This document shows, one piece after another, positions 1-64,000 of a DNA stretch of 64,000 nt. A program made the position numbers and the translations under genes. Within the stretch, counting starts at the first letter, position 1; every line of letters starts with the position of its first letter. The notes beneath the pieces were generated by a model that had not been told where the DNA came from, made no database searches, and worked only from the letters and a program-made list of their open reading frames with translations. Source of the stretch: Fervidobacterium nodosum Rt17-B1 (GTDB lineage Bacteria; Thermotogota; Thermotogae; Thermotogales; Fervidobacteriaceae); contig NC_009718.1 in NCBI RefSeq assembly GCF_000017545.1, positions 1-64,000 on the forward strand, in the 5' to 3' direction.

Positions 1-42
1 AACATATTTCAAATTCAAAATTAAAAATTCGAGGTGTTGTTT

Positions 43-1377
43 ATGTCTTCAAGAGGTGAAAAAATTCTCTCATTACTAAAAGAAAGGATAAGTAGACAAC
101 AATGGGAAAGCTGGTTCATTGATTTCACAGTTAAATCGGTTATAGAAAACCATGTGATATTTGAAGTGGGAAATATGTTTATTAAAGGTTATATCGAGAA
201 GAAGTTCGACAAGATAATAAGAAAGGTTCTATATGAAGTTTTGGGTCCGAATTCTACCTATGAAATAGTATACGCTCAGGTACAGAAAGATGAGGTCGCA
301 AATAACGATAATGGTGCGCTTGTAAGAAAAAGGCCCGTTCTTATTACACCTGTGAGTTCCAGATATACTTTTAGCAATTTTGTTGTTGAAGAATTCAACC
401 AGCTTGCTTACACTATCCTTCTTGAGTCAGCTAAGAAACTTGGAACCTTCAACCCTATATTTATTTACAGTAAAGCTGGTATGGGAAAAACACACTTGGT
501 ACAAGCTTTCGGAAATTATTTGCTTGAAAACGATCCAGATATTAGATTTGCTTATTTGACAAGTGAAGCCTTTATGAACGAATTAATCGCAAAGCTTAAA
601 GCAGGTACAGTGGAAGAGTTTAGAGAGAAGTACAGAAAGAAAGTAGATGTATTGGTAATAGATGATATCCAATTTCTTGCTGGAAAGAAAGGTGTACAGA
701 TAGAACTTTTCCACACTTTCAATACTTTGTATGAAGCAGGAAAACAGATAATAGTTTGTTCTGACAGATCACCAAAAGAACTTAAAGATTTTCAAGATAG
801 GGTAATTTCAAGGTTCCAGATGGGCGTCGTTGTTGAGATAAAAAACCCGTCGGTTGAAGCAATGTACCGTATAGCAAAGAAAATCGTCGAAGATGAAAAA
901 GCCGATATTTCTGATGATATATTAAATTACGTAGCGAAACATTTTAAAGGAAGTATAAGAATTCTCAAAGGGGCTATAATTAAACTAATTGCATATAAGA
1001 GCATGTACAAGGATTTAGATGTTGCAACAGCAAGATTAATACTAAAAGATTTTTTAACTGAAGAGGAAGAAAATCATGAACAGAATGATATAATAAGTAT
1101 CGTGGCTAGGTATTTTAAACTTTCTAAAGAAGATTTGCTGTCGAATAAGAAGAGTAAAAATATTGTAGTCGCAAGGCATCTAGCGATGTACATTTTAAGT
1201 ACAAAATTTCAAATGTCATCAAGAAAAATCGCTACTTTACTTAAAAAAAGTCACCCTACAGTATTAAATGGTATAAAGGCTACAGAGAACAGGCTAGAAA
1301 ACGATCCAGAAATTCGACAAATTTTAAAACTAATAGAAGATAATTTAGCACAAATGGTAGGTAAAGCATTATCTTAA
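43..1377 (+). CDS. dnaA: Chromosomal replication initiator DnaA
   Basis: DnaA binds origin DnaA boxes and melts the origin to load the replicative helicase. The 444-residue product has the usual length. After an N-terminal domain I (about residues 1-80) the AAA+ core carries a Walker A motif SKAGMGKT (about 143-150), Walker B VLVIDDIQF (about 203-211), and an arginine-finger region with ISRFQMG. The C-terminal helix-turn-helix domain IV ends the protein. The ATG at 43 is chosen because GAGGTG at 31-36 is correctly spaced; an upstream GTG at 34 lies inside that Shine-Dalgarno. The DnaA signature reads KSHPTVLNG rather than the common RDHTTVLHA, so box recognition may differ. Only 33 bases of upstream sequence are in the window. 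The ferredoxin gene follows in the same direction. Confidence 0.95.
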   Translation: MSSRGEKILSLLKERISRQQWESWFIDFTVKSVIENHVIFEVGNMFIKGYIEKKFDKIIRKVLYEVLGPNSTYEIVYAQVQKDEVANNDNGALVRKRPVLITPVSSRYTFSNFVVEEFNQLAYTILLESAKKLGTFNPIFIYSKAGMGKTHLVQAFGNYLLENDPDIRFAYLTSEAFMNELIAKLKAGTVEEFREKYRKKVDVLVIDDIQFLAGKKGVQIELFHTFNTLYEAGKQIIVCSDRSPKELKDFQDRVISRFQMGVVVEIKNPSVEAMYRIAKKIVEDEKADISDDILNYVAKHFKGSIRILKGAIIKLIAYKSMYKDLDVATARLILKDFLTEEEENHEQNDIISIVARYFKLSKEDLLSNKKSKNIVVARHLAMYILSTKFQMSSRKIATLLKKSHPTVLNGIKATENRLENDPEIRQILKLIEDNLAQMVGKALS

Positions 1378-1391
1378 GCCAGCATCCCATA

Positions 1392-1420
1392 TTGTCTTAT
1401 CTACAATATTATGGTATAAT
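1392..1420 (+). promoter_or_regulatory. Promoter of the ferredoxin gene
   Basis: TTGTCT (1392-1397), 17-base spacer, TATAAT (1415-1420), with a TGG extension just before the -10. It lies between dnaA and the ferredoxin gene, so ferredoxin can be transcribed independently. Confidence 0.7.
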
Positions 1421-1449
1421 ATCAAGGAACTTAAATGAGGAGGTGCTAA

Positions 1450-1635
<186 letters not shown>

Positions 1636-1676
1636 GTTAGTATTAAGTTTAAACTTTTTCAAAATTAGATTAGGAT

Positions 1677-1700
1677 AAAAGGGGGCAATGCCCCCTTTTT
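1677..1700 (+). terminator. Intrinsic terminator after ferredoxin
   Basis: Stem GGGGG/CCCCC extended by A-T pairs (AAAAGGGGG...CCCCCTTTTT), followed by a T tract. Confidence 0.85.
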
Positions 1701-1975
1701 GTTTGAGTTTAGTTGAAATAGTAAGATTTATAATTTGTCATGTTTTGATGTTAATGATTAAATGTTTAAAATAGTAATATAGGTTGAATTACGCCTTAAT
1801 TTAACCTATTGTGCCTATTTTCTCAGTATTTTTTTGATTTATTCTTGTGAAATGTTTATTTGATTTATTTTTGTGTGATATAATATAATTACAATGCTTC
1901 AGTTATTTTATTTAAAAAAATAGAGTCACAATACAAATCATAAAATCGATAAAATAGAAAAGGAAGGTGCAAAAC
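1701..1975 (+). promoter_or_regulatory. AT-rich regulatory gap before the membrane-protein gene
   Basis: This gene-free stretch holds three visible items. An imperfect 13-bp inverted repeat at 1779-1791/1797-1809 has one mismatch, which pairs as G-T in RNA. Two 17-bp direct repeats (1833-1849 and 1859-1875, 16 of 17 identical, 26 bp apart) follow. An extended -10 element TGATATAAT ends at 1884. No convincing -35 is present, so the direct repeats are candidate activator sites. No RNA gene was recognised. Confidence 0.5.
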
Positions 1976-3829
1976 GTGATAAAAGAAAAGAGCGTTACAA
2001 AGAGAACTCTTACTTTTATTTTTCTAATTCTGATGGTTTTATTTGTTTACGCTTTGGATCTTAAAAAGTCGGAAGATTATTACTTATCTTATTTTGAAAC
2101 TTCTTCGAGTTTTGGCTCATATGTTAGAGAACTCATAAAAAACGATTTACCAATTTACAGGTTTTTAAAGATTCATATGGTTGGTTCATCTGAAAAAACT
2201 GAAACGACAAAAAAGACAGGTGACTATTTGTTAAGTATAAAACCATTTGATGGAACGAATTCTGATGAAGAAAGACTTGCAAGAGCTATTTACTTGGCCT
2301 ACTGGGAAGCGAAGTTAAACCATAGAAAAATGGATGTTGAGATTGTTAAAAATTCACCTATTTTCAACGAATTTTTCTCCGAATACCAATTTAGAGTCTC
2401 AGATGCTTTCAGAAATTACGCTCAAGATTTAGTTGCATACCTTTTTGGTTTAGATGTTCCCGGTTTGCCTTCGGAACTTGTGCCTGAAGAAATTAAAAAT
2501 TTAAAGAAAAATTTGATAAACAATTACAGTTATGAACCTGTCTACAATGGAGAGGAAAAAGAAGCAATTTCGATATTGCTTTCTAAATCGGAAGTTGTTA
2601 AAGGACTACAAGAAATTATAATCGATGCTCAAAAGAGTACAAATGACTTTGAACCTGAAACGTTGATTATGAGAACAAGCGCAACAGTGTTTAGAAGCGC
2701 TTTTTCGTATATAGCAGGATTGAAAAACGAGATAGCTCAAAAATTTGTTGATATAACACCTAAAGAAAGAAATTTTGCATGGATAAGATGGTTAGTCTAT
2801 TTAGTATTGTTTGCTGTAGGTTATTTTGTTTTAAAGAATATGAGTTTGGTTTTTGCTTTGTTCTTAGCTTCAGAAACTGTTTATATAGGTTCATTCATGG
2901 ATATTCAATCTTTAGTTGATGGAAAGATATACGGTATTGTTTTCGCTATTGCTGTAATCTTTTCAGTAATTTACTTCTTTACCAGAAAGAAATATTTATA
3001 CTCTCTTATATCACTGTTAACTATAATTGCTCTTTTCTTACCATCATTCGGAACCCCAGATCTTGTTATGAAAAATTCATTCTCAAATTCTCCTTTCTAT
3101 TCAGCCCTTGTTGATGATATTATAAACGATCAACTTGGTAAGCTTAAAATTAACGCAAAAGACTATAATACTTTGACAAACGAATCGATACAAGCTTTTT
3201 CGAATTTAATATCGGAATTAGAAGAAGATGGAAATGTATCAGAAGAATGTTTTGAACCTGAAAAATTTGACAAGAGAATTGAATATGTGAGTAACCTTTT
3301 AAGTAAGCACAAAGATAAGAAGAAGGAAATTGATGATTTCGTGTACTTTGAAAAGAGCAGAATGAAGAAAGTCGAAAAGATAAAATTATCAACGCAAAAA
3401 CTATTGGTGAAGATGGCTTCTGTATCTTCCGAGAATTTCAAAAATGATTTGATTAGTTTTGTTAATTCTAATTTTAGTGAAAATACAGCGAAAGAATTTT
3501 CAGAGAAGATAAACTCAACAAAAGAAATTTCCGTTGTTCCATTACCTGGATACAAGATTCAAAACTATCTGGCTGCAACAATTTTGTTAGCTCTCTCTTT
3601 ATTCTTAGTGGCTTTAAACTTTAAAGAGGCTTTTATACCTTTAATTGGAAGTATCGCGGTTTCTGTGCTAAGCTTATTAAAGAATCAAATACTGTTTGTT
3701 CAAGTTGGTGTACCATCGATAACAATTTACATTAGCTGGACAATTCCATATGTTTTAATTTTGTCGCTCGTTTTTGGATTTATTTGGTTTAACTCTACAA
3801 ACACCTTTAGAAGGAGGGAGAAAGTATGA
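1976..3829 (+). CDS. Multi-pass membrane protein of unknown function
   Basis: I do not recognise this 617-residue protein. One hydrophobic helix lies near the N-terminus (about residues 10-30). A long soluble, probably extracytoplasmic stretch follows. Then there is a group of helices at about 265-365, a second charged soluble stretch (about 370-520) and three C-terminal helices ending in a basic tail. The GTG at 1976 is preferred because AGGAAGG (1961-1967) is spaced for it; a GTG at 1967 overlaps that Shine-Dalgarno. The stop overlaps the ATG of the BMP gene (ATGA), so the two are probably translationally coupled. This placement suggests, but does not show, a link to the transporter. Confidence 0.8.
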   Translation: MIKEKSVTKRTLTFIFLILMVLFVYALDLKKSEDYYLSYFETSSSFGSYVRELIKNDLPIYRFLKIHMVGSSEKTETTKKTGDYLLSIKPFDGTNSDEERLARAIYLAYWEAKLNHRKMDVEIVKNSPIFNEFFSEYQFRVSDAFRNYAQDLVAYLFGLDVPGLPSELVPEEIKNLKKNLINNYSYEPVYNGEEKEAISILLSKSEVVKGLQEIIIDAQKSTNDFEPETLIMRTSATVFRSAFSYIAGLKNEIAQKFVDITPKERNFAWIRWLVYLVLFAVGYFVLKNMSLVFALFLASETVYIGSFMDIQSLVDGKIYGIVFAIAVIFSVIYFFTRKKYLYSLISLLTIIALFLPSFGTPDLVMKNSFSNSPFYSALVDDIINDQLGKLKINAKDYNTLTNESIQAFSNLISELEEDGNVSEECFEPEKFDKRIEYVSNLLSKHKDKKKEIDDFVYFEKSRMKKVEKIKLSTQKLLVKMASVSSENFKNDLISFVNSNFSENTAKEFSEKINSTKEISVVPLPGYKIQNYLAATILLALSLFLVALNFKEAFIPLIGSIAVSVLSLLKNQILFVQVGVPSITIYISWTIPYVLILSLVFGFIWFNSTNTFRRREKV

Positions 3830-4926
3830 AAAGGTTTTTAGCAGTTGCGTTGTTAGCACTCTTGTTAACATTCGGTTTTTCGTTCAAGGCTATTATGGTT
3901 ACCGACACAGGTGGTCTTGGCGATAAGTCATTTAACGATGGTACATGGGCTGGCGTTCAAAGAGCGGCAAAAGAACTTGGTGTTGAAGCAAAAGTTATCA
4001 TGTCGCAAGAACAGTCAGACTACATACCAAACCTTACTAAAGCAGCAGAAGAAGTTTCAAAGGAAAAAGACGGCGGTATCGTTTTTGCAGTCGGCTTCAT
4101 GATGCAAGATGCTCTTGAAAAAGTAGCGAAGCAATATCCTTCTGTCTATTTCGCAGGTATTGATATTGAATTTGGTAAGGAACTTCCAAACGTTATTAAT
4201 TTCCTCTTTAAAGAACAAGAATCAGCATTCCTTGTTGGTTACGTTGCTGCAGCAATGACAAGGACAGGAAAAGTTGGATTTATAGGCGGTATTCCAATTC
4301 CACCAGTTGAAAGATTCAGATACGGTTATGAAGCAGGTATAAAGGCATATCAAGACCTCCATGGTAAAAAAATTACGGTTATTAAAGGCTACACAAACGA
4401 GTTTAGTGATCCAAAGAAAGGTAAAGACCTTGCTAATTCTCAATTTTCACAAGGTGCAGATATTATATTTGCTGCAGCTGGTGCTTGTGGTAACGGCGTT
4501 ATAGAAGCAGCAAAGGAAAGAAGCGAAAAACTTGCCGGTAAAGGTTTAGATAATATTAAGAAATATGCCCTTTCTGGTAAGGCACTTTACTATGCGATAG
4601 GTGTCGATGTTGATCAAGATTACATGGCCCCCGGTGTAGTTCTCACAAGCGCTATGAAAGGTGTTGATACAGCGGGTTATTATGGAGTAACTTGGGCATT
4701 CAAAGGACAATTCAAAGGTGGATTGAAGACTCTTGGACTCAAAGAAAATGGTGTTAGAATGTCTGAAATGAAATACACAAAAGACATTATAGATAAACTT
4801 GCTCCAAATGTACTTAAAGAGCTTGAGTACCTTAAAGGTCTTATAATCGAAGGTAAGATTACAGTTCCAGACTCAGAAGACGCACTTAAGGCGTTTACAG
4901 TAAAAGGAGTAAAACTTCCAAAATAA
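3826..4926 (+). CDS. BMP-family (PnrA/Med-like) nucleoside-binding protein
   Basis: This is the substrate-binding component of a BMP-type ABC transporter, a family that mainly binds purine nucleosides (PnrA/TmpC). The 366-residue product has an N-terminal signal peptide (residues about 1-19) but no lipobox cysteine, so it is probably secreted and not lipid-anchored. The family motif TDTGGLGDKSFND follows directly after cleavage. The conserved region around FAVGFMMQDALEKVAKQYP supports the family. The gene overlaps the preceding membrane-protein gene and is followed by a terminator-like hairpin, then the ATPase and two permeases. Nucleoside specificity is inferred from family and neighbours. 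Confidence 0.9.
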   Translation: MKRFLAVALLALLLTFGFSFKAIMVTDTGGLGDKSFNDGTWAGVQRAAKELGVEAKVIMSQEQSDYIPNLTKAAEEVSKEKDGGIVFAVGFMMQDALEKVAKQYPSVYFAGIDIEFGKELPNVINFLFKEQESAFLVGYVAAAMTRTGKVGFIGGIPIPPVERFRYGYEAGIKAYQDLHGKKITVIKGYTNEFSDPKKGKDLANSQFSQGADIIFAAAGACGNGVIEAAKERSEKLAGKGLDNIKKYALSGKALYYAIGVDVDQDYMAPGVVLTSAMKGVDTAGYYGVTWAFKGQFKGGLKTLGLKENGVRMSEMKYTKDIIDKLAPNVLKELEYLKGLIIEGKITVPDSEDALKAFTVKGVKLPK

Positions 4927-4963
4927 TTCTTGTTAAAGTTTTTCCATTATTTCATAAACTTTG

Positions 4964-4986
4964 CGGGGGCTCTCGCCCCCGGTTTT
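4964..4986 (+). terminator. Hairpin between binding-protein and ATPase genes
   Basis: Stem CGGGGGC/GCCCCCG with a 4-base loop and a short T tail. It probably lets the binding protein be expressed above the membrane components. Confidence 0.75.
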
Positions 4987-5033
4987 AATAAATTATTAAT
5001 AAATTATTTTTGTTTAATTTGTTTAATCGGTAG

Positions 5034-5079
5034 TCAATGGCCTTTTAGAAATTTTCACTTACTTTCTATAGGTCATTGA
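5034..5079 (+). promoter_or_regulatory. Imperfect inverted repeat in transporter leader
   Basis: TCAATGGCC...TAGAAA (5034-5051) faces TTTCTATAGGTCATTGA (5063-5079). The arms are imperfect. It lies 42 bases before the Shine-Dalgarno of the ATPase gene. It could be a regulator site or leader hairpin. It lacks the conserved core of a purine riboswitch. Confidence 0.35.
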
Positions 5080-5135
5080 GTGCTGATTAATTTATCTGAT
5101 TTAACATATGATAATACTACGGAGGTGGACATTTA

Positions 5136-6701
5136 GTGAATTCAAAAGTTCATGACATGGTGAAAAGCGAAGAGTACGCTGTAGAGATGATCGATATTAC
5201 AAAGAGGTTTCCGGGAGTTTTGGCAAACGATAAGGTTACCATACGTATAAAAAAAGGTGAGGTTCATGCTATTGTCGGTGAGAACGGTGCTGGAAAGAGT
5301 ACATTGATGAATCAACTCTACGGTCTATACCATCCAGATAGTGGAGAAATAAGAATTTTTGGCGAAAAAAAGGTATTTGCTGGACCAAGAGATGCGATAA
5401 AAGCAGGTATAGGTATGGTCCACCAACACTTTATGCTTGTTGATACATTAACTGTTGCAGAGAACGTTGTTCTTGGAAGTGAGCCAAATAAAGGGCTGAA
5501 TTTTGACCTTCAAAAGGCAAGGAAAGAAGTTAGAGAGTTATCGGAAAAATATGGGCTTTATGTTGATGTTGACGCAAAAATAGAGGATATACCAGTTGGT
5601 ATGCAGCAGAGGGTTGAGATTATAAAAACATTGTACCGTGGTGCGAATATAATTATTTTGGACGAACCTACCGCTGTTTTGACACCGCAAGAAGTTGAGG
5701 AACTATTTGTTATTATGAGAAATCTTCAAAATGCTGGAAAGACTATTTTATTTATTTCACATAAATTAAATGAAGTTATGGAAATAAGCGATAGGATAAC
5801 AGTCATGCGTGGTGGTAAGGTAACGGCTGAGTTAATTACTAAAGAAACAAACGAAAGGGAAATTGCAAGAGCGATGGTCGGAAGAGACGTTGTACTCAAA
5901 CTTGATAAATCTCCTCACAGTCCAAAAGAAGTGATTTTTGAGGTTAAAGACCTTTGGGTTAAAGACAACAGACACTTAGATGCTGTTAAAGGTGTTACAT
6001 TTAACGTAAGGCGTGGTGAGATTGTTGGAATTGCTGGTGTTGCTGGTAACGGTCAAACAGAACTTGTGGAAGCAATTACAGGTTTAAGGAGAGTAGAAAA
6101 GGGGCAATTAATCTTTGAAGGTAAAGATGTTACCAACGCTCATCCAAGGCAGTTAAGAGATATGGGCATGACACATATAGCCGAAGATAGGTTAAAACAC
6201 GCTCTTATAAAACCTTTCCCTGCTTATTATAATGCAATATTAGGAAGACATATAAAGAAACCATTTGCTAGAGGTGTGTTTTTAAATCACAAAGAGATAA
6301 AAAGGTATACAATGGAACTTATGGAAGAATTTGATGTAAGGCCTAGAATAATAGAACATCTTGGAGGTAATTTTTCAGGAGGTAACCAACAGAAACTTGT
6401 TGTTGGCAGAGAGATAAAAGCTGGGCCAAAATTTATGGTCGTCGCCCAACCAACAAGGGGACTTGATGTTGGAGCGATTGAGTTCATTCATAGACAGATT
6501 TTAAAAATGAGAGAGCACGATGTTGGGATATTGTTAATTTCTATGGAGTTGGAAGAAATATTCTCATTGAGCGATAGAATTTTAGTGATGTACGAAGGAC
6601 AGATAATGGGCGAGGTTAAACCTCAGGAAACGACTATAGAAGAAGTTGGTCTTATGATGGCCGGTAAAAGATTAGAAGAAATAAGAGGTGGTAAAAAATG
6701 A
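5136..6701 (+). CDS. ABC transporter ATPase, double-domain (nucleoside type)
   Basis: This cytoplasmic subunit of 521 residues carries two fused nucleotide-binding domains, as in RbsA/NupA-type importers. Domain 1 has Walker A GENGAGKST (48-56), a degenerate signature VGMQQRVEI and Walker B ILDEPTAVL. Domain 2 has a degenerate Walker A (GVAGNGQTE), an intact signature SGGNQQKL and a Walker B ending AQPTRGLD. This asymmetry is typical of the family. The GTG start follows GGAGGTGG (5121-5128) at good spacing. The gene overlaps the next permease by 4 bases. Confidence 0.93.
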   Translation: MNSKVHDMVKSEEYAVEMIDITKRFPGVLANDKVTIRIKKGEVHAIVGENGAGKSTLMNQLYGLYHPDSGEIRIFGEKKVFAGPRDAIKAGIGMVHQHFMLVDTLTVAENVVLGSEPNKGLNFDLQKARKEVRELSEKYGLYVDVDAKIEDIPVGMQQRVEIIKTLYRGANIIILDEPTAVLTPQEVEELFVIMRNLQNAGKTILFISHKLNEVMEISDRITVMRGGKVTAELITKETNEREIARAMVGRDVVLKLDKSPHSPKEVIFEVKDLWVKDNRHLDAVKGVTFNVRRGEIVGIAGVAGNGQTELVEAITGLRRVEKGQLIFEGKDVTNAHPRQLRDMGMTHIAEDRLKHALIKPFPAYYNAILGRHIKKPFARGVFLNHKEIKRYTMELMEEFDVRPRIIEHLGGNFSGGNQQKLVVGREIKAGPKFMVVAQPTRGLDVGAIEFIHRQILKMREHDVGILLISMELEEIFSLSDRILVMYEGQIMGEVKPQETTIEEVGLMMAGKRLEEIRGGKK

Positions 6702-7732
6702 AGAAATTTATCGAAAATATTGCTGTACCTTTGATTTCTGTTTTGATTGCTTTAATTATCTCTGCTTTTATTATCCTTGCGATAGGTAAGAATCCTATAC
6801 TTGCTTACGGTAAATTGCTTAACGGTGCTTTTGGAAGTAAGCAAGCGATAATTGATACACTTATAAAAACGACTCCTTTGATACTCACAGGTTTGGCGGT
6901 CGGGTTTGGATTTAGAGCAGGTGTTTTTAACATCGGTGCTGAAGGTCAAATGGCTATGGGTGCTCTTGTTGCTGCAAGTGTCGCAAGTAATTTTGGAGGT
7001 CTTCCACCAGCTGTTGCAATTCCACTTACTATGCTTATAGGTATGGCCGCTGGTGCCGGTTGGGCTGCGATAGCTGGTTTTCTTAAAGCCAAAACAGGAG
7101 CTCATGAGGTTGTTACAACTATTATGTTGAACTGGACAACCACTTATATTGCTTCATTTATGGTTACAGGTCCGCTTGCAACGGGTTCTGGAACGCCTAA
7201 GAGCCCTGAAATATCTACTTCAGCTCAATTGCCAATTTTGATGAAGGTTGGAGCTATGGAACTTAGTTCTGGAATAATAATATCAATTCTTGCAGCTATA
7301 TTTATGTACGTTTTCCTTAATAAAACGACAGTTGGTTACGAAATAAAAGCTGTGGGATTCAATCCTTACGCTGCAGAATATGGTGGTATTAGTGTTGCAA
7401 AAAATGTTGTATTAGCGATGGCCATAAGTGGTGCGCTTGCTGGATTAGCAGGTGTTACTGAATTAATGGGAGTGCATCACAGGTTTTTAGGTGAGCTTTC
7501 TGGTGGTAAAGGTTTTGATGGTATCAGTATAGCGTTGATAGGTCAGAATAATCCAATTGGAATAATCTTTGCTGCGTTATTAATTGGTGCTCTTAGAACA
7601 GGTAGTAACGAGATGCAATTCATGGGAGTTTCAAAGTATATAGTTATAATTGTTCAAGCTATTGTTATTTTCCTTGTAGCAGCTGATAGAATTGTACGCA
7701 CTATTTATCTTAGAAAGAAGGTGAAAGCATGA
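6698..7732 (+). CDS. ABC transporter permease 1 (nucleoside type)
   Basis: This 344-residue multi-helix membrane protein belongs to the branched-chain/ribose-type permease family (BPD_transp_2). It carries the conserved stretch FRAGVFNIGAEGQMAMGAL and a second conserved block around ELSGGKGFDGISIALIGQNNP. Both are hallmarks of the BMP-system permease pair. It starts inside the ATPase stop codon region (ATGA overlap) and ends overlapping the second permease the same way, so the three membrane-complex subunits are translationally coupled. Confidence 0.93.
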   Translation: MKKFIENIAVPLISVLIALIISAFIILAIGKNPILAYGKLLNGAFGSKQAIIDTLIKTTPLILTGLAVGFGFRAGVFNIGAEGQMAMGALVAASVASNFGGLPPAVAIPLTMLIGMAAGAGWAAIAGFLKAKTGAHEVVTTIMLNWTTTYIASFMVTGPLATGSGTPKSPEISTSAQLPILMKVGAMELSSGIIISILAAIFMYVFLNKTTVGYEIKAVGFNPYAAEYGGISVAKNVVLAMAISGALAGLAGVTELMGVHHRFLGELSGGKGFDGISIALIGQNNPIGIIFAALLIGALRTGSNEMQFMGVSKYIVIIVQAIVIFLVAADRIVRTIYLRKKVKA

Positions 7733-8688
7733 GAGTCTTAGAAGCTATTTTATCGATATTTATAAATCCACAATTTTATAAAATAGCACTAACAACTGCT
7801 ACTCCTCTCATGTTTGCTTCTTTAGGTGGAGTATTTAGTGAAATTACCGGCGTTGTTAATATAGCACTTGAAGGAATAATTTTGATGGGAGCATTTACTT
7901 CTGTTGTCTTTACGTATTTAACTGGTAATGTTTGGTTTGGAGTTTTAATGGCGATTGTAAGCGGTATTTTGCTTGCTCTTCTCCATGCTTGGGGAAGTAT
8001 AAAGTGGGCTGGTAACCAGGTTGTTTTAGGTACGGCTATTATACTTCTTTCACAAGGTTTAACAGGTTTTTTGATGGAACCCATTTTTGGTCAACCTGGT
8101 CAAACCGACTTTGTTGGAAAAATTGATGAGATAACGATTCCTGGTCTTGTAAATGTCCCATTTATTGGACAGATAATAGGTGAAATTAGTCCATTTGTTT
8201 ACATCGCGTTTGGATGTGTTATTTTCGGTTGGTGGCTCATTTTTAAGACAAAACTTGGTCTGAGAATGAGGGCAGTTGGTGAAAATCCGGAAGCAGCTGA
8301 TACTCTTGGTGTTAATGTTTTTGCAATCAGATATTTTGGTGTTATTATGAGTGGTGTCTTTGCTTCGCTTGCAGGTGTGTATCTAAGCGTTGGAGAAATT
8401 GGTCAATTTAAAGAATTGATGTCTGGTGGAAGAGGTTTTATAGGACTTGCTGCTATGATTATCGGTAAATGGAATCCAATAGGCGCGATGTTCGCCAGCT
8501 TATTCTTTGGATTTTTTGGAGCGTTTTCAAATCAACTCCAGAGTTTACAGCAGATAACAGTAGCCTCAAACGTCAAATCATTGTTTGATACTATACCATT
8601 CATACTTACAATTGTGGTTGTCGCTGGTTTTGTTGGAAAATCAAGAGCTCCAGCAGCAGATGGTGTACCTTACGAAAAGCACGATTAA
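7729..8688 (+). CDS. ABC transporter permease 2 (nucleoside type)
   Basis: This is the second permease (319 residues) of the same importer. The N-terminal block GVFSEITGVVNIALEGI and the later SGGRGFIGLAAMIIGKWNP are the counterparts of the conserved loops in permease 1. The two proteins would form a heterodimeric membrane channel. The start overlaps the end of permease 1 by 4 bases. It ends in three exact copies of a 9-base AT repeat (AAAATTATA, 8688-8714) that fill the gap to the next gene; no terminator is visible, so transcription may continue into the YjbQ gene. Confidence 0.92.
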   Translation: MRVLEAILSIFINPQFYKIALTTATPLMFASLGGVFSEITGVVNIALEGIILMGAFTSVVFTYLTGNVWFGVLMAIVSGILLALLHAWGSIKWAGNQVVLGTAIILLSQGLTGFLMEPIFGQPGQTDFVGKIDEITIPGLVNVPFIGQIIGEISPFVYIAFGCVIFGWWLIFKTKLGLRMRAVGENPEAADTLGVNVFAIRYFGVIMSGVFASLAGVYLSVGEIGQFKELMSGGRGFIGLAAMIIGKWNPIGAMFASLFFGFFGAFSNQLQSLQQITVASNVKSLFDTIPFILTIVVVAGFVGKSRAPAADGVPYEKHD

Positions 8689-8714
8689 AAATTATAAAAA
8701 TTATAAAAATTATA
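8688..8714 (+). repeat. Three tandem copies of AAAATTATA
   Basis: An exact 9-bp unit repeated three times between the permease stop codon and the YjbQ leader. Low complexity; no function evident. Confidence 0.8.
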
Positions 8715-8733
8715 GTTGTCAGGAAGTGGTTTC

Positions 8734-9132
8734 ATGTTAAAGAAAATAGATGTTTCTACTTCAAAACGTGTAGAATTTCTAGACATTACTCCGATAGTTT
8801 CTAACATAGTTTCTGAATCTAATGTAAAGGAAGGCATATGTTTAGTCTATGTTCCACATACAACTTGTGGGTTGACTATAAATGAACATGCTGATCCTTC
8901 AGTCGTCAGTGATATAATTAACCATGTAAATAAACTTGTTCCATACAACTCAGATTACAAACACTTAGAAGGTAACTCCGATGCGCATATAAAAGCTTCG
9001 ATTTTTGGAAGCAGTCTATCTATTATAATTTCAAATGGTAAATTGTTGCTTGGTACGTGGCAAGGGATATTTTTGTGTGAGTTTGATGGTCCAAGAAAGC
9101 GCAGTGTTTACATTAAAATCTTGGAGGGGTAA
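8734..9132 (+). CDS. YjbQ/UPF0047 family protein (copy 1)
   Basis: This 132-residue cytoplasmic protein belongs to the YjbQ (UPF0047) family. Members have weak thiamine-phosphate-synthase-like activity in E. coli, but their main role is unsettled. Visible family motifs are VPHTTCGLTINEHADP, HLEGNSDAHIKA and the C-terminal GTWQGIFLCEFDGPRKR. Their histidines and the acidic residues form the metal-binding surface. ATG at 8734 is preferred over an upstream TTG because AGGAAGTGG (8721-8729) is spaced for it. The stop is 2 bases before the CTG start of the next gene. A second family member lies at 17156. Confidence 0.88.
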   Translation: MLKKIDVSTSKRVEFLDITPIVSNIVSESNVKEGICLVYVPHTTCGLTINEHADPSVVSDIINHVNKLVPYNSDYKHLEGNSDAHIKASIFGSSLSIIISNGKLLLGTWQGIFLCEFDGPRKRSVYIKILEG

Positions 9133-9134
9133 GA

Positions 9135-9617
9135 CTGAATTTACTTATAGTATCTCTTCCTGGTAGTGACAAAGGGATAATTTTAAAAATATTAAAAGAA
9201 GATTTTGGATATGACGTTATTGATGTTGAAAAAATCCTCGAAGTTGAAACAAAAAAGGATTTGTGTTCCCTTGTTAAATATAACGGGATTGAAAAAATTG
9301 CAAAAATGGAACAAAAGATAATAGATAGATTTGGAAAGTTTTCTGGTAAAATAATATTTAGTTGTGGTATCATTGAAATGGTAGAACCAAAAAATTTTTT
9401 GATTGTGTATATAAAAACGCCTAAAGAAAAATTTATCAAAAAGTTTAGAAAATACATGGCAAGTAAGGGTATAGAAGAATACTACGCAAGGTTTCACAAA
9501 TACTTTAGTTCACACTCTGATTTGGTTATATCTACTGAGCACAAGATGAAATTCGAAATATGTTCTATAATAAGTGATTTTTTCAAAAAAAGATTATCTT
9601 ATAACCAAAATACTTGA
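9135..9617 (+). CDS. Degenerate shikimate-kinase-like protein, apparent CTG start
   Basis: The open frame extends upstream of any ATG, GTG or TTG to a CTG at 9135, five bases after GGAGGGG (9123-9129) and two bases after the YjbQ stop. That gives a 160-residue product the size of a shikimate kinase. It shows the family order: a P-loop region LPGSDKG, DVIDVEKIL after strand 2, a KYNGIEKIAKMEQ block like the GE.FR..E block, and SCGIIEM where the GGG motif should be. The P-loop has lost its Gly and Ser/Thr (GSDKG for GSGKS) and the substrate arginine position is not conserved. Catalysis is therefore doubtful. It could be a regulatory or decaying paralogue. Confidence 0.6.
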   Translation: MNLLIVSLPGSDKGIILKILKEDFGYDVIDVEKILEVETKKDLCSLVKYNGIEKIAKMEQKIIDRFGKFSGKIIFSCGIIEMVEPKNFLIVYIKTPKEKFIKKFRKYMASKGIEEYYARFHKYFSSHSDLVISTEHKMKFEICSIISDFFKKRLSYNQNT

Positions 9618-9701
9618 TTTTTCTATATGTTTTATGATATAATAACAAGGAAACCTGTATTCATCGTATTCTTGATTTTTATATATCAAAAGTGCTATTA
9701 T
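9614..9701 (+). promoter_or_regulatory. Two tandem promoters of the HU gene
   Basis: P1: TTGATT (9614-9619), 18-base spacer, TATAAT (9638-9643). P2: TTGATT (9672-9677), 18-base spacer, TATTAT (9696-9701). Two promoters fit an abundant nucleoid protein. Confidence 0.65.
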
Positions 9702-9744
9702 ATAAGTGGATTTTTACTACACTTTTTAAAAGGAGGGGGACTTT

Positions 9745-10020
9745 ATGAACAAAAAACTACTTGTTAACGCGGTAGCAGAAAAGACACAACTTAAGAAAAA
9801 AGATGTAAAAGCCGTTGTTGATGCAGTTTTTGAAACTATTGCTGAAGCCCTTGAAAAAGGCGAAAAGGTTCAACTTGTTGATTTTGGTACGTTTGAAGTT
9901 AAGAAGATGGCAGGCAGAACAGGTGTCAATCCAAGAACGAAATCAAAGATTAAGATTCCTTCAAGAAAGGTTCCAAAATTCAGACCAGGGAAAGTTCTTA
10001 AGTCAAAAGTTAACAAGTAA
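9745..10020 (+). CDS. hup: HU-type nucleoid DNA-binding protein
   Basis: HU is a small dimeric architectural protein that bends and compacts DNA. The 91-residue product has the standard length. The helical N-terminal half is followed by the VDFGTFEVKK core and the DNA-embracing arm with RTGVNPRTKSKIKIP and the conserved proline. The lysine-rich C-terminus is typical. AGGAGGGGG precedes the ATG, tandem promoters lie upstream and a strong terminator follows, so it is a monocistronic, highly expressed gene. Confidence 0.96.
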   Translation: MNKKLLVNAVAEKTQLKKKDVKAVVDAVFETIAEALEKGEKVQLVDFGTFEVKKMAGRTGVNPRTKSKIKIPSRKVPKFRPGKVLKSKVNK

Positions 10021-10040
10021 GAATATTTAAAAAAATCAAG

Positions 10041-10063
10041 GCCGGGGTTTATCCCCGGCTTTT
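10041..10063 (+). terminator. Terminator of the HU gene
   Basis: GCCGGGG (10041-10047) pairs with CCCCGGC (10053-10059), followed by TTTT. Confidence 0.88.
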
Positions 10064-10097
10064 AATTAATTACAAAAATCAACAAATTTTAAAAGTA

Positions 10098-11342
10098 TCA
10101 ACCTTCCATATCATTGACAATTTCAACTAAATAATTATACAATTCTAAATCAAATTTTCCTTTTTCTACATCTTGTTTTATTATTTCAAAAACTTTTTCT
10201 TTTGTCCAAGCTTCTTTGTAAGATCTTTTTGTGGAAAGCGCATCGTAAACATCTACAATTCCTATGATTCTTCCAAAGAGAGATATCTCTCCATTCTTTT
10301 TTCCATAAGGATATCCACTGCCATCTAATCTTTCGTGATGTTCTAAAGCACCACTAAGTATTTCTTTATCAACATATTTAATTTGAGACAAGATTTCAGC
10401 ACCGTAAATTGTGTGATTCTTGATTATTTGGTATTCTTCGTCCGTCAGTTTTCCTGGTTTTAATAGTATACTATCTGGTATTCCTATTTTTCCAACATCG
10501 TGTAATATAGCGGAAAATTCAAGTTTTTCAAGAAGTTCTTGGCTAATGCCTAATTTTCTGCCTATTTCAACCGAATACATTGACACATTTTGAGAATGTG
10601 TGTGTGTATAATTATCTCTTTTATCAATAGCGGTAGCTATTGCAAGCAATAATTTTTTGAAATTACTTGAGAATCTTTCATAATTCCATGTACTCAAGAG
10701 TTTTCTACCGATTATTTTTGCGAACAAATCGACAATTTTTGCGTCTTCTTCCATGAAGCCACCTTTCTTATTAAGAACTTCAATAACACCTATCTTTTGA
10801 TTTTCTACCCATATTGGTGCACCAACGATGTTCTCTGTTTTAAATTTTGCAGCTTTATCTACTCCTTTAAAATGAACGGGATTTTTTTCAAGATCGTTAA
10901 ATATCAATGCTTTACTTTCTTTAAAAATAGTTCCAGCTATTGATTCCATAGGAACTGGAATGCTTTCTATTTTTCCGCTAGCCTTGCCTACTGTCACAAG
11001 GAATTTCAAGTGATCTTCTTCATAAATCAATATCGAAGCTGCGTCGGCGTCAACAATAGTGCAAATTTCATTTTGAATATCTTTTAATAATTCATTTAGC
11101 CTTAAATTGCTATTCAGCTTTGCTGCAATATAAACAACTTGGTCTCGTACATTCGACGGATTTACAACAATTCCTTGTTTTAAAAGTTTATGTATTTTCG
11201 AAAGTAATTCATTAGAATATCCACCGAGTACATAAAAATCTATATCGCCTATTTTTACAAGTAATTTCGTTTTTCTTCCAAATAACCTATTATTAATAAC
11301 ATACCCACTTAGCCAAGTCGGTCCTTCAATTTTTTTGTGCAT
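10098..11342 (-). CDS. GAF and HD-GYP domain phosphodiesterase
   Basis: A 414-residue cytoplasmic protein predicted to degrade cyclic di-GMP or a related cyclic dinucleotide. After about 80 unassigned residues there is a GAF sensor domain (about 85-215). An intact HD-GYP domain follows, with HTHSQNV, the metal-binding HDVGKIGIPDSIL, HHERLDGSGYPYG (the GYP motif) and GIVDVYDALSTKRSY. All the metal-binding residues I can check are present. The ATG follows GAGGTG. It is the last gene of a five-gene minus-strand operon, 18 bases after the FecR-domain gene. The specific substrate is inferred from the family. Confidence 0.9.
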   Translation of the reverse strand: MHKKIEGPTWLSGYVINNRLFGRKTKLLVKIGDIDFYVLGGYSNELLSKIHKLLKQGIVVNPSNVRDQVVYIAAKLNSNLRLNELLKDIQNEICTIVDADAASILIYEEDHLKFLVTVGKASGKIESIPVPMESIAGTIFKESKALIFNDLEKNPVHFKGVDKAAKFKTENIVGAPIWVENQKIGVIEVLNKKGGFMEEDAKIVDLFAKIIGRKLLSTWNYERFSSNFKKLLLAIATAIDKRDNYTHTHSQNVSMYSVEIGRKLGISQELLEKLEFSAILHDVGKIGIPDSILLKPGKLTDEEYQIIKNHTIYGAEILSQIKYVDKEILSGALEHHERLDGSGYPYGKKNGEISLFGRIIGIVDVYDALSTKRSYKEAWTKEKVFEIIKQDVEKGKFDLELYNYLVEIVNDMEG

Positions 11343-11360
11343 AGATACACCTCACAATTT

Positions 11361-13514
11361 TTACCAGCTTGTTTCACTCCCTATGTACACACTTTGGATC
11401 CATTGTTTAGCTATAGCATCCCAGTTGTATACAATTCCAGCTACAAGATTTTTTTCCATAATTGGATAAGTTATTCTAAGAAATGCTATTGTATCTGAAT
11501 CGGCGAACTGACCTTCAGCAAACGGAGTCGAATCATAGTAATAACCATATATAAACAATCCAGCCATAGCTCCAACTTGTGGAATACTTATTCTCAGCTC
11601 TCCAAGCAAATCCATATCACCTAAGAAATCACCTAGTAAATAGAATCTTCCCATTGCGTATTGTGTATCAAAATTAAATCCAGCAAGATATCCAAATAAT
11701 ATTTCTTCATTTGAAAGTGTATTAAGTTGGTTCTTCAATTTTTGGAATGTGTATATTCTACCAAAATGGGAAGGTCTAAATCCATTCCATGTGCCGTATA
11801 CTCCGGCGATAACGTCAAATATTGATAATCTTCCGGAAAGTCCTCCAAATAAACCGAGTCCAAATTTTGAGTAATCGCTTAAAAACTGTGATGCGGTTTC
11901 AACACCTAAATACAATCCACCTGAAAGTGGGTATCTCAAGTAAACAGACGCGGAAAGATTTATTGGCGTTGCTTCGTTTAAAACATTATTTGTTGCAACG
12001 GAAGTATCGTAAAGTACACCGACACCTAAATCCATACCACCTAAGATGGATTTCATTTCTAACTCACCAGCAAAAACACTATCTGATTGTACAAATTCAA
12101 ATGGCCAGAGTTTGGTTAGTTCGAATGGAAGATGAGCCATTAAACCGAATGTTCCTAAAAAAGCTTTTGTATCAAATGATTTTGAATATGGTTTATAATA
12201 GTCTCTAACAGAAAATCCCATTCCAATCGATATTTGTGGCATGTTGCCATATCTCAAGTAAAAATTACCTAGATTAAGAGCTACTGAGTTGATAGTTATC
12301 ATATTGATTATGTTCGTACTTGGCTCAGTTGATGGAATACCGTAATACAACGTGCCACCAACTTCTGTGGCATATGCTGTTAATCCTATACCTAATGTAA
12401 CAGGCCCTATTGTAAATTCTGGTGAAATTGTATAAACGATGTATTTTTGTCCGTCTTTAGAAGCTGTTTCAACACCTAATTGTGGAATATACGCTTGCAT
12501 AGGTTGTGTTGGTTGGGAAGGTTTTTCTATAGTTGGTTCTGGTAATTTTTGCTCAGGAATTTCTTTTGGTAATTCTGGAATACTTATTTCTTCTAATTCA
12601 GGTAGAGTTTCAAGCAATTCTTGAAATTCTGTATTTTCGAATAATTGATTTATGTCTTCAATAACCTGTCCAAATAATTCAAATGCTAATTGGCCTCCCT
12701 CGAATACTGGGATTACGAAGCTATCATCATAAAATGCAAGTACTTCGCCTTCCCACACTTTTAATTGTGCTTTATCTTCATAGTAATCAACTCCAAATTT
12801 TGTTCCCCTAACACCTGCTGTAACACTTCCAGCTCTAACTTCAAACGAAGATCCAGCAACCATCTTTTGAACTACGTTATATGTTCCACCTTTCTTAATA
12901 ATTATTGAAACGAGAATTCTCCCATCTTTAGCTTTTCTCATCTTTTCGAAAAGAACTTGAGTATTTTCTGTTATCTTTGTCATAGAACCATCCGGGAATT
13001 TTACGATTACATATGCTTTGTCAAGGGTTAATATTTCATCTCCCTCTTGTAAGATGGTGTCTGACTTTATAGATTCCCAAACTTGTTTTCCCTCTTTTTT
13101 ATACGCAACGCTACCCTTGAATGAGTCAATTGTTGCTTTCAATTTATCAGAAAATTCGCTTTCGTCTTTTTCAGTTACATTAATTGATATTTCTTGTGTG
13201 TATATTTTTTTATCTGCGGTTTCCGCTGAAAATGTTATTTTTACTTCTCCAGCTTTCTTTGGTGCTAAAAAGTTGAGCTCGGTTTTTCCATCGACTTTCA
13301 AACCTTTGGTAAGTATATCTGGCTTGTCGAAACCTCCTAAAGTTATCTTAGCTTTTAACGTGAATTGTTGCGGTTTTTCTGATTCATCGGTTAATGAAAT
13401 TTTAAAAAGTATCTTTTCACCTTTGACAACACTATAAGAACTCGGCACAACTTCAAATGCTGCAATCGCAAGGATGGAAATTATCAACAACAAAAAAATT
13501 AATAAGCGCCTCAT
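11361..13514 (-). CDS. FecR-domain protein with beta-barrel-like C-terminal half
   Basis: A 717-residue exported protein. A signal peptide (about residues 1-20) is followed by an immunoglobulin-like stretch. A FecR-like domain (roughly 130-260) comes next, with GDEILTLDKAYVIVKFPDGS and AGSVTAGVRGTKFGV. A Pro/Glu-rich linker (LPKEIPEQKLPEPTIEK) follows. The C-terminal 370 residues have alternating aromatic/glycine strands (NLGNFYLRYGNMPQISIGMGF) and end in Trp, as in outer-membrane barrels. ATG at 13514 is chosen because GGAGGTGATG precedes it; the frame is open for 32 more codons upstream. It overlaps the DUF3307 gene by 4 bases. The barrel assignment is inference; it could instead be a surface beta-sandwich protein. 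Confidence 0.78.
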   Translation of the reverse strand: MRRLLIFLLLIISILAIAAFEVVPSSYSVVKGEKILFKISLTDESEKPQQFTLKAKITLGGFDKPDILTKGLKVDGKTELNFLAPKKAGEVKITFSAETADKKIYTQEISINVTEKDESEFSDKLKATIDSFKGSVAYKKEGKQVWESIKSDTILQEGDEILTLDKAYVIVKFPDGSMTKITENTQVLFEKMRKAKDGRILVSIIIKKGGTYNVVQKMVAGSSFEVRAGSVTAGVRGTKFGVDYYEDKAQLKVWEGEVLAFYDDSFVIPVFEGGQLAFELFGQVIEDINQLFENTEFQELLETLPELEEISIPELPKEIPEQKLPEPTIEKPSQPTQPMQAYIPQLGVETASKDGQKYIVYTISPEFTIGPVTLGIGLTAYATEVGGTLYYGIPSTEPSTNIINMITINSVALNLGNFYLRYGNMPQISIGMGFSVRDYYKPYSKSFDTKAFLGTFGLMAHLPFELTKLWPFEFVQSDSVFAGELEMKSILGGMDLGVGVLYDTSVATNNVLNEATPINLSASVYLRYPLSGGLYLGVETASQFLSDYSKFGLGLFGGLSGRLSIFDVIAGVYGTWNGFRPSHFGRIYTFQKLKNQLNTLSNEEILFGYLAGFNFDTQYAMGRFYLLGDFLGDMDLLGELRISIPQVGAMAGLFIYGYYYDSTPFAEGQFADSDTIAFLRITYPIMEKNLVAGIVYNWDAIAKQWIQSVYIGSETSW

Positions 13515-14161
13515 AACATCACCTCCAGTAAGATTATAGTTGAAACAATCGTTGTCAAATAATTTAAAATAATTGATTTTGATGGTTTTATGGTTACTAA
13601 GATTAGACATGCAAGAGCATATATAACAAATGCGTATATGTTTAAAATATAGAAAATAGGAGCTACCATTCTCATTAAATAACCCACGTAATCTCTTTTA
13701 TATATACCATTTGACGTAATAAAGTGAACTAGTATGCTTAAAAAATATCCATTAAAAACCGCAACTGATAAGATCACGACGAAAAATCTCTCTAAAAACG
13801 GTTGAACGTCTTTACCAAGGTAAATAGCAGCTATTAGAAGAGTTGCGATATGAAATGATTGGTCGATAAGGTAATAATACCAAGTTTGACAAAAACGTTT
13901 TTTACATAAAAATTTTCCAATATCTATAAAAAAATGTGCTATTGAAAGTATTACAATAGCTCCAAATGATTTTAGTGTTAAATCTTCTCCAAAAATGAAA
14001 GAAAGTTGCGAAAGAAATACAATTACTATATGAAGCGTTAGTACACGTATATCTTTATTTTTTCTCATGGCGATGTAGCTATTTTGAAGTACGTAATCGC
14101 CTACAAGGTGACCTAGAAACAGATAAGGAAACAGGTATTTTATACTTTCCAGAGTTCTCAC
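13511..14161 (-). CDS. DUF3307-family integral membrane protein
   Basis: A 216-residue inner-membrane protein with about six hydrophobic helices. The N-terminal motif GHLVGDYVLQ and the downstream AHFFIDIGKFLCKK match the DUF3307 family, whose biochemical role is unknown. The conserved His/Asp pairs within helices suggest metal binding. It overlaps its neighbours by 4 bases on each side (ATGA), so it is translated as part of the cyclase/FecR operon. The domain call rests on motif recognition alone. Confidence 0.72.
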   Translation of the reverse strand: MRTLESIKYLFPYLFLGHLVGDYVLQNSYIAMRKNKDIRVLTLHIVIVFLSQLSFIFGEDLTLKSFGAIVILSIAHFFIDIGKFLCKKRFCQTWYYYLIDQSFHIATLLIAAIYLGKDVQPFLERFFVVILSVAVFNGYFLSILVHFITSNGIYKRDYVGYLMRMVAPIFYILNIYAFVIYALACLILVTIKPSKSIILNYLTTIVSTIILLEVML

Positions 14162-15102
14162 TCCTCATGTCTTAAAATATTTAGTGCTATATCGACATAA
14201 TTTTCTGGATATTTATTTTTTAACAGTTCTTCTGTCCATTTTAGAAGGACTATACTTTCCGAAATTCCAATGATTAAAGCCAATGGTGGTATTTCATTTG
14301 GATTCAATTTTTTTGGACCAGTACCATCAATTACTTCGTGATGATAAAGACACACATCTATTAGTTCTTTTTGAACTTCAAGTTCTTTTAGAATTTCGTA
14401 ACCATGGTCGACATGCCTTAGATAATCATTCCATTCATCGTTGCTGTAAATACCTAATCTTATCTTTTCAAATAATTCATCTCTTACACCAATAAGGCCC
14501 ACATTTGCTGTTCTAAGTGCTATTAAACAAAATTCTTGATCTATATTTTCATATTTGGCTAATTCAACAGCAATTTTTTCCATCGTAGACAATTCTTCTT
14601 CAGATAGTCTGGATCTTTTATTTAAAGCTATAAAGAGTGTGTTTAAAGCACTTCGTAATAATAATTCTAATCTTTGACCAAGAATAAAGCCTTCTATAAC
14701 TGAAACAAAAGAATCGTAAAAGGCAAGTAAACCTAAAACTTCATTTAAAGTGAATTCTCCGGTTATAGTTATTTGACCGAGATTTCCAGAGTTTTTGCTT
14801 AATATTGGTATTTCTAATTTGTTTTTAGTTAATTTGAAATTCTGGCCTTCTTCAGAGTAATTTAATTCAATATTTTTTCCATATCGTTTTTTAAAAAACT
14901 CTGCTATTTTATCTTTTGCTTGCTCAAAGTTGTATGTTTTGAGCAATTCATACAATAAATCAAAAATCTTTTCGTCAATTGCTATTCCAAACTCCATTGC
15001 AAATTCGTACACATCATCTTGTTTTGGTATTTGACCCGAAATTTCAAATTCATCATTTTCTAAATCAAAGAAATAGTAGGTATCATTTAGAATTTTTTCC
15101 AA
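14158..15102 (-). CDS. Degenerate HD-GYP-like protein
   Basis: A 314-residue cytoplasmic protein. The C-terminal half follows the HD-GYP fold: a HVDHGYEILKEL segment, then HHEVIDGTGPKKLNPNEIPPLA, then IGISESIVLL in place of the usual VDVFDAL. The hallmark HD metal dyad (HDxGK) is missing; the matching place reads RTANVGLIG. The GYP motif is GTGP. It is therefore probably a non-catalytic sensor or adaptor. A TTG start at 15102 lies 8 bases after a GAGGGG Shine-Dalgarno. It sits between the cyclase gene (12 bases upstream) and DUF3307 (4-base overlap). Confidence 0.7.
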   Translation of the reverse strand: MEKILNDTYYFFDLENDEFEISGQIPKQDDVYEFAMEFGIAIDEKIFDLLYELLKTYNFEQAKDKIAEFFKKRYGKNIELNYSEEGQNFKLTKNKLEIPILSKNSGNLGQITITGEFTLNEVLGLLAFYDSFVSVIEGFILGQRLELLLRSALNTLFIALNKRSRLSEEELSTMEKIAVELAKYENIDQEFCLIALRTANVGLIGVRDELFEKIRLGIYSNDEWNDYLRHVDHGYEILKELEVQKELIDVCLYHHEVIDGTGPKKLNPNEIPPLALIIGISESIVLLKWTEELLKNKYPENYVDIALNILRHEE

Positions 15103-15114
15103 TTAAATACCCCC

Positions 15115-16110
15115 TCAAGTATTTAATTTTTCGCTTATAAGCTTGTACAGATTAAGTTGCATACTTTTACCTTTTACTAAGTAGCTACCAACATATTCAA
15201 AGATAAAATTATTTGTTCTGCTTACGATTTCTTCTGAAACGATTATCTCGGCATCTATTTCCCTAGTTAAATGTTCTATTCTTGATGCCGTATTCACTGT
15301 ATCGCCAATGCATGTGTAATCCATCCTAAATGGTGCACCTATATTTCCAACGATAGCAGGACCATAGTGTATCCCTATACCACTATCAAGGTCTAATCCA
15401 AGTTCCTCGTCAAGTTTTTTTAGTTCTTTTCGCATATCAAGAGCACATTTCAAAGCTCGATCGATATCATCTTCATAAGAAATTGGAGCACCGAAAATAG
15501 CCATAATGGCATCTCCTATGAATTTATCAATTGTACCGTTATATTTGTAACGTATTATTTCACTCATCCTTGTTAGATAAACGTTCAGGAATGATACAAC
15601 CTCCTCAGGTGATAATTTCTCCGACCTACTTGTAAAGCCTTTAATATCTGAGAAAAGTACAACAACGTTTCTTGTTTCTCCACCAAGTTTTAATTCACCC
15701 TGTTTTAATAAATTATCGGCAACGATATCCGGAACATAACGGTATAAAAATTCTTTCATCCTTCTTTTTTCTGCGTTTTCCTTAAGGAAATCGCCGAGAG
15801 TTTTCACACTGCCAACTAATAGTGTTGCAAAAAATGTATGAAATGTTGATATATATATCTTTTGTGAAAATATAATAAAAGATATTGAAATGAAAATAAA
15901 TGGTATTAATAACAAAAAAGTATTGATTAACCTTTTATTGAATAAAGATAATAACGAAACTAAAAGCATTATAATGGCAAAAATAATCGAATTGTAAAAA
16001 GGTGAAATGGGTTTAATATATTCACCATTTATAATATTTTGAATAGCATTTGCATGTATAAAAACGCCTGCTTCGTCGTTTTGCAGTTGCTGTGTATCCA
16101 ACAATAACAA
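15115..16110 (-). CDS. Adenylate/guanylate cyclase, C-terminal part of a frameshifted CHASE2-cyclase
   Basis: This frame encodes the membrane and catalytic portion of a class III nucleotide cyclase. After HANAIQNIING, the usual end of a CHASE2 domain, come two or three transmembrane helices. The cyclase domain follows with LFSDIKGFTSRSE (metal-binding Asp), IDKFIGDAIMAIFGAP (second Asp), YTCIGDTVNTASRIE and the terminal KGKSMQLNLYKL. No Shine-Dalgarno supports an independent start near 16110. Its sequence continues that of the adjacent CHASE2 frame, so it is best read as the 3' part of one gene interrupted at about 16079-16082. Confidence 0.85.
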   Translation of the reverse strand: MLLLDTQQLQNDEAGVFIHANAIQNIINGEYIKPISPFYNSIIFAIIMLLVSLLSLFNKRLINTFLLLIPFIFISISFIIFSQKIYISTFHTFFATLLVGSVKTLGDFLKENAEKRRMKEFLYRYVPDIVADNLLKQGELKLGGETRNVVVLFSDIKGFTSRSEKLSPEEVVSFLNVYLTRMSEIIRYKYNGTIDKFIGDAIMAIFGAPISYEDDIDRALKCALDMRKELKKLDEELGLDLDSGIGIHYGPAIVGNIGAPFRMDYTCIGDTVNTASRIEHLTREIDAEIIVSEEIVSRTNNFIFEYVGSYLVKGKSMQLNLYKLISEKLNT

Positions 16111-17008
16111 CTTTATCTTTAAAAGTCCCCTTTTCGAATTTTCCTCTAATTACGTCGTAGGATGGTATTTCTTTAAATATTTCCTTCCCTTTCCCGTAAA
16201 ACCATATGTGCATGTATCCAGAATTATCAAATTTAATGTTCTTTTCTTTCATTATTACCTCTTTTTTGGAGAAATCTAAAATTAAATCAGTCGGATCTAT
16301 TCCCAAATATAATGCAGCTGCTATTATATTCATATGTGGTAAAATTCCAGACGAAATTCCATTTTCCATAGACCATCCTTCAACAACAAGCAATGGCATT
16401 CTTCTGACTACACCATCAGCATCCAGACTACCAATCTCATATGTGGCACTGTAAGCAGCAACAGAAAATGGTTCATAAATTGGTCTTATCTTATATATTT
16501 TGAACGGGTTTAAAAGTGCAAACTCCTTGAAGTTTGTCATTTTATATGCGAAATCTAAATAATTTGTGTTCTCTTCTATTCTTTTTCTGAGTCTTTCATC
16601 GTATGACAAATATGTACCTTTCTCGTTGATTAAGTACGTGCCAAGTACAACATTTTGATACATTAATAAAGTGCTTGCAAAGTAACTGTCTGTTTCTTCT
16701 GCTCCCGGTTCTGTGAATGACACATCAAATGCCACAACTTTTGCCCCGTCTTCGAAAACTTTTTCTAAAAGTTTACCGTAAACTTCTCTATCCCACGGCC
16801 ACGTGTCACCTTCGACTTCAAGAGCGCTGAGTGAATATTCATCTATACCAATAACAACTACATCTGGTTTTATGTTAATTCTGCCACGTAATTTATAGAA
16901 TAAGTCCATTATTTTTAAATCGATAATTTCAACAAAATCTAATCTGAAGAAGATAGCCCAGATAAAAAACACTGTGATTACAATTATTAATAAATGTATT
17001 TTGCTCAT
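16022..17008 (-). CDS. CHASE2 sensor domain, N-terminal part of a frameshifted CHASE2-cyclase
   Basis: An N-terminal transmembrane anchor is followed by an extracytoplasmic CHASE2 sensor, with VVVIGIDEYSLSALE, WPWDREVYGKLLEKV and KVVIVGYTATA near the end. In family members this runs straight into an HANAI-type segment, helices and a cyclase domain. Here the frame is lost at an AAAA run (16079-16082 on the given strand) and ends after about 20 unrelated residues. Removing one A restores VGYTATA-NDEAGVFIHANAI. The ATG at 17008 has a good AGGGGGGT Shine-Dalgarno. It is the first gene of the minus-strand operon. The lesion may be a mutation, a sequence error or, less likely, a programmed shift. 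Confidence 0.85.
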   Translation of the reverse strand: MSKIHLLIIVITVFFIWAIFFRLDFVEIIDLKIMDLFYKLRGRINIKPDVVVIGIDEYSLSALEVEGDTWPWDREVYGKLLEKVFEDGAKVVAFDVSFTEPGAEETDSYFASTLLMYQNVVLGTYLINEKGTYLSYDERLRKRIEENTNYLDFAYKMTNFKEFALLNPFKIYKIRPIYEPFSVAAYSATYEIGSLDADGVVRRMPLLVVEGWSMENGISSGILPHMNIIAAALYLGIDPTDLILDFSKKEVIMKEKNIKFDNSGYMHIWFYGKGKEIFKEIPSYDVIRGKFEKGTFKDKVVIVGYTATAKRRSRRFYTCKCYSKYYKW

Positions 17009-17155
17009 AATACCCCCCTTGTTGATTCATTTGAATTTTAAAGAGTTTAAAATTCGATGTATAATAAAAAGGAGTTTCTAGTTATTTGACTATCCAAAAT
17101 TGTATATCGTTCTATAAGAAAAATTTGTCAAAAATGTGTTATGGAGGTGTTTATT

Positions 17156-17566
17156 GTGAAATCGTACACAGAATATCTTTGGTTTAATACGCAAAAAAAG
17201 AAAGAGCTTGTTCATATTACACCAAAAATTGAGGGGATAGTTGAAAAAAGTGGTATAAAAGAGGGATTTTGTCTTGTTTCTGCTATGCACATTACTGCGG
17301 GAATAATTGTAAACGATAACGAGTCTGGACTCCATAAAGATATATGGAATTGGTTAGAAAAGCTTGCACCTGAAGGAGATTACTATCATCATATGACTGG
17401 TGAGACAAATGGGGACGCTCATCTGAAAAGAATACTCGTTCATCATCAAGTGATTATACCTATTACCAATGGGAAACTTGATTTAGGTCCTTGGGAAGAG
17501 GTATTCTATGCAGAATTCGATGGGCAGAGAAGAAAAAGGGTAGTTGTTAAAGTTATAGGAGAGTAA
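17156..17566 (+). CDS. YjbQ/UPF0047 family protein (copy 2)
   Basis: A 136-residue second member of the YjbQ family. It has [15 protein letters not shown], the histidine-rich [16 protein letters not shown] and the C-terminal [18 protein letters not shown]. It is clearly diverged from the copy at 8734 (GPWEE for GTWQG, DGQRR for DGPRK). GTG at 17156 is preferred over ATG at 17141 because GGAGGTG (17143-17149) lies between them, correctly spaced for the GTG. It is followed after about 27 bases by the sigma-54-type activator. Biochemical function is not settled for the family. Confidence 0.87.
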
Positions 17567-17593
17567 TAAAATAATCATTTGGGGATGGAACTA

Positions 17594-19282
17594 ATGGAAA
17601 GAATCTTAAAGTTTGTTCTGGATTCAGTTATTGAAGGGATTATTCTTGTTGACAAAGATGCAAAAGTAGTTTATGTAAATAACAACGCATGCAAGCTTTT
17701 AGGACTGAACCCGGATATAATCGGGCGACCTGTTGAAGAAGTTGTCAATAACACACGGTTACATATTGTTGTTCGTAACGGAATACCGGAAATAGATCAA
17801 GTCCAGTATACTGGTAATGCTATAATCATAACCTCGAGAATACCATTACGTGATGAGAATGGGAATATACTTGGTGCGGTTGCTGTGTTCAGAGATATAA
17901 CAAGCATTAGAAAATTAGCAGAGGAAATTACAAACCTTAAAGAAATTGAAGCTCAGCTAAAGGCAATCATAGAATCAACAAATGATGCTATTAGTGTAGC
18001 TGATGAAAATGGAATTGTGCGCCTTGTTAATAAAGCTTATACAAGAATTACAGGTTTTTCTCCAGAGGAAGTAATTGGTAAACCAGCAACAGTAGATATA
18101 GCTGAAGGTGAAAGTATACACATGCTTATAGCTCGCACTAGGCAGCCTATATATAACGCAAGGTTGAAAGTCGGACCAGCGAAAAAAGAAGTTATAGTTA
18201 ATGCCACTCCACTTTTCGTAAAAGGACAATTCAAAGGCAGTGTTGCAGTTGTGCATGATGTTTCTGAAATTCTACAACTGACAAATGAACTTGAAGAAGT
18301 AAAGAGATTAATTCGATATATGAAAGCTCAATATACTTTTGATGACATAATCGGTGATAGTAAATTAATTCAAATAGCTAAGGAACAAGCAAAGAAAGTT
18401 GCCCAAACACCTGCTACAGTTCTATTGAGAGGAGAAAGTGGAACGGGAAAAGAATTATTTGCCCACGCAATTCACAATTCGAGCCCAAGAAGATCAAAAC
18501 CCTTTGTAAGTGTTAACTGTGCAACGATACCTGAATCGATACTTGAATCTGAACTTTTCGGATACGAAGAAGGAGCGTTTACCGGTGCACTGAGAGGTGG
18601 GAAAAAAGGACTAATTGAAGAAGCAGATGGTGGAACATTATTTCTTGATGAAGTTGGGAAATTGCCTCTACCTCTACAACCTAAATTGTTAAGATTTATA
18701 GAAACAAAAGAATTTGTACCAGTTGGAGGTAGAAATGTAAGAAAAGTAGATGTGAGAATAATCGCAGCTACAAATGTTGACTTAGAAAAAATGGTAAAGA
18801 ACGGAGAATTTCTACCAGACCTTTATTTTAGATTAAATGTATTTCCTATATACCTTCCAGCTTTAAAAGATAGAAAAGAAGATATTCCGAAGCTTGCTTT
18901 ACATATAGTCAAAAAACTTAATCAACAATACGGTCGCATGGTTGAAGGAATCAATCCAACAGTTCTTAAATACTTAGTAAATATGGACTGGCCTGGCAAT
19001 GTTCGAGAACTTGAGAATTTCTTGGGAAGAGTTATGATAAATATGGGACCTGAGGAAAGAGTGATTGAACCAAAGCACTTGCCTGAAAATATTGAATTAA
19101 AGAGAACAAAGGCTAAAGAAGCAATTTCCATAGGTTCCCTGAAAGAGCTTATAGAAGATTATGAGAAAAAGATAATAGCAGAGGCACTTAAGAAGACAGG
19201 AGGTAACAAGGAAGAAACAGCAAAATTGTTGGATATAAGTATAAGAACATTGTATTATAAGATAGAAAAGTACGGTTTATAG
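17594..19282 (+). CDS. PAS-domain sigma-54-interacting transcriptional activator
   Basis: A 562-residue enhancer-binding protein. Two PAS sensor domains occupy about residues 5-110 and 120-230. The AAA+ module carries Walker A GESGTGKE, the sigma-54-contacting GAFTGA loop (EEGAFTGALRG), Walker B TLFLDEVGKL and the arginine finger region LYFRLNVFPIYLPAL. A Fis-type helix-turn-helix ends the protein (GGNKEETAKLLDISIRTLYYKIEKYGL region). ATG at 17594 follows GGGGATGG; ATG at 17585 is possible. The intact GAFTGA implies a functional RpoN elsewhere in the genome. No response-regulator receiver domain is present, so the PAS domains are the likely input. Confidence 0.92.
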   Translation: MERILKFVLDSVIEGIILVDKDAKVVYVNNNACKLLGLNPDIIGRPVEEVVNNTRLHIVVRNGIPEIDQVQYTGNAIIITSRIPLRDENGNILGAVAVFRDITSIRKLAEEITNLKEIEAQLKAIIESTNDAISVADENGIVRLVNKAYTRITGFSPEEVIGKPATVDIAEGESIHMLIARTRQPIYNARLKVGPAKKEVIVNATPLFVKGQFKGSVAVVHDVSEILQLTNELEEVKRLIRYMKAQYTFDDIIGDSKLIQIAKEQAKKVAQTPATVLLRGESGTGKELFAHAIHNSSPRRSKPFVSVNCATIPESILESELFGYEEGAFTGALRGGKKGLIEEADGGTLFLDEVGKLPLPLQPKLLRFIETKEFVPVGGRNVRKVDVRIIAATNVDLEKMVKNGEFLPDLYFRLNVFPIYLPALKDRKEDIPKLALHIVKKLNQQYGRMVEGINPTVLKYLVNMDWPGNVRELENFLGRVMINMGPEERVIEPKHLPENIELKRTKAKEAISIGSLKELIEDYEKKIIAEALKKTGGNKEETAKLLDISIRTLYYKIEKYGL

Positions 19283-19316
19283 AATTTGAAAAATCAAAAA
19301 AGGGGATGATGTACTT

Positions 19317-19538
19317 ATGTGGATTTTCACGTTGATTGGAATTTTGTTTGTAGCTCTGCTTTTGGTTACATTCATTCCTATTTTAGCTCCAATATTTGTC
19401 TGGATACTTGGTATTTTAATTTTTGCTGTTATGTTGGCTCTAGCTTACGTTTTCTTTATAGCAATTGTCCCTGTAATAGCAATTGTTTTCCTTGTTTGGA
19501 TTATCTATAGTGCTTTTAAAACTTGGCGAAGAAAGTAA
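19317..19538 (+). CDS. Small two-to-three-helix membrane protein
   Basis: A 73-residue, almost entirely hydrophobic protein with a basic C-terminal tail (TWRRK). I do not recognise a family. It lies 34 bases downstream of the sigma-54 activator with its own GGGGATGATG Shine-Dalgarno, so it probably belongs to the same transcript. A promoter for the following mini-operon begins inside its 3' end. Confidence 0.65.
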   Translation: MWIFTLIGILFVALLLVTFIPILAPIFVWILGILIFAVMLALAYVFFIAIVPVIAIVFLVWIIYSAFKTWRRK

Positions 19539-19550
19539 AAAGTATATAAT
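19523..19550 (+). promoter_or_regulatory. Promoter of the small-ORF operon
   Basis: TTGGCG (19523-19528), 16-base spacer, TATAAT (19545-19550). Predicted start near 19556, immediately before the long hairpin leader. Confidence 0.55.
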
Positions 19551-19564
19551 GTAAATTTTTTGTT

Positions 19565-19656
19565 AAAACCTTCCTTTCTGGTAGATATATCATTTTGCCT
19601 GCGCAGGTGAAAATTAGGTAAGATGGTATTCGATATTCCAGAAAGGAGGTTTTTTA
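19565..19656 (+). promoter_or_regulatory. Structured RNA leader that sequesters the Shine-Dalgarno
   Basis: The 5' arm AAAACCTTCCTTTCTGG (19565-19581) pairs with CCAGAAAGGAGGTTTT (19638-19653) over 16 base pairs with one bulged A. The 3' arm contains the whole AAAGGAGGT ribosome binding site of the next gene. A near-palindrome centred on CCTGCGCAGG (19592-19614) forms an inner hairpin. A T tract (19650-19656) follows the outer stem, so it could also act as a transcription terminator. No known riboswitch class was recognised. Confidence 0.7.
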
Positions 19657-19658
19657 TT

Positions 19659-19859
19659 ATGAAGAGATTATCAATAAGGTGGTTGATAGGTTATGATGAA
19701 AATAACAAACCGATTTACAGAAGACAAACAATCTCAGTAGACGATTTCTTCGACTTAGCTCATGCCCAAGCTTTTGTTAACATACTCGATAAGTACTCAA
19801 ATTATACATGTGAAAGTGCACAACTTGTTACAACAGAGAATGTGGGTGATACATTATGA
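19659..19859 (+). CDS. DUF1659-like small protein
   Basis: A 66-residue soluble protein. The pattern (LSIRWLIGYDENNKPIYRRQTISV, then a helical stretch) resembles DUF1659 proteins, which in Firmicutes occur next to DUF2922 proteins, as here. The ATG at 19659 is 8 bases after AAAGGAGGT, which is buried in the long leader hairpin. It overlaps the next gene by 4 bases. Family assignment is from memory of the pattern and neighbourhood; function is unknown. Confidence 0.6.
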   Translation: MKRLSIRWLIGYDENNKPIYRRQTISVDDFFDLAHAQAFVNILDKYSNYTCESAQLVTTENVGDTL

Positions 19860-20074
19860 AAAGATTAACGCTTGTATACAGAAAATTAGAAAATGGGCAG
19901 ATGAAGACTTACAGAATAAATATACCAGAACCTGTTGACAATATAAATGTGCAAGAACTTCAGCAAGATATGGAATATTTAAAAGCAATCAATGTTGTTC
20001 CTGATGGTTTTGAACCAGATGAAGCAAGAGTAACGGAAACAAATATCGAAGTTTTAATAAATCTAATAGAATAA
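19856..20074 (+). CDS. DUF2922-like small protein
   Basis: A 72-residue protein beginning LTLVYRKLENGQMKTYRINIPEP and ending in an Asn/Thr-rich helix. This layout resembles DUF2922. It starts inside the stop of the DUF1659-like gene (ATGA overlap), so the two are translated together. DUF1659/DUF2922 pairs are known from Firmicutes but their function is not. The assignment is tentative. Confidence 0.6.
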   Translation: MKRLTLVYRKLENGQMKTYRINIPEPVDNINVQELQQDMEYLKAINVVPDGFEPDEARVTETNIEVLINLIE

Positions 20075-20094
20075 TACTCGGTTGGTGATTGGTT

Positions 20095-20289
20095 ATGAAA
20101 TGGCTTTGGGATATTTTAAAGCTTCTCATGATACTTGTTGAGCGACCTGGTGAAGGTGAGAAAAAGAAAAAAGAAGTTATTGAATTAATGGATGAACTTT
20201 ACGATGAACTTAACATTCAAATACCAAGGGAAGTGTACCACTCTATAGTTAATGTTGCGATAGATTACCTTGCTTTGGTTTTATTTTAA
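20095..20289 (+). CDS. Small protein of unknown function, third gene of mini-operon
   Basis: A 64-residue product with an amphipathic N-terminus (MKWLWDILKLLMILV), a charged centre (GEGEKKKKEVIELMDELYDEL) and a hydrophobic C-terminus. I do not recognise it. It follows the DUF2922-like gene by 20 bases with a GGTGATT Shine-Dalgarno, and precedes a strong terminator. In Firmicutes the DUF1659/DUF2922 pair is often followed by a tiny membrane-associated protein, which fits this position. Confidence 0.55.
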   Translation: MKWLWDILKLLMILVERPGEGEKKKKEVIELMDELYDELNIQIPREVYHSIVNVAIDYLALVLF

Positions 20290-20307
20290 TCTGTTTTAAA
20301 ATGAATT

Positions 20308-20347
20308 AAAAAATACCGGTAGCCTTTCTGGCTACCGGTATTTTTCT
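20308..20347. terminator. Bidirectional terminator
   Basis: AAAAATACCGGTAGCC pairs with GGCTACCGGTATTTTT around a TTTCT loop. It serves the plus-strand mini-operon and the minus-strand lipoprotein gene. Confidence 0.88.
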
Positions 20348-20359
20348 TTTTATTTCGAT

Positions 20360-22552
20360 TTATTTTACTTCGAACCTCCAGACTGGTCCTTCCGTAACGC
20401 CACCATGTGGATCTTTTAGTGTTACATACCAATAATAAGTTCCTTTCTCATTTATGGTTATCGTTACGTTATTATTAGAAGAAATAATAGGTTCTACACT
20501 TTGGAGCAAACTTGTGGATGTGCTTACTCTAACTTCGTAAGTTAAATTATCACCATCCGGATCACTTGCATTCCAGCTAAGTGTCAGATTCCCGGTGCCT
20601 GTGATACTACCACCATCCTCAGGATTAGGATTACTTGGCCAATTTGGTGCTGTATTTTGCTTTGTGGTAAAACTCCAAGTATCGCTGTACGCGTAATTTC
20701 CGAATGAATCTTTTACCTCAACTCTCCAATAGTATGTTGTAACAGGCTTTAAACCTGATAAAGTATAAGTAAGTTCATCGGTTGTCTGGCCTGTAACTGT
20801 GGCAAAGAGAGTCATTTCATCTGCTCTTCCACAGTACACATAATAAACTAAATTCTCTTTAGGAGTTTCATTGTCTGAGCTTGCTTTCCAACGGAGTTGT
20901 ATGTTGTTAAAGTTGATATTGGTCTGAGTGTTTGCTGGAGAAATAAGCAACGGGTTTGTCGGAGGCCTATCTTCGTTTGTTATTGTGAATTTCCAAATAG
21001 GACCTTCGACGGGATCGTTATATCCGTCTTTTACGATAACTTTCCAATAATATGTTGTTCCGAAATCAAACAACATAGTTGTAGAGTAAGTATTAACTTC
21101 CAAATCAGCCGCAACCAATTTCAAATCGCTTTCTGATTTTCCAATGTATAAATCGTATTTTAACTGGTCGCCATCTTCATCTGTTGCATTCCAAGAAAAT
21201 CTTGGAATTCTATTGGGAAGATTGGTCGCGTTGTTCGCCGGATAGGGATTTGTTGGAGCTGTTGGCGGATTATTTTTATAAGTTTCAAATGAAAAAGTTT
21301 CACTTTTACTTGAACCGCCGTGTTTATCTAAGGCTTCTACATACCAAGTGTACCTTTGACCAATTTTAAAGAAACTTGCTAATTGGTTAAATTCCATTTC
21401 GTTATTATTATATGGGTACATCGTCCTATTTGTATTTCCGTCTGATATAACAAATCTATAGCTTACTACATCTTCATCAGGGTCAGTCGATGTAGTCCAT
21501 TTGAATTTAAGAGAGTTGATTTTTGCAAGGTTAACTCTGTAATTATCTTTTGGTTCTATTAGTACTGGTTTTTGTGGAAGGGTGTTAACTTTTGTTCTAA
21601 AAGTAAATTGCTTTTCGAGCTTTTCACCATACGTATCTATAGCTTCTATGATAAGTGTGTAATCAGTAGATGGCACAAGGTCTGTTACCATATAATCAGT
21701 TACCGTTGAATTACTTAAAAGTGGTTGCCCTTTAGGTGTACCTGTTTTGAAAAGATACAGTGTATATCTTAAATCTTCGTAATCTTTATCAAACCCTTGC
21801 CAACTTAACATTAAATTGTTAAATTTAACATCTGTAGAATTTTCAAGGGGATTTTTTAGTTGAATGTTTTCTGGTGGCTCGTTTTGTTTCGTTTGAAAAC
21901 TCGCCAGTGGTGATTCGACCGTACCTCCCCATTTATCTTTAGCTGTAACCTTCCAAGTGTATCTCATCTGTTGCTTTAGACTTTTAACAGTGCAAGCGTC
22001 TGTTGAAACATTTTGAGTAAAAACTGGTGTGTCTTTGCCCTCTTCATATACAGTAACTGTGAAAGTTAATTCATCATCGTTTGGATCGCTCGCTTTCCAA
22101 GTTAACGCAAGCGCACCAAACGGATGACCAGTTGTACCGTCTGGGCTTAGGGAAGAAATTGTTGGAGGAGAATTTTTTTCTGTTGTAAAGTTCCAGAGTG
22201 AGCTTGCCTTTGAGTCGTCACCACTTATTCTCACATACCACTTGTACTTTCTCTCTGGCTCTAAAAAACCTCTTGGAATTATTATTGTTACTTCCTCATT
22301 GACAGCTGTTGCAGTAGTTGTATAAACTTCTTTCCCACTCGAGTAATCTCTTATTATCAAATCATACTTTTGACCTGGAAGTGCTTTGAATTTAAATGAC
22401 AAATTGTTGAAAGGCAGATTGATTGCACCATTTTGAGGTTCAAGCAAGGTTGGAGATATTTCTTTGGGTTTATTGATACACCCTTGAGTAGAAATCAATA
22501 TTAAAAGAAATATGGCAAATAAATAAAAACTTTTAGCCCCCCTGAATTGCAT
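20360..22552 (-). CDS. Lipoprotein with about seven fibronectin type III-like repeats
   Basis: A 730-residue surface protein. The signal peptide ends in a lipobox-like STQGC with Cys25, so it is probably lipid-anchored. The rest is a chain of roughly 95-100-residue units. Each has a P-x-x-P-x-x-P-like opening (for example NPYPANNATNLPNRIPRFSW), a DPDGD/DEDGD acidic turn, a YxVRVS-like strand and a closing YYWKVxxKD...WxFTT. This is the FN3/cadherin-like pattern. The ATG follows GAGGTGAT. It is likely an adhesin or glycan-binding spacer. It lies beside exopolysaccharide genes; direct involvement is inference. Confidence 0.82.
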   Translation of the reverse strand: MQFRGAKSFYLFAIFLLILISTQGCINKPKEISPTLLEPQNGAINLPFNNLSFKFKALPGQKYDLIIRDYSSGKEVYTTTATAVNEEVTIIIPRGFLEPERKYKWYVRISGDDSKASSLWNFTTEKNSPPTISSLSPDGTTGHPFGALALTWKASDPNDDELTFTVTVYEEGKDTPVFTQNVSTDACTVKSLKQQMRYTWKVTAKDKWGGTVESPLASFQTKQNEPPENIQLKNPLENSTDVKFNNLMLSWQGFDKDYEDLRYTLYLFKTGTPKGQPLLSNSTVTDYMVTDLVPSTDYTLIIEAIDTYGEKLEKQFTFRTKVNTLPQKPVLIEPKDNYRVNLAKINSLKFKWTTSTDPDEDVVSYRFVISDGNTNRTMYPYNNNEMEFNQLASFFKIGQRYTWYVEALDKHGGSSKSETFSFETYKNNPPTAPTNPYPANNATNLPNRIPRFSWNATDEDGDQLKYDLYIGKSESDLKLVAADLEVNTYSTTMLFDFGTTYYWKVIVKDGYNDPVEGPIWKFTITNEDRPPTNPLLISPANTQTNINFNNIQLRWKASSDNETPKENLVYYVYCGRADEMTLFATVTGQTTDELTYTLSGLKPVTTYYWRVEVKDSFGNYAYSDTWSFTTKQNTAPNWPSNPNPEDGGSITGTGNLTLSWNASDPDGDNLTYEVRVSTSTSLLQSVEPIISSNNNVTITINEKGTYYWYVTLKDPHGGVTEGPVWRFEVK

Positions 22553-22634
22553 ATAATCACCTCTTTGACTATTTTTTGAATTATAATTTCGAGAATATTA
22601 TAACACATAAATATTTCAATATGAAGAGATAAAA

Positions 22635-22660
22635 AATCGGTGGTAATTTTACCACCGATT
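22635..22660 (-). terminator. Terminator of the UDP-sugar dehydrogenase gene
   Basis: AATCGGTGGTAA pairs with TTACCACCGATT; on the minus strand the stem is followed by TTTTTT. Confidence 0.82.
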
Positions 22661-22691
22661 ATAATTTACCAAAATTTATTTATTAATAATC

Positions 22692-23990
22692 TTATAGGAG
22701 TATCACATTTTCATATTTACCTTTCGTTACGTTCTTTGTGTCAAAAATGAACGGCACATTTTTAGCTATATACTCGTAATCTATTCCTATAGTATGCCCA
22801 GACGTAATTACCGCACCGTCAATTGTCTTTAAGAATTCTTCTGTTAAATCAACTCTCTTGTAGTGTTTTCCATCGTGTGTAAATTCTGATACAAATGGGT
22901 CGTAGTAGAACACATTGGCTTTCTTCTTCTCAAGAATTTCTATAACTTTTAAGGCAGGGCTTTCTCTTAAATCGTCTATGTTGCCTTTGTAGGTGACACC
23001 TAATATAAGTATATTTGTCCCATTTAGGCATTTCTTTCGTTCATTCAATATATCTGAAAGTCTATCGACGACATAATATGGCATTCCATCAGAAATCTCG
23101 CCAGCCTGTTCTACCAACATCATGTGTAAATCATATTCTTTTGCCTTATAAACTAGGTAAAACGGGTCAATAGGAATACAATGCCCGCCTATACCAGGTC
23201 CAGGATAGAAAGGCATGTACCCAAAAGGTTTGGTAGCAGCGGCATCTATGACCTCCCAGATATTTATTCCCATTTTATTAGCTACCTTTGTCATTTCCTG
23301 AACAAGAGCTATATTTACAAGCCTGAACGTGTTTTCTAAAATTTTAGTCATCTCAGCGGCTTTTGGAGATGAAACAGGAAATACCCCAGCTTCAAGAACG
23401 CTTTCATACAATGCAACGGCATGTTTTGTACATTCAGGAGTCATACCACCAACAACTTTTGGCGTATTTCGTGTTTTGTACCTTGGATTACCAGGATCAA
23501 CACGTTCAGGACTAAAAGCAAGATAAAAATCTTTACCTATTTTCAAACCGGTTTCTTCAAGTATTGGAAGTACAACTTCGTCCGTTGTTCCAGGATAAGT
23601 CGTACTTTCAAGTACAACAAGCTGCCCCTTTCTGAGCCTTTTTTTAATTTCATTTGCACTATTTATAATGTAACTTAAATCGGGTTGTTTGAATTTATCA
23701 AGTGGTGTTGGTACGCAGATACTTATGACATCGCAGTTTTTCAGTTCGTCAAAATCAGTTGTAGCTCTAAGTTTTCCTTCCGATACCAACTGTTTTAATT
23801 CGTTATCATCAACATCTCCTATGTAATTTTCACCACGATTTATCATATCAACCCTCTTTTGTTGGATGTCAAAACCAATAACCTTATAACCTGCTCTTGC
23901 TTTTTCAACCGCTAATGGCAAACCTACATATCCCATTCCAATAACACCAATTACAGCACTTTTACTTAAGATTTTTTCATACAAACTCAT
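22692..23990 (-). CDS. UDP-N-acetyl-hexosamine/UDP-glucose 6-dehydrogenase
   Basis: This NAD-dependent enzyme oxidises a nucleotide sugar at C6 to a uronic acid for surface polysaccharide. The 432-residue protein has a Rossmann motif IGVIGMGYVGLPLA at the N-terminus, the family segment STTYPGTTDEVVLP, FSPERVDPGN and the catalytic cysteine in GGHCIPIDPFYL. The pattern resembles WbpA/WecC-type UDP-GlcNAc or ManNAc dehydrogenases more than UDP-glucose dehydrogenases. The frame is open further upstream, but ATG at 23990 follows GGAGGTG and is preferred. It is divergent from the SLBB-protein gene, with a palindromic operator over its promoter. Confidence 0.9.
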   Translation of the reverse strand: MSLYEKILSKSAVIGVIGMGYVGLPLAVEKARAGYKVIGFDIQQKRVDMINRGENYIGDVDDNELKQLVSEGKLRATTDFDELKNCDVISICVPTPLDKFKQPDLSYIINSANEIKKRLRKGQLVVLESTTYPGTTDEVVLPILEETGLKIGKDFYLAFSPERVDPGNPRYKTRNTPKVVGGMTPECTKHAVALYESVLEAGVFPVSSPKAAEMTKILENTFRLVNIALVQEMTKVANKMGINIWEVIDAAATKPFGYMPFYPGPGIGGHCIPIDPFYLVYKAKEYDLHMMLVEQAGEISDGMPYYVVDRLSDILNERKKCLNGTNILILGVTYKGNIDDLRESPALKVIEILEKKKANVFYYDPFVSEFTHDGKHYKRVDLTEEFLKTIDGAVITSGHTIGIDYEYIAKNVPFIFDTKNVTKGKYENVILL

Positions 23991-24020
23991 ATAATTTTCA
24001 CCTCCATTTGGTGTTAAGTT

Positions 24021-24039
24021 ATTCATTCACTGAATGAAT
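24021..24039. promoter_or_regulatory. 19-bp palindromic operator
   Basis: ATTCATTCA-C-TGAATGAAT is a perfect palindrome around one base. It overlaps the -10 and start region of the minus-strand dehydrogenase promoter. The half-site resembles operators of TetR-family repressors such as Bacillus FadR. Confidence 0.6.
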
Positions 24040-24066
24040 GATACCATATAATTTATCGGAAGTCAA
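24038..24066 (-). promoter_or_regulatory. Promoter of the UDP-sugar dehydrogenase gene
   Basis: On the minus strand TTGACT (24066-24061), 17-base spacer, TATCAT (24043-24038). Confidence 0.65.
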
Positions 24067-24124
24067 TTAAAAATCTTTAGTGGGGTAAAGTTAAAAAAAA
24101 ATTAACAGAAAAAGTGAATTGGTA

Positions 24125-24133
24125 TGGTATAAT
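24125..24133 (+). promoter_or_regulatory. Extended -10 promoter of the SLBB-protein gene
   Basis: TGGTATAAT with no good -35; 51 bases before the ATG of the large SLBB-repeat gene. Confidence 0.5.
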
Positions 24134-24183
24134 CATTCGATGATAATTGTAAAATTTAAATATTTTTGGGGAGGCTAAGAACT

Positions 24184-27100
24184 ATGAAAAAAAGTTTACT
24201 TGCTTGTCTTGTGATACTTTTAGTTGTTAGTGTATTTGCGTACAAAGTGCGTGTTGGTGATACTATAGCCATTGAAGTTTTTAACCAACCATCGTTGAGT
24301 AGAACGGTTGAGGTTGCCAATGATGGTACAATCGCTTATCCATTTGCTGGGAATATTAAAGTAGAGGGTAAAACTGTTGATGAAATTAAAACCCTTATAG
24401 AACCTTATGTCAAGAATATTTTAAAAGATCCTATAATTACGGTTTATGTAGTGAGATACGCACCCATGAATATTTACATTCAAGGTGTTTTAAACAGGGT
24501 TTTTGATATTTCCCTTATACCAAATCTGACACTTTCAAAATTATTTTCATATCTTTCCATAGATAAAAATTCACCAATTGATTTTTCAAACATAACAGTT
24601 ACGCGCGATGGAAAGTCTACAAAATTTGATATGATTCCGTATTTTTACGAAGGTAAGATTACGAACGATATTGTGCTGAGGGAAAGCGATATTATATACT
24701 TCCCCCCATTTAAGTATGATATGCCTATTCAAGTCACGGGAGCTTATACTCTATTAACACCTTACGAGCCAGGGATGACTTTAAAGTATCTTCTCATAAA
24801 GCTTGGAGTAATTGACAAAACAATAGCTAAAATAGAATCTTCAGTTCTTACAGTCGATGGCAAGTCACAGACGGTTAATCTTGAGGATGTAATTGCTGGA
24901 AAAGTTGATTATAAGCTTTCCGCTGGTGCTTCGTTGTATATACCTAAGAGGCAAGAGCGTTTTGTGTATGTCGTTGGGTTTGTTCCTTCAAGTGGGATTA
25001 AAACATTTTCTGTGGAAGAAGATATGAACCTTGCGCTTGCGCTTGCAAAGGCTGGAGGAATATCAAAAGAAAACGAAAAATGGGTGGAGAAGATAAGGAT
25101 AACTTCCCCAAACGGTAAAGTAGAAGATTACCACCCAGCCATACTTTCCAATGCTTCTTTAGTTAAATTGGAAATAGGAAGTATAGTTGAGGTTATCAAA
25201 TATCAAGAATTTAAAGTGTACCTTAAAGGAGATATTTCAACAGGAATTATTGTATTTCAACCAGATGAGTCAAAAACACTTGAAGTTTTACTTACAAAAA
25301 TTGGTGGAATTAAGACATCAGAATATAAATGGATAGAATCAGTGAAAGTAAATAATAAAGCGGTCGATATATCAAAAGCTAGTGAGATTATATTAAATAA
25401 CAACGATGTGGTCGAAATAAGGAGATATCCAGAGTTTAAGGTTTACTTGACTGGAGATTTTAAAACAGGGATAATTACATTTGAACCAGATGAACCAAAA
25501 ACGCTGAGTGGACTTCTTACAAAAATAGGAGGAATACAAACTGACCAAATTAAGTGGATTCAATCTATAAAGATTAACGATAAAGAAGTCGACTTTAATA
25601 ATCTTGATAAATACATACTTTCGAATAATGATGTAGTTAATATTAAAAAATATCCAGAATTTTATGTTTATGTTCAAGGTCTTGCAAATATAAAAGGTAA
25701 AGTTTACTTTGAACCACAAGAAGCGAAAACCTTAAAACTTCTTATTGCAAAAGTTGGTTTACCAAGCGAAGATGTTGAAAACGAAGGGAAAGCTATAATA
25801 AATAATAATCAAGAATTGAATTTGAAAGACGTGATTTACAACAATAAAGATTACGAACTTTCTCTGGGTGATATTATTCAAATTGTTTACGAACCATTTG
25901 TTGTGAATACAATAGGTACAAATGCTGGGGTTATTCAACTATCTTACAAAGAGCCTCGGACACTTGCGTATTTGGTTAAAAAGCTTGGAATTTCCCAACC
26001 TGAGAGTATAGATAGTATCACGTTGATACGTAATGGTAAAGAAATAAATTATTCTGTAAACGAAATAATATATGAGAAAGTCAACGTGCCACTTGAAAAA
26101 TACGATACAGTTGTTGTAAAGCGTGCTGAAAATAACGCAGTTTATCTTACAGGAGATGTCTCAGCTTACGTAACATTTGACTATAATGAGCCAATAACAA
26201 TACAAAAAATACTTGCAAAAGTTGGTTTGAACGATTTGAGAAGAATTGACAAGATAACTTTAGGAGACAAAGAAATAGATTTGAGAGAAAATAAAATTAT
26301 TGATAAAGGTTCAATATTAAACGTTTCTTTGAAAAGACCGTTGTTTGTAACGGCGATGGGGTATATCAAAACAACGGGAAGAGTACAATTCGATTATTAT
26401 GAAACTCCCGATTTGAAAACGCTCTTTGCTAAACTTGGCGGGCTTGTGATTGGACCTGAACTTTATTACACATCCGATAAAGTTGTTGTAATGCGTGATG
26501 GGAAAGTATTAGCACAATACGATGCTGAAAAAATTTACAAAGGAATTGAAAATGCAATGCTTGAGGATGGAGATTTTGTCTATGTAACTACCAAAGAACC
26601 GAATTATGTTTATGTATTCGGTAAAGGAGTGCAAAACGGTCTTGTTAAATTTAATGCGAGCGAAGAGTTTGATCTGAGAACACTCATTAGTAAAATCGGA
26701 GGTATAAAGGAAGGTATAAGCAATAAGATAAATATAATAGTAAACGGTGAGATAAAAACAATTCAATGGACAGAGTTAACGAATATTCAATTAGAAAATG
26801 GTGCAATACTGACATTCGATGTGGATAGAGAAAATTATATCTATCTAATAACAGCTGACGGCAAACCAAATATGATATACTCGGATAAAGCCATAACACT
26901 TTATGAATTACTTACAAAATTTGGTGTAAATAAGAATTATAGAAAATTGGAATTGCTAAGTGGTACAGAAAAAAGTACCATCGAACTTAAAGATATATCT
27001 CAGGCAAGAAGTTACAACATAAAACCAGGAGATGTTGTAAGAATTTTGGATACTCCAGAAAATTTTGCATATGTATTGGGTGAAGTCAACAAACCTGGTA

Positions 27101-27396
27101 TAATACAACTTACCGAAAACACAACGGTATTGCAGGCGATAATTCAGGCAGGATACTTTGCTCAAAAAGCAGCACCAGCGAGTGTATGGCTTTACAAAGG
27201 TGGAGTGAATGGGAAACCTGTTAAAGTCAATTTGAGTGCAGCTATTTCAGGTGGCACACTAACGGACAATCCGATAGTTGAACCTGGTGATGTGATATAC
27301 GTCCCATCAGACATATTCAAGAGCGCGCTTGAATGGATACCAATTATAAATAATCTTATAACTTTCTATAACAACGTTAGCGGATTATTTAAATAA
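24184..27396 (+). CDS. Giant polysaccharide-export protein with about twelve SLBB-like repeats
   Basis: A 1070-residue exported protein, about three times the length of Wza-type exporters. A signal peptide (about 1-19, no lipobox) is followed by a polysaccharide export domain (YKVRVGDTIAIEVFNQ; about 20-100). The rest is a tandem array of SLBB-like units of about 80-95 residues, each with a V-Y-x-x-G opening, a YDEPKTL-like turn and an LLxKIGGI helix. I count about twelve by eye; the last (VLGEVNKPGIIQL to DVIYVPSD) is the most canonical. ATG at 24184 follows GGGGAGG. The Wzz-like gene follows by 38 bases. It probably forms an extended periplasmic conduit. Confidence 0.85.
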   Translation: MKKSLLACLVILLVVSVFAYKVRVGDTIAIEVFNQPSLSRTVEVANDGTIAYPFAGNIKVEGKTVDEIKTLIEPYVKNILKDPIITVYVVRYAPMNIYIQGVLNRVFDISLIPNLTLSKLFSYLSIDKNSPIDFSNITVTRDGKSTKFDMIPYFYEGKITNDIVLRESDIIYFPPFKYDMPIQVTGAYTLLTPYEPGMTLKYLLIKLGVIDKTIAKIESSVLTVDGKSQTVNLEDVIAGKVDYKLSAGASLYIPKRQERFVYVVGFVPSSGIKTFSVEEDMNLALALAKAGGISKENEKWVEKIRITSPNGKVEDYHPAILSNASLVKLEIGSIVEVIKYQEFKVYLKGDISTGIIVFQPDESKTLEVLLTKIGGIKTSEYKWIESVKVNNKAVDISKASEIILNNNDVVEIRRYPEFKVYLTGDFKTGIITFEPDEPKTLSGLLTKIGGIQTDQIKWIQSIKINDKEVDFNNLDKYILSNNDVVNIKKYPEFYVYVQGLANIKGKVYFEPQEAKTLKLLIAKVGLPSEDVENEGKAIINNNQELNLKDVIYNNKDYELSLGDIIQIVYEPFVVNTIGTNAGVIQLSYKEPRTLAYLVKKLGISQPESIDSITLIRNGKEINYSVNEIIYEKVNVPLEKYDTVVVKRAENNAVYLTGDVSAYVTFDYNEPITIQKILAKVGLNDLRRIDKITLGDKEIDLRENKIIDKGSILNVSLKRPLFVTAMGYIKTTGRVQFDYYETPDLKTLFAKLGGLVIGPELYYTSDKVVVMRDGKVLAQYDAEKIYKGIENAMLEDGDFVYVTTKEPNYVYVFGKGVQNGLVKFNASEEFDLRTLISKIGGIKEGISNKINIIVNGEIKTIQWTELTNIQLENGAILTFDVDRENYIYLITADGKPNMIYSDKAITLYELLTKFGVNKNYRKLELLSGTEKSTIELKDISQARSYNIKPGDVVRILDTPENFAYVLGEVNKPGIIQLTENTTVLQAIIQAGYFAQKAAPASVWLYKGGVNGKPVKVNLSAAISGGTLTDNPIVEPGDVIYVPSDIFKSALEWIPIINNLITFYNNVSGLFK

Positions 27397-27433
27397 TAAA
27401 TTATAAAAAAGATGATATTGGAGGTATGCAGCT

Positions 27434-29395
27434 ATGAATTTCGAGGAATTTGAAAAGAACAACGAAGAGTTAAATTTGAAGGACATACTTATTATATTTA
27501 AAAGGAGATATAAATTAGGTGTTTTTATATTCTTGATTACAATTTTATTGAGCGCTGTTTATATATTTTTCATAGCTAAACCAGAATACGAAGTCTCGGC
27601 ACTTATAAAAGTTTCAAGTGCTGGTAGTACTACTCAATTAAGTGGAACCGCCGCCTTGATTCTTGGAACATCCAACCCGCAGATTGCTGATGAACAATTT
27701 ATAATGAAAAGTCGACCTGTTCTTTTTAGTGTTATCAAAGAGCAAAATTTGGTAGATTATTTTAGAAAAAAAGTTAAAAATCCGAAAAAAGCACAGAAAA
27801 TAAATGAAGAGTATATTATCACTAAAATACTCGAAAAGAAAATACAAGTAGAAAATGAGAAAAATACATCACTGTTAAGAGTGTCGTTTACTTACACAGA
27901 TAAAGAACTAGCTTGCAAGGTGTTGAATTCACTTATTGATAATTATTTGAAATTTACAAGACAGTTGAATAAAGATGAAAAATCGTACACAAAAGAAATT
28001 TTAGAAAAGAAAATTCCTCTATTGGAGGAGGAAATAAAGCAAATAAGCGATAAGATTCAGAAATTCAAGGAGGAAAAATCTATAGCTCCCACAGTTGAAG
28101 CCGAAGAAATGAGCAAAGGGTTAATAATTTTGTATAATGAATTGTTTGAAGCGGAAGGGAAGGTATTATCTTATGAAAAAACGATAAAATTAGTTGAGAA
28201 TCAAATAAAACAAACAAAGGGGGTAATTTCAGAGTCTTCTTATACACCAGAAAGTAAAGTTATAACAGAACTCCGTGCTAAACTCATTGATTTAAATATT
28301 GAACTTTCGAGTTTGTTACAAACTTACAGTGAGTCCGCACCCGAAGTTCAAAGAGTAAAAGAAATGATTAGAAAGACAGAGGAAGCACTTGAGAAGGAAA
28401 TAAAAGATAAATTAACAAACAAAATTGATAGCAGCGATCCCGTACTTTCAGAACTTTATTCTAACTTAGCGCAAGCACAACTGCAATACGAAATAAGTAA
28501 AGTGCAATATGAAGCTATCAAGAAAAAAATAGATGTTATTGAAACAAATTTAAAAAAATTTCCAGCATATGAACAAGAGTATATAAAATTGCAGAGAGAT
28601 TACACGATTAAACAACAATTGTATTCTCAACTAGTACTTCAATACGAACAATATAAACTCTCCGAAGCAGGCTTGACATCTAAAATTCCAATCGTAGTTG
28701 AAGAACCAATTATACCGGAAAAACCTTCTAAGCCAGATAAAAAACTTGTCCTTGCAGTAAGTGGTGTCCTTGGGATTTTCTTAGGTATACTCGGTATCTT
28801 TCTAAGAGAGGCAAGTGACAAAGTGATAAGGGACGAAGAAGATATTAAAAGATTGTTGGCAATACAGCCTGTGATATTTACTAAGAATGAAATTACAATA
28901 CTTTCAAAGTCAAATAATTCAAATTCAAAATCATTAAAAGAGCTTGCTGTAAAACTTTTTAACGAAAAGGAGCCTAAAATTGTTGGTTTCACAAATGTTT
29001 CGAACGTGGAAGTACAGTTGCCACTTAAATTTGCTGATTATATTTCAAATGCTATGTCAACAGTTTTGATAACAAAAGATAAGAAAGAAAATATATCATC
29101 ATATCAAGTGCATGAAAGCTTGAGTATAATTAGTGAGCCCGCTTTAAAAGGTGTTTTAGTGGGCAAAACAGAAGAAGAATTTTCAAGAAATTTAAACAGT
29201 CTCAAGAAAGAATATGAATTTGTGGTTGTTGAATTACCCAATTACGATGATCCGAATATCTATACTGCAGCAAAACACGTAGATAAAATTGTTGTTTTAA
29301 CAATCAAGGATAACACTAAAAAATATGAATTAATGGATTTAATTATGAAATTTGGAAAAATGGAAAAAGATTTAGTAATTGTTTTGGTAAAGTAA
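27434..29395 (+). CDS. Wzz/BYK-like polysaccharide copolymerase with degenerate kinase domain
   Basis: A 653-residue inner-membrane protein that would control polysaccharide chain length and export. A cytoplasmic N-terminus leads to helix 1 (about 32-52). A Wzz domain, long coiled coils and a YIKLQRDYTIKQQLYSQL segment before helix 2 (about 435-455) follow. The C-terminal cytoplasmic part aligns with bacterial tyrosine kinases: KIVGFTNVSNVEVQLP stands where Walker A should be, and YEFVVVELPNYDDP where Walker B should be. The GKS/T residues are absent and there is no C-terminal tyrosine cluster, so it is a pseudokinase. It pairs with the SLBB gene. Confidence 0.85.
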   Translation: MNFEEFEKNNEELNLKDILIIFKRRYKLGVFIFLITILLSAVYIFFIAKPEYEVSALIKVSSAGSTTQLSGTAALILGTSNPQIADEQFIMKSRPVLFSVIKEQNLVDYFRKKVKNPKKAQKINEEYIITKILEKKIQVENEKNTSLLRVSFTYTDKELACKVLNSLIDNYLKFTRQLNKDEKSYTKEILEKKIPLLEEEIKQISDKIQKFKEEKSIAPTVEAEEMSKGLIILYNELFEAEGKVLSYEKTIKLVENQIKQTKGVISESSYTPESKVITELRAKLIDLNIELSSLLQTYSESAPEVQRVKEMIRKTEEALEKEIKDKLTNKIDSSDPVLSELYSNLAQAQLQYEISKVQYEAIKKKIDVIETNLKKFPAYEQEYIKLQRDYTIKQQLYSQLVLQYEQYKLSEAGLTSKIPIVVEEPIIPEKPSKPDKKLVLAVSGVLGIFLGILGIFLREASDKVIRDEEDIKRLLAIQPVIFTKNEITILSKSNNSNSKSLKELAVKLFNEKEPKIVGFTNVSNVEVQLPLKFADYISNAMSTVLITKDKKENISSYQVHESLSIISEPALKGVLVGKTEEEFSRNLNSLKKEYEFVVVELPNYDDPNIYTAAKHVDKIVVLTIKDNTKKYELMDLIMKFGKMEKDLVIVLVK

Positions 29396-29412
29396 AACAT
29401 AACCTTATAAAA

Positions 29413-29446
29413 AAGGCTTCGGTATTTTACCGAAGCCTTGTTTTTT
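29413..29446. terminator. Terminator after the Wzz-like gene
   Basis: AAGGCTTCGGTA pairs with TACCGAAGCCTT, followed by a T run. The flanking A run makes it usable in both directions. Confidence 0.87.
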
Positions 29447-29465
29447 ATTTAAACTTTGATTAATT

Positions 29466-31289
29466 TTATTCATAATTCATTTCTATATACCTATTAGATG
29501 CATTCCATAACATATACTCATTTATTCCTAGATCTTTTAGTGCTTTAATTTGTTTTCTAATTTCACTTTCTCCGTAAGTTATATGTCCTTTAACCCACGT
29601 AGCTGTAAAAGCTTGAATCCAGGGGCGTATCTTTGCAGGAGACGGAAGGTATCTATTTCTAATTACACCACCTAACACAGAATTATATACAGTTTCATAC
29701 GGATATGCGTCTGGAACTGGTAATTTGAAAGAACCATTCGCGTAATGGCTTGGATAAACCATTGGACAAATATAATCTACAACGTTCGATATAAGTTCCC
29801 ATTGTTGGCCTATTCCAAGGTCATCAACAACATTTGGAACAAGTCCAAATATGTCTGCGGCTAGTGGTATATTGTAGCTTGAAAGCTCAATTTTTGATTT
29901 AAGCAAGAATTTATATATAGCTTCGAACATTGTTTCATTTCTTTGATTTCTCAAATCTACCTTGTTGCGAAGTTCCTTTGATATTTCCGGGAATCTAACG
30001 TAATCATATTGTATCTCGTCAAAACCTATTTCTGCTGCCTCTTTTGCCACTTCTATATTGTAATTCCATAACTCTCTATCGTAAGCTGAAGCCCATGGAA
30101 TTTTGTAAATACCAGTGTATAATTCTCCTGTATCTTTATATATAATTGCCTTGTCTTTATGAGTACGAGCATAAGTAGGGTCTTTGAAACACACGATACG
30201 GGCTATCAAATAAATTCCCTCTGCCTTTAGTGTATTTATTATTTCTTTTAATTCTTCTTTTGAATATACGGCGAAATTGTTTGCTGCGGGTGCATGTTTA
30301 TTCGCAGCTTCAGATTTAAATAACAACTGACCATCGTCACCTTTAACGTCAATTACAAAGGCATTAATATTATTTCTTTTCGCAAATCTTAAGTACTTTT
30401 CAAGTAAATTAGACTTTGTGGTTGCTGTAGAGTATGAAATGTAAATACCGCGCACATTTTTTACTCTACCATGTATTTTTTTAATAGGTTCAAACACTAT
30501 ATTGCTAGATGATGGTTTTATATAGCTTGAAATGTTTGTTATAAAAATACTTTTTACCCATCCTTGCTTTTCGGAAGATTCATCATCTGAATATACAATA
30601 CGATTGTATGTTGTATCAGTAGCATTATATTTTTCAAGTACTTTTACGAAAGTTCCGTAACGAATTTTAGCTATCTCTTTTTTAGATTCTGGTGAATCAA
30701 ATAAACTAACATTTCCAGCGTTTATAAATCCCAATTGATTAAGTGATGATATTGTCAAATTATTGTTTTTTTCTGAATATGATAAAATCTTATTAGTTGT
30801 TTCTTGTTCTTCCAATTTTGGTTCCTCATTTTTATTCAGATTATTTTTTTCAACATTTGTAACTTTCGTATCCTCTTTACTGTTCAAATTAACAATATTT
30901 GCGTTGTTTAAATTTGTTGAAGGTGATGATTCCTCTGAAAGCTCAATTTTTATTAGATTATTATTTTTATTGTCGTTTTTGATAAAAGTATTTGTAGCCT
31001 CTGTGTTAGTATTATTAGCATCATCGATAGGAACGGTTAATTGTTCAATTGTTGTTGCAGTTGCAGTTCTTATTTCTTCTTTTTCAAATTTGTTTTCTTT
31101 TTTATTTAGAGTTAAGTTTTCTTTTGATTCTTGATTTTTATTTTCGTTTATCTGCGCTTTCTTGGCAAAAGCTTTTTCCGAAAGAATATTGACTGCTATA
31201 TATGAAAACAGGAGAGCAATTATTACAAGAGAAGTTACAAAAAGAATTATTGCAGTTTTTGCTATTTTTTCGGCATTTATTCTCTTCAT
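29466..31289 (-). CDS. DUF4015 putative glycoside hydrolase with SH3-like domain
   Basis: A 607-residue membrane-anchored protein. One transmembrane helix (about 12-35) is followed by a long Asn/Glu/Lys-rich low-complexity linker. An SH3-like segment (LFDSPESKKEIAKIRYGTFV to GWVKSIF) comes next. The C-terminal 330 residues match the DUF4015 TIM-barrel family: VRGIYISYSTAT, AFVIDVKGDDGQL, GFDEIQYDYVRFP, DYICPMVYPSHYANG and MLWNASN. The Asp and Glu in FDEIQYDYVRF are plausible catalytic residues. ATG at 31289 follows AGAAAGGAAAG; the longer upstream frame runs toward an insertion sequence. That element separates the gene from its apparent promoter at 32918-32946. Confidence 0.82.
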   Translation of the reverse strand: MKRINAEKIAKTAIILFVTSLVIIALLFSYIAVNILSEKAFAKKAQINENKNQESKENLTLNKKENKFEKEEIRTATATTIEQLTVPIDDANNTNTEATNTFIKNDNKNNNLIKIELSEESSPSTNLNNANIVNLNSKEDTKVTNVEKNNLNKNEEPKLEEQETTNKILSYSEKNNNLTISSLNQLGFINAGNVSLFDSPESKKEIAKIRYGTFVKVLEKYNATDTTYNRIVYSDDESSEKQGWVKSIFITNISSYIKPSSSNIVFEPIKKIHGRVKNVRGIYISYSTATTKSNLLEKYLRFAKRNNINAFVIDVKGDDGQLLFKSEAANKHAPAANNFAVYSKEELKEIINTLKAEGIYLIARIVCFKDPTYARTHKDKAIIYKDTGELYTGIYKIPWASAYDRELWNYNIEVAKEAAEIGFDEIQYDYVRFPEISKELRNKVDLRNQRNETMFEAIYKFLLKSKIELSSYNIPLAADIFGLVPNVVDDLGIGQQWELISNVVDYICPMVYPSHYANGSFKLPVPDAYPYETVYNSVLGGVIRNRYLPSPAKIRPWIQAFTATWVKGHITYGESEIRKQIKALKDLGINEYMLWNASNRYIEMNYE

Positions 31290-31402
31290 GGTCAACTTTC
31301 CTTTCTTGCTAAGTTGGTAATTTCTATTGACGATTTTGTACCACTTTTTTTCCTGTTTTTCTTGGTTGGTCTTTTTGAACAAAATAAAAAATTCCCCCCT
31401 TT

Positions 31403-31410
31403 TAAGTTTA
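31403..31410. repeat. 8-bp target duplication, left of ISL3-type element
   Basis: TAAGTTTA, identical to 32893-32900. Confidence 0.9.
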
Positions 31411-31578
31411 GGCTCTTTGTCAAGTAGTGGGGTGGGTATTCTGAATGCCCACCTTTTTAGCTTTTTCAAGCATACATTAAATGTTATTAATGTATATTAT
31501 AGGCAATCAAATCTAAAAAAACTAATACCACTTTTGCCCACTCATATAGTGGGTTTTTAAATATTCAACTTTTTCAAC

Positions 31579-32766
31579 TTATCTACCACAACTGTACAAA
31601 ATCCTCTTCCTGAATCTTTCAAAATTCCTGTATCCAAATCCATTCCTCTTTAGTACCTTTATTTTGTTGTTAAAACCTTCTGTCATACTATTAGTATACG
31701 GAACATCAAATGCATTTACTATCTCCGAAAACCAGCTCCTAAAAACCTTTACACATCTCATAAATTCAGAAAGTCCACTTTGCTCTGCTCTCTCTATCCA
31801 CTTTTTTAATACGAGTCTTGCTTCTTCAGAATTACTGCTCTTTAACACTCTCTTAAATTCTTCTTTGAGTTGATGGGCTTTCCTCAAATCTTGACTATAC
31901 CAAAACATTACTTCTAATTCTTCTCTTTACTCAGGCTCAAGTTCTTCATAATTCTTCAATAATAACTTCCTACTCCTCTTAAAATATCTCCTCAAATTAC
32001 TTCCTAATTCCTTTTGTACCCTTTTCCTCACATTTTCTAAAGCCCAATAAACGTATCGGGTAAAATGAAATTTGTCTATCACTATTTTAGCGTTTTTAAA
32101 ATATGTTTTTGCTACCTCTACAAATGGTCTCCACATATCACAGATAAAATATTTTACTTTATCTCTACCTTTCAGCCTCTTAAAATACTCAATTAAAATA
32201 TTTTGCTTTCTATCTTTCAAAATCTCGATTATTTGCCCTTTTACAGGATCTACAAATATACATTGATATTTTGCTCCACCTGCATTGCCTTTAAACTCGT
32301 CTACACATATTGCTTCAGAAGAAAACTCATCTACAGTTTGACCTGGATTTACTTTATCAAACAATCTCATAACTGTTGTCACTGAAACATTTGTGTGTTT
32401 TGCTATCTCTTTCATACTTGTTAAACTTCCAAGTTGACTTATAATATATGCTGCAAGTCTATTTGTCATCCTTTGAGATTTGCCTAAAAAACTTATGTGT
32501 TCAAAAAACTTCTTCCCACATGCTTTGCAGACATATCTTCTCTTTCTTATAATCAAATATGTTTTCTTGCCCATTATAGGTACGTCTTTTACCTTCTGTG
32601 TGTGATAATCATGTACCTTACTTGTAATATTACCACATTTAGGACATTTGTGGGGCTTTTGTACCTGACTTATGTGAAGTTCTATTTCACTTTCATTCTC
32701 ATTCATTTGGTGAAGAATAATATCTTTCGATTTTAAAAGTTCAGTGATATAATTAGATTTGAGCAC
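31579..32766 (-). pseudogene. ISL3-family transposase, interrupted by one in-frame TAA
   Basis: The transposase has an N-terminal zinc-binding domain (CPKCGNI...CKACGKKF), a helix-turn-helix, and DDE-type segments ICVDEFKG, FICDMWRPFVEVAKTYF and the C-terminal TNSMTEGFNNKIKVLKRNGFGYRNFERF. Together the two open pieces make about 395 residues, the normal ISL3 length. They are in the same frame, separated only by a TAA at 31927-31929 (ELEPE-stop-REELEVMFWY). GTG at 32766 is the apparent start; its Shine-Dalgarno (GGAGG) is 12 bases away and both lie by a strong hairpin. The third DDE acidic residue is on the far side of the stop. Confidence 0.88.
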
Positions 32767-32849
32767 TTATTCTGGATGCCTCCTTTCTTTTTGAGTGTTT
32801 TTTTGTCATAAAACAGTTTTTATTATAGCAGGCATTCAGAATAAGTGCT
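32762..32849 (-). promoter_or_regulatory. Transposase leader inverted repeat and internal promoter
   Basis: Two 20-bp arms (32762-32781 and 32830-32849; 19 of 20 complementary) flank the transposase leader. The GTG start lies inside the proximal arm. A minus-strand extended -10, TGCTATAAT (TATAAT at 32827-32822), lies between the arms. Transcripts from it lack the distal arm, while transcripts from outside carry both. Confidence 0.65.
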
Positions 32850-32892
32850 ATATTTTTTCCTTTTTACCCACCCCAATATTTATTATAGAGCC

Positions 32893-32900
32893 TAAGTTTA
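32893..32900. repeat. 8-bp target duplication, right of ISL3-type element
   Basis: TAAGTTTA, identical to 31403-31410. Confidence 0.9.
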
Positions 32901-32917
32901 TTAAACTAAGCCAAGAA

Positions 32918-32946
32918 ATTATAACATAATTATTTATTGAATGGAA
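32918..32946 (-). promoter_or_regulatory. Probable original promoter of the DUF4015 gene
   Basis: Minus strand TTCCAT (32946-32941), 17-base spacer, TATAAT (32923-32918) with a TGT extension. The predicted start is about 20 bases outside the ISL3 end, so the element now lies between it and the gene. Confidence 0.55.
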
Positions 32947-32984
32947 GATATTTTGATGTTTGAAATTCAAAAAAGAAAAAATAG

Positions 32985-33013
32985 TTGACTTTTTTCATAC
33001 AGGGGTGTATAAT
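32985..33013 (+). promoter_or_regulatory. Promoter of the cold-shock gene
   Basis: TTGACT (32985-32990), 17-base spacer, TATAAT (33008-33013). One of the best consensus matches in the window. Confidence 0.8.
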
Positions 33014-33020
33014 AAATCAA

Positions 33021-33038
33021 CCGCCAAGATTACGGCGG
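33021..33038 (+). promoter_or_regulatory. 5'-UTR hairpin of the cold-shock gene
   Basis: CCGCC pairs with GGCGG around an 8-base loop at the very start of the predicted transcript. It may stabilise the mRNA. Confidence 0.55.
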
Positions 33039-33077
33039 AAAGAAACAAAGAAACTTAGATTTTAGGAGGCGTTTTAC

Positions 33078-33278
33078 ATGAAAGGTACAGTTAAGTGGTT
33101 TGATGCAAAGAAAGGTTACGGTTTTATCACGAAAGAAGACGGCGAGGACATTTTTGTTCACTACAGCGCTATTCAAGCAGAAGGTTACAAAACACTTAAA
33201 GAGGGCGACAAGGTAGAATTTGAAGTTCAAAACGGTCAAAAAGGTCCTCAAGCAGCCAATGTTAAAGTTATAAAGTGA
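33078..33278 (+). CDS. csp: Cold-shock-domain RNA chaperone
   Basis: A 66-residue single cold-shock domain protein that binds single-stranded RNA and DNA. RNP1 ([10 protein letters not shown]) and RNP2 (IFVHYSAI) motifs are intact and the length is standard. A strong promoter, a short 5' hairpin, TAGGAGGCG as Shine-Dalgarno and a terminator make it a self-contained, probably highly expressed gene. Confidence 0.96.
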
Positions 33279-33298
33279 GCCTTGGTCGATAATAATTC

Positions 33299-33325
33299 AG
33301 CCCCCATTATGGGGGCTTTATTTTA
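33299..33325 (+). terminator. Terminator of the cold-shock gene
   Basis: AGCCCCC pairs with GGGGGCT around ATTAT, followed by a T-rich tail. Confidence 0.88.
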
Positions 33326-33344
33326 TTACTATTCTTTTGTTTAG

Positions 33345-33548
33345 TTATTCGCTTTTAGTCTCTGTAGTTGTTTTTTTGCTATCAGTTATATAGAACCCGC
33401 TTCCTTTAAAGACTATTCCTACCCTACTTATTGCTTTTGACATAGAATGTCCACATTTGGTACATGTTATATTTGGCGAGTCGTTTATACCATGAAGGTG
33501 TACTTCTTCGTTCCCACATTTTTGACAAACATATCTGTACATTGGCAT
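33345..33548 (-). CDS. FmdB-type zinc-ribbon protein
   Basis: A 67-residue protein with two CxxC pairs (CQKCG and CTKCG), the putative regulatory zinc-ribbon family (FmdB/CxxC_CxxC_SSSS). It starts MPMYRYVCQKCG, the usual family opening. ATG at 33548 follows AAGGAGGTG; the longer frame upstream is not used. An IS6-type element is inserted immediately upstream of the Shine-Dalgarno, separating it from a promoter at 34652-34680. Function of the family is not well defined. Confidence 0.85.
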   Translation of the reverse strand: MPMYRYVCQKCGNEEVHLHGINDSPNITCTKCGHSMSKAISRVGIVFKGSGFYITDSKKTTTETKSE

Positions 33549-33564
33549 ATATACACACCTCCTT

Positions 33565-33572
33565 AATTTCTC
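33565..33572. repeat. 8-bp target duplication, left of IS6-type copy 1
   Basis: AATTTCTC, identical to 34619-34626. Confidence 0.9.
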
Positions 33573-33629
33573 GATTTTGTTAACCAAAGGTATTGATAAA
33601 TTTCAAAAATCATATTATCTTCTTAAATA

Positions 33630-33669
33630 GGGGACACCCCCCAATATACTCTCAATAAGGAGGTATCCC
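33630..33669 (+). promoter_or_regulatory. Possible leader hairpin of IS6-type transposase, copy 1
   Basis: GGGACACCCCC can pair with GGAGGTATCCC with two mismatches, partly burying the Shine-Dalgarno. The same arrangement is conserved in copy 2 (39309-39348). Confidence 0.4.
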
Positions 33670-33672
33670 GAC

Positions 33673-34611
33673 ATGACTAATGTCCAACTCAAATGCCCTC
33701 ATTGTGGCTCTTCTAACTTCATCAAAAACGGTCATGATAAGTTCAAAAACCAAATCTTCTTTTGCAAAGACTGCAAGCGTTACTTTAAACTTTCTTTCAC
33801 CAAAAAACACAAACTTTTCTCTTTCCCTTACCCTCGTTGTGTTCATTGTAACCATGTCATGGAAATTTACAAAATCCGCCGTTATTTCGTTCGTTTCAGA
33901 TGCAGAAAGTGCAACTTCAAAACTTCTGTTCCACTTTCTCTTCCTCAGCCTGTGCCTTTCAACTTTCATCCTTTCAAATTCTTCCGTTTCCCTATCTATA
34001 TCATTCTCAAAGCTTTCATCTTGTACTTCAAATACAACCTTTCTCTTCGTGCTATTAAAGCTTGCTTGAATATCAATGTCTCTCATGTCGCTATTTACAA
34101 ATGGATTATCAAGTTATCTTCTGTTATTTCGCTTTTTGAGTTTGAGAATGTATTTAAAGTTCACGGTGATGAAACAGTTATTGTATTTCGAGACAAAAAG
34201 TACTATGTGTGGCTATTAGTTGAGCATGGTACGAATTTAATAGTAGCTTGGCATGTATCAAGATATCGTGATATGTCACAAGTTAAGATATTGTTAGATA
34301 AATACTTTAGTCAAAGAAAACAAAACACACAAATAGAGTTAATAACCGATGGACTAAAAGCGTACGAGATAGCAGTAAAACTAAATTTTGATAATGTTGA
34401 GCACAGAGAAGTAAGACTAGGTAAAAACAACGAATGTGAATCGAAATTTTCGTTATTTAAGATGTTTGTTAGAGCGAAAAGGAGCTTCAAGAAATTTAGC
34501 AACATACGGTACTATGTAAATGGTTTTTGTGTAGTAAGGAACCTATGCAAGTTATATGAGAACGAAAATGAGATGATTACAGCTTTAGCTTCCATCATCA
34601 CTACTAGTTAA
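33673..34611 (+). CDS. IS6/IS240-type DDE transposase, copy 1
   Basis: A 312-residue transposase. Two N-terminal zinc-ribbon pairs (CPHCGSSNF, CKDCKRYF and CVHC, CRKC) precede a helix-turn-helix (VSHVAIYKWI). The catalytic core has Asp in VHGDETVIVF, Asp in ELITDGLKAY and Glu in NNECESKFSLFK. It is complete, with no stop codons. AAGGAGGTATCCCGA precedes the ATG. The first half of the coding strand is pyrimidine-rich and the second half purine-rich, unlike neighbouring genes. It is roughly 55 percent identical to copy 2 by eye. Confidence 0.92.
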   Translation: MTNVQLKCPHCGSSNFIKNGHDKFKNQIFFCKDCKRYFKLSFTKKHKLFSFPYPRCVHCNHVMEIYKIRRYFVRFRCRKCNFKTSVPLSLPQPVPFNFHPFKFFRFPIYIILKAFILYFKYNLSLRAIKACLNINVSHVAIYKWIIKLSSVISLFEFENVFKVHGDETVIVFRDKKYYVWLLVEHGTNLIVAWHVSRYRDMSQVKILLDKYFSQRKQNTQIELITDGLKAYEIAVKLNFDNVEHREVRLGKNNECESKFSLFKMFVRAKRSFKKFSNIRYYVNGFCVVRNLCKLYENENEMITALASIITTS

Positions 34612-34618
34612 CAGCATC

Positions 34619-34626
34619 AATTTCTC
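34619..34626. repeat. 8-bp target duplication, right of IS6-type copy 1
   Basis: AATTTCTC, identical to 33565-33572. Confidence 0.9.
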
Positions 34627-34651
34627 CAAGTTTAATTATTTCTTCTATCAA

Positions 34652-34680
34652 ATTATAACAATAAGTGCTTATATTTTCAA
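34652..34680 (-). promoter_or_regulatory. Probable original promoter of the FmdB-type gene
   Basis: Minus strand TTGAAA (34680-34675), 17-base spacer, TATAAT (34657-34652) with a TGT extension. It now points into IS6-type copy 1. Confidence 0.55.
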
Positions 34681-34747
34681 GATTATTCTTAGTTAAATAT
34701 TGTTTAAAATAAAGAAATTAGTGAAACAAATTATAAAACCTAGAATA

Positions 34748-36253
34748 TCAAAATATTGTTGTTTGGTTCTTTCCATTAGTTTTTGAAACATAAAGTGCGT
34801 CGTCTGCTCTCTTTAAAAAGGTTTCAATTGTATCTTCTGGTTTTAATTGTGTTACGCCAAGACTTATTGTAACTGTGTACGGTTTTGATTTAAATTCTTC
34901 CTGAACTTTATTTCTGATTCTTTCTGCTATCGAATATGCAGCATTTATATCTGCTTCTGGAAGAAGAATCAATATTTCTTCTCCACCCATTCGGATTGGG
35001 AAGTCGCTTAATCTTATGTTTTTTAGAATAATTTCTCCTATTTTCTTTAATACTTCATCTCCTTCAGCATGTCCGTAAGTATCATTTATCTTTTTGAAAT
35101 TATCAGCATCTATTGAAATTGCAGATAGAGGTATCTTGTCAGCTTTGCTTGAAACGTATAACCTTTCGATTTGAGAATTGAACACATAACGTGTTAAAAG
35201 TCCTGTTAGAGTGTCTTTTTCCAAAAGCTTTCTAACTTCTTCATTTAGCATTCGCAAACTTGCGTTTTTACTTTCAAGTTCTTTAAGATAAATATTAATT
35301 TGTTCTTTCTGCTCCAAGTAATGTTTTATAGCTCGTGATAATTCACCAATTTCATCTTTTTGGTAAACGTATCTTTCTATAACATCAGGTGTATTGTTTT
35401 GGATTGCGTATTCGATTTTTTGAAGAGGTGTCACAACTGTGTCTGTTACAAAATATGCTGACATATAAAGTAAGAAAATAAATAGGAGTATAAACATAAT
35501 TGTAAATATAGATAGATTTATAAAAGTCACTTTGAAAGCTTCTGATGGTTTTTGAGCTACAATGTATCCTATGATTTTATTCTGTGAGTTTTTCAATGGT
35601 TTTGAGTAAGTCAAAGTTATTCCGAATGGTTTTAAAGTTTTTTTTGGATCAGTTTCAAAAGTAATTTTTGATGCTGTTAATCTTTCCAACTCTAATAGTC
35701 TTTCAATGTTTATGAACCTTCCTAAAAGTATTGTACCAATTCTTCGTTTTTGTGTTTCACTATCTTTTTTTAATATAGGATATGCGTAATACTCAAATGG
35801 GAATAGTAAACTTTCTGAAAGTTCATATGAGTGAACAAAATCATTATTTTTCTGAAAATTCAGAGTTAATAAGAAGCTATGTAGAATTTTGTTTTCACAG
35901 TTTATATAAACCGATTTTTCATTTGAGTAAATAGCTACGAAATCTACATCTTGACTTAAGATAAGAGATTTAAATATATTATCTAGCTGTTTTTGGTCAT
36001 TTTCCATTGTTATAAAACTAATTATTTTTTCATTCTTAGAATACTCTTCTGCTAAAATTTCAAGTTTTTCTGAATTTAGTTGAATTATAGAATCGATGGT
36101 AGAAGAGTAAAAGTGATTATCAATTTCGACACTTCTTTTCAAATTTCTTAAGGTAATGAAACTAAATAAAATCAGGACGAAAAAGAATATAATCAAAGAA
36201 CTAGTAAAGATTCTTTTAATTCTTTGGTTTATAAGTATTCTTTCTTCTTTCAT
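34748..36253 (-). CDS. Membrane-bound diguanylate cyclase (GGDEF)
   Basis: A 501-residue protein predicted to make cyclic di-GMP. Transmembrane helix 1 (about 14-34) and helix 2 (about 243-268) flank an extracytoplasmic sensor region. A HAMP-like linker (TPLQKIEYAIQ...DEIGELSRAI) and coiled coil follow. The C-terminal GGDEF domain has TGLLTRYVF, SAISIDADNFKKINDTYGHAEGD, the active-site MGGEEI and ISLGVTQ. The signature GGEEI is a catalytically competent variant. No EAL domain is present. It could oppose the HD-GYP protein at 10098. The ATG is preceded by AGGGGGA. Confidence 0.92.
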   Translation of the reverse strand: MKEERILINQRIKRIFTSSLIIFFFVLILFSFITLRNLKRSVEIDNHFYSSTIDSIIQLNSEKLEILAEEYSKNEKIISFITMENDQKQLDNIFKSLILSQDVDFVAIYSNEKSVYINCENKILHSFLLTLNFQKNNDFVHSYELSESLLFPFEYYAYPILKKDSETQKRRIGTILLGRFINIERLLELERLTASKITFETDPKKTLKPFGITLTYSKPLKNSQNKIIGYIVAQKPSEAFKVTFINLSIFTIMFILLFIFLLYMSAYFVTDTVVTPLQKIEYAIQNNTPDVIERYVYQKDEIGELSRAIKHYLEQKEQINIYLKELESKNASLRMLNEEVRKLLEKDTLTGLLTRYVFNSQIERLYVSSKADKIPLSAISIDADNFKKINDTYGHAEGDEVLKKIGEIILKNIRLSDFPIRMGGEEILILLPEADINAAYSIAERIRNKVQEEFKSKPYTVTISLGVTQLKPEDTIETFLKRADDALYVSKTNGKNQTTIF

Positions 36254-36317
36254 CTGATTTTTCCCCCTGAATAATCTTTGAAGATGAATTTTTACATTAG
36301 AAATTATATCATTTGAC

Positions 36318-36346
36318 TTGACAACTTACAAAGTTTATTTTAAAAT
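36318..36346 (+). promoter_or_regulatory. Promoter of tRNA-Asn gene 1
   Basis: TTGACA (36318-36323), 17-base spacer, TAAAAT (36341-36346), 64 bases before the tRNA. Confidence 0.6.
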
Positions 36347-36409
36347 ATCAAGCGAAGTGTTGAAAGATTATAATTCTAAACAAACTTTAGAATCACAGCT
36401 AATTAAAGT

Positions 36410-36485
36410 TCCGGCGTAGCTCAACCGGCAGAGCGGGTGGCTGTTAACCACTAGGTTGGGGGTTCGAGTCCCTCCGCCGGAGCCA
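36410..36485 (+). tRNA. tRNA-Asn (GTT), copy 1
   Basis: A 76-base cloverleaf including encoded CCA. The acceptor stem pairs TCCGGCG with CGCCGGA. The anticodon loop CTGTTAA gives anticodon GTT. The T-loop GTTCGAGTC is intact. It is identical to the copy at 38615-38690. Confidence 0.97.
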
Positions 36486-36487
36486 AT

Positions 36488-36527
36488 AAGTAAATGAAAA
36501 TGTAGTGCTTAGCACTCCATTTATTTT
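36488..36527. terminator. Probable terminator after tRNA-Asn 1
   Basis: AGTGC-TTA-GCACT nested in TAAATG/CATTTA arms, followed by TTTTTC. It may also end the minus-strand pseudouridine synthase transcript. Confidence 0.5.
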
Positions 36528-37243
36528 TCAACATGTAATTTTTTAAGCTCTAAAAGTTTTTCGAGGTTTTCTCCTTTTATTTTCTTTAAATCTCCTTCAT
36601 TTGGAACAAGGGAAATAGAAATTGGCCCGTGAGATATTCTTTTTAATTCTAATACGTTATGACCTATGGAACTAAAAAGTCTTTTTATCTCGTGTTTTTT
36701 CCCTTTTATTAATTCTACTCTTACAATTGAATATTCAGAACTTTTCTCAATTATTTTAAAATGTTCTAACTTTAAGAATTCTCCTTTATCATATATACCT
36801 TTTTTCAATTTTACTAATTCCTCAGCGCTAACAACACTTTTGACTTTAACAATGTATTCTTTTTTTACTCTATATTTTGCGTTTGTGAGAATGTCTATTA
36901 ATTCGCCATCGTTTGTTAGGATTAACACACCAGTTGCATCTTTATCAAGTCTTCCTGCGGGTTTCAAAGGTGTTTTAATATGTTTAATAAGTTCTCCTAT
37001 AGTCTTTTTTTGCTTTGGGTCGAATAGAGTCGTCACGTAATCTTTTGGTTTATGGAGAACATAATACTCAAATTGATTTGGTTTTAAAATTTTTCCGTCT
37101 ACCAAAACATTATCATCCTCGTTTACTTCAAACCAGGGTTCATCTACAGTTTTACCGTTCACGATCACTCTTTTTGATGTTATGTATTCATCGGCTTTTC
37201 TTCTTGCAAAACCACACAACTGTAAGTACTTTTGTAGTTTAAT
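36521..37243 (-). CDS. RsuA/RluB-family pseudouridine synthase, apparent ATT start
   Basis: A 240-residue enzyme that isomerises uridine in rRNA. The S4-like RNA-binding domain (LQKYLQLCGFARRKADEYI) is followed by the catalytic core with PAGRLDKDATGVLILTNDG (catalytic Asp in RLD) and KGKKHEIKRLFSSIGHNVLELKRI. The family normally starts M-x-LQKYL. Here the codon at that place is ATT at 37243, 8 bases after AAAGGAG. The nearest in-frame TTG (37261) lies upstream of that Shine-Dalgarno and has none of its own. The ATT start is therefore the best reading. The exact target base is not predictable. Confidence 0.88.
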   Translation of the reverse strand: MKLQKYLQLCGFARRKADEYITSKRVIVNGKTVDEPWFEVNEDDNVLVDGKILKPNQFEYYVLHKPKDYVTTLFDPKQKKTIGELIKHIKTPLKPAGRLDKDATGVLILTNDGELIDILTNAKYRVKKEYIVKVKSVVSAEELVKLKKGIYDKGEFLKLEHFKIIEKSSEYSIVRVELIKGKKHEIKRLFSSIGHNVLELKRISHGPISISLVPNEGDLKKIKGENLEKLLELKKLHVEK

Positions 37244-37354
37244 ATTCTCATCTCCTTTCAATGATATTTTATCATGAAAAAATACTGAAAGTGTTGAAAA
37301 AATATATTTAGAATTCAAAATTAATTTGAAAGTTTTATAGCAAGGAGGAAGAAT

Positions 37355-38467
37355 ATGATTAGAAAACTTGCAAAAGATTTCTTATTTTGGATGCTATTTT
37401 TAATGTATTTGATAAGTTACAATATTTACTCAAAATTTGGTATCTATGTATTTAAAATTATCGGTCTTTTATCTATAGGAGGTCTTGTTGGATACATTAC
37501 GAATGTGCTTGCAATCTGGATGCTATTTAATCCAAAAAGGAAAATTTTAGGATTTCAGGGAGTGATACCTAAAAAGAGAGATGAAATCGCAGAAAGTGCT
37601 TCAAAGATAATTGAAGATGAATTTATAAATCCAAAATCATTAAGAGAGTTTATAGAAAAAAACAAAGAAGATTTTGTGAATTCGATAATTGCTTTTTTAA
37701 ATTCTAAGGATATTGTTATTCCACCAATAAAAAGTCTAACGAATAATATGAATTTAGAAAAGGAAATTACAGATTTTGTACTTGATAAAATTAACGAAGA
37801 GAAATTATGGAATCTGATAAAAGAGAGAAAACTTTCAGATACAAATATTAATCTTTCAGAAATTATCATCAACAATATTGACAATTTTTTAGATGATTCA
37901 TTAAAGGAAAAAATTAAAAATTTATTGCTTTCTAAGGTAAAAATCCTTTTCATTCCAGTTGGTTCATTTTTTGAACCGTTAACAGATAGATTCTTTGACG
38001 AATTAAAAAACGATATTCAACGAAGAGGAGAAATTTACAATAACCTAAAACAAATGATTGAGCAAAACTTATACAACAAAAAAATTCAAGAAATTATTAC
38101 ATTTGATCAATTTGAAGAAATTGTACAAAAAGTTAAACTTGGTGTTTTCAATATCACTTCAGAAAAGCTTAAGGAATTGTTGGAAAAAGAAATTAACATA
38201 AAAAGTTTGTTTAGTTATTTTGGCTTAGACATAAATAAAACTTTGATTTATCTTATCGAAAAATACGAAAATCAGATAATTGATTCATTCGAGAAGTTCT
38301 TTGAAAAGATATCTTTCAAAGAGATAATAAGAGAGAAAATACAAAGTTACACATTAGAAGAGATGGAAGAAGTTACATTAAAACTTGCAAAAAGAGAATT
38401 GAGATACGTAGAAATATTTGGAATACCTTTAGGAATGCTTATCAGCATTTTCCAGATAATTTTTTAA
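37355..38467 (+). CDS. DUF445-family membrane-anchored protein
   Basis: A 370-residue protein. Two N-terminal hydrophobic segments include the family motif GGLVGYITNVLAIWMLFNP, followed by GVIPKKRDEIAESAS, both characteristic of DUF445 (YheB-like). A long helical, charged middle follows. A hydrophobic C-terminus (FGIPLGMLISIFQIIF) is also typical, suggesting a two-ended membrane anchor. Function is unknown for the family. AAGGAGGAAG precedes the ATG. It lies between the two tRNA-Asn genes, divergent from the pseudouridine synthase. Confidence 0.83.
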   Translation: MIRKLAKDFLFWMLFLMYLISYNIYSKFGIYVFKIIGLLSIGGLVGYITNVLAIWMLFNPKRKILGFQGVIPKKRDEIAESASKIIEDEFINPKSLREFIEKNKEDFVNSIIAFLNSKDIVIPPIKSLTNNMNLEKEITDFVLDKINEEKLWNLIKERKLSDTNINLSEIIINNIDNFLDDSLKEKIKNLLLSKVKILFIPVGSFFEPLTDRFFDELKNDIQRRGEIYNNLKQMIEQNLYNKKIQEIITFDQFEEIVQKVKLGVFNITSEKLKELLEKEINIKSLFSYFGLDINKTLIYLIEKYENQIIDSFEKFFEKISFKEIIREKIQSYTLEEMEEVTLKLAKRELRYVEIFGIPLGMLISIFQIIF

Positions 38468-38566
38468 GGTTTGAAACTAAATATAACGAGTATTGACATT
38501 TTCTCGTGTTGTGATATATTCTATATCGATATATAAGTTCTGAATATGTTTTAAATAAATATGTTC

Positions 38567-38594
38567 TTGACAAAAAAGAAAAATATGTTATAAT
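38567..38594 (+). promoter_or_regulatory. Promoter of tRNA-Asn gene 2
   Basis: TTGACA (38567-38572), 16-base spacer, TATAAT (38589-38594). Confidence 0.8.
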
Positions 38595-38614
38595 AAATAA
38601 TGGATTCAGCAAGT

Positions 38615-38690
38615 TCCGGCGTAGCTCAACCGGCAGAGCGGGTGGCTGTTAACCACTAGGTTGGGGGTTCGAGTCCCTCCGCCGGAGCCA
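38615..38690 (+). tRNA. tRNA-Asn (GTT), copy 2
   Basis: Identical over all 76 bases to the copy at 36410, including the encoded CCA. It has its own strong promoter and a strong terminator. Confidence 0.97.
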
Positions 38691-38704
38691 ATAGAATAAA
38701 AAAT

Positions 38705-38733
38705 AAAAGAGCGGTTTTCAAACCGCTCTTTTT
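38705..38733. terminator. Terminator after tRNA-Asn 2 (bidirectional)
   Basis: AAAAGAGCGGTTT pairs with AAACCGCTCTTTT. Confidence 0.88.
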
Positions 38734-38747
38734 GTTTATATAACTAA

Positions 38748-39227
38748 TTATATCATACTTCCTTCACTGAACATGGAAATATCCTCGCCCGTAAGTTTTT
38801 CTGAGAGTTTTCTTAAGTGTTCTTTTTCTTCTTTTATGATTTCTTCAACAGGTTTTGGATCTGGAACGATTAACCTTAGTTCGTTATAGTAAATGATAGA
38901 ATCTTTCTCAACCTCGATAGCTTTTCTAATTGCTGCAACAAGAGTTTCCGGCATTTGCTCATTTTCGATTTCTGGGAATATGAAAGCTTTAGCATAGGTT
39001 TCCGCATATCCTGAAACTTCTTCATTTTGCCATGTTGCAAAATTAGAATCGTTTTCGTATTTTTTCATGATTTCTTCAAACCTTTTTGCATGGTCTCTTT
39101 CTTGGTTAGCTAATTCTTGAAACAATGTTTTTAAATTTCCCGAAGCTTTTTCAGCGAGCTTTGAATAATAAGAGTAACCTGTGCTTTCAACCTTTACCGC
39201 TATTGAGAGTAATTCCTTACCTGTCAT
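38748..39227 (-). CDS. Rubrerythrin-like ferritin-fold protein
   Basis: A 159-residue four-helix di-iron protein of the rubrerythrin/COG1633 type. Metal-ligand positions appear in KVESTGYSYY, NQERDHAKRF, IEVEKDSIIYY and KEEKEHLRKL. The C-terminal rubredoxin domain of classical rubrerythrin is absent. A role in peroxide or oxygen protection or iron handling is inferred from the family. GAGGAGGTG precedes the ATG. An IS6-type element (copy 2) is inserted two bases upstream of that Shine-Dalgarno, cutting the gene off from a likely promoter beyond 40318. Confidence 0.87.
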   Translation of the reverse strand: MTGKELLSIAVKVESTGYSYYSKLAEKASGNLKTLFQELANQERDHAKRFEEIMKKYENDSNFATWQNEEVSGYAETYAKAFIFPEIENEQMPETLVAAIRKAIEVEKDSIIYYNELRLIVPDPKPVEEIIKEEKEHLRKLSEKLTGEDISMFSEGSMI

Positions 39228-39243
39228 GTTTGCACCTCCTCAA

Positions 39244-39251
39244 AATATGGA
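39244..39251. repeat. 8-bp target duplication, left of IS6-type copy 2
   Basis: AATATGGA, identical to 40311-40318. Confidence 0.9.
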
Positions 39252-40310
39252 GATAATGTTAACTAAAAGTATTGAAACTTTCCAAAAACCGCATTATCCT
39301 TATAAAGAGGGGACACCCCCCAACCAACTCTCGACAAAGGAGGTATCCCGATATGAACAACTCAACGCTCTCTTGTCCAAAATGCGGTTCCACCAGCTTA
39401 TACAAAAACGGTCATGACAAATACGGTAACCAACAATTCCTTTGCAAACTCTGCCATCATTCTTTCAAACTCTCCCATTCTCAAAAACGCAAAAACTTCC
39501 CTTTCCCTTATCCCAAATGCACTTCTTGTGGTAAATCTATGCAAATTTACAAAGTCCGTCGCTCTTTCGTTGTCTTCCGTTGTAGAGCTTGTCGTACCAA
39601 AGATAGAGTACCTTTTAACCTCCCCGAACCAGTCACCCTTATTCCTGAGAAATTTAAATATTTCCGCTTCCCTATCTTTTTCGTCTTAAAGGCTTTTGTT
39701 TTGTATATGAAACACAATATGTCTTATCGCTCTCTTGCTCATTCTCTTAATATCAAAGTATCTCATGTCACCATATACAAATGGGTTATTAAATTGTGTA
39801 CTTTATTCTCTGTACTTTTTCCAACATTTACCATCGAAAATGTTTTCTCAGTTCATGCTGATGAAACTGTTCTTGTGTTCAAAGAACAAAAGTACTATGT
39901 TTGGCTATTAGTTGATCACGAAACTAACTTAATTCTTTGTTGGCATGTCTCAAAGTATCGTGATATGGGACAAGTCAAAGTATTGCTCGAGAAGTTCTTT
40001 GGTAATTCAAAACCTAGAAACATTGAACTTATTACTGATGGACTTGGTGCATATGAAAGTGCAGTAAAGCTGTTGTTCAGAAATATCAATCACGTAGTGG
40101 TACCGCTCGGTAAAAACAATCAATGTGAATCTAAGTTTTCATTGTTGAAAGACTTTTTCCGACTCAAGCGAGGGCTGAAGAATACGAAGAACTTAGCGAA
40201 ATATATTCAAGGATTTTGTGTAGTGAAGAATCTTTGGAAAACGCACAATGGCAATATCAATCGCATTCTTTCACAATTACACTCTTTCATCACTACAAGT
40301 TAACACTATC
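39252..40310 (+). mobile_element. IS6/IS240-type insertion sequence, copy 2 (1059 bp)
   Basis: The 24-bp terminal inverted repeats (39252-39275 and 40287-40310) match at 18 of 24 positions and share the GATnnTGTTAAC opening with copy 1. A perfect 8-bp target duplication AATATGGA flanks it. Confidence 0.9.
39353..40303 (+). CDS. IS6/IS240-type DDE transposase, copy 2
   Basis: A 316-residue complete transposase, paralogous to the one at 33673. It has zinc-ribbon pairs (CPKCGSTSL, CKLC, CTSCGKSM, CRAC), a helix-turn-helix (VSHVTIYKWV) and DDE residues in VHADETVLVF, ELITDGLGAY and NNQCESKFSLLK. The ATG follows AAGGAGGTATCCCGA, identical to copy 1. The coding strand is again pyrimidine-rich in the first half. 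The two copies differ too much to be a recent duplication. Confidence 0.92.
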   Translation: MNNSTLSCPKCGSTSLYKNGHDKYGNQQFLCKLCHHSFKLSHSQKRKNFPFPYPKCTSCGKSMQIYKVRRSFVVFRCRACRTKDRVPFNLPEPVTLIPEKFKYFRFPIFFVLKAFVLYMKHNMSYRSLAHSLNIKVSHVTIYKWVIKLCTLFSVLFPTFTIENVFSVHADETVLVFKEQKYYVWLLVDHETNLILCWHVSKYRDMGQVKVLLEKFFGNSKPRNIELITDGLGAYESAVKLLFRNINHVVVPLGKNNQCESKFSLLKDFFRLKRGLKNTKNLAKYIQGFCVVKNLWKTHNGNINRILSQLHSFITTS

Positions 40311-40318
40311 AATATGGA
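40311..40318. repeat. 8-bp target duplication, right of IS6-type copy 2
   Basis: AATATGGA, identical to 39244-39251. Confidence 0.9.
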
Positions 40319-40362
40319 TGATGTGAAAAATTACACATAATATGAATACATAATTTATTATA

Positions 40363-40803
40363 TCATATTCTAATATATTTTTTCCAATTTTTCATTTGAA
40401 TATGTGGTTTATCAGGAAAATTTTTCCAACGACCCCCCCATTCAAGACCAAATGTTTCAGCAATTTTTCCACATTTTTCCCATATCTTGTCGTTATTCCA
40501 GACAACTTTTCCGTTTATTATAGGAACAAAATCAAATGCCAATCCATAACAATGTGGAGAGTTTTTTAAGTAAGTGACTATTTTGTTTTCTGATTGGGTT
40601 ATTGGTTTCAATTTTGCTCTCTTTCGTGCTTCGTTGACAACTTCTAAAGGTGCTCTCCCCTGGAGATAGAGTGCATACTGCTCTTCTTTCGTTCGTAGAG
40701 TATTGTATATTTTTACCTGGATGCCTTGTCTTTGACATTCCGAAAGAAATTTGTAAACTAATTTTTTAAATGATGTTTCAAGTTTTTCTAAATTGTTTTC
40801 CAT
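40363..40803 (-). CDS. M15-family peptidoglycan peptidase (endolysin-like)
   Basis: A 146-residue zinc peptidase of the VanY/Ply500 (M15) type, expected to cleave cell-wall peptides. The zinc site is visible as SPHCYGLAFDF (His and Asp) and DKPHIQM (second His), with the catalytic acidic region EWGGRW between. There is no signal peptide or transmembrane segment, as in phage endolysins, so access to the wall needs lysis or another export route. It stands next to an insertion sequence, and no other phage genes are nearby. It may be a phage relic or a domesticated enzyme. Confidence 0.82.
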   Translation of the reverse strand: MENNLEKLETSFKKLVYKFLSECQRQGIQVKIYNTLRTKEEQYALYLQGRAPLEVVNEARKRAKLKPITQSENKIVTYLKNSPHCYGLAFDFVPIINGKVVWNNDKIWEKCGKIAETFGLEWGGRWKNFPDKPHIQMKNWKKYIRI

Positions 40804-40902
40804 GTTATCACCCCTGTAATAATATATCTACAGCATTTGTGTGATATAATAAAATAAAATTCTATTTTTCTTATTTAATCCTAAGCTGGGGAGGGAATTT
40901 TG

Positions 40903-42519
40903 ATGGAACATTACGGTTGGTTAAGCTTATTACCGCCAGTATTAACAGTAGTACTTGCTCTTTTAACGAAAGAAGTTGTATTTTCACTTTTTACTGGTGT
41001 TTTTGTTGGTTATCTCATAGTTAACAACTGGAATCCTATAACAGCTCTTATTGGTGCAACAGATGGTATTGCGAATTCCTTAAACGATAGTTGGAATATA
41101 AGAATAGTTTTGTTCTGTGCCTTGCTTGGTGCATTTGTTGGTTTGATGCAAGCAACAGGTGCGGCAAATGCTTTTGGACGTTGGATGGCTTCAAAAGTTA
41201 AGAGTAGAGTTGGAACGCTTATCATTACGTGGTTATTTGGTATTTTTATATTTATCGATGATTATTTCAATTCACTTACTATTGGTACAGTTATGAGACC
41301 TGTGACTGATGAACAAAAAATTTCACGTGCGAAACTTGCGTATATCCTTGATTCAACAGCGGCACCTGTGAGTGTTCTCGCACCAATTTCAAGTTGGGTT
41401 GTTACAATTATGAGTATTATTAAAAGTTCTGATGGCTTTAGCAAACTTGGCGTCAGTTAATTTACATTTTTCATTATGCTTATACCAATTAATCTCTATG
41501 CGATTTTAGCGATATTAATGGTTCTACAGACAACTTTGAGAAAAGATTTTGGACCAATGTATCTGAGTGAGGAAAGAGCAATTAAAGGGTTAGGTTTATA
41601 TAATGAGAAGTATGGACAACCAACTGGAGAGATTAAAGAAGGAATCGTTGTTAAAGAAAGAGCAAAGGCGATAGATATGATCCTTCCTATTTTAGTTTTA
41701 GTTGGTCTTGCGGTGATTTTCTTCCCTATAACAACATATCTTGGCGCAATTGATGGAGAGAATATTCATAACTTTAAAGAGGCTGTTCAATCAATGACTT
41801 TAAAAGAAGCATTTAACAACAAGGATGCATCAAAAGCTTTATTTTATGCCTCTCTTTTTACAATTGTCTTTTCTTCCATTTACTTTATGATTAGAGGACT
41901 TTTGACAATTCAAAAGGTTGGAGAAGCTATTATAGTTGGTATAAAATCTATGGTTCCTGCATTGGTTATTCTTACGCTTGCTTGGACAATTGGTAGTGTT
42001 ATTAAGACACCAGCAACGGAAGGTGGATTGGGCCTTTCAAAATTCCTTGCAGAAGTTGTTACTGAGGGTGGTTTTCCAATGTGGGCTTTGCCTGTTACTG
42101 TATTTCTTATATCAGCTGCTATATCTTTCTCTACAGGCACAAGTTGGGGGACGTTCTCTATAATGATTCCAATTACATTCCCAATTGCTATAGCCTTGGC
42201 TGAAAAGACAGGTGCAAGTCTTATGAACACTGCATTAGTCTCAATAGGTGCAGCAATAGGTGGGGCAATATTTGGTGACCATTGTTCTCCAATTTCTGAT
42301 ACAACAATTCTCTCTTCAACGGGAGCTTCTTGCCCACACCTTGAACATGTGGCAACACAAATTCCTTACGCTGTATTTGTAATGCTTGTCTCTGCTGTTG
42401 GATATCTCGTCGCTGGTATTTTTGATAACGTTATAGCTGGTCTTATTTCATCTCTCGTAGTCTTCTTCATAGCTTACGAAATAGTTTCTAAATATTGGAA
42501 ACCAAAAGAAATTAAATAA
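40903..42519 (+). pseudogene. NhaC-type Na+/H+ antiporter split by an in-frame TAA
   Basis: Two open pieces (40903-41460 and 41476-42519) lie in the same frame, separated by TAA at 41458-41460. Together they give about 538 residues, the normal length of an NhaC-family antiporter. Piece 1 has GLMQATGAANAFGRW, FIDDYFNSLTIGTVMRP and LDSTAAPVSVLAPISSW. Piece 2 has STGTSWGTFSIMIP, GGAIFGDHCSPISDTTILSS and the C-terminal helices. Joining across the stop gives SKLGVS-x-FTFFIMLIPINLY, a continuous membrane segment. ATG at 40903 follows GGGGAGGG. Piece 2 could restart at ATG 41476 without a clear Shine-Dalgarno. The cause may be mutation, sequence error or readthrough. Confidence 0.85.
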
Positions 42520-42536
42520 ATAGATTTTATAATGTA

Positions 42537-42566
42537 AAAGAGCCTCGGGATTCTCCGAGGCTCTTT
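42537..42566. terminator. Bidirectional terminator between antiporter and ndk
   Basis: AAAAGAGCCTCGG pairs with CCGAGGCTCTTTT. Confidence 0.88.
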
Positions 42567-42583
42567 TGCATTTATATATACAT

Positions 42584-43027
42584 TTATATATCGTCTTGGA
42601 CATCTAAATAATAGTCTATTATTTCACTTGGAGAGAAAAATATTGAAGATTCTCTTATAAAATTATCGGTAGAATCACTTGCATGTATAAGATTTTTTGT
42701 TACTGTTAATGCGAATTCTCCCCTTATGGAACCTGCTTCTGCTTTTAATGGATCGGTGGCCCCAACAATGTGCCTCACAAGTTCCAGACATCTTGGGGCT
42801 TCAAGTATAACGGCGACTATAGGACCGCTGAGCATAAATTCTAATAATTCATCGTAAAATTGTTTTCCTTTATGTGGTTCGTAAAGTTTTTCAGCTTGCT
42901 CACGGGTCATTTTAAGAAATTTTAAACCTACGATTTTTATCCCTCTTTGTTCAAACCTTTTCAATATTTCACCGACAAGCCCACGTCTAACAGCGTTAGG
43001 TTTAAGAATTACAAAAGTTCTTTCCAA
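42584..43027 (-). CDS. ndk: Nucleoside diphosphate kinase
   Basis: This enzyme transfers phosphate from ATP to nucleoside diphosphates. The 147-residue protein has the N-terminal TFVILKPNAVRRGLVGEI, the GPIVAVILEA strand, GATDPLKAEAGSIRGEFA and the phospho-accepting His in NLIHASDS. It starts with TTG at 43027 after GGAGGTGG, and overlaps the end of the upstream gene by 19 bases. It is the last gene of a minus-strand cluster with PBP1A and Ogt. Confidence 0.95.
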   Translation of the reverse strand: MERTFVILKPNAVRRGLVGEILKRFEQRGIKIVGLKFLKMTREQAEKLYEPHKGKQFYDELLEFMLSGPIVAVILEAPRCLELVRHIVGATDPLKAEAGSIRGEFALTVTKNLIHASDSTDNFIRESSIFFSPSEIIDYYLDVQDDI

Positions 43028-43548
43028 GATACCACCTCCAGATTTTTGTAGTTTGTTGAAAGAGCACTAAGTACTTCTCCCATCTCATCTTTCGGATATC
43101 TTGTCATGACGAATGTCTTATCTGATTTTGTTTCTGAATCTATGAAGTTTACATATTTTGCAAGCATAACATCACCAAGTTCTTCCGGAAAAACAAGCTC
43201 TCCACATTTTTCATTTTTTGGAACTTCTGGTCCACCAATTAATTGGTTGAGATTAAATTGGTATTTTTTGGAAAATAAAGACAACATAGCGGCTTGTATG
43301 CCGAAAACAACTTTTGGATGATTTGGAAAATGTTTTTCAAGAATTTTCGAGATGAGAAATACATCCTCGGCTTTTGAATGTTCAATAATAGTTCTGTATT
43401 CTTCGATTACTCCCATAAAAATTTTGTAGTTTTCTCCCTTCCTTCTTATAGGTAAAATTGCCCCTGTACCGCTTATGTTATTTTCTTCAACTTTAACAAC
43501 AATGTATTCGTAATTCTCAATTCTTTCGATATTGTAGAAAAATTTCAT
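43009..43548 (-). CDS. Enolase-superfamily cap-domain-like protein
   Basis: A 179-residue protein. Its first 120 residues resemble the N-terminal capping domain of dipeptide epimerases and muconate-lactonizing enzymes: YEYIVVKVEENNISGTGAI, then GIQAAMLSLFSKKYQFNLNQLIGG. The catalytic barrel that should follow is missing. Instead there are 60 residues with no recognisable motif. It overlaps the PBP1A stop by one base (TGATG) and ndk by 19 bases, so it is translated in that operon. It could be a degenerate remnant or a repurposed binding domain. The assignment is tentative. Confidence 0.5.
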   Translation of the reverse strand: MKFFYNIERIENYEYIVVKVEENNISGTGAILPIRRKGENYKIFMGVIEEYRTIIEHSKAEDVFLISKILEKHFPNHPKVVFGIQAAMLSLFSKKYQFNLNQLIGGPEVPKNEKCGELVFPEELGDVMLAKYVNFIDSETKSDKTFVMTRYPKDEMGEVLSALSTNYKNLEVVSWKELL

Positions 43549-45608
43549 CAGAACTCTCCTCCACCTAATAGTTTTAAATAAACCTCTGAGGCAAACGTAG
43601 GATCAATCTCGTTAATTTTTGAGAGTATCTCGCGTTGAGTTTCTGAGTCTATTGTTTTTAATATGTCAACAATTTCATCAACTGTGATTGAGTGTTCTCT
43701 AATTTTTTTATAAATATCATCATATTTATTCGTACTTGCAGTTTGTTCATTCTGAGTTATACCTTGATTCTGATTTTCAGATAGTTGGCTTTCCAAATTT
43801 GTTGTTGTGTCTAGTGTTGTAGTTGGATTTAAGATTTGTTCTGTTGAATTATCCTGTTTTTTTACAGCTTCCCGAATAGTTTTATTAATCGGAAGTGATA
43901 TTTGAATGGTTCCTATTTCTGTATTTTCAGCTATTTTACGCCATATTGGTGCAACGTCTCCTCCACCCGTAAGGTTTTTACCATCTTTTGTTAACAAGAA
44001 GAGGTATCTTCCATCTCCACCAACAAACCAAGCGTTCTTTTCAGCTGTACCAGTTTTCCCATATATTTTTCTTCCTGGTATGTTTGCAGATCTACCTGTT
44101 CCCATTGTTACGACTTTTTCCATAAGTTGAAGAGTTAAAATAGACGCTTCAACTGGTGTGCGTTCCTCAAAACCTTTTGGTGGTTTAACTACATTGAGTA
44201 TTTCCGGCGTGTAAGAGTAATAATTTATCCCGTCTTTATCTCTCACGAATTCAATTAACTTTGGTCTTAAAACCACGCCTCCATTGAATATAACTTCAAA
44301 ACCTTTTGCAACATCTACGAGTGATGTTTCGATAGTCCCAAGAGATATAGTTGCGTCATTAGGATAGTAACCGTCAATCATTAAAGTATTTTTTAGAAAA
44401 TTCTTGACATTGTTTTGACCTAGTTGCATAAATAGATTTACAGAAGGAACGTTTCGAGAATATATAAGTGCGTTTTCAAGAGTTACAACGTTCCAGAATT
44501 GCTTATCGAAGTTTTGAGGATTCCACAGTCCTATGGTAATTGGTTTATCTTCCAAAATATCGTTCTTATTCCATCCACCCATAAAAGCAAGATAATAATA
44601 AAGTGGCTTTATAACCGAACCAATCTGTCTTCTACCAGAAAGTATTCCAAGGCCGTAAGCTGCTCTGATTTTTCCTGTTGTATGTTCAATTATGAGCCCT
44701 GCCATGTTGGATTTGTCTAAATTTTTTTCAAGTAGTTTTTGTAGTCTCCAATCAATAGTTGTTCTAACTCTAAAACCGTTTCTTAGACTTCCAAGATCGA
44801 AATTTAATTCTTTTAACTCGAGTACAACCATCCAAAATAATTCTTCATCAAATGTGTTTTTAAATGTACCAACGTATTGAATACTTTCTTTTCCTATCTT
44901 GTTCGAAGAACTATTGTATTCTTCTTCGGAAATGACACCAGCATTAAACATTTTTTTAAGAACGATCTTAGTGAATTCTTCGTTCAATTTTGGTTTTGTT
45001 GGATTCGCATTTTCAGGAGATCTAAGCGTAGCTACGAGCATTGCTACTTCAAGGGGATTAAGTTCGTTAAGTGTTTTACCAAAGTAGTATTTAGCTGCCG
45101 CAGGAAATCCGTAAATGCCATTTCCAAGGTAAACTGAATTGATATACATTTCCAATATTTCTTCTTTAGAATAGTTTTGCTCTAACCAAAATGCGATAAG
45201 AGCTTCCTTTATTTTCCTTTTCCACGTTCTTTCTGTTGAAAGATAAATTGTTCTTGCAAGTTGTTGAGTTATAGTACTTCCACCTTGTATTTCGTCGGTT
45301 GTAAGTATAACGAAGAATGAACGAATTATACCTTTTATATCTACTCCACTGTGAGAATAAAACCTCTTATCTTCAGAAGCTATTATAGAGTCTTTCAAGA
45401 GAGCTGGAATATCAGCAAAATCAATCCAAATAGTCTTTGGGGTGTATAAAGGTGTACCGTCTGCGTATTCTACAACCAAACTTGCCGGAATTTTGTTAAC
45501 GGGTTTTTCTAAATTTTTTGTGTAACTTGTATATATGTTTGCCAAGAAAATAAAAACTAATATTCCTACAGTTATGGTAGTTACTAAGAAGACTAACAAT
45601 TTCTTCAA
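43548..45608 (-). CDS. Class A penicillin-binding protein (PBP1A)
   Basis: A 686-residue bifunctional peptidoglycan synthase. One N-terminal transmembrane helix anchors it. The glycosyltransferase domain has EDKRFYSHSGVD (catalytic Glu), QGGSTITQQLAR and RKIKEALIA. The transpeptidase domain has the active-site Ser in GSVIKP, SRNVPSV (SxN) and YGKTGTAEKNAWF (KTG). A low-complexity Gln/Asn/Thr-rich tail follows. TTG at 45608 is preferred because GGAGGGATC precedes it and it overlaps the ogt stop (TTGA). Confidence 0.94.
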   Translation of the reverse strand: MKKLLVFLVTTITVGILVFIFLANIYTSYTKNLEKPVNKIPASLVVEYADGTPLYTPKTIWIDFADIPALLKDSIIASEDKRFYSHSGVDIKGIIRSFFVILTTDEIQGGSTITQQLARTIYLSTERTWKRKIKEALIAFWLEQNYSKEEILEMYINSVYLGNGIYGFPAAAKYYFGKTLNELNPLEVAMLVATLRSPENANPTKPKLNEEFTKIVLKKMFNAGVISEEEYNSSSNKIGKESIQYVGTFKNTFDEELFWMVVLELKELNFDLGSLRNGFRVRTTIDWRLQKLLEKNLDKSNMAGLIIEHTTGKIRAAYGLGILSGRRQIGSVIKPLYYYLAFMGGWNKNDILEDKPITIGLWNPQNFDKQFWNVVTLENALIYSRNVPSVNLFMQLGQNNVKNFLKNTLMIDGYYPNDATISLGTIETSLVDVAKGFEVIFNGGVVLRPKLIEFVRDKDGINYYSYTPEILNVVKPPKGFEERTPVEASILTLQLMEKVVTMGTGRSANIPGRKIYGKTGTAEKNAWFVGGDGRYLFLLTKDGKNLTGGGDVAPIWRKIAENTEIGTIQISLPINKTIREAVKKQDNSTEQILNPTTTLDTTTNLESQLSENQNQGITQNEQTASTNKYDDIYKKIREHSITVDEIVDILKTIDSETQREILSKINEIDPTFASEVYLKLLGGGEF

Positions 45609-46066
45609 AGTGATCCCTCCAAAGTTAAGAAGTATTTTTTCCATTTAATACCGTCTATATTATGTTCTTTTCCAGAATATCCACCGATACCTCTACTACC
45701 AATAACTCTATGACACGGAATATACAATGGAAGAGGATTAGATGCCATAGCATATCCCACAACACGTAGGTTAGTTTTGCATGCTTTTGCAATTTCTGAG
45801 TACGTTACTATTCTACCATAACTTACATTTCCTCTCAAATAATTCCATATTCGTGTAAACACAGGACCACTTGAATATTTGACTGGAAAATCTAAAATTT
45901 TTCTTTCTCTATTTAAATATTCTCTAATTTGCTTTGTAAATATGTTGTCACCACTTTCTGGAATGGACTCTTCTGTGAAACTTATTTTCTCGCAAATCTC
46001 TGAGTTAGTATAGACAAGAATACTACCGATTTCACATCTAATAGAAAAAATTTCGTATTTATCCAT
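45605..46066 (-). CDS. ogt: Methylated-DNA-protein cysteine methyltransferase
   Basis: A 153-residue suicide repair protein that removes alkyl groups from O6-guanine. The C-terminal domain shows GRIVTYSEIAKA, a helix-turn-helix with NLRVVGYAMASNPLPL and the acceptor cysteine in IPCHRVIGSRG. The N-terminal domain is short, as in Ogt-type enzymes. It is the first gene of the minus-strand cluster, divergent from the dCMP deaminase gene, with AGGAGG before the ATG. Confidence 0.94.
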   Translation of the reverse strand: MDKYEIFSIRCEIGSILVYTNSEICEKISFTEESIPESGDNIFTKQIREYLNRERKILDFPVKYSSGPVFTRIWNYLRGNVSYGRIVTYSEIAKACKTNLRVVGYAMASNPLPLYIPCHRVIGSRGIGGYSGKEHNIDGIKWKKYFLTLEGSL

Positions 46067-46088
46067 GAATATACCTCCTTCAAATTGG

Positions 46089-46117
46089 TTGATTAATTTT
46101 TAGAAATAAGTTACAAT
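46089..46117 (+). promoter_or_regulatory. Promoter of the dCMP deaminase gene
   Basis: TTGATT (46089-46094), 17-base spacer, TACAAT (46112-46117). Confidence 0.6.
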
Positions 46118-46148
46118 ATTAAATATAACACATTTGAGAGGTGTTGAT

Positions 46149-46661
46149 ATGAGTTTCGAACTTGAAAACTACTTAAAGAATGTTACCATAAAAGAGTCAA
46201 AAAATGAACGGGAAAGTTGGGATGAATATTTTAAAAGACTTGCAAAAGTTATTGCTGAGCGCTCTACATGCGTTCATAGAAAAGTTGGAGCATTGATTGT
46301 CAAGGATAAAAGAATTCTCGCAACGGGTTACAACCAACCACCTTCTGGATTTCCGCATTGCGATGAAATAGGATGCATAAGGGATGATTTAAGTATTCCA
46401 TCTGGAAAAAATCAAGAGATTTGTTATGGTCTACATGCCGAACAAAATGCACTTATACAGGCAGCGAAATTTGGTATCTCTACAGATGGAGCAACCATAT
46501 ACGTTACTCATAAACCGTGTTCTGTATGCGCAAGATTGATAATTAACGCTGGCATAAAAAAAGTTGTTTATATAGAAGGATATCCAGATCCACTTACGGA
46601 TTTTTTCTTTAAAACATGTGGAATAGAATTAGTTGGAGGTGATCAAATTGAAAAGGGATAA
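46149..46661 (+). CDS. dCMP deaminase (ComEB-like)
   Basis: A 170-residue zinc enzyme predicted to convert dCMP to dUMP for thymidylate synthesis. Zinc-binding HAEQNA (His plus catalytic Glu) and PCSVCA (two Cys) are both present. The insert with HCDEIGC resembles the extra zinc site of ComE-type deaminases. ATG at 46149 is chosen because GAGAGGTG precedes it. It overlaps the oxidoreductase beta-subunit gene by 14 bases. Confidence 0.9.
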
Positions 46662-47469
46662 ATTAGCTCAGTATCTTAGGAGTGACAGATGGCCGACTGT
46701 TTGGTGTCCAGGATGTGGCAATGGAATTATCTTAAAGAGCTTTATAGACGCATTTGATCAAACGGGAATGAAAACAGAGGAAACAGCTGTAATATCCGGT
46801 ATTGGTTGTTCGTCTAGGTCAACGGGATATTTAGATTTTAATACTATGCATACACTACATGGTAGAGCTATAGCCTTTGCAACGGGGGTTTCCCTTGCAA
46901 AGCCAGATTTTAAAGTTGTAGTTATGGGTGGAGATGGAGATATTACGGCGATAGGTGGTAATCATTTCATTCATGCTTGTAGGAGAAATATAAATTTAAC
47001 GATAATAATTTACAATAATATGATATATGGTATGACGGGTGGGCAACATTCACCAACCACACCTGGCGGAAAAATCGCAGGTACCATGCCTTTTGGAAAT
47101 GTTGAAGAGCAGTTTGATATTGTGAAACTTGCCCTTTCCGCTGGTGCAACTTACGTTGCAAGGTCAACAGTTTATCACTATCCACTTACTGTAAAATACA
47201 TAAAAGAAGCTCTTTTACACAAGGGCGTTTCGGTAGTTGAAGTTATGAGTAACTGTCATACTTACTACGGTAGATATAACGGTTTAAGAGAACCATGGCA
47301 AATGATGGATTTCTTCAAAGAAAACACCATTATGAAGGAAAAAGCAGAAAAGATGTCAGAGGAAGAATTGAAAGGAAAGATAGTAATAGGGGTATTTAGA
47401 AAAGATGAATCGAAACCAGACTTTTACACTAGATATAGGATGACGTATGCAAGGAGTGATAAAAAATGA
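46648..47469 (+). CDS. 2-oxoacid:ferredoxin oxidoreductase, beta subunit
   Basis: A 273-residue thiamine-diphosphate-binding subunit. Motifs are [25 protein letters not shown], the TPP/metal motif [13 protein letters not shown] and [18 protein letters not shown]. It is closest to 2-oxoglutarate/2-oxoacid (KorB-type) enzymes. TTG at 46648 follows a perfect GGAGGTGATC Shine-Dalgarno located inside the deaminase gene. The gamma subunit follows with a 4-base overlap. No alpha subunit is encoded nearby, which is unusual. Confidence 0.9.
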
Positions 47470-48062
47470 TTAGACCTTTTTCAATAAGAATAGCAGGTAT
47501 AGGTGGACAAGGTAATTTACTTGCAGGATATATACTTTCAGAAGCTTTCGTTTTGATGGAAAAATACGTGATCCAAACGCAAAATTACAGTGAGCAGGTA
47601 CGTGGGGGCCCAAGTTATTGTGATGTATTAGTTTCAGATGAACAAATTCTTTACCCAAAAGCTGTACTGTTTGACTCTTTGATAATAATGCACCCTTCAA
47701 TGGTAAGCCATGGTAAATATGTTGCAACTAATGGTATAATAATATACGATAGCACTAATATCCAAAATTTACCAAATGAAATAAAAAGGATAACACGAAG
47801 GATAATAGAGATACCAGCAAGTAAACTTGCAATTGAAAAATACGGAAATGCTATGGTTTCAAATATGATTTTGCTTGGAGCATTTGTTAAGAGTACAGGC
47901 TTAGTTGATTTTGAAACACTTTTTGAAGCTGTAAGAGAGGAAGTTAATCCAAAGTATTTTGACATGAATGTGGAGGCGATAAAACTTGGCGCATCTCTCA
48001 CCGACAAAATATTCAAACCAAGACTTGAAAGAAAACGAAAAAGAACAATTGGGTTCGAATAA
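47466..48062 (+). CDS. 2-oxoacid:ferredoxin oxidoreductase, gamma subunit
   Basis: A 198-residue subunit with IAGIGGQGNLLAGYILSEA at the N-terminus and NYSEQVRGGPSYCDVLVSD, the typical gamma-domain motifs. It starts within the beta stop (ATGA overlap). The alpha subunit (with the GSEAVAKGA-type start and TPP-domain partner) is not adjacent. The protein's 3' end overlaps the start of the diacylglycerol-kinase-like gene by 77 bases. Confidence 0.88.
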   Translation: MIRPFSIRIAGIGGQGNLLAGYILSEAFVLMEKYVIQTQNYSEQVRGGPSYCDVLVSDEQILYPKAVLFDSLIIMHPSMVSHGKYVATNGIIIYDSTNIQNLPNEIKRITRRIIEIPASKLAIEKYGNAMVSNMILLGAFVKSTGLVDFETLFEAVREEVNPKYFDMNVEAIKLGASLTDKIFKPRLERKRKRTIGFE

Positions 48063-48510
48063 TTTAGCCCAGTCATTTTCCCATGCTATTGAAGGTATAG
48101 TTGAATCTATAATATATGAAAGGAACCTCAGAATTCACTTTTTTATAGGTCTTTTAGTTCTTGCAATTACTTTCTTTCTTCCGGTTGAAAAAGAAGATTT
48201 ACTATGGATAATATTTGCAGTATTTTTTGTAATTTGGTCTGAGTTGGTAAATACCATAATTGAGAATTTGATGAACCTTTACAGTAGAGAATTTCATCCG
48301 GTCATAAAAATAATAAAAGATGTCAGTGCAGGGGTTGTCCTGTGGGCAGCTATATTTTCAATTACAGTTGGTATTATAGTGATTGGTGGTTTGATTTTCA
48401 ACTGGAGTTTGGAAGTTGGGAAAATTTTTGCTATAATATCACTAGCTGCGTTTCCTGTACTTAGTATAAAGGTGGTGAGAAATTGGAAAACACGAAAATC
48501 AAAGTTATGA
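47986..48510 (+). CDS. dgkA: Diacylglycerol/undecaprenol kinase (DgkA family)
   Basis: A small inner-membrane lipid kinase. The core has an N-terminal helix NLAQSFSHAIEGIVESI, RNLRIHFFIG, two hydrophobic helices, and the active-site segment SELVNTIIENLMNLYSREFHPVIKIIKDVSAGVVL. It is longer than the usual 120 residues because of an extra C-terminal helix pair. TTG at 47986 follows GGAGGCGAT inside the previous gene; TTG at 48049 is an alternative. The long overlaps at both ends indicate coupled translation. In Gram-positives this family recycles undecaprenol. Confidence 0.85.
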   Translation: MAHLSPTKYSNQDLKENEKEQLGSNNLAQSFSHAIEGIVESIIYERNLRIHFFIGLLVLAITFFLPVEKEDLLWIIFAVFFVIWSELVNTIIENLMNLYSREFHPVIKIIKDVSAGVVLWAAIFSITVGIIVIGGLIFNWSLEVGKIFAIISLAAFPVLSIKVVRNWKTRKSKL

Positions 48511-49520
48511 TAGTTGATGATTCGCCTTTTATGAGGATGATATTGAAGGACTTATTAGATCAACAACCTGACATACAAGTTGTTGCAGTTGCAAAGGATG
48601 GAATGGAGGCAGTAGAATTAGCCTTAAAATATAAACCTGATGTTATTACTATGGATGTTGAAATGCCAAAATTAAATGGTATAGAGGCTTTGAAAGAAAT
48701 AATGAAGAGGTCACCTACAAGAGTGATAATGGTTAGTAGTCTTACGGAAGAAGGAGCAGAAATAACACTTTTAGCTTTGGAGCTTGGTGCAGTTGATTTT
48801 GTAACAAAGCCCTCTGGAAGTGTTTCAATGGACTTTAGAAAAATTGGACCAGAATTGGTGGAAAAAATTCGTTCTGCGATGAAAATAGATTTGTCACACA
48901 TATTACTTAAGAAGAAACCAGTTGCTGGATTAAAGTTGAAATCCATGGTTTCAAGTAAGATAGTAGTAATTGGCTCATCCACAGGTGGACCGCGTTCGCT
49001 TGATTTGGTTATTCCGCCTTTGCCAAAGGAATTTCCTGCACCTATACTAATTGTTCAGCATATGCCACCTGGTTTTACAAAGTCGTTAGCGCAAAGATTG
49101 GATAGAATATCTAATCTTTCCGTGAAAGAAGCTGAAGAAGGTGACGAGATTAAACCTGGTTGGGTGTACATAGCGCCTGGGGATTACCATATGGGGATTA
49201 AACATCAAGATAGAAAAAGTATAATCTATCTTGATAAAAGAACCGAAAAGATAAATAATGTCAGGCCTTCTGTTGATTATACACTTGATAAAGTGGCTGA
49301 AATTTACAAAGAGAAAACAATCGCCGTTATTCTTACCGGAATGGGACGAGATGGGGCTAAGGGAGCTTTTAAAGTAAAGTTTTTCAAAGGAAATGTTATA
49401 GCGGAAAGTCAAGAAACATGTGTTGTGTACGGTATGCCAAAAGCCGTAGTTGATGAAGGATATGCCGACTTTGTTCTTCCAGCTGATAAAATTCCAGAAA
49501 AACTTGTTGAAATTGTATGA
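48483..49520 (+). CDS. cheB: Chemotaxis protein-glutamate methylesterase CheB
   Basis: A 345-residue response regulator that demethylates chemoreceptors. The receiver domain has DD at 12-13, the phospho-acceptor Asp58 in TMDVEMP and a conserved KP. The catalytic domain has GSSTGGP (Ser), VQHMPPGF (His) and LTGMGRDGAKG (Asp), the complete esterase triad. TTG at 48483 follows AGGTGGTGAG and overlaps the lipid-kinase gene by 28 bases. No other chemotaxis genes are adjacent. Confidence 0.95.
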   Translation: MENTKIKVMIVDDSPFMRMILKDLLDQQPDIQVVAVAKDGMEAVELALKYKPDVITMDVEMPKLNGIEALKEIMKRSPTRVIMVSSLTEEGAEITLLALELGAVDFVTKPSGSVSMDFRKIGPELVEKIRSAMKIDLSHILLKKKPVAGLKLKSMVSSKIVVIGSSTGGPRSLDLVIPPLPKEFPAPILIVQHMPPGFTKSLAQRLDRISNLSVKEAEEGDEIKPGWVYIAPGDYHMGIKHQDRKSIIYLDKRTEKINNVRPSVDYTLDKVAEIYKEKTIAVILTGMGRDGAKGAFKVKFFKGNVIAESQETCVVYGMPKAVVDEGYADFVLPADKIPEKLVEIV

Positions 49521-49570
49521 TTATTGATTAATTGATTATTACAATTAATATTATTAAGGAGGGATTTCAG

Positions 49571-50977
49571 ATGAAAAGACTTATTCTCGCATTTTTTTCC
49601 TTTGTGTTAATTGTCTCACTATCATTTGGTGCTACTTTCAAAGATGTTCCGGTTAACCACTGGGCAGCTGAAGCAGTTGACCAAATGAGTAAGTTGGGTG
49701 TAATCACAGGTATGCCTGATGGTACTTTCCAAGGTAATCAGTCGGTTACAAGATACCAGCTTGCACTCTCACTCTATAGACTATACGGTGTGCTTAACGA
49801 CAGAATTAGCAGTGTTGAGAAAAAAATTCCAACAACAACGTCTACAACAAATAAAACACAAACAACTGAGATTCCAGCGAACCTTGATACTCAGTTAAAA
49901 TCTTTATCAGGCCAAATTCTCTCGCTTGCGAATAAAGATAAAACTATTGATAGTAGGCTTGATATTTTAACTCAAAACTTAGAAGCATTAAATAAGGATT
50001 TGGATAGCGTAAAAACTGATGTATCTGGCTTAAAATCATTGTACGATGCTTTAGTACAAAAGGTAACAGAATTAAGAACACTTGTTGCAGTTACACCAAC
50101 TGGTCAAAGTTTAAATACAATTGCTCAAGATGTAAGTAACGTGAAAAATAATATCACCAATTTGCAAACAAATTTGAAAGGTTTATCTGATAACTTTGCA
50201 ACTTTAAGCTCAAAAGTGGATAGTTTAGATTCGAAAGTTTCGAATGTTGATAGTAAATTAAATACTGTTTTAGTACTTCCAGATAGGATAAAAGCAGTCG
50301 AAGACAATTTAAAAAACTTTGTTCAGACGGAAGTAGCAAACAATGCTAAATTAAATGACGAAATAGTAAAGTTGAATACTAAAATCCAGGAAATTCAAAA
50401 CGTAAATAAAGATATCACAGCATTGAGTGAAAGGTTAAATGCTGTGGAATCAAATGTAGCAAGCTTATCTAAGGCAATAACAACCGAAACGACAAATCTT
50501 AAAAATAAAGATGCGGAAATTGATAAAAACATAAATGCACTAAAAGATGAGTTGACCAATTTAAAAGGCGATCTTGAGATTAATAAAGGTGATTTGGCTG
50601 AGTTAACAGCAGTTAAATTACCTAAGTTGGAAGAAGAACTAAAATCAAAAGCTGATGAAAAAGCCGTTTCGGAACTTAATGAAAAAGTATCACAAATTGG
50701 GAATAAGCTGTCCAACATAGAGGTTAGTGTTATTAATGTCGAAAACAAGCTAAGTAGTTCAATAACACAAGTTAATAGCAAAGTTTCTGAAATTGATGGA
50801 AAAACTCTGAAAAATCAAGAAGAAATAAACAAATTAAAAGCTGAAAATGAAGATTTGAAAAAGAAATTACAACAGACTTCTTCAAACAATTTACCAACAT
50901 TCTCACTTGTTTTAGGTTTAATTGGTGTAGTACTTGGAGCGGCTGCGTTATTTATTGCATTAAATAATGGACAATAA
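49571..50977 (+). CDS. Ompalpha-like SLH/coiled-coil outer-sheath protein
   Basis: A 468-residue structural protein resembling Thermotoga Ompalpha, a rod-like spacer between the cell wall and the toga. A signal peptide (about 1-20) is followed by one SLH domain (FKDVPVNHWAAEAVDQM to TRYQLALSLYRL). A coiled coil of over 300 residues, rich in VDSLDSKVSNVDSKL-type heptads, comes next. A C-terminal hydrophobic anchor (FSLVLGLIGVVLGAAALFI) ends it. ATG at 49571 follows AAGGAGGG. Terminators isolate it, in line with high expression. Confidence 0.9.
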   Translation: MKRLILAFFSFVLIVSLSFGATFKDVPVNHWAAEAVDQMSKLGVITGMPDGTFQGNQSVTRYQLALSLYRLYGVLNDRISSVEKKIPTTTSTTNKTQTTEIPANLDTQLKSLSGQILSLANKDKTIDSRLDILTQNLEALNKDLDSVKTDVSGLKSLYDALVQKVTELRTLVAVTPTGQSLNTIAQDVSNVKNNITNLQTNLKGLSDNFATLSSKVDSLDSKVSNVDSKLNTVLVLPDRIKAVEDNLKNFVQTEVANNAKLNDEIVKLNTKIQEIQNVNKDITALSERLNAVESNVASLSKAITTETTNLKNKDAEIDKNINALKDELTNLKGDLEINKGDLAELTAVKLPKLEEELKSKADEKAVSELNEKVSQIGNKLSNIEVSVINVENKLSSSITQVNSKVSEIDGKTLKNQEEINKLKAENEDLKKKLQQTSSNNLPTFSLVLGLIGVVLGAAALFIALNNGQ

Positions 50978-51015
50978 CAAATGGATTTTATAGAAACTTT
51001 TTTAAATGTGAATTA

Positions 51016-51047
51016 ACAAAAAGCTGGTCTTCGGACCAGCTTTTTGT
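51016..51047 (+). terminator. Terminator after the Ompalpha-like gene
   Basis: ACAAAAAGCTGGTC pairs with GACCAGCTTTTTGT around a TTCG-type loop. Confidence 0.88.
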
Positions 51048-51073
51048 AGCGAAAAAATGTGGAGGTGTTTACA

Positions 51074-52153
51074 GTGTCTTTTTTTATGCCAACGAAAGTT
51101 TTATATGGTAAGGATACCGTCCTAAAAAATCGTGAACTAATAAGGAATTTAGGAGAGAATTTTTTGATAATTACAGGGAAAAGTTCACGTAGAAATGGAA
51201 GTTTGGAAGATCTATTGGATGTATTGGAAGGTAAAAATGTGCAGATATACGATGAAACTCCGGAAAATCCACCTACCGATATAATTAAACCTATCGCTCA
51301 AAAATATTACGATGTTGATGTGGTAATTGGACTTGGTGGAGGCAGTCCGATGGATGCTGCAAAAGCAGTTGCGGTTCTGATTGAAAATCCTCATTTGAGT
51401 GCAGAGGATTTATACGATAAGACGAAATACAGCAGAGCCAAAACAATAGTCTGTATACCGACGACGGCAGGGACTGGTAGTGAAGTTACTCAGTATTCCG
51501 TTTTAACTTTTAATGGTAAGAAGCGTGGTTTTTCTCATGACTGTGTATTCCCAAAAGTATCATTTGTTGATTACAAGTACACGATGACCTTAGGAAAGAA
51601 TTTAACAATATCAACTGCACTTGATGCTTTGTCTCACGCTATGGAAGGTTATATATCTCTTAAATCTACACCATTTAGTGATACGTTAGCAATAGAGAGT
51701 ATGAAAATAATAAAGGAATATCTTCCAAAACTTTTAGATGACCCAGAAAACGAATTTTACCGTGAAAGAATTATGTTTGCCTCCACTCTTGCAGGAATGG
51801 TTATTGCCCAAACAGGTACAACGATTGCACATGCGCTTGGTTATAATCTTACAACTGATAAGGATGTAAAACATGGATTAGCTACGGCGGTATTTTTACC
51901 TTTTGAGCTTAGAGAAGCTAGTAAGTTTGTAAAGGAAAAAGTTGATACAGTTCTTAAGATTTTTGATGGTTCACTGTATGAATTTTTTGCTCTTATCGGT
52001 TTGAGATTAGATATTAATGTATCTGATGAAGAAATCAATAAATGGGCAAATATTGCATCAACTGCCTCACATATAGCGTCCACACCTGGAAATTACGATT
52101 TGGAAAGGATAAAGCTGGCTTACGAAGAAATGAGAGAAAAGTTTGTATTTTAA
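51074..52153 (+). CDS. Iron-containing alcohol dehydrogenase
   Basis: A 359-residue NAD(P)-dependent group III dehydrogenase. The nucleotide site is GLGGGSPMDAAKA and PTTAGTGSEVT. Metal ligands lie in ALDALSHAMEG (Asp, His), TIAHALGY (His) and DVKHGLATA (His), all present. It may reduce aldehydes to alcohols during fermentation. GTG at 51074 follows GGAGGTG; an upstream GTG at 51059 overlaps that site. It is bracketed by terminators. Confidence 0.92.
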   Translation: MSFFMPTKVLYGKDTVLKNRELIRNLGENFLIITGKSSRRNGSLEDLLDVLEGKNVQIYDETPENPPTDIIKPIAQKYYDVDVVIGLGGGSPMDAAKAVAVLIENPHLSAEDLYDKTKYSRAKTIVCIPTTAGTGSEVTQYSVLTFNGKKRGFSHDCVFPKVSFVDYKYTMTLGKNLTISTALDALSHAMEGYISLKSTPFSDTLAIESMKIIKEYLPKLLDDPENEFYRERIMFASTLAGMVIAQTGTTIAHALGYNLTTDKDVKHGLATAVFLPFELREASKFVKEKVDTVLKIFDGSLYEFFALIGLRLDINVSDEEINKWANIASTASHIASTPGNYDLERIKLAYEEMREKFVF

Positions 52154-52177
52154 TTGATAAATATGGAATGCAATAAA

Positions 52178-52217
52178 TTACAAAAGCCCCACAAAAATTC
52201 ATGTGGGGCTTTTGTAA
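52178..52217. terminator. Bidirectional terminator
   Basis: TTACAAAAGCCCCACA pairs with TGTGGGGCTTTTGTAA; it serves the dehydrogenase and the minus-strand transporter operon. Confidence 0.88.
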
Positions 52218-52237
52218 CTATGATAAAGTTTTCTTTA

Positions 52238-53302
52238 TTAATGTATTCCTTTTCTTGTTTTCCAACCGTGCATTGCAAGTGCAAATGCGATAACTGCATA
52301 TGCAACAAATTCTCTGAAAAATTCACCAATCTGTGGTTGACCAAATAATCTGTTTCCAGCACTCGGTGCGACTATGAAGAGTGTGTGGAAAAGGATAACA
52401 CCAATTATTGCGTTCCATATATTCGCTTTTCTTGTACTTGCACCACCGACTAGGAGCGCGGCAATCGAGAAGAGACCTATTTGCTCATGACTGTTGTATG
52501 TATTTATTGTTCCTATATCTTGTAAGTATATTATCTGACCTATTGCTGCAAGAACTGTTGATATTATTATTGCAGTAATTCTTGTCTTATCAACATTGAT
52601 TCCAGCAGTTTGAGCAACGTGCATATCCTGACCAACTGCCTTAAAATCCTGACCAAGCTTAGTTTTAAGTAAAAATGTAATTAATAAGCATAGTCCAACA
52701 ATTATGAATAAAGGAATCATGTAAACGTTTATGAATTTTATGCTTACTATCCATATGTTGTTAAGTGCTCCATCAACGACTCCGTAGAGGTCGACTGTAT
52801 TTCTAAGTCCAACACCTTGTGGTAAAAGGAATGCTTTTTTCGAATAAGGTATAAGCGAACCAATGAAGAAAAGGAAAATCAATTGATAAACACCGTTTGC
52901 AAAAAATCCGAGAATCATAGAAGTAATCATTTCTCTTCCCTTTGCCCTATTAAGTGTTCGTCCAACGAGCCAACCTAATCCTATGGAAAGTACACTAGCC
53001 ATAAGCATCGCAAGTAATATACCTTTGATACCTGTTATTCCCCAATCAACTACGAAAAATAACGAAGCTTGAGCGGCCATTGCTCCAAGTACGATTGCAA
53101 AGTTCAAACCAAGTCCTGCAACAACTGGTATTATCAAAGCTAATACTAAGAATGTATTTCGACTTATCCTTCTAACAATCTCTGATAGTAAAAATAATAT
53201 TGGGATTTTTGCGACGATTACTGCACCAAGCGTTAAAATAAAAAACGCAATAGGAACTATATTGCTTAAGAGTATATTTTTAAGACTAATTTTTCTATTC
53301 AT
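52238..53302 (-). CDS. ABC transporter permease 2 (BMP/sugar type)
   Basis: A 354-residue multi-pass permease of the BPD_transp_2 family, the last gene of a four-gene importer operon. Conserved loops include NTFLVLALIIPVVAGLGLNFAI near the N-terminus and AVGQDMHVAQTAGINVDKTR in the middle. ATG at 53302 follows AAAGGAGGCG and is one base past the previous stop. The substrate is unknown. Confidence 0.87.
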   Translation of the reverse strand: MNRKISLKNILLSNIVPIAFFILTLGAVIVAKIPILFLLSEIVRRISRNTFLVLALIIPVVAGLGLNFAIVLGAMAAQASLFFVVDWGITGIKGILLAMLMASVLSIGLGWLVGRTLNRAKGREMITSMILGFFANGVYQLIFLFFIGSLIPYSKKAFLLPQGVGLRNTVDLYGVVDGALNNIWIVSIKFINVYMIPLFIIVGLCLLITFLLKTKLGQDFKAVGQDMHVAQTAGINVDKTRITAIIISTVLAAIGQIIYLQDIGTINTYNSHEQIGLFSIAALLVGGASTRKANIWNAIIGVILFHTLFIVAPSAGNRLFGQPQIGEFFREFVAYAVIAFALAMHGWKTRKGIH

Positions 53303-53303
53303 G

Positions 53304-54347
53304 TTAGTTCGCCTCCTTTGGGGAACGTGTGAGTGCATAGAGTATCATTCCATTACTCACGATTAGTCTCATAACTTCAGTTACGTCGCCCCGTGTAACT
53401 TGGCTTAAAACAGGCAATGAGACTGTTAGAAGGGTTTGGAATACAATAGTACCTATAACAACATTAGTAATTGTAGCCCTCTTTATCGATGCACCACCAA
53501 TCAATATTGATGCAACTGCTGGAAAAGTCATAAAGAGTGGTGCTTGATAGAGTTGTAGAAATCCATAGCTTTGTGCATATACAAGAATTCCTACACCGCC
53601 TAAAATTGTTGAAAGTATCACAGCGTTTCGTCTGGCCTTTTTAGGGTTAACACCTGAGCTAATTCCATAAAGTTCATTTTGACCTGTTAAATCAATCGCT
53701 AATCCTTGACGTGTTTTGAAATACAAGCTTACTATGAAACAACTTGCCGCAAAGAAGAGTATAAGCCCCGTTGGGAAGTAAAAATCTTTACCTATTTGGA
53801 ATCTTAGAAAGTTGTTGAGTATCTTATCAAAGTAATTCTGCAATGTTAGTGTATATCTTAATCCTTTTCCACCTATTGCCCATATCATTTCTGGATTAGT
53901 GAATGGCAAAATAAGCCACATAATTGACATGAATGCTACTATTGAATAACCAACGTAAGTTTCAACCATCATTTCCTGACCACGAACTTTATCGAGTAAC
54001 CATGCGTAGATATAACCTAAGAGTAAATTGAATGCCACTGAAAGTACTAATGCAACTAAGAATCCCCAAAATCCCGTTATTTGCAATTGCATTACAATTA
54101 ATCCACCTAAGAGACCACCTATAATTCCGACTGGTAAACCAAAGTTTGGACCTATTCCCGCTCTTATAGTTGGTAGCATTGCAAGCACTAACACACCATT
54201 CATACCGACTCTAACAATCGAATCGCTGAGGAGTGAAGTTATAGACATCTTTGTTCCAGCTGCAAGGATGAATAGACCTATGAGAAATAAAATTATTACT
54301 AAGGTAGGTATATCTGTCTTCTTTATTAACTCTATGATTTTATTCAT
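53304..54347 (-). CDS. ABC transporter permease 1 (BMP/sugar type)
   Basis: A 347-residue permease of the same family, partner of the next gene. It shows MNGVLVLAMLPTIRAGIGPNFGLPVGI and DLTGQNELYGISSGVNPKKAR. It overlaps the ATPase stop by 8 bases and has GAGGTGAGG as Shine-Dalgarno. The pair is diverged from the permeases at 6698-8688. Confidence 0.87.
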   Translation of the reverse strand: MNKIIELIKKTDIPTLVIILFLIGLFILAAGTKMSITSLLSDSIVRVGMNGVLVLAMLPTIRAGIGPNFGLPVGIIGGLLGGLIVMQLQITGFWGFLVALVLSVAFNLLLGYIYAWLLDKVRGQEMMVETYVGYSIVAFMSIMWLILPFTNPEMIWAIGGKGLRYTLTLQNYFDKILNNFLRFQIGKDFYFPTGLILFFAASCFIVSLYFKTRQGLAIDLTGQNELYGISSGVNPKKARRNAVILSTILGGVGILVYAQSYGFLQLYQAPLFMTFPAVASILIGGASIKRATITNVVIGTIVFQTLLTVSLPVLSQVTRGDVTEVMRLIVSNGMILYALTRSPKEAN

Positions 54348-55947
54348 TGGACCTCACCTCTTGTAATTCTCCTGCCATAGCAAGACCAAATTCTGTATCA
54401 GATGCATCAGGTGGAAGAATTGCAGCAAGTTTACCTTCACAAACGATGGCAATTCTATCACATATGGACTTCAATTCTGCCAATTCACTCGAAGTAAGAA
54501 CTATAGTTATTCCATGCTCTCTATTTAATTTCACAAGGTAATCAAGCACAAGTTTCTTTGCACCAACATCTATTCCCCTCGTTGGTTCTGAAACGAATAG
54601 CAGAGAAGGGTTAAGTGTAAAAGCGCGCGCAAGGCATACTTTCTGTTGGTTGCCGCCGCTCAACCTTCTCACAGGTTGCGTAGGTCCCTTGCACCGGATA
54701 TCAAGTTCCGAAATTAACTTGAGAGCGTGTGCACGTATCTTTTTCCTGTCATAAATTTTTATCCCAAAAAGATTCTTGACGAAATCACCAAATGCTTCTA
54801 TAGCCGTTGCAACGATGTTCATTTCAATTGATTCATCAAGAAGCAAACCTACTCCCCTTCTGTCTTCTGAAACATAAACTATACCATTTTTCAAAGCAAA
54901 TAGTGGAGAATTCAGTTGGTAATCTTTTCCTTTGTATTTTACATCACCATCTGCAGGATACATACCGAATATACCATTTGCAATTCCGAGCTTACCTTGA
55001 CCTGCAAGACCTCCAATACCAAGAATTTCTCCTTCTCTTATATTTATTGAAAAGTCTTTTACTTCCTCACCAGGCATGGAGACACGCAAATGCTTTATTG
55101 ACATAATTATCTTTTCATCGGTAACTTCAAACTTTCTTGGCGGTAATTCAATCTTTTCTATCTTTCTTCCAACCATCTTTTCAGCTATTTGAGCAACTGT
55201 GAAATCTTCTTTAGCACCTTCAGCAACTACACTACCATCTCGCAAAATAACTATCTTATTCGCTACTTCAAGAATTTCATGTAGCCTATGGGATATGAAT
55301 ATAATGGCAATACCTTTATTTGCTAATATCTTTATTGCATTCAAAAGTGTTTCGGCCTCACTTTCAGTAAGAACAGCTGTTGGTTCATCTAGTACAAGAA
55401 CTTTCAGAAATTCCTTATCAATTTCTCTTGCAATTTCAACAAATTGCTTGTGAGCAACAGGTAATCCGGATACTGGGAGCATTTCATCGATTGTATGCAT
55501 TCCTATTGTATCTAAGGCTTTGCGAGCGTCTTTTCTCATGGATTGAATATCCAGTGTTTCAAGCTTTTTTCCAAAAACTTTACTTATGATGTTTGGTTTT
55601 GTAATTTCGCGGTTCAGCTTTATATTTTCTGTAACGCTAAAACCTGGAAGAAGCATAAATTCTTGGTGAACCATACCTATACCAAGATTCATAGCAGTTA
55701 TAGGTGAGTCAATTTCAACTTTTTTCCCGTTGAAGTAAATTTCACCTTCGAATCCTCCGGTGGAATGTATAACAGGCATTCCGAAAAGTATATTCATTAA
55801 TGTCGATTTTCCAGCGCCGTTTTCACCAACAAGCCCTAATATTTCACCAGGTTTGAGACTTATCGATACATTTTTAAGAACTTGGTTTCCGTAGTAAAAC
55901 TTACTTATATTTCTCATCTCAAGGACATAACTTGTGCTTTCGCTCAT
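54340..55947 (-). CDS. ABC transporter ATPase, double-domain
   Basis: A 535-residue cytoplasmic ATPase with two fused nucleotide-binding domains. Domain 1 has GENGAGKST and LVLDEPTAVL. Domain 2 has an altered Walker A (GGLAGQGKLG), the signature RLSGGNQQKVCLARA and SEPTRGIDVGA. Residue use resembles ribose/nucleoside importers. ATG at 55947 follows AAGGAGGG; a TTG at 55956 directly abuts the Shine-Dalgarno. A hairpin separates it from the binding-protein gene. Confidence 0.9.
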   Translation of the reverse strand: MSESTSYVLEMRNISKFYYGNQVLKNVSISLKPGEILGLVGENGAGKSTLMNILFGMPVIHSTGGFEGEIYFNGKKVEIDSPITAMNLGIGMVHQEFMLLPGFSVTENIKLNREITKPNIISKVFGKKLETLDIQSMRKDARKALDTIGMHTIDEMLPVSGLPVAHKQFVEIAREIDKEFLKVLVLDEPTAVLTESEAETLLNAIKILANKGIAIIFISHRLHEILEVANKIVILRDGSVVAEGAKEDFTVAQIAEKMVGRKIEKIELPPRKFEVTDEKIIMSIKHLRVSMPGEEVKDFSINIREGEILGIGGLAGQGKLGIANGIFGMYPADGDVKYKGKDYQLNSPLFALKNGIVYVSEDRRGVGLLLDESIEMNIVATAIEAFGDFVKNLFGIKIYDRKKIRAHALKLISELDIRCKGPTQPVRRLSGGNQQKVCLARAFTLNPSLLFVSEPTRGIDVGAKKLVLDYLVKLNREHGITIVLTSSELAELKSICDRIAIVCEGKLAAILPPDASDTEFGLAMAGELQEVRSNE

Positions 55948-55993
55948 ATTTTTCAACCCTCCTTATGGTTTATAGCCAAAAAATTTAAATGAA

Positions 55994-56016
55994 AGGTGCC
56001 GGCGGTGCCGACACCT
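55994..56016 (-). terminator. Hairpin between binding-protein and ATPase genes
   Basis: AGGTG/CACCT and CGGC/GCCG stems with one mismatch and a 3-base loop. It lacks a strong T tract, so it may be a processing or stability element. It mirrors the hairpin at 4964 in the first transporter. Confidence 0.5.
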
Positions 56017-56048
56017 AAAAGCTTAATTCTTCTTTATGTTTGATGTAT

Positions 56049-57164
56049 TTAGAATTTGTCAACTCCAAAAATAACTGATTTGTGGATAAACATATAGTAA
56101 TTTTTGTATTGATCGAGGGTTCTAACTTGCAATTCTGCTTTCGGATATTTTGTTTTCGCCGTCTCTGTAACAACGAGTTTTATACCATTAATATTTGTTG
56201 GACTAAGTTTCTTTTGGACAATTTTTGCAGCAATTTCAACGCCAGCTTCAACAAAGAGCATGTTCATTGGAACTGGCCAAGTTGCGAACCTTCCCGCGCC
56301 ACCCATTTCTATGATTTTTTGGTTCACTACCCTAAGAATGTATGTCATATCACCTTTTTTATCTTCTGGTATTGAAATACCCAATGAACCTGGGAATCCA
56401 TGTGTTGGTGATGGACAGCATGGTTCGAGATAATATCCACCATGTTTGAGTATTGCTTTTTGAAGAGGTTCTTGCATACCACAGTTTGTTGAGAAGAAAC
56501 CTGTTTTTGGCCCGTATTTTGCAAGTTGTCTTGGAACGTCCTCAAGGATAAATTGTTGTGCGCCTGTTAAACCTTGTTCACCAAGTGGGTCTGGTGCAGA
56601 TACAAATACGAAATTAATTCCCATTTCTTTTGCTGTCTTTTCCATGATATCTTTTCTTTGTGCAAGAAGTTGATAGCTCATGTGTCTCGGGAACGAGTAG
56701 TGAATTATTGTTTGGACACCCATCTTCTTTGCGAGTTCAACTATTGTCTTACCACGGCCAGGTGTATCAACTTCGAGGATAACGTCAGCTGCTGAAGAAA
56801 TAACTGCTGGATCTTCGTGTGGAACAGCAGCAACAAAAACTATATCTTTTCTCATCTCTTTAACTCTTCTAATTGCCGCTGTTGTACCTGGAACTGCTTG
56901 ACATATGACAATTGCTTTGACTTGTGGGTCGTATGCAAGTTCAACTATTCTTGCAATAGTTGTTTCTTGTTCTTGCATGAATTTGTCTGGATATGTCACA
57001 TGGATAATCTCTTTACCATATTTCTTTACAACAGCTTCTGCACCACGGTATTCATCTTCACCCTGAGATACTGTACCCGTTACAACACCTATCTTGAAAC
57101 CAAGAGCTGCAAAGATACTTGACAGCATGAAAACTGCAAGTAATACAACTAGTAACCTTTTCAT
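56049..57164 (-). CDS. DUF3798-family extracytoplasmic binding protein
   Basis: A 371-residue exported protein with a signal peptide (about 1-20, no lipobox). The mature part starts LGFKIGVVTGTVSQGEDEYRGAE, like a periplasmic sugar-binding fold. The family marks include EDPAVISSAADVILEVD, FVSAPDPLGEQGLTGAQQF and the double-cysteine segment LEPCCPSPTHGFPGSLG. It is the substrate-binding component of the importer encoded downstream. DUF3798 ligands are not known to me. ATG at 57164 follows GGAGGGG at better spacing than the ATG at 57167. Confidence 0.83.
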   Translation of the reverse strand: MKRLLVVLLAVFMLSSIFAALGFKIGVVTGTVSQGEDEYRGAEAVVKKYGKEIIHVTYPDKFMQEQETTIARIVELAYDPQVKAIVICQAVPGTTAAIRRVKEMRKDIVFVAAVPHEDPAVISSAADVILEVDTPGRGKTIVELAKKMGVQTIIHYSFPRHMSYQLLAQRKDIMEKTAKEMGINFVFVSAPDPLGEQGLTGAQQFILEDVPRQLAKYGPKTGFFSTNCGMQEPLQKAILKHGGYYLEPCCPSPTHGFPGSLGISIPEDKKGDMTYILRVVNQKIIEMGGAGRFATWPVPMNMLFVEAGVEIAAKIVQKKLSPTNINGIKLVVTETAKTKYPKAELQVRTLDQYKNYYMFIHKSVIFGVDKF

Positions 57165-57335
57165 CATAACCCCTCCTTCTTAAGTGATGGTAAAGCGAAA
57201 GTAATACATCTATATTATACGCAAGTTCGTACCAATTTTGGAAAAGTTCCACCAAAAATAGGACTTTAATTTCCTAAAGTATTTTAGCTATTAATTTTTG
57301 ACAACATCAAAAAATACGATAAATAATATCTATTT

Positions 57336-57399
57336 TTTACATTGTAAATTTTTATGATATAATTAATTGTAGACAAAATCCATTTTTGTATGATATAAT
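57336..57399 (+). promoter_or_regulatory. Tandem promoters of the iorA operon
   Basis: P1: TTTACA (57336-57341), 16-base spacer, TATAAT (57358-57363). P2: TAGACA (57370-57375), 18-base spacer, TATAAT (57394-57399). Both have a TGA extension. The rest of the 285-base gap between the divergent genes shows no other clear feature apart from a weak minus-strand TATAAT before the DUF3798 gene. Confidence 0.55.
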
Positions 57400-57449
57400 A
57401 AGGTAAACCTAATTAATTGTAAATTCATATTAATTAAGGAGTGAGTCTT

Positions 57450-59321
57450 TTGAAAGCATTGGGTGATATGCTGATACAAAGAGAGCCTTTTTCAGAAATT
57501 GTTATAGGCAATACTGCAATTGTTCGTGCCATGGTGGAAAGTGGCGTTAAAGTTGTTACAAGCTATCCTGGTTCTCCTACTCCAGAGATTGCAGAAGCTA
57601 TAAATTCTATCAAGAAAGAAGAGAGACCGTTTTATTTTGAATTTTCAACAAATGAGAAGGTAGCTCTTGAAGTTGCTTTCGGTGCATCGATAAATGGTTA
57701 CACATCATGTGTATTTTTCAAAAGTGTTGGTATGAACGTTGTTGCAGATTCTTTTGTCCAACTAAGTATGATGGAACTTCCAGGTGGGATGGTAATTGTT
57801 ATAGGGGATGACCCGGGTGCAAATAGTTCACAAAATGAGCAAGATAATAGACATTATGCAAGGTTATCTTATACACCGATACTTGAACCTAAAGACGCTC
57901 AGGAAGTTTATGAGATGTTTTTAAAGGCTGTCGAATATTCTAAGAAGTTACGTTCACCAGTAATTTTGAGATTAACAACTCACACGGCCCATTTTAAGCA
58001 AAAAGTACACTTTGGAAGTTACGTTCCTTCGGATTTAGGATTACCCATTTTCAATGTTAAGAAAAATGGTCCATATATTCCAATAGCTAACAACGTACCC
58101 GTGATGAAGCGTAAAGCTTTAGAAAAATTAAGCGAATGGGGAAAAATTTCCGAAGAGTTTGCCCATACGTCAAAAAACAACTCTAAGCGAGGGGTTATAA
58201 CTGCTGGGCTCCCCTATCTTTCACTTTTAGATGTACTTGGTGATAATGTCGAAAAAGTTGATATTTTAAGGCTTGGTATGGTTTATCCTCTGCCAAGAAA
58301 AGCTATAATTGAATTTCTAAAATCACACGAGGAAGTTAAGATTTTAGAAGAGCTTGATGATTTTATTGAACAGTACGTTAAATCAATAGCTTACGAAGAG
58401 GGTATAAATACGAAAATAATCGGGAAGATTGATTTAGACGATTGGATTGGTGAATATACACCCGAAAAGGTGAAAATCGTTCTGAAAAAAGTATGGCCTG
58501 ATTTGGTTTACGAACCTCACAAAAAAGTTGGAAACATCCGCGTTATACAAAGACCACCACAACTTTGTCCAGGATGCGGGCACAGACCGGTTTTTTATGT
58601 ACTTTCTAAAATCCTTTCAAAGGATGACATATCCGTTGCAGACATAGGATGCCATACATTAGGATTTTTGGAACCGTACGAAGTTGGTCAGGTTTTATTA
58701 TCGATGGGACATTCCACAGGTACAGCCTCAGGTCTGAGTTTGTTCAACAAAACGAGAAAGGTTGTTGCGTTTTTGGGTGATTCGACATTCTTCCACGCAG
58801 GCCTCCCTGGAATAATCAATGCCGTTTTCAACAACCATAATTTCACACTTGTGGTTATGGAAAATGGCACAACAGCTATGACAGGTCATCAAGACCATCC
58901 TGGGAGGAAAATAAGAATAAGAAATTTATTGGAAGCTATGGGAGTGAAGCATATCTGGGAAGTTGATACATATCAAATCGATAAGTTGGAAGAAGTTTTG
59001 AAGCAAGCGTTAGATACCCCTGAGTTCAATGTTGTTATAGCTAAACACCCATGTATGCTCAAGTTTACAAGAGAGAGAAGAAGGAAGGGAATCGTTAAAG
59101 TACCACAGATGAGTGTAACGAACAAATGCACGCTTGCAAGTGTGTGTATTACAAAATTTGCCTGTCCATCTTTCCAGAGAGATTTAGAAGGAAGGATATA
59201 CGTCAATAAGGATCTTTGTATAGGCGATGGTTCGTGTATTGGCGTATGCCCAAGTGGCGCTCTTGAATTCGAGAAATTTGAAAAAGCGGATAATACCGAA
59301 AGTGCAGGTGATTTAAAATGA
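57450..59321 (+). CDS. iorA: Indolepyruvate:ferredoxin oxidoreductase, alpha subunit
   Basis: A 623-residue subunit that oxidatively decarboxylates aryl pyruvates from aromatic amino acids to acyl-CoA. The N-terminal pyrimidine-type domain has SYPGSPTPEI and GDDPGANSSQNEQDNR. The TPP domain has LCPGCGHRP, GCHTLGFLEPY and GDSTFFHAGLPG...VMENGTTAMTGHQDHPG. C-terminal cysteines (CTLASVC...CP and CIGDGSCIGVCP) bind [4Fe-4S] clusters. TTG at 57450 is chosen because AAGGAG sits 8 bases upstream. It overlaps iorB (ATGA). Confidence 0.94.
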   Translation: MKALGDMLIQREPFSEIVIGNTAIVRAMVESGVKVVTSYPGSPTPEIAEAINSIKKEERPFYFEFSTNEKVALEVAFGASINGYTSCVFFKSVGMNVVADSFVQLSMMELPGGMVIVIGDDPGANSSQNEQDNRHYARLSYTPILEPKDAQEVYEMFLKAVEYSKKLRSPVILRLTTHTAHFKQKVHFGSYVPSDLGLPIFNVKKNGPYIPIANNVPVMKRKALEKLSEWGKISEEFAHTSKNNSKRGVITAGLPYLSLLDVLGDNVEKVDILRLGMVYPLPRKAIIEFLKSHEEVKILEELDDFIEQYVKSIAYEEGINTKIIGKIDLDDWIGEYTPEKVKIVLKKVWPDLVYEPHKKVGNIRVIQRPPQLCPGCGHRPVFYVLSKILSKDDISVADIGCHTLGFLEPYEVGQVLLSMGHSTGTASGLSLFNKTRKVVAFLGDSTFFHAGLPGIINAVFNNHNFTLVVMENGTTAMTGHQDHPGRKIRIRNLLEAMGVKHIWEVDTYQIDKLEEVLKQALDTPEFNVVIAKHPCMLKFTRERRRKGIVKVPQMSVTNKCTLASVCITKFACPSFQRDLEGRIYVNKDLCIGDGSCIGVCPSGALEFEKFEKADNTESAGDLK

Positions 59322-59908
59322 CCCAAACAATAAAGGAAATTAAAACATTTAGCGTGTTTATGGTTGGTGTTGGCGGGCAAGGTATAGGAACATTAAGTGA
59401 AGTTCTTATAAGGGCTGTTGATTACAGTGGACAAAGGTGTATTGGTGTCGACACACATGGTTTAGCCCAACGAGGTGGTGTTGTTTCATCGCATTTGAAG
59501 ATAGGAAATGTTAATTCACCTTTGGTTATCCCAGGTGAGGTTGATCTTGTTATAGCACTTGAACGTCACGAGGCTATGAGGGGGCTAAGTTATCTTAGGC
59601 CCGGAGATGTACTTGTATACTACGATACATCGTGGCAACCATTGCCCGTCAGACTTGGAAGAGAAAAAGAAGTACAAAATGTGGAAATTGATAATTTTGC
59701 AAAGGAAAATAATATAAATGTTTTTAGAGTATTTTACAATCTTCCAGATGTAAGAATGCAAAATACAGCTGTTCTTGCGACTATTGCAAAATACAGTTTA
59801 ATTCCACAAGTTAGGCCAGAACATTATCTGAAAGCAATGGAAGATTTAATGAATGAGAAAGTATACGCTTTAAATAAAGAAGTATTTGAGAAGATATTGT
59901 CTGAATGA
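59318..59908 (+). CDS. iorB: Indolepyruvate:ferredoxin oxidoreductase, beta subunit
   Basis: A 196-residue gamma-type domain protein with MVGVGGQGIGTLSEVLIRA and DTHGLAQRGGVVSSHLKIG. It is the partner of IorA in the heterodimeric enzyme. It starts inside the iorA stop codon and is followed after 44 bases by the korA gene. It probably works in amino-acid fermentation using the ferredoxin. Confidence 0.93.
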   Translation: MTQTIKEIKTFSVFMVGVGGQGIGTLSEVLIRAVDYSGQRCIGVDTHGLAQRGGVVSSHLKIGNVNSPLVIPGEVDLVIALERHEAMRGLSYLRPGDVLVYYDTSWQPLPVRLGREKEVQNVEIDNFAKENNINVFRVFYNLPDVRMQNTAVLATIAKYSLIPQVRPEHYLKAMEDLMNEKVYALNKEVFEKILSE

Positions 59909-59952
59909 TTCGCATAGTAGAAGTTGGTTAGAAATTTAGGAGGTGTTTTTAA

Positions 59953-61638
59953 ATGCAAGAAATAAGGAAAAATGAAGTATCGATAGTTCTTAGTGGCGCA
60001 GCTGGTCAAGGAATTCAAGCGGTTGAGCATATTTTGACAAGGGTTGCGAAAGACTCTGGCTTTTACGTATTTGCAACAAAAGAATACATGTCAAGGGTTA
60101 GAGGTGGAAATAATTCAACTGAGATAAGGATATCAGAAAAACCAGTTTATGCTTATGTTGATAGAATCGATATCCTTGTTCCATTAAATGATAATGCACT
60201 TGATAGGCTTAGAAAAAGGATAACAAAGGATACAATCATTCTTGGAAATCCAAAATACGTATCTAAAGAAGAAAATTCTATCAGTGTAAAGTTTGAAGAA
60301 ATTGCAGAGAGTTTTGGAAACAAGATTTACGAGAATTCAGTTGCGATAGGTGTGCTCTCAGGAATTATAGGCGCAGATGAGGAAGCTTTGGTAAAGCATA
60401 TATCTGAGTATTTTAAGAAAAAATCAGAAGAAGTTATCAAGGCAAATGTCAACGCAGCTCTGAAAGGTTATGAAATTGGTAAAGAACTTGATTTGAGAAT
60501 AGAAATAAAATCAGATCAAAGAGTAAAAAATCAAATACTAATGAATGGTTCAGAAGCCGTTGCTAAAGGTGCAATTGCTGGCGGGTGTAATTTTATCTCA
60601 TCTTATCCCATGTCACCTGCCACTACAGTTTTTACGGAATTATCAAGATTATCTCCCCAGTATGGTATATTAGTTGATCAAGCAGAAGACGAGATAGCGG
60701 CAGCTAATATGGCAATTGCCGCATGGTATGCAGGAGCACGTGCGATGGTTTCAACGTCTGGTGGAGGATTTGCATTAATGACTGAGGCTATCAGCCTTTC
60801 TGGGATGATAGAAACGCCTATCGTAGTCCATCTAGGGCAAAGACCAGGACCAGCGACTGGACTCCCAACGAGAACAGAACAAGGAGACTTAAATCTTGTA
60901 CTATACGCAGGGCATGGAGACTTTCCAAGGATAATTTACGCACCGGGAAATTTATGTGAAGCCTACCAATTATCTGCTAAGGCATTCAATGTTGCCGATA
61001 AATATCAGGTACCAGTTTTTGTTCTTACTGACGAGTACTTCTTAGACTCATTTTACAATGTACAGGATATGCCTGAAGTGAAGGTTGAGAGGTATATCGT
61101 AAAAACAGATGAAAACTACAGGCGTTATGAAATAACAGAAGATGGTATCTCGCCTCGTGGAATCCCAGGATACGGGAAAGGTCTAGTTAGGGTTGATAGT
61201 GATGAGCATGATGAGTATGGTCATATAACAGAAAGTGAAGAAGTGAGAATTAAGATGGTTGATAAGAGACTTAGAAAGTTGAACAAGATATTGGACGATT
61301 TTGTCGAACCAAAACTGTTCGGAGATACAAATTACGAATATTTAGTCGTATCTTGGGGTTCAACGCAGCATATAATAAAGGAAGCTGTTGAAAAATTAGG
61401 AAATGAAAAGATTGCAGTACTCCATTTCTCACAAGTTTATCCAATCGCTCCACATGTTAAAGGATACTTCGAAAAGGCGAAAAAGGTTATATTCGTCGAG
61501 CAAAACGCTACAGGTCAATTTGCTAATCTTTTGAAATTGGAACTTGGGGTAGATACTTCAAATAGAATATTGAAATACAGTGGATACGTATTTTCTGTCG
61601 AAGAATTGGTTGAAAAAATTGGAAAGCAATTGATGTAA
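59953..61638 (+). CDS. korA: 2-oxoacid:ferredoxin oxidoreductase, fused gamma-alpha subunit
   Basis: A 561-residue subunit. Residues 1-185 are a gamma-type domain (LSGAAGQGIQAVEHIL, EYMSRVRGGNNSTEIRIS). From about 190 is the alpha domain, with NGSEAVAKGAIAGGCNFISSYPMSP, DQAEDEIAAANMAIAAW, STSGGGFALMTEA and a C-terminal VSWGSTQHIIKEAV domain. The ATG follows GGAGGTG. The beta subunit is next. Confidence 0.93.
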   Translation: MQEIRKNEVSIVLSGAAGQGIQAVEHILTRVAKDSGFYVFATKEYMSRVRGGNNSTEIRISEKPVYAYVDRIDILVPLNDNALDRLRKRITKDTIILGNPKYVSKEENSISVKFEEIAESFGNKIYENSVAIGVLSGIIGADEEALVKHISEYFKKKSEEVIKANVNAALKGYEIGKELDLRIEIKSDQRVKNQILMNGSEAVAKGAIAGGCNFISSYPMSPATTVFTELSRLSPQYGILVDQAEDEIAAANMAIAAWYAGARAMVSTSGGGFALMTEAISLSGMIETPIVVHLGQRPGPATGLPTRTEQGDLNLVLYAGHGDFPRIIYAPGNLCEAYQLSAKAFNVADKYQVPVFVLTDEYFLDSFYNVQDMPEVKVERYIVKTDENYRRYEITEDGISPRGIPGYGKGLVRVDSDEHDEYGHITESEEVRIKMVDKRLRKLNKILDDFVEPKLFGDTNYEYLVVSWGSTQHIIKEAVEKLGNEKIAVLHFSQVYPIAPHVKGYFEKAKKVIFVEQNATGQFANLLKLELGVDTSNRILKYSGYVFSVEELVEKIGKQLM

Positions 61639-61694
61639 AAAGCGTTATCACGGAGCTAAAAGGAAGTTAGAAAGTTAGAAGGAGGATGATTGAA

Positions 61695-62525
61695 ATGTTT
61701 GAAACAAAAATTTACGATATACCAGATGCGGATATAGCTTGGTGTCCAGGATGTGGAAATTTTGGAATTATAAATGAACTTAAAACTGCACTTGCACAAC
61801 TTGAGATAGAACCTACGAGAATTGTTGTTGTCTCTGGTATTGGTCAAGCCGCGAAAATGCCACAGTATGTTAAGGCTCATATGTTCAATGGTTTGCACGG
61901 AAGGTCACTTCCAGCAGCAGTTGCTATAAAAATGGTCAATCCGGATTTGGTAGTCATCGCAGAGAGCGGAGATGGATGTACGTATGGTGAAGGTGGTAAT
62001 CACTTTATACATACGATAAGAAAAAATCCAAATATAACTAATATTGTACACGATAACCAGATATATGGTTTAACGAAAGGTCAAGCCTCACCGACGACTG
62101 CACGTGGTCAGGTGACAACACTCCAATTTGAAGGTACATACGTTGACCCATTTAATCCCATAGCAGTTGCAGTGGCTTTAGACGCGTCTTTTGTTGCACG
62201 AAGTTTTTCTGGGAATTTTAATTTGACAGTTGAACTAATAAAAATGGCGATACAACACAAAGGGTACGCACTTGTAGATATACTCCAACCGTGTGTTACG
62301 TTTAATAAAGTCAATACTTATCAATGGTACAGAGAAAATACATATTTACTGCCGGATAATTACGATCCAACAGACAGAGATGCTGCGTTCAAAATAGCTA
62401 CGGATACAAGTAAATTAGCGCTTGGCGTTATATACAAAAATCCGAATAAACCTGTTTTTGAAGAACAATTAGCACCTTACAAAAATGATAAGACACCGGT
62501 AGCTTATAGGGGGGTTGAATTATGA
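61695..62525 (+). CDS. korB: 2-oxoacid:ferredoxin oxidoreductase, beta subunit
   Basis: A 276-residue TPP-binding subunit with [21 protein letters not shown], the metal-binding [15 protein letters not shown] and [16 protein letters not shown]. It is the partner of the gamma-alpha protein. ATG at 61695 is preferred over ATG at 61686, which abuts the AAGGAGG site. It overlaps the peroxiredoxin-nitroreductase gene by 4 bases. It is distinct from the beta subunit at 46648. Confidence 0.93.
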
Positions 62526-63514
62526 GTAACATGGTGAAAGTTGATAGCAATTACAAAACAGTGCCCGAATTTGTCCTAAAAGATGAGGATGGAAATGAAT
62601 TTTCCTCAGTGAATCTTCTTGGTAAATACACCGTTGTGTATTTCTATCCAAAAGCGGATACCCCTGGTTGTACAATGGAAGGTATCGATTTTACACATCT
62701 AATAGATGAGTTTGAGGGAAACGTTATTGGTATATCGCCAGATAGCTGCAATGCGATTTCTAAATTCAAATCTAAGAGAGGGTTAAAGGTAAAATTGCTA
62801 TCCGACCCGGATAAAAAAGTTGCTGAGCAATTTGGTGTTGTTAAAGATGGTAAATTAATACGCTCAACCTTCATTATTGACCCATGGGGAAGAATCAGGC
62901 GAGAATGGATTAAAGTTAGTGTTCAAGGTCATGCGAAAGAAGTTTTAGAAGAGTATAAGAAATTAGTTGAAGAGGACAAAAAGATTTCAGACAATATAAA
63001 AGTTAGGCGGGCATTTAGAGGTATAAGACCTCTTCCGCTGAGTGATGAAGATTTGAAAAAACTTGTTGAGGCGGCGCATCTTGCGCCTTCTTGTATGAAT
63101 AAACAACCATGGAGATTTGTAATAGTGAGAACTCAAGAAAAACTTCAACAAATTCATAGTGCATTAAGCGAAGGAAATTATTGGATGAAACATGCACCTG
63201 CGTTAATAGTGGTATATACTAAGAATGATTTTGGTTGCCAGTTAAGTGATGGAAGAAATTACGCACTTTTTGATACAGGTATGGCCGTAGGATTTTTACT
63301 CGCTCAAGCAACGCAAATGGGTTTAGTTGCACACCCGGTAGCTGGATACGACCCGTTGAAAGTCAAGGAAATTTTAGGAATAGATGGTATAGTTATAACC
63401 ATAATCGCAGTTGGATACTGGGGAAATTTTGAGATGCTTAACGAAAAACATACTCAAGCGGAACAAAGTGAAAGAAACAGACAGCCTTTAGAAAATATTT
63501 TAAAAATAATATAA
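62522..63514 (+). CDS. Peroxiredoxin (Bcp)-nitroreductase fusion
   Basis: A 330-residue two-domain protein. Residues 1-150 are a Bcp-type peroxiredoxin with the peroxidatic cysteine in DTPGCTMEG and a further cysteine in SPDSCNAIS. From about 155 is an FMN nitroreductase domain: [36 protein letters not shown] and AVGYWGN. The same fusion is known in Thermotoga. The flavin domain may supply electrons for peroxide reduction. It is the last gene of the oxidoreductase operon, plausibly protecting oxygen-sensitive iron-sulfur enzymes. It overlaps korB by 4 bases. Confidence 0.93.
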
Positions 63515-63558
63515 ACTCACCCTCCACTCACCCTGCAACTCCGAGCATTTAGTATTTT

Positions 63559-63580
63559 CCGCCCGAAAGGGCGGTTTTTT
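63559..63580 (+). terminator. Terminator of the iorA operon
   Basis: CCGCCC-GAAA-GGGCGG with a GNRA tetraloop, then TTTTTT. Confidence 0.9.
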
Positions 63581-63586
63581 ATTCTT

Positions 63587-63820
63587 TCAATCTCTATAGA
63601 CGGTAACAAGATAAAATTCTCGACCAGACCATCTGACTATCGCTGACAATTTTCCATTTGTTATCCTTATATTTCCATTCTTTTGAAAGATTACCTGTGA
63701 ATCTTTTGACTCTAAAAGCTCTTTTAGCTCCTCGAAGTTTATTTGCCTTTCTAACATTCTTTCAAACGAATGTGGTGTTAGAAGCAAATCTTTGTCTAGT
63801 AACTTTATATGTATAATCAA
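63587..63820 (-). CDS. DUF4258-like small protein
   Basis: A 77-residue protein with LTPHSFERMLERQINFEELKELL, IRITNGKLSAIVRWSGREFYLVTVYRD, which fits DUF4258, a fold related to toxin-like proteins. The only start is a TTG at 63820 with no Shine-Dalgarno. That codon sits at the junction with the diverged iorA fragment, so the 5' end may have been replaced by recombination. It may be inactive. No antitoxin-like gene is adjacent in the window. Confidence 0.6.
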   Translation of the reverse strand: MIIHIKLLDKDLLLTPHSFERMLERQINFEELKELLESKDSQVIFQKNGNIRITNGKLSAIVRWSGREFYLVTVYRD

Positions 63821-63823
63821 TAT

Positions 63824-64000
63824 ATACCAATAGGCAACAACGTACCTGTAATGAAGCGAAGAGCTTTAGAAAAATTAAGCGAGTGGGGAAAGATTTCCGA
63901 AGAGTTTGTTTATATGTCAAAAAAACACTCCAATCGGGGGATTATAACTGCTGGGCTCCCTTATCTTTCACTTTTAGATGTACTTGGTGATAGCGTTGAA
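63824..64000 (+). pseudogene. 5'-truncated, diverged second copy of iorA (continues past window)
   Basis: By hand alignment 59 codons match iorA positions from about 58077 to 58253 at 154 of 177 bases (about 87 percent), with no stop codon. The first 200 or so residues of IorA are missing; homology starts abruptly near 63816-63824. Many differences are silent, so it has been under coding constraint or diverged from another intact copy. No start or Shine-Dalgarno is visible. The extent beyond the window is unknown. Confidence 0.85.

Follow-up and report, generated by a model that had tools for sequence, protein, structure and literature searches.

In the window (the whole 64,000-nucleotide stretch of the Fervidobacterium nodosum Rt17-B1 genome that we analyzed), a leader with a long inverted repeat precedes an operon of three short open reading frames (Table 1), all of which are present as the first-pass annotation had claimed. 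The first two encode proteins in or near the Pfam families DUF1659 and DUF2922, both of unknown function. The match to DUF1659 (PF07872) scores 20.1 bits and falls below the Pfam cutoff of 24.1; the match to DUF2922 (PF11148) scores 35.2 bits and exceeds the cutoff of 25.5. In the literature searched, a single paper mentions DUF1659, in passing, and none mentions DUF2922. The predicted structure of the DUF2922 protein is a confident beta-beta-alpha-beta model, for which comparison with PDB and viral structures gave nothing below E 0.001, and a search for DUF2922 in phages or plasmids gave no matches.

Table 1. Features of the DUF1659-DUF2922-ORF3 locus and of the distant sigma-like gene
Feature	Coordinates	Strand	Remarks
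Upstream ORF, 73 aa, membrane-protein-like	19317-19538	+	Co-directional; no terminator found between ORF and promoter
Sigma70-like promoter of the first-pass annotation	19523-19550	+	TTGGCG-N16-TATAAT; overlaps end of upstream ORF
GTTAAA, -35-like element	19562-19567	+	Most Fervidobacterium and Thermosipho leaders have GTTAA[A/C]
Hairpin 5' arm	19565-19581	+	Spacer between -35 and -10 of the conserved promoter
GTAGATATAT-N5-TG, conserved promoter element	19581-19597	+	GTAGATATAT at 19581-19590, TG at 19596-19597; predicted start at or near G19597
Inner stem	19587-19629	+	15 bp, 19587-19601 with 19615-19629 (predicted fold)
Start-site palindrome CCTGCGCAGG	19598-19607	.	Kept as palindrome, not as sequence, across Thermotogota
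Hairpin 3' arm	19638-19653	+	Holds SD GGAGGT (19645-19650); T run 19650-19655
DUF1659-like protein, 66 aa	19659-19859	+	E 6e-4, under Pfam cutoff
DUF2922 protein, 72 aa	19856-20074	+	Pfam match above cutoff; 83 of 98 searched Thermotogota genomes have an orthologue
Third gene (ORF3), 64 aa	20095-20289	+	Conserved motif LVExPxxGxxKK; no Pfam match
Terminator-like hairpin 3' of operon	20309-20345	+	Predicted
Sigma-like protein, 134 aa	635508-635912	-	Second GTAGATAYATN5TG site upstream

The leader is predicted to fold into the 16-bp outer stem that the first-pass annotation described, with 19565-19571 and 19573-19581 paired with 19638-19653 around a one-base bulge at 19572. Folding of 19551-19700 gives a minimum free energy of -45.8 kcal/mol, compared with -27.6 +/- 3.4 kcal/mol for shuffled sequences (z = -5.4; equaled by 0 of 200 shuffles). 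The full Shine-Dalgarno (SD) sequence does lie within the 3' arm, and the second near-palindrome reported inside the hairpin, CCTGCGCAGG, was recovered as well. The six T's said to follow the 3' arm are there, but the first four of them are part of the arm. In the window, 18 inverted repeats were reported, this hairpin among them. The leader and the 3' arm of the hairpin each have a single copy in the genome (1,948,941 bp in one contig, scanned by pattern matching), and we rejected a dispersed repeat or mobile-element arm on that ground.

Rfam covariance models, run over the whole window at gathering score, returned only two tRNAs and nothing at the leader, in agreement with the earlier statement that it falls into no recognized RNA class; a known riboswitch or RNA thermometer class was rejected accordingly. 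The two tRNA genes (36410-36482 and 38615-38687) have identical Rfam scores and lie about 2.2 kb apart.

A conserved promoter block and a sigma-region-2-like protein

We gathered orthologous loci via the DUF2922 protein, which located them in 35 of 45 genomes of the order and in 83 of 98 of the phylum Thermotogota. Across 39 Thermotogales leaders, a promoter-like block is followed by a G+C palindrome and then by the SD. The block in Fervidobacterium and Thermosipho is usually GTTAA[A/C], about 12 bases, and (C)GTAGATAYAT; most other genera carry GTATACATTCGTATACTATATA or a shorter CGTAT form, and genus g13 carries a GGACT form. In F. nodosum the block reads GTTAAA-N13-GTAGATATAT-N5-TG. Because the distance from the -10 element to the start is 7 bases in Thermotoga maritima (PMC3636130), and because a TG or TGG is conserved at the edge of the palindrome, we infer that transcription starts near 19597, downstream of the 5' arm. 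With a start at that position, the sequence that the first-pass annotation took for the 5' arm of a leader would be promoter spacer and not transcript.

That annotation had instead proposed the sigma70-like promoter at the end of the upstream gene. It matches at 10 of 12 positions, but matches of this kind are not above chance (9 found against 6.2 +/- 2.9 expected), and it has no counterpart in relatives. The earlier model needs a transcript that begins upstream of the 5' arm, and the conserved block points to one that leaves the arm out; a start that excludes the arm is what the annotation itself had named as refuting its reading. The outer stem itself is not shared across the 39 orthologous Thermotogales leaders.

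The sequence GTAGATAYATN5TG has exactly two sites in the genome, the operon promoter and 636197-636213, and a reversed control has none, making this a candidate two-site regulon. The second site lies upstream of an unlinked gene whose 134-aa product is a candidate for a protein that resembles only sigma region 2. The product is related to a small protein encoded directly 3' of ORF3 in Thermosipho, Thermotoga, and others, and, of three relatives tested, two exceed the Pfam Sigma70_r2 cutoff (E 6e-7 and 1e-7). The structured core of its AlphaFold model superimposes on sigma region 2 of solved polymerases at about 2 A rmsd over 73 to 75 residues, with E values all >0.1, and the reading frame ends soon after region 2. 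In Fervidobacterium and the sister genus, each of the nine loci examined has the GTAGATAYAT element ahead of the sigma-like gene, with a sigmaA-type promoter adjoining it. This association, which is one of position only, points to the sigma-like protein as a candidate driver of the operon. The sigma-like gene's copy of the element, however, has no evident GTTAA box.

Transcription starts have been studied in T. maritima, and that study reported finding no motif for RpoE, SigH, or FliA (PMC3636130). For an alternative sigma-type factor in Thermotogales, the GTAGATAYAT element now offers a concrete candidate promoter. The description of leader and operon as undescribed is borne out as far as RNA classes go, but the operon does not stand alone: its leader architecture is phylum-wide, and it has a candidate dedicated sigma-like regulator.

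Other features were observed around the sigma-like gene. The palindrome GTATACATNNGTATAC lies beside it in most loci and, in those genomes of Fervidobacterium and its sister genus, nowhere else; it is a candidate operator, found near the sigma-like gene in G012-G016, G019, and G021 and at the DUF1659 promoter in G029. Within about 20 to 60 bases 3' of GTAGATAYAT, loci L091-L097 have a G+C hairpin, often with a sigmaA -35 element (TTGACA) in its stem-loop; a T run comes after the hairpin in several of these loci. Such a hairpin could end a short RNA running from the GTAGATAYAT element over the sigmaA promoter. Several further copies of the sigma-like gene, degenerate and in some cases interrupted by stops, lie no more than about 25 kb from the intact one (G013:C1:1863844-1868732 and G014:C1:335873-344297).

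A palindrome at the predicted start site

The palindrome at the predicted start is retained as symmetry, with a varying sequence, in most genera of Thermotogota. In the 39 Thermotogales leaders, which yield 24 distinct palindromes and 11 distinct central hexamers, the best palindrome close to the predicted start far exceeds what shuffling yields (combined p about 2e-30, each distinct palindrome being entered once, a value that overstates independence because the leaders are related). The held-out loci came mostly from other families of the phylum; among their 27 distinct cases, 16 have p < 0.05 (combined p about 1e-19, subject to the same overstatement), and new palindromes appear there, including GGACGCGCGTCC, GAGGCGCCTC, TGAGTCGACTCA, GGTGATCACC, and GTCAGCGCTGAC. 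The palindrome is absent in several leaders (G040, L149, L154-L156, and L164).

Of 46 cases whose centers were picked for symmetry, 45 and 44 have complementary bases at the two central pairs, with several pair types; given that choice of centers, the shuffle tests are the fair measure. These central pairs could not form in a single hairpin, and their complementarity therefore speaks for a DNA dyad or for contact between RNA molecules rather than for a 5' hairpin. The same two options fit better with a palindrome of 8 to 10 bp that has no spacer and would thus make no useful hairpin. We rejected a plain 5' RNA hairpin, which reaches p < 0.05 in just 16 of 39 leaders. The outer pairs (17 G.T against 11 A.C) do not separate DNA from RNA, and Thermosipho leaders often place the palindrome in the loop of a 6- to 8-bp RNA stem, where a kissing RNA contact could form.

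By eye, no such palindrome is evident at the start or the element of the sigma-like gene. We therefore rejected it as a component of the promoter class, and it seems specific to the leader of this operon. It is conceivable, and we propose it tentatively, that the palindrome represents a new kind of regulatory element in which two-fold symmetry is selected through the center as the sequence shifts between genera. It might be a compact dyad in the DNA, recognized by a dimeric regulator that evolves along with it, or a site through which two mRNAs pair at their 5' ends; the operon would be under the control of a stand-alone sigma-2 protein. A palindrome kept by symmetry and not by sequence, ahead of two families of unknown function in most of a phylum, is an unexplained and easily tested regularity, and together with the candidate stand-alone sigma-2 regulon it is worth following up.

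The long hairpin as a probable silencer of read-through

When the 5' arm is present, the modeled probability that the SD is unpaired is 0.01 at 37 C, 0.05 at 65 C, 0.08 at 70 C, 0.15 at 80 C, and 0.54 at 95 C. For a transcript beginning at 19597, it is 0.26 at 37 C and 0.56 at 65 C, and the structure of that shorter transcript is not unusual (z = -0.06). Burial of the SD, as the first-pass annotation described it, would thus hold for any transcript that carries the 5' arm.

The conserved start point inside the hairpin makes it probable that the hairpin silences only transcripts arriving from the neighboring gene. DUF1659, DUF2922, and ORF3 would be transcribed mainly from the nested promoter (GTTAAA ... 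GTAGATATAT), whose transcripts would omit the 5' arm and leave the SD largely free. Only read-through transcripts of the upstream gene would carry both arms, fold, and hide the SD, so that the hairpin would keep the operon silent against read-through. The stand-alone sigma-region-2-like protein, preceded by the only other copy of the promoter element, would probably drive the operon. A fold-back silencer that contains the operon's own promoter is the most likely interpretation of the hairpin, by analogy with the phage hairpins discussed below, and for the scheme as a whole, nested promoter and sigma-2-like driver included, we regard the evidence as evenly balanced.

We scored the pairing of promoter spacer with SD region among 38 leaders; G014 was left out because a transposase-like insertion lies between its promoter and its DUF1659 gene. 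(In this locus, L032, the insertion is about 1.1 kb, has a transposase-like ORF on the opposite strand, and splits the promoter and palindrome from the operon.) F. nodosum and Fervidobacterium UBA5837 stand out, their own spacer and SD region pairing at -22.6 kcal/mol in each, with stems built from unrelated sequences. The co-directional 73-aa upstream gene is common to six Fervidobacterium loci. In four of these, G014 among them, a clear terminator precedes the promoter and a comparable stem is lacking; the other two, F. nodosum and UBA5837, have the stem and no terminator. With six loci, Fisher's exact test gives p = 0.067, and the alternation of terminator and stem is therefore suggestive only. 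L022 and G005b also show fairly strong spacer-SD pairing (-21.2 kcal/mol); their upstream gene is apparently divergent, and silencing of read-through does not explain their pairing.

The repeat might instead be functionless, with a pyrimidine-rich promoter spacer matching the purine-rich SD region by coincidence. In favor of this, the stem lacks conservation, and cognate pairing over all leaders shows no excess over permuted pairs (p 0.15), as chance matching would have it. Against this, none of the 37 other SD regions pairs as well with the F. nodosum or UBA5837 spacer as its own does, both spacers beat shuffled spacers (p 0.002 and 0.010, respectively), and the two loci with a strong stem are those without a terminator. 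We consider a chance match unlikely.

We find it similarly improbable that the hairpin and its T run are mainly the intrinsic terminator of the 73-aa gene, shifted downstream over the next promoter and SD, with SD burial as a by-product. Such a displacement would account for the six-T run at the end of the 3' arm and for F. nodosum having no other terminator between the upstream gene and the operon where four relatives have one. It sits poorly with the roughly 56 nucleotides between the arms, with four of the six T's being paired in the stem, and with L007, the second species with such a stem, in which no T run follows.

The first-pass annotation envisaged the leader as a thermosensor, riboswitch, or attenuator, which would act on the main transcript of the operon itself. 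This reading has the complete enclosure of the SD by a stable structure in its favor, but we judge it very improbable, given that the stem is not conserved, Rfam has no match, the conserved promoter block would exclude the 5' arm, the shorter transcript has ordinary structure, and the SD scarcely opens at 70 to 80 C. A thermosensor is unlikely because the hairpin is predicted to melt at about 90 to 95 C at the earliest, far above growth temperature, and we rejected an RNA thermometer since the modeled SD does not open near physiological temperature. For a riboswitch, no conserved ligand-binding core was seen.

If it silences by folding back, the hairpin would offer a case, open to testing, in which a cellular operon is insulated from the neighboring gene by a structure that contains its own promoter and apparently replaces a terminator. 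Known systems resemble parts of this scheme. RsoA is a separate small protein that supplies a sigma-2 domain, and the Thermotogales protein is likewise small and resembles only sigma region 2, a likeness drawn from size and sigma-2 resemblance. Hairpins that sequester the ribosome binding site (RBS) occur in phage T4 at I-TevI, I-TevII, I-TevIII, segB, soc, and gene e; there the RBS is hidden in transcripts that begin at upstream promoters, whereas those from the dedicated promoter include too little sequence for the hairpin to form (PMC2988022). The F. nodosum leader would work in the same way: in the predicted fold, a stable hairpin pairs the SD of the long transcript, and the conserved promoter block predicts a dedicated promoter whose transcripts exclude the 5' arm. 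It differs from the T4 hairpins in belonging to a cellular operon of a thermophile, in having the promoter spacer itself as its 5' arm, and in being known from sequence, with a clear stem in just two Fervidobacterium loci.
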